Position numbers and translations under genes: made by a program. Below, piece after piece: positions 1 to 10,197 of a stretch of DNA of 10,197 nt. Source of the DNA: Pseudomonadota bacterium. Its GTDB lineage: Bacteria; Pseudomonadota; Gammaproteobacteria; Burkholderiales; Ferrovaceae. Below the pieces are notes generated by a model. The model ran no database searches, was not told the DNA's origin, and saw only the letters and a program-made list of their open reading frames with translations. The stretch spans positions 1 to 10,197 of the forward strand of contig JAJZHV010000027.1 of assembly GCA_021804345.1 (NCBI GenBank). The letters are read 5' to 3'. How positions within the stretch are numbered: the first letter of the stretch is position 1; each line of letters opens with the position of its first letter.

Positions 1-223
1 TCTGCGCAACGCGCCCACCAAGCTGATGAAGTCGCTGGACTATGGCAAGGGCTACCGCTATGCCCACGACGAGGAGGGCGGCTTTGCCGCCGGCGAGCGT
101 TACCTGCCCGATGGCATGGCCCCGCCAGGTTGGTACCAGCCCGTGCCCAGGGGCTTGGAAACCAAGATTGCCGACAAGCTGGCCCAACTAAAGAAGCGGG
201 ATGAGGAGGCCGGTGGGCAATGA
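1..223 (+). CDS. rarA: Replication-associated recombination protein A (RarA/MgsA), C-terminal end only
   Basis: This is the last 73 residues of a gene that enters from the left edge; the first complete codon is at base 2 and the stop is TGA at 221-223. The residues [20 protein letters not shown] (here [12 protein letters not shown]), [11 protein letters not shown] and [10 protein letters not shown] match the conserved tail of RarA, a AAA+ ATPase related to clamp-loader subunits that acts at stalled replication forks. The Walker motifs lie outside the window, so the ATPase itself cannot be checked. The family assignment rests on this tail alone but the match to it is strong. The next gene on the same strand is a tRNA with its own promoter, so nothing suggests co-transcription. 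Confidence 0.9.
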
Positions 224-277
224 ACGCCTGTGCAGTCTGTGGGAGGACCGCAACGGGCCCTTGAGGGCGCGCACACG

Positions 278-312
278 GGGACAAAGTGGCGTGGTTTCCG
301 GTATAATGCCGG
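278..312 (+). promoter_or_regulatory. Promoter of the tRNA-Val gene
   Basis: A perfect -10 box TATAAT lies at 302-307. A partial -35 match, GGGACA (4 of 6 to TTGACA), lies at 278-283 with an 18-bp spacer. The bases just after the -10 box (GCCGGC, 308-313) are a GC-rich discriminator, which is typical of stable-RNA promoters under stringent control. Transcription would start near 314, giving a leader of about 28 nt before the tRNA. The stringent-control reading is inference. Confidence 0.7.
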
Positions 313-341
313 CTGTTACGTGGTTTTGATTTTCAGGGTTT

Positions 342-416
342 GCGAGCGTAGCTCAGTGGTAGAGCATCGCCTTCACACGGCGGGGGTCGGGGGTTCGAAA
401 CCCTCCGCTCGCACCA
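342..416 (+). tRNA. tRNA-Val, anticodon CAC
   Basis: A full cloverleaf can be folded by eye. The acceptor stem is GCGAGCG (342-348) pairing with CGCTCGC. The D-arm contains AGCTCAGTGGTAGAGC. The anticodon stem is TCGCC/GGCGG (one T-G pair) around loop TTCACAC, giving anticodon CAC, which reads the valine codon GTG. The T-arm is GGGGG/CCCTC around loop TTCGAAA (one G-T pair). The 3' end ACCA is encoded in the DNA. The gene is 75 nt including CCA. A CAC-anticodon valine tRNA is absent from E. coli but common in GC-richer bacteria, where it supplements the TAC isoacceptor. No terminator is visible downstream: the rdgC stop codon on the opposite strand begins 5 bp after the CCA. Confidence 0.97.
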
Positions 417-421
417 AAAAA

Positions 422-1336
422 TCAATGAGACCCCTCGGCGACAACATCGCCCCCCACTGGGGATACCTCCCCTCCCAAGGCGTCGATCAGGTCGGGCAGC
501 AGACGCGATAATTCACCACTCATCAGTGCCAGATCACTTTCAAAGGCTTCTTGTGCATCCTCGGGGTTTGTGTCGATCGTACCAATGAAGGCCAGACGCT
601 TGAGCTGAAACGGCTCGTGCAGGACGAAGGAAATTTTATCGGCCCAGGTGAGTGCCAGCCGGGTGACTTCATTGCCAGCGCTGATGTGGTTGCGAATGCC
701 TTCGGAATCCAGCGTGTGATGGGCATAGCGAACCTTGGCCCGTTCGTCCTCCCGGGCCCGTAATTCGCAGTCACGATCCACGCTGAAAAGAGCAGGCAGT
801 TCATCACCGGCCAGCCATCCGGTCATGGCGGCCACCGGAGAGCGGTGGGTTTTGATCGGCGTTGCCGAAAACTCGACTCCCGACTGCCGCAAGATGGTCA
901 GTAATTCATCGGCTCTGGCCGGGCTTGGGCTGTCAACGACCAACCAGCCGCCCGCCGGATCGATCCAGGCGGGGGTGGTCTGCCGGACCACAAAAGCGCG
1001 CCGCAGCAATTCCTCGTGCACCGCGGTCTTGATGTCCCGCAACTGTTTTTTGCTGGGTCGGTAGCCGTGATCTTCTTCAAAAACTTTGGCTTTGGCAGCG
1101 GTATACTGGGTGACGACGGTGCCGGGCAACAGTTTCTTTTCAGTGCCCAGGGTGATGAAGAAATGCCCTGCCAGACTGTAGGCCAATCGATCGTCCTGTG
1201 GGCCCACCCAACCTTGACTTTGTGCATCGCCCCCCAGACATTCCTGTAATGGGCGAAGGGCAAGCTGGTCGTTGAGTGCAGTTGCACTGAGGTGCCAATT
1301 GGTCAGACGGAAAACCTGAAGATTTTTAAACCACAT
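422..1336 (-). CDS. rdgC: Recombination-associated protein RdgC
   Basis: The 304-residue product is the usual RdgC length (about 303 in E. coli). It begins MWFKNLQVFRL, the family's characteristic start, and contains GYRPSKKQLRDIK near the middle of the N-terminal half and TWADKISFVLHE further on. RdgC is a ring-shaped dimer that encircles double-stranded DNA and limits RecA loading, so it acts in the cytoplasm on recombination and fork repair. The ATG at 1336 is the only start giving the conserved N-terminus; a weak GGA lies about 8 nt upstream. A possible -10 (TAAAAT, minus strand 1363-1358) precedes it. The 3' end abuts the convergent tRNA-Val gene; the stop TGA is followed directly by six T on the coding strand. 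RarA and RdgC both act at forks, but they are on opposite strands here. Confidence 0.95.
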   Translation of the reverse strand: MWFKNLQVFRLTNWHLSATALNDQLALRPLQECLGGDAQSQGWVGPQDDRLAYSLAGHFFITLGTEKKLLPGTVVTQYTAAKAKVFEEDHGYRPSKKQLRDIKTAVHEELLRRAFVVRQTTPAWIDPAGGWLVVDSPSPARADELLTILRQSGVEFSATPIKTHRSPVAAMTGWLAGDELPALFSVDRDCELRAREDERAKVRYAHHTLDSEGIRNHISAGNEVTRLALTWADKISFVLHEPFQLKRLAFIGTIDTNPEDAQEAFESDLALMSGELSRLLPDLIDALGGEVSPVGGDVVAEGSH

Positions 1337-1370
1337 GGGCGCAATCCAAAAATCCTGATTTTACACCACG

Positions 1371-1408
1371 CCACCACCCGTCCGGTGGTGGCAGACCTGA
1401 TCGATCAG
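1371..1408. repeat. Inverted repeats in the rdgC/cytochrome b561 divergent region
   Basis: Two perfect dyads sit side by side. CCACCACC (1371-1378) and GGTGGTGG (1384-1391) form an 8-bp stem with a 5-nt loop, and CTGATCGATCAG (1397-1408) is a 12-bp palindrome with two GATC sites. The first dyad lies just upstream of a possible rdgC -10 box (TAAAAT, minus strand 1363-1358), where a regulator could act. Neither dyad is followed by a T-run in either direction, so a terminator is unlikely. The binding-site role is inference. Confidence 0.5.
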
Positions 1409-1482
1409 CAGTAAAATTTTCATGTCTTAAGATTGTTTTAATTTTTTTGGGTGATACTGGCGGTCTCCACGAGCCGCATGAC

Positions 1483-1489
1483 AAGAGGT
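1483..1489 (+). promoter_or_regulatory. Ribosome binding site fixing the cytochrome b561 start
   Basis: AAGAGGT lies 5 nt before the ATG at 1495 and supports that start codon over the out-of-frame ATG at 1508. Confidence 0.7.
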
Positions 1490-1494
1490 AGCAG

Positions 1495-2022
1495 ATGAAC
1501 GACGTCTATGATCGCACAACCATTCGATTCCACTGGTGGGTGGCCGGCATTATTCTGGCCCTCTGGACCTTGGGGCAATGTATCGATTTTTTCCCCAAGG
1601 GTGACGCCCGCATCGCCGCCCGCAGCGTGCACATCACGCTGGGAGCAACCCTGCTGGTGCTCTACCTGTTGCGCTTGCGCTGGCGCAGGACTCACGGCAC
1701 CAAACTGCCACCAGCGGACCCCGGCATGCCAGGTAAACTGGCCATCGGTGTGCATCATTTGCTGTATGTGTTGCTGGGTTGTGTTCTTTTGGCTGGACTG
1801 ACGGCTGCATGGTTTCGAGGCGATACTTTATTCAATGTGTTCCAGATTCCCGCGCTGTTTCCCGAGGGAGCCTCCTGGCGGGAAGATATCGTGGATGTCC
1901 ACGGACTACTGGCTAATAGTCTCTTTGGGCTGGCGCTTCTGCATGCCACTGCCGCCCTGTGGCACCACATCATCAAGAAAGACACAGTGCTGCGCCGGAT
2001 GTGGCCCGGTATCAGGCCATAA
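1495..2022 (+). CDS. Cytochrome b561-type di-heme membrane protein
   Basis: The 175-residue product matches the bacterial cytochrome b561 family (Ni-hydrogenase cytochrome b / PF01292 type; E. coli CybB is 176 residues). Four hydrophobic segments are visible at about residues 12-30, 45-60, 85-106 and 133-158. Histidines sit where heme ligands are expected: H13 (RFHWW), H46 (VHITLG), H136 (DVHGLLAN) and H150 (LLHATAAL), a spacing very close to that of CybB. Such proteins carry two b hemes and move electrons between quinol and partners in the inner membrane; some act as superoxide:ubiquinone oxidoreductases. The exact partner here is not shown. The last 11 bp overlap the 3' end of the convergent HAD phosphatase gene, so no terminator lies between them. 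I give no symbol because several paralogues of this family exist per genome. Confidence 0.9.
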   Translation: MNDVYDRTTIRFHWWVAGIILALWTLGQCIDFFPKGDARIAARSVHITLGATLLVLYLLRLRWRRTHGTKLPPADPGMPGKLAIGVHHLLYVLLGCVLLAGLTAAWFRGDTLFNVFQIPALFPEGASWREDIVDVHGLLANSLFGLALLHATAALWHHIIKKDTVLRRMWPGIRP

Positions 2023-2686
2023 AAGCGCGCGCCAGGGGTTGTTCCAGACGCGTCCAGTGGTCAGGTAAGGCCTTACCGCCGGAGGCCGCATTTGGGGTAC
2101 CCCAGGCAGCAAAATAAAAGGGAAGCTGATTGGCTTCGGCGGCAACGCCGTCTTCCACACGATCGCCCACGTAGAGCGTTGAAGCGCATGGCAGATGATG
2201 CGCCTGCAGGATGTGCTGGATCAGGGCAGATTTGTCCGATTTAGCGGGCGTGAAGGAATCCAGTGCGTAGACTCCTTCAAAACAGGACTCCCAGCCCAGA
2301 TGGATGAGGATTTGCTGGGTTGGCAGAGCCCGTTTGTTGGTGGCAATGAACAGTCGAATCCCATGCCCCAGCAAGTTTTTCAGAAGAGCAGGAATCCCCT
2401 CGAAGGCCGGTGTGAGCAGGGCACAGGTGGCGTCGTAATGGGTTTTGAAGGCCTGCGCCAGTTGTGCAAGCAGGATCTCATCGGATGAACCCGTCAGCAG
2501 GGCCAAGGTCTCGGCCAGAGTGGGGCCGACGAGCCCTGACTCTAGGGCAACTACAGGAGTGACGCCGCAGTCCTGCAGTGCTGCGCGGTATGCGCTCAGA
2601 ATAGCTGGTGCCGAATCAACCAGAGTGCCGTCAAAGTCGAAGAGAATGGCCGACCAGCGTTTGCGAGCATCAGTCGTTGGTGGCAT
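2012..2686 (-). CDS. HAD-family hydrolase, phosphoglycolate phosphatase-like
   Basis: The start chosen is the ATG at 2686 (224 residues) because AAGGA lies about 6 nt before it; a longer in-frame start at 2731 would reach deeper into the upstream gene and lacks such support. All four HAD motifs are present: motif I LFDFDGTLVDS with the nucleophile D17 and acid D19, motif II with T116 (IATNK), motif III lysine K152 (SDKSAL), and motif IV GDRVED (174-179). The helical cap between residues 25 and 95 is of the Gph/PGMB type. These enzymes remove phosphate from small molecules in the cytoplasm, for example 2-phosphoglycolate; the substrate cannot be told from sequence. The gene overlaps the DUF5666 lipoprotein gene upstream by 17 bp, which suggests translational coupling, and overlaps the convergent cytochrome gene by 11 bp. 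Confidence 0.88.
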   Translation of the reverse strand: MPPTTDARKRWSAILFDFDGTLVDSAPAILSAYRAALQDCGVTPVVALESGLVGPTLAETLALLTGSSDEILLAQLAQAFKTHYDATCALLTPAFEGIPALLKNLLGHGIRLFIATNKRALPTQQILIHLGWESCFEGVYALDSFTPAKSDKSALIQHILQAHHLPCASTLYVGDRVEDGVAAEANQLPFYFAAWGTPNAASGGKALPDHWTRLEQPLARAFMA

Positions 2687-4328
2687 TGTTATCCTTTGAT
2701 CCGGATTGATAGGGGCGGATGACCGTGGCACTGAGCAGTCCGTTGGACAAGGCCCCGATGATATCCAGACTCTGACCGTTGGTCATGATCAGGCTGCCGG
2801 TTGCAGGATCAAGCAAGCCGGGATCGATGAACGTGTTGGCTGTCCAGTTGACGGTGACCGTGGTGCCGGATTCATTGAACGGGGTCAGCGTCAGGGTTCC
2901 GGAAGCGGTACTCCCGGATAGATTGGAAACGGTTCCCCGCAGGTCTGTGACGAGATCAGCGTTACTGCTTGTGCTGGGCGCTTTGCAGTTGATGCTGCTG
3001 GCTGTCACGGGCTGCCCGGGGGCGGAGGTTCCGAGTACATCCAGAAAAACCAGCGTGTTGCTGCTTAAGCCACTGCACCCGGTATACAGGGTGGAGGTGT
3101 TGGTGCTGATCGCCGTACCCTGCAAGGTAAAGGTCTGCGCTATCGGTCCTGCCCAGCTGTTGGTACTGCCTTTGATCTCCACCAACTGCATATTGCTGGC
3201 GGCATTGGACAAGGTAACGTAATGATCTTCTGTCTGGTGGCTGCCATACAGCGCAGCGGCGTTCAAACCGCTGCCCGACAGGGCGCCGGTGAGACGTACG
3301 TAATCGCCGTCACCGATATTGCCCTGATAGCTGCTGGGTAATGTAACTAAAGTACCCTGTACCAGCGCGGTGTTGTTGGTCGGATTGTAGTTACTGATCA
3401 GCCCACTGATCTGGGCAACGGCTTGACCGGCGGTATTAGCGCTCAAACTGGTATTGGTGATCAGGGTGGCCGGGATGCCCTGGCCCGAGCTGGCGCTGTT
3501 CCAGATGTTGCGGGCAACCCAGGCAGACAGGGTTTGACCCGTTGCCAGGGAGCTGGGTAGCACCCCCTGCAAGGTGATGCCCGTGGAGCCGGCGCCGGAG
3601 CCGGCATTGAGCGTGACCTGGCTGGCGGCGGCATTGATGCTGGTTACGATGCCACCCAGGTGTACCGGTGCGATGGCAGAGGGCGTGGTGGCGGTGATTT
3701 CCAGTCGAGAGGCCACGAGAATCCAAGCGTTGTGCGTGCCATCTAGGACCCAGGTGCCATGCGCTTCCACTTCGTTGCCGGGACCCATCTGGCCCAGGCA
3801 GTCGGCAATAGGCAAAGTGGCACTATAGCTGGGGTTGACCAGCGTGCACCCGGACAACACGGTGGTGATGCCCAGAGGGGTATTGGCAGCCGCGGTCACA
3901 ATACGCACCCATTGCCCGTCTATCTGGGCCCACCAGTCCCCCGTGGTGGCATCCAGAACCGGTGACAGGGTTAGGGGTCCGGACAGCGCAGGCAGTATCG
4001 TCACCGCCGTCGCATTTCCCGAGGCATCCAGAGTGGCCTGAACACGGTCTCCCAGTTTCAGTAGTCCCGTAATGGCCTGGCCGGCGCTATCCTCCTGGTC
4101 GATCGTTGTGCTGGTGGTGGTCAGATATTCCGTGCCATCGATAAACACACTACCAAACCCCGTCACCAGCCCCTGTACCACCCCAGTTCCACCGCTGCCC
4201 ACACCGGCCGAGTTGAGCAAGGCTGCCACACCCCCGCCGCCACAGGAACTCAGGAAGGTGCACAGTCCCAGCAATCCCAGGAGCCGTGCCAAGGGTTTGA
4301 GGGGCGGGGTGAGCGCAGGTGCATTCAT
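2670..4328 (-). CDS. Secreted lipoprotein with DUF5666 domains
   Basis: The ATG at 4328 gives 552 residues and is preceded by CTGGAG 9 nt upstream; an in-frame ATG at 4373 lacks a ribosome site and would give an unusually long leader. The N-terminus is a lipoprotein signal: charged K11 and R15, a leucine-rich core, and lipobox LSSC with the lipidated cysteine at C29, followed by a glycine run. No aspartate follows the cysteine, so by the E. coli rule the protein would go to the outer membrane. The segment GTGVVQGLVTGFGSVFIDGTEY (48-69) is the typical start of a DUF5666 domain, and similar beta-rich units appear near 222-275, 305-360 and 463-538. The mature part is rich in Ser, Thr, Asn and Gly and has four cysteines (161, 177, 418, 448). 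Function is unknown. It lies 48 bp after a DUF6502 gene, a pairing seen in related bacteria. Confidence 0.85.
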   Translation of the reverse strand: MNAPALTPPLKPLARLLGLLGLCTFLSSCGGGGVAALLNSAGVGSGGTGVVQGLVTGFGSVFIDGTEYLTTTSTTIDQEDSAGQAITGLLKLGDRVQATLDASGNATAVTILPALSGPLTLSPVLDATTGDWWAQIDGQWVRIVTAAANTPLGITTVLSGCTLVNPSYSATLPIADCLGQMGPGNEVEAHGTWVLDGTHNAWILVASRLEITATTPSAIAPVHLGGIVTSINAAASQVTLNAGSGAGSTGITLQGVLPSSLATGQTLSAWVARNIWNSASSGQGIPATLITNTSLSANTAGQAVAQISGLISNYNPTNNTALVQGTLVTLPSSYQGNIGDGDYVRLTGALSGSGLNAAALYGSHQTEDHYVTLSNAASNMQLVEIKGSTNSWAGPIAQTFTLQGTAISTNTSTLYTGCSGLSSNTLVFLDVLGTSAPGQPVTASSINCKAPSTSSNADLVTDLRGTVSNLSGSTASGTLTLTPFNESGTTVTVNWTANTFIDPGLLDPATGSLIMTNGQSLDIIGALSNGLLSATVIRPYQSGSKDNNATND

Positions 4329-4376
4329 GGGTATGGACTCCAGGGTAAGGGGCGTTCGAGAAATGTGGGTCATGGC

Positions 4377-5249
4377 TTAAAGGGGTGGGGCGGCTTTGCG
4401 CGGCTTGCGTTTTTTGACAGGAACGGAGTCGATCTGAATGGGCTCAGAATAGCAGAACATGCCCAATCGAATGCGTTGATCGCCCCCCTGTGGCTCGTCC
4501 TGGTCGCTCAGGGGAGTGGCGGCCCGTAGCATGGTTTGCAGGGTTTTGGACCAGAGCGACAGGGCCAGGCGCTCCAGGACCTTGATGGACTCCTGGGACA
4601 AGCCATCTGCAAATACGCTTTGTTCGAGGAATTTCCGAGGCCCTGGCAGGCTCAGGTTATGTACGCCGGCTGCTAGATGGTCGGCGCAACTGCCAGCAAA
4701 CAGGTTGCCCGCCTCCACCGATTGCGGGTCCATGATGAAGGCATCACGACAGAGCCGAACCTGCTCCTGCTCATCGGTGACCATCCCCAAGCGAATCAAC
4801 TCGTTGAGAATGGCCCGCGGATGAACATCGTTAGAGACTTGCCGGGTCACGGCTTCGAAGGATGGAGCCTCTCCCGCAAAGGGCAGCACCTCGGGCCATT
4901 CCAGGGTCATCCAGCGGGTGATGACCTGGGAGGGAACAGTGGGTCGCCCCAGTTGCTCGCGCGTGACTTCGGTGGGCTTGCGCTCTTGGGTGGCCAGGGA
5001 TTCCAGCAGGGCTTTCACATCCTTGCGGTGCAATCCCGAGAGCATGCTGATGGCGGAATCGTTTTGTTTGCCGCCCAGACGGTCCAGTTCGTGACGCGCC
5101 TGATCCAGAAAAACCTGCTTCATGGCAGCCGAGAATTCCGGGTGTCGCACGCCTGATCGCAACAGCCATAAAATGAGCGGCTGCATGATCACCAGCGCCT
5201 GTTGAAGCACTTGATCGGCATGAAGGGCGGCAGGGGAGGAAGATTCCAT
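4377..5249 (-). CDS. DUF6502 family protein, probable DNA-binding regulator
   Basis: The 290-residue product matches the DUF6502 family: LRSGVRHPEFSAAMKQVFLDQA (30-51) and, after a short gap, SAISMLSGLHRKDVKALLESL (65-85), which reads like a helix-turn-helix with RKDV in the second helix. A second helical unit, FEAVTRQVSNDVHPRAILNE (131-150) followed by LIRLGMV, resembles a winged-helix element. There is no signal peptide or membrane segment; the C-terminus is a basic tail (KKRKPRK, 279-285). The start chosen is the ATG at 5249. An in-frame GTG at 5288 would add 13 residues but place the promoter palindrome inside the gene. No Shine-Dalgarno precedes 5249, and the -10 box ends 6 nt before it, so the mRNA may be leaderless. 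Its partner downstream is a DUF5666 lipoprotein. The role as autoregulator is inference; the biochemical function is not established. Confidence 0.8.
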   Translation of the reverse strand: MESSSPAALHADQVLQQALVIMQPLILWLLRSGVRHPEFSAAMKQVFLDQARHELDRLGGKQNDSAISMLSGLHRKDVKALLESLATQERKPTEVTREQLGRPTVPSQVITRWMTLEWPEVLPFAGEAPSFEAVTRQVSNDVHPRAILNELIRLGMVTDEQEQVRLCRDAFIMDPQSVEAGNLFAGSCADHLAAGVHNLSLPGPRKFLEQSVFADGLSQESIKVLERLALSLWSKTLQTMLRAATPLSDQDEPQGGDQRIRLGMFCYSEPIQIDSVPVKKRKPRKAAPPL

Positions 5250-5255
5250 AGGGGT

Positions 5256-5284
5256 ATTATATGTGAAATTTTCACATAAATAAA
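5256..5284 (-). promoter_or_regulatory. Promoter with palindromic operator for the DUF6502-DUF5666 operon
   Basis: On the minus strand a perfect -10 box TATAAT runs 5261-5256, 6 nt before the ATG at 5249, and a weak -35 (TTTATT, 3 of 6) runs 5284-5279, with a 17-bp spacer. The spacer is filled by a 19-bp perfect palindrome, 5278-5260, with half-sites TATGTGAAA and TTTCACATA around one central base; it overlaps the -10 by 2 bp. A dimeric protein bound here would block RNA polymerase. The most economical candidate is the adjacent DUF6502 protein, but that is inference. Confidence 0.7.
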
Positions 5285-5471
5285 GCACTGGATGTCCAAG
5301 TCTGTATGGTCTGGACTAAACAGGCAAGCTTCCAGGGGAGGGCAGGAACGGGATTACGCGGGCAAAAGCACCGCATTGGGTTGATCATAAACAATTTCTT
5401 CCCCAAAGGGAACCGCTGCCGTTGATTCGGATTGTCCATGAGGCACAGGAAGCGATCCAGTCAGCAGGTGC

Positions 5472-5999
5472 TCAATGCCCTTCAAAGCTACAGAGCGCAA
5501 AGACCGGATAGCCCAGATTTTCCAGGCGCACGCGCCCGCCCAACTCGGGCAGATCGACCACAAAGGCGCATTCCACCACCTGCGCACCTAGGCGTGCAAG
5601 CAATTGGGTGGCGGCCTGAGCGGTGCCTCCGGTGGCCAGCAAATCGTCCACCAGCAAAACGCGCTCGCCCGCATCAATGGCGTCCTGATGAATTTCCATC
5701 CGGTCGGTACCATATTCCAAGGTGTAATCATGGCCAAAGGTGGGTGCAGGCAATTTTCCCTGCTTGCGCAGGGGCACGAAGCCCACACCCAGAAGATAGG
5801 CCAAAGGGGCCCCCAGAATAAAGCCGCGGGATTCGATCGCTGCAACCTTGTGCAGGGGTTGGTTCTTGTAACGCTTGGCCAGTTCCTGGATAGTCAGCCG
5901 AAAACCCACAGGATCCTTGAGCAGGGTGGTGATATCTCGAAACTGGATGCCCTCTCTGGGGTAGTGCGGAATGGTTCGAATCAGGGATTTGATGGGCAT
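5472..5999 (-). CDS. apt: Adenine phosphoribosyltransferase
   Basis: The 175-residue product has the hallmarks of Apt, which converts adenine and PRPP to AMP and pyrophosphate in purine salvage in the cytoplasm. The PRPP-binding loop VLLVDDLLATGGTA spans 114-127, with the DD pair at 118-119. The N-terminal PHYPREGIQFRDITTLLKDP (11-30) and AIESRGFILGAPLA (54-67) are typical. The length is close to the usual 170-185 residues, so the gene appears intact. GGAG lies 7 nt before the ATG at 5999. It follows the acyltransferase gene by 71 bp on the same strand and may share its transcript. The window also holds purL, so both de novo and salvage purine genes are present, although on opposite strands. 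Confidence 0.95.
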   Translation of the reverse strand: MPIKSLIRTIPHYPREGIQFRDITTLLKDPVGFRLTIQELAKRYKNQPLHKVAAIESRGFILGAPLAYLLGVGFVPLRKQGKLPAPTFGHDYTLEYGTDRMEIHQDAIDAGERVLLVDDLLATGGTAQAATQLLARLGAQVVECAFVVDLPELGGRVRLENLGYPVFALCSFEGH

Positions 6000-6025
6000 G
6001 GCAACACTCCAGAGGGCCGTTTGTA

Positions 6026-6050
6026 GCGCCTAATCCCGGAGCGGGAGCGC
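6026..6050 (-). other. Small hairpin between the acyltransferase gene and apt
   Basis: TCCCG (6034-6038) and CGGGA (6042-6046) form a 5-bp stem with a 3-nt loop, extended by outer GCGC/GCGC (6026-6029, 6047-6050) across a 4-nt bulge. No T-run follows on the transcribed strand, so it is more likely an mRNA structure than an intrinsic terminator. Confidence 0.3.
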
Positions 6051-6070
6051 GCATTGAATCCATCAGAAGT

Positions 6071-6955
6071 TTACTCCAGGGACTGTGGCCAGCGGTAAAA
6101 ATACGGTTCGCGGGGATCGGGGCGGGTGCGAAATCGTTTATGGCCCCAGTAGTATTGCGAGGGGTGCAACCGGGCCTGTTGTTCGATGAACTGGTTCATC
6201 CGGGCCAGATCTGCCTGCAGATCACTGCCTGGAAAATCATTCCAGGGCGGAAAAAATTCCACTTCATAGCCGCGATGATGCGGTAGTTGGTGACAGGCGC
6301 AGGGAATGACCAGTGCGCCTGTGGCCTTGGCAAGCCAAGGCAGGGTTGGTACCGTCGCCGCAGGAATGTCAAAAAAGGGAACGAAGAGAGAGTCTTTGCC
6401 GCCAAAATCCATGTCGGGCAGAAAATACAGATTACGCCCCTCTCGCAGGGCCCGCATCAACGGGCGCAGGCCCTTTTTTCGTTCCAGCATGACCACGTCT
6501 CCCAGGCGTTCCCGGGCGGCGCGAATGTGCCGATCGATCAAAGGATTTTTATGGGGGGTAAAAAATCCCACCCCCTTGAAGGCCATGCCCATCACAGCCC
6601 CCTGTATTTCCAGCCCCACGGTATGGAATGTCAGGAAGATGATAGGGCGCGAGATGTTCTGGGTGTATTCCAGGTGTTTGAAGCGTACCAGAGCGCGAAT
6701 TCGCTCCTGGGAAGACCACCACAGAATACCCAGTTCCAAAAAACTGCGAATCAGCGCGGCCAGATGCGCCTGGGTCATTTGATCGCGCGCGCGCAGGGAG
6801 TGCCCGGGAAAACAGGCCTTTAGGTTGATGCGGGTGGTACGAGCCAGGGCGCTCCGGGCCCCCACCATGGCCAGCAGGGAAGCAATGGCGCCCAGCATGC
6901 GCAAGGGCAGAAAATGCAACGCCCACAGTAATCCCAGGAGAAGGCGGGTACCCAT
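6071..6955 (-). CDS. Lipid A biosynthesis late acyltransferase (LpxL/HtrB type)
   Basis: The 294-residue product belongs to the LpxL/LpxM lysophospholipid acyltransferase family, which adds a secondary acyl chain to Kdo-lipid A at the inner face of the cytoplasmic membrane. The catalytic H-x4-E box is HTVGLE at 111-116, following PIIFLTF. Other typical parts are the N-terminal hydrophobic anchor (about 3-33), FFTPHKNPLIDRHIRAARE just after the box, LPDMDFGGKDSLFVPFF, and the C-terminal WGHKRFRTRPDPREPYFY. The length is near the usual 290-310. The ATG at 6955 is 2 nt after the ygfZ stop, so translation is probably coupled, and no clear ribosome site is visible. Whether it transfers laurate, myristate or another chain, and at which position, cannot be read from the sequence, so no symbol is given. 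Confidence 0.9.
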   Translation of the reverse strand: MGTRLLLGLLWALHFLPLRMLGAIASLLAMVGARSALARTTRINLKACFPGHSLRARDQMTQAHLAALIRSFLELGILWWSSQERIRALVRFKHLEYTQNISRPIIFLTFHTVGLEIQGAVMGMAFKGVGFFTPHKNPLIDRHIRAARERLGDVVMLERKKGLRPLMRALREGRNLYFLPDMDFGGKDSLFVPFFDIPAATVPTLPWLAKATGALVIPCACHQLPHHRGYEVEFFPPWNDFPGSDLQADLARMNQFIEQQARLHPSQYYWGHKRFRTRPDPREPYFYRWPQSLE

Positions 6956-6957
6956 GC

Positions 6958-7908
6958 CTAGCGCGGGAGGTCATAGGGCAAGGGTAGCGCCACCAATGCC
7001 GGGCTTTCAGGGGCCAGGGTCAGGCACTGATCCTGTTGCTCCTCCCAAGGCAGCACGGCCAACAATTCCACTGCGCCTGCGGGGGTTTTTCCAACCCAGG
7101 CCACCTTGCCCACCATGTGGGTGGGGTCCGCACAGCGATAGACCGGATCACCCGGGGCGCATTCGCGCACACTGGAAAAGCGCAAGGTGCGGCGTTTGAT
7201 CTTGCCCAGATAGTGGCTGCGTGCCACGATCTCCTGACCGGTATAGCAGCCCTTGTTGAAACTGATACCACCGATCAGATCCCAATTGAGCATTTGCGGC
7301 ACCCATTCCTCCTGGGTTTGCAGGGTAATTTCAGCAATCCCTTCCTGCACTGCGGCGCCATCCCAAACCCTTGTGTCTCCCCAAGGGCACTGTGCACTCA
7401 AGGTTTGATGCAGAAGCGTCCAGGGGGTGGAGGCCGAAGAAGAGTGGGGGGTGTCGAGGAGCATCAGGCGCCGGGGGGAAAGAGCCAATCGGGTCAGCCC
7501 CTGCACCTCATCCCAGTGGCCGGGGGGAGGGGGCGGCGGCAGGCCCACGGCTGCCAGCAGGGTGTCCACATCCCCCACCAATCCCAGTCGGTGGCGATGG
7601 TCCCGTTGTTCCTCCAGGACTACCTGCGAGCGCAGCACATACCGGCGTAAGCGCTGTAGTATGGCAGCCGACATGAGTTCACCGGTATCCAGCCAGAAGG
7701 CCTCATCCTGAGCCCACAGTAAAAAACTGGCCAGCATACGCCCTTTGGGCGAACAGTGAGCAGCCCATTGCCACTGCTGGTGTTGCAGGCGTTGCAGGTC
7801 CTGGGTGAGTTGTCCCTGAAGAAACATCAGGGCGTCAGTGCCGCTGACACGGATCAGAGTGCGTGTGTTCAAGGAAATCAGGGTACACGGGGGGGTGGCT
7901 GGATTCAT
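6958..7908 (-). CDS. ygfZ: tRNA-modifying protein YgfZ (folate-binding, Fe-S cluster-related)
   Basis: The 316-residue product has the YgfZ signature KGCYTGQEIVAR at 219-230, with the conserved cysteine C221, and the N-terminal FLQGQLTQDL (29-38) typical of this GcvT-like fold. YgfZ binds tetrahydrofolate and supports enzymes with iron-sulfur clusters, including the MiaB tRNA methylthiotransferase, in the cytoplasm. An unusual feature is a run of six prolines at 124-129. The ATG at 7908 fits the family N-terminus, although no Shine-Dalgarno is visible. It is the first gene of a minus-strand series with the acyltransferase (2-nt gap) and diverges from ygfX. In enterobacteria ygfZ lies beside sdhE-ygfX; here ygfX is kept as neighbour but sdhE is not seen. 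Confidence 0.93.
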   Translation of the reverse strand: MNPATPPCTLISLNTRTLIRVSGTDALMFLQGQLTQDLQRLQHQQWQWAAHCSPKGRMLASFLLWAQDEAFWLDTGELMSAAILQRLRRYVLRSQVVLEEQRDHRHRLGLVGDVDTLLAAVGLPPPPPPGHWDEVQGLTRLALSPRRLMLLDTPHSSSASTPWTLLHQTLSAQCPWGDTRVWDGAAVQEGIAEITLQTQEEWVPQMLNWDLIGGISFNKGCYTGQEIVARSHYLGKIKRRTLRFSSVRECAPGDPVYRCADPTHMVGKVAWVGKTPAGAVELLAVLPWEEQQDQCLTLAPESPALVALPLPYDLPR

Positions 7909-8211
7909 GGTTCGGGTTGTGGCCCAAGGCCGGCAAAGGGATGAGCCCTATCTTGACATAAACTGTTGCAGCGCGCGACCACCCCCGGGGTCCGGTTTGG
8001 GGAAGGGGGCGAACAGCATACTGAGGGTGCAGCAGTTGGCCCCATTTTCAAGAGCTACCGTAGAAAGTGGCTGTTTTCGTGCATCAGCTCCCGCTGACCT
8101 GAGGGATGATACCCCTTTGTACCCCAGAATCCAGGCATGCACTCCACCCCGCTCTTGTCTTGCGCCCGCGCTCTGAGCCACAGGGAGCCACTGTCTCTGA
8201 AAGGCCCTAGG
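7909..8211. other. 303-bp divergent gap between ygfZ and ygfX, no gene assigned
   Basis: This must hold the promoters of ygfZ (-) and ygfX (+), but none is convincing. TTGACA at 7953-7958 has no -10 at a proper distance on the plus strand. SdhE, the usual partner of YgfX, was looked for on the plus strand and its RRGM-type motif is not present. A minus-strand frame is open from inside ygfX down to 7948; its part in the gap ends FAPFPKPDPGG...LQQFMSR. It has no clear start and I do not recognise it. A short direct repeat, GAGCCAC, occurs at 8175-8181 and 8185-8191. Small dyads such as TCAGC/GCTGA (8084-8097 region) could form RNA hairpins. Confidence 0.5.
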
Positions 8212-8655
8212 ATGTTTCAACCACCGGGATTCTACGGCACGGTGCGGTTGCGCTTGCACGCTTGCAGCCAGGCGTTCTGGTGGTTGCTGGTAGCCCATGG
8301 GGCCGGGGTTGTGGGTATATTCTTTCTCTCCTGTCCGCGCGGGTGCGCGCAAGCGCTGTTATTGGCTGTAACCTGTAGTTTTATTCGGGGCTTGCGTTAT
8401 GAGGCCTGGCGCTGTGCCCGGCGCAGCGTGCTGCGCGTGGATGTGGGGCGCGCAGGCGCTGTCTGTGTGTATCGGCGCAGTGGGCAACGGGAAGTAGGTC
8501 GAATCATTCCCGGCAGTCTGGTGACGCCACGGGTGGTGCTATTGCGCTGGCGTGCCGAGCACCAGCGTTACACGCGCTACTGCTGGTTGTTACGCGCTGC
8601 CTGCGATGCGCGCGAACACTGGCTACTGCGGGTTTTATTGCGTCATCCGCTATAA
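8212..8655 (+). CDS. ygfX: YgfX family membrane protein (CptA-like)
   Basis: The ATG at 8212 gives 147 residues, in the family's normal size range, and has GAAAGG 7 nt upstream; the in-frame ATG at 8137 would add 25 residues with no family resemblance. Two hydrophobic segments lie at about 21-41 and 46-60, followed by a cytoplasmic basic domain with GSLVTPRVVLLRW (101-113), the conserved strip of YgfX. In E. coli YgfX is an inner-membrane protein that has been called toxin CptA, partnered with SdhE (CptB), a flavinylation factor. No sdhE is present next to it here, so a toxin-antitoxin reading is not supported by context. The protein is rich in arginine and leucine and has seven cysteines, more than expected for this family. 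Its stop codon lies inside the -10 box in front of purL. Confidence 0.82.
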   Translation: MFQPPGFYGTVRLRLHACSQAFWWLLVAHGAGVVGIFFLSCPRGCAQALLLAVTCSFIRGLRYEAWRCARRSVLRVDVGRAGAVCVYRRSGQREVGRIIPGSLVTPRVVLLRWRAEHQRYTRYCWLLRAACDAREHWLLRVLLRHPL

Positions 8656-8656
8656 T
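8651..8656 (+). promoter_or_regulatory. Candidate purL -10 box
   Basis: A perfect TATAAT lies 29 nt before the purL ATG at 8686 and overlaps the ygfX stop codon TAA (8653-8655). No good -35 is visible 16-19 nt upstream, so the promoter may need an activator or be weak; a leader of about 23 nt would result. Confidence 0.5.
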
Positions 8657-8685
8657 GGGTCCCTTTATCGTCGGGTATGGGTGCC

Positions 8686-10197
8686 ATGAATTCGCTCCTT
8701 CAATTGCGCGGGCCACAGGCCCTCTCCGAGTTTCGTCTTCAGCGGTTGACCGAGCAATGCCGGCGGGCGGGTGTGGAAATAACCCACCTCACTGCCTGGC
8801 ATGAGCACTACGTGCAGTTGAACACTCCGCTGACGCCCTCGCAGTTGGCGCAGTTGCAAGCCCTGCTCACCTATGGGGAACCCGCCCAGCCGTTGCCCGG
8901 GGCTACCCTGCAGTGGCTGGTGGTGCCGCGCATCGGCACTGTCTCGCCCTGGTCCAGCAAGGCCACCGACATCCTGCATCATTGTGGTTTGCCACAGGTA
9001 GCACGGGTGGAGCGGGGCACCACCCTGCAGTTGCAATTGGCGCAGACCCCAACCCCCCAGGCCAACGCGGTCCTGATAGCCCATCTGCATGACCCCATGA
9101 CCGAAACCCTGATGCAGGATCCAGACCAGGTGGCGCACCTGTTTACACCGTCCTCACCCCAGCCTCTGGCGCTGGTGGATGTGTTGCAGCAGGGCCGGGC
9201 TGCGCTGGAAGCGGCAAATCAGAGCCTGGGTCTGGCCCTGGCCGAGGATGAAATCGATTATCTGCTGGCCTTGTTTGAACGCATGGGGCGCAACCCCACC
9301 GATGCCGAGTTGCTCATGTTTGCTCAAGCTAATTCGGAGCATTGTCGCCACAAAATTTTCAATGCTACCTGGACGATCGATGGCGTGCCCATGGCACAGT
9401 CCCTGTTTCAGATGATCCGAGATACGCATGAAGCTCATCCTGCCAAAACCATTGTGGCCTATTCCGACAACGCCGCCATTCTGGAAGGCGGGATGGCCTG
9501 GCGCTTTTTTCCCGACCCCCATACCCGGCAGTACCAGGAGCAGGAAAATCTGACCCACTTTCTGGCTAAGGTAGAAACCCATAACCACCCGACGGCCATT
9601 GCTCCTTTTCCTGGAGCGGCCACAGGCAGTGGTGGGGAAATTCGAGATGAGGGGGCCACGGGCATTGGTGCCAAACCTAAGGCCGGGCTGGTGGGATTTT
9701 CTGTTTCCAATTTACGCATTCCCGGGTTCGAACAGCCCTGGGAGGAAGGAACAGGTGCGGCACCAGGGCGCATGGCCTCTGCCTTGAGCATTATGACGGA
9801 AGGCCCCTTGGGCGCTGCGGCCTTCAACAACGAATTCGGCCGTCCCACGCTGGCTGGTTATTTCCGCACCTTCGAGCAAACGTTCCTAGGCCAGGTGCGC
9901 GGCTATCACAAGCCTATTATGTTAGCAGGCGGAATTGGCGCTATTGATGCCCGACACGCCTTCAAAAAGCCTCTCCACGAGGGTTGTCTGTTCCTTCAGT
10001 TGGGTGGTCCGGGTCTGCGTATCGGGTTGGGCGGTGGTGCTGCTTCTTCCATGCACAGTGGTCATAACCTGGAAACTCTGGACTTCGACTCGGTTCAGCG
10101 GGCCAACCCCGAAATGCAGCGGCGCGCCCAGGAGGTGATCGATCGCTGTTGGCAACGGGGCGATGACAACCCGATTCTTGCCATCCACGATGTGGGG
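8686..10197 (+). CDS. purL: Phosphoribosylformylglycinamidine synthase, N-terminal part
   Basis: Codons 1-504 of a gene that leaves the window at the right edge; the full large-type PurL is about 1,300 residues, so under 40 percent is seen. It performs the fourth step of purine synthesis, FGAR + glutamine + ATP to FGAM. Visible parts are the N-terminal domain opening [16 protein letters not shown] (4-19), the linker with [21 protein letters not shown] (205-225), and the start of the synthase core: [20 protein letters not shown] (295-314), [11 protein letters not shown] (316-326) and GGGAASSM (449-456). The reading frame is open throughout. The start at 8686 gives the expected MxxLLQLRG opening; an in-frame ATG at 8677 would add three residues and cannot be excluded. 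The glutaminase domain is downstream of the window. It is 30 bp after ygfX and could share its transcript or use its own promoter. Confidence 0.96.

Follow-up and report, generated by a model that had tools for sequence, protein, structure and literature searches.

A conserved palindrome in a Ferrovaceae core promoter as the probable operator of DUF6502, a putative self-repressing DNA-binding regulator

Introduction

What does a perfect inverted repeat do between the predicted -35 and -10 elements of a DUF6502 gene, and might it be an operator? The question is raised by a stretch of DNA of 10,197 nucleotides (the window), which is contig C175 of a 1.17 Mb draft genome that is 70% complete. Among named-genome records the closest match was a Ferrovum sp. 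draft (89% identity to the DUF6502 protein, residues 1-289), and Ferrovum is placed in Ferrovaceae, Betaproteobacteria. In a literature search there was no mention of DUF6502 or of the operator sequence in variant spellings. The answer that we consider likely is that DUF6502 is a DNA-binding regulator which, acting through the palindrome, would repress its own, probably leaderless, DUF6502-DUF5666 operon.

Results

The palindrome fills the spacer of a predicted core promoter

The palindrome, TATGTGAAA-T-TTTCACATA, is 19 bp long, perfect and located at positions 5260-5278. Read on the minus strand, a weak -35 hexamer TTTATT assigned by position (5284-5279, 3/6 matches to TTGACA) is followed by a 17-bp spacer (5278-5262), by the predicted -10 hexamer TATAAT (5261-5256, 6/6 matches), which has two bases in common with the palindrome, by the six bases ACCCCT (5255-5250) and by the ATG (5249-5247). 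The sequence-only reading from which we started had described a perfect palindrome in a 17-bp spacer overlapping TATAAT at 5256-5284, and these coordinates proved exact. No sigma-70-like promoter site was called by a promoter scan of 4300-6100. No Shine-Dalgarno sequence was seen between the -10 hexamer and the DUF6502 ATG, and the transcript is expected to start at the A of the ATG or beside it, which would probably make the mRNA leaderless.

The same reading had judged the chance of such a dyad to be low. The palindrome is real, with no second copy in the window even when three mismatches are allowed (shuffling gave 0 in 200), but 60 resamples of the window contained on average 0.13 perfect dyads with arms of at least 9 bases and a centre of 0-1 base, and the window itself holds a second perfect dyad (9+5+9), so that the bare dyad is only mildly unusual. 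The significance of the palindrome is therefore due to its conservation and not to the rarity of a bare dyad.

The second dyad, GCCACCACC-N5-GGTGGTGGC at 1370-1392, lies between divergent rdgC and cytochrome b561 genes and gives a strong predicted hairpin (-18.8 kcal/mol, z -3.9). A tRNA-Val gene (anticodon cac; 342-416, plus strand) adjoins rdgC.

DUF6502 has a predicted helix-turn-helix and is followed by a DUF5666 gene

The DUF6502 gene (PF20112; 4377-5249, minus strand) encodes 290 residues from the ATG at 5249, a length that agrees with a public collection entry. The Pfam match spans residues 21-267 with 57.7 bits against a cut-off of 27 (E = 1.1e-15), and at E<=0.001 Pfam gave PF20112 alone and no TetR N-terminal helix-turn-helix model. 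A sequence search against solved structures returned nothing significant for this protein. The second gene of the operon (2670-4373, minus strand), lipoprotein-like and matching DUF5666 in Pfam, is a 567-residue open reading frame when read from its first ATG, the true start being uncertain; in NCBIfam neither protein had a match above cut-off. A GGTG-type motif like that in the window's DUF5666 gene follows DUF6502 in 47 of the 56 loci with enough downstream DNA.

In an AlphaFold2 model of the DUF6502 protein (60 sequences, mean pLDDT 83, pTM 0.66) the predicted helices 64-71 and 75-87 form a helix-turn-helix, a winged helix is found at 131-166 and long C-terminal helices come after it. The segment SGLHRKDV (71-78), which had been called helix-turn-helix-like from the letters alone, was borne out as the predicted turn and start of the second (recognition) helix, and, as described below, differences in this helix go with differences in the operator. 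Across the 60-sequence alignment, residues G72, H74, R75, K76 and D77 show no variation. When superposed on a chosen list of fold families, residues 36-87 fitted TetR helix-turn-helices and residues 103-172 fitted winged helices. Given that Foldseek found no match to the model in pdb at E<=0.001, a TetR-like helix-turn-helix plus a winged helix is put forward as a suggestion of fold only.

The palindrome is conserved in Ferrovaceae

A close-relative scan of 61 genomes found DUF6502 relatives in 31. For 17 of 28 Ferrovaceae loci, from genera g1, g3, g5, g7 and g8, the promoters were compared with hexamers taken by position (3-6/6 matches for both the -35 and the -10). Sixteen of these 17 have -35 and -10 separated by 17 bp that the dyad occupies, and an ATG 4-7 bases after the -10; at the remaining locus (L018, g5) the site is present and the gene start is further downstream. 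Most of the relatives compared have TATGGGAAA-type half-sites and carry TTGACA, TTGACT, TTGCCA or TTTACT at the position of the window's TTTATT, and GTGA on both sides is the variant of the window's genus. The 11 loci outside this comparison belong to g6 (three, with a weaker N5 site at one mismatch) and g2 (eight, L019-L026), in which there was no N5 operator upstream of DUF6502; three of the g2 loci have a lopsided N6-type match about 176 bases upstream. The g2 genes encode an HRKD helix and are followed by a DUF5666-like gene despite having no N5 site.

The palindrome is common upstream of DUF6502 genes across the order

Of 399 genomes in the order, 65 had DUF6502, as did 100 of 370 in the class. 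The 350 bases upstream of each order gene (fewer for L139) were searched in a set of 93 genes, from which L078 (upstream unclear) and the duplicates L093 and L140 were left out. TGGGA-N5-TCCCA (the N5 site) was found upstream of 52/93 genes at up to one mismatch, leaving 41 above that limit, and upstream of 75/93 at up to two, compared with 0-5 and 3-22, respectively, for 19 other half-site permutations. With other spacings the counts at one mismatch ran from 0 to 10, the highest being that of N6. In a scan of named genomes, 80 of 97 loci were kept and 79 analysed (L311, with 155 bp upstream, was outside the set), and 76 had a readable HRKD/E helix, L328, L352 and L365 being those without. The site was present in 71 of these 76 loci, and in 59/63 outside the 13 nearest rows, in a scan that favours HRKD members because the search patterns include SGLHRKDV. 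One of the five loci above one mismatch (L288) has the variant of the window's own genus. Some of the named-scan loci are genomes of the close-relative and order scans, so the sets overlap. A motif search upstream of homologous genes, which the sequence-only reading had named as the test of its own proposal, thus found a shared palindrome in both sets.

Many DUF6502 promoters hold two or three copies of the site. At L084, L085, L092, L099, L118 and L139 the operator is followed by GTCAA (TTGAC on the other strand), as if the site occupied the spacer of a promoter pointing the other way. As read, three DUF6502 frames contain one internal stop (L116 in G324, L241 in G604 and L250 in G643).

The motif and the gene also co-occur. 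With the 399 genomes of the DUF6502 and motif scans taken as the same set, RTGGGAAANTTTCCCAY at up to one mismatch was found in 31/65 order genomes with DUF6502 versus 24/334 without (Fisher's exact test, p = 5e-14), a result that comes largely from the DUF6502 promoters themselves and includes some matches inside genes. The window's own genome (G000) counts among the 31 through such a match, L184 on contig C32, at one mismatch inside an open reading frame. The perfect site occurs in 11 genomes, 10 of which have DUF6502. Order-wide matches away from DUF6502 were mixed: L177, L179, L180 and L184 fall inside long open reading frames, and the DNA context of L186 is similar to that of L180. We make no claim of an order-wide regulon.

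Operator type varies with the recognition helix

In the clade with a TRKE or SRKE helix, TTGGGA-N6-TCCCAA (the N6 site) replaces TGGGA-N5-TCCCA. Among 91 order genes (L031 and L137 left out), the N5 site was found for 45/65 genes with H/NRKD/E helices versus 6/26 others, and the N6 site for 6/7 genes with T/SRKD/E helices versus 4/84 others. A held-out set of class genes, made up of 100 of the 137 listed and mostly the best-scoring, gave N6 in 43/55 and N5 in 0/55 genes with T/SRKD/E, and N5 in 6/14 and N6 in 0/14 genes with HRKD/E; permuted half-sites gave 0-3 and other spacings 0-2. Genes with NRKE were mixed (N6 in 8/17 of the class set, N5 in 2/2 of the order set), and 66 of the 174 genes on the tree have neither type at one mismatch. 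Three further half-site variants were spotted after the fact: GTGGAAA with HRQD/E (L095, L099), GTGTGA with HRKY (L092, L115), and AAATGTGC with NRRE and TRRE (L129, a perfect 10+1+10 dyad, and L133), no such dyad being found at L122, the third member of the last group. The NRKE-type members L241, L244 and L249 have AACGGGATTATTATCCCGTT-like dyads, a further half-site variant.

On a helix-masked tree the switch required two changes, compared with 35 on average (at least 27) for shuffled labels, so it is mainly one deep split. Members of the T/SRK clade in the order set come from seven host families, and paralogues in the same genome can differ. Genome G270 has a TRKD gene with N6, two HRKD genes with N5 and an NRRE gene with neither, and G657 has an NRKE gene with N6 and an HRKE gene with N5. 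These were the only two of 27 genomes with two or more DUF6502 genes to hold both types, and the types were swapped in none of the 27. Both operator types in one genome, each with the expected helix, argue against a single host-wide regulator.

Several N6 sites are placed differently in the promoter, with the -10 at the centre of the dyad. At L188, TTGACA is followed by 17 bases, by TATATT inside TTTGGGAATATATTCCCAAA and by TATGG, which contains the ATG. A protein bound to a dyad in either place, in the spacer or on the -10, would exclude RNA polymerase, and both promoter arrangements suggest a leaderless message.

Similar sites precede a few other genes

In the window's own genome, a search at up to three mismatches to the palindrome gave one further site, with three mismatches, which is followed after 18 bases by the ATG of a PA2779-family gene. 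PA2779-like genes also start 15-21 bases after sites in L059, L060, L071 and L072. The NCBIfam scan covered the L002 protein (PA2779 family) and a PA2778-family neighbour in L072, and a literature search for PA2779 together with PA2778 returned no paper. A site at up to two mismatches was present in 20/32 Ferrovaceae genomes compared with 7/32 for a reversed control. Of the 22 family sites away from DUF6502, 20 were inspected by eye, and 18 of them lay near gene starts, the genes being of six kinds that recur: PA2779-like; thioredoxin-DUF4266 (L055, L058, L063); a membrane protein with or without a DUF4382 lipoprotein (L057, L067, L068); and Thr-rich, Gly-rich and small Gly-rich membrane proteins. 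The other two, L056 and L074, matched none of these kinds. Pfam confirmed thioredoxin plus DUF4266 in L063 and DUF4382 in L067; DUF3570 and ApbE were recognised in these loci by eye only. Flavin-based extracytosolic redox clusters are made up of thioredoxin, DUF4266, DUF3570 and ApbE (PMC8238504). Sites of this kind probably act at a small number of unlinked promoters, those of secreted or membrane proteins, in the window's genome at that of one PA2779-family gene.

Thr-rich low-complexity proteins of about 205-279 residues are encoded near DUF6502-type sites in L062, L063, L069 and L070. They have a similar C-terminus (HPQ or HPM, then VTVTL, VTVTF or VSVTF), and the L063 protein had no Pfam match.

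Discussion

The sequence comparisons, in sets that partly overlap, lend good support to the palindrome as the putative operator of DUF6502, and its position in the promoter points to repression. We infer the following scheme. A DUF6502 dimer would sit on the palindrome with one TetR-like helix-turn-helix on each half-site (TATGTGAAA here, TATGGGAAA in relatives) and would cover the -10 box of its own promoter together with the spacer. This would block RNA polymerase, and the DUF6502-DUF5666 operon would keep its own level low until some signal released the protein; the transcript would begin at the DUF6502 ATG. The same kind of site may act at the few unlinked promoters of secreted and membrane proteins. 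The idea of an autorepressor on its own promoter, raised by the sequence-only reading, thus gains support from the conservation of the operator, its covariation with the helix and the predicted helix-turn-helix.

We also lean, with less confidence, towards a wider reading in which DUF6502 proteins are a widespread, undescribed group of double-helix-turn-helix regulators with a helix-operator code and self-repressing leaderless operons. In this code the helices HRKD, T/SRKE, HRQD/E, HRKY and N/TRRE would go with particular half-site letters and with N5 or N6 spacing. The -10 box would lie beside the operator or at its centre, the second gene would usually encode a DUF5666-like surface protein, and in Ferrovaceae, a family of iron oxidisers, other envelope and redox genes would be repressed too.

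The same operator could instead serve an activator, or a protein that acts as repressor at one promoter and activator at another. Two or three sites in tandem are found further upstream in many families, some of them apparently within a divergent promoter, and there either sign could apply. In MerR-type activation, however, the dyad lies in an over-long spacer of 19-20 bp. The Ferrovaceae site lies within a normal 17-bp spacing, on which ground a MerR-type promoter was rejected, and the site of the T/SRK clade often covers the -10 itself. We regard activation as unlikely.

The site might also be bound by another regulator (CRP/FNR, MarR or TetR type) whose gene lies elsewhere, with DUF6502 only as its target. 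Binding by DUF6502 is deduced, and the window's TGTGA...TCACA does resemble a CRP half-site. A CRP site, however, is TGTGA-N6-TCACA, and this candidate was rejected on the N5 spacing of the window. Moreover, whatever the host family, the operator type follows the clade of the DUF6502 protein, paralogues within a single genome can have different types, and motif and gene co-occur across genomes, which leaves such a regulator a somewhat smaller chance than activation.

As a perfect inverted repeat the dyad might also act as an RNA hairpin or terminator, but its loop would be a single base, the expected transcription start lies downstream of it, and its half-sites differ together with the protein helix, so that we consider this very improbable. 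The resampled expectation given above could be cited for chance formation of the palindrome in an A+T-rich promoter. This reading has next to no probability and is already contradicted by relatives from many families, which conserve the location of the site, its size and its half-site.

Self-repression by DUF6502, if true, would give this family its first function together with a directly testable operator, and would predict target promoters. The family would also offer natural helix/operator pairs for studying the joint change of recognition helix and site, and in Ferrovaceae it would link DUF6502 to envelope and possibly redox proteins.

Comparison with known systems

DUF6502 differs from the TetR family in matching PF20112 only and in having a predicted winged helix and different C-terminal helices. 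Compared with the winged helices of GntR, MarR and CRP, that of DUF6502 is the second of two DNA-binding-like modules, and there is no sequence family match. The lambda CI and Tn1721 TetR proteins and their operators are different from those of DUF6502. Both are cited in PMC3017554 as leaderless regulator genes, and the DUF6502 gene would resemble them in being read from a (predicted) leaderless transcript.

The nearest studied case found is AcuR of Rhodobacter sphaeroides (PMC3017554). The first gene of acuR-acuI-dddL encodes this helix-turn-helix repressor, a TetR-family protein with acrylate as co-inducer. Its operator is an inverted repeat in its own promoter (TTGATT/TATTAT), the acuR transcript is without a leader or Shine-Dalgarno sequence, and related operators occur upstream of acuR-like genes elsewhere (PMC3017554). 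Unlike AcuR, DUF6502 is without a Pfam TetR match and has a predicted winged helix, another operator and another partner gene. Like AcuR, it is encoded by the first gene, has a predicted helix-turn-helix and has an inverted repeat in its own predicted core promoter. In the window the ATG comes six bases after TATAAT and no Shine-Dalgarno sequence was seen; the likeness may extend to a leaderless start and to repression of its own operon.
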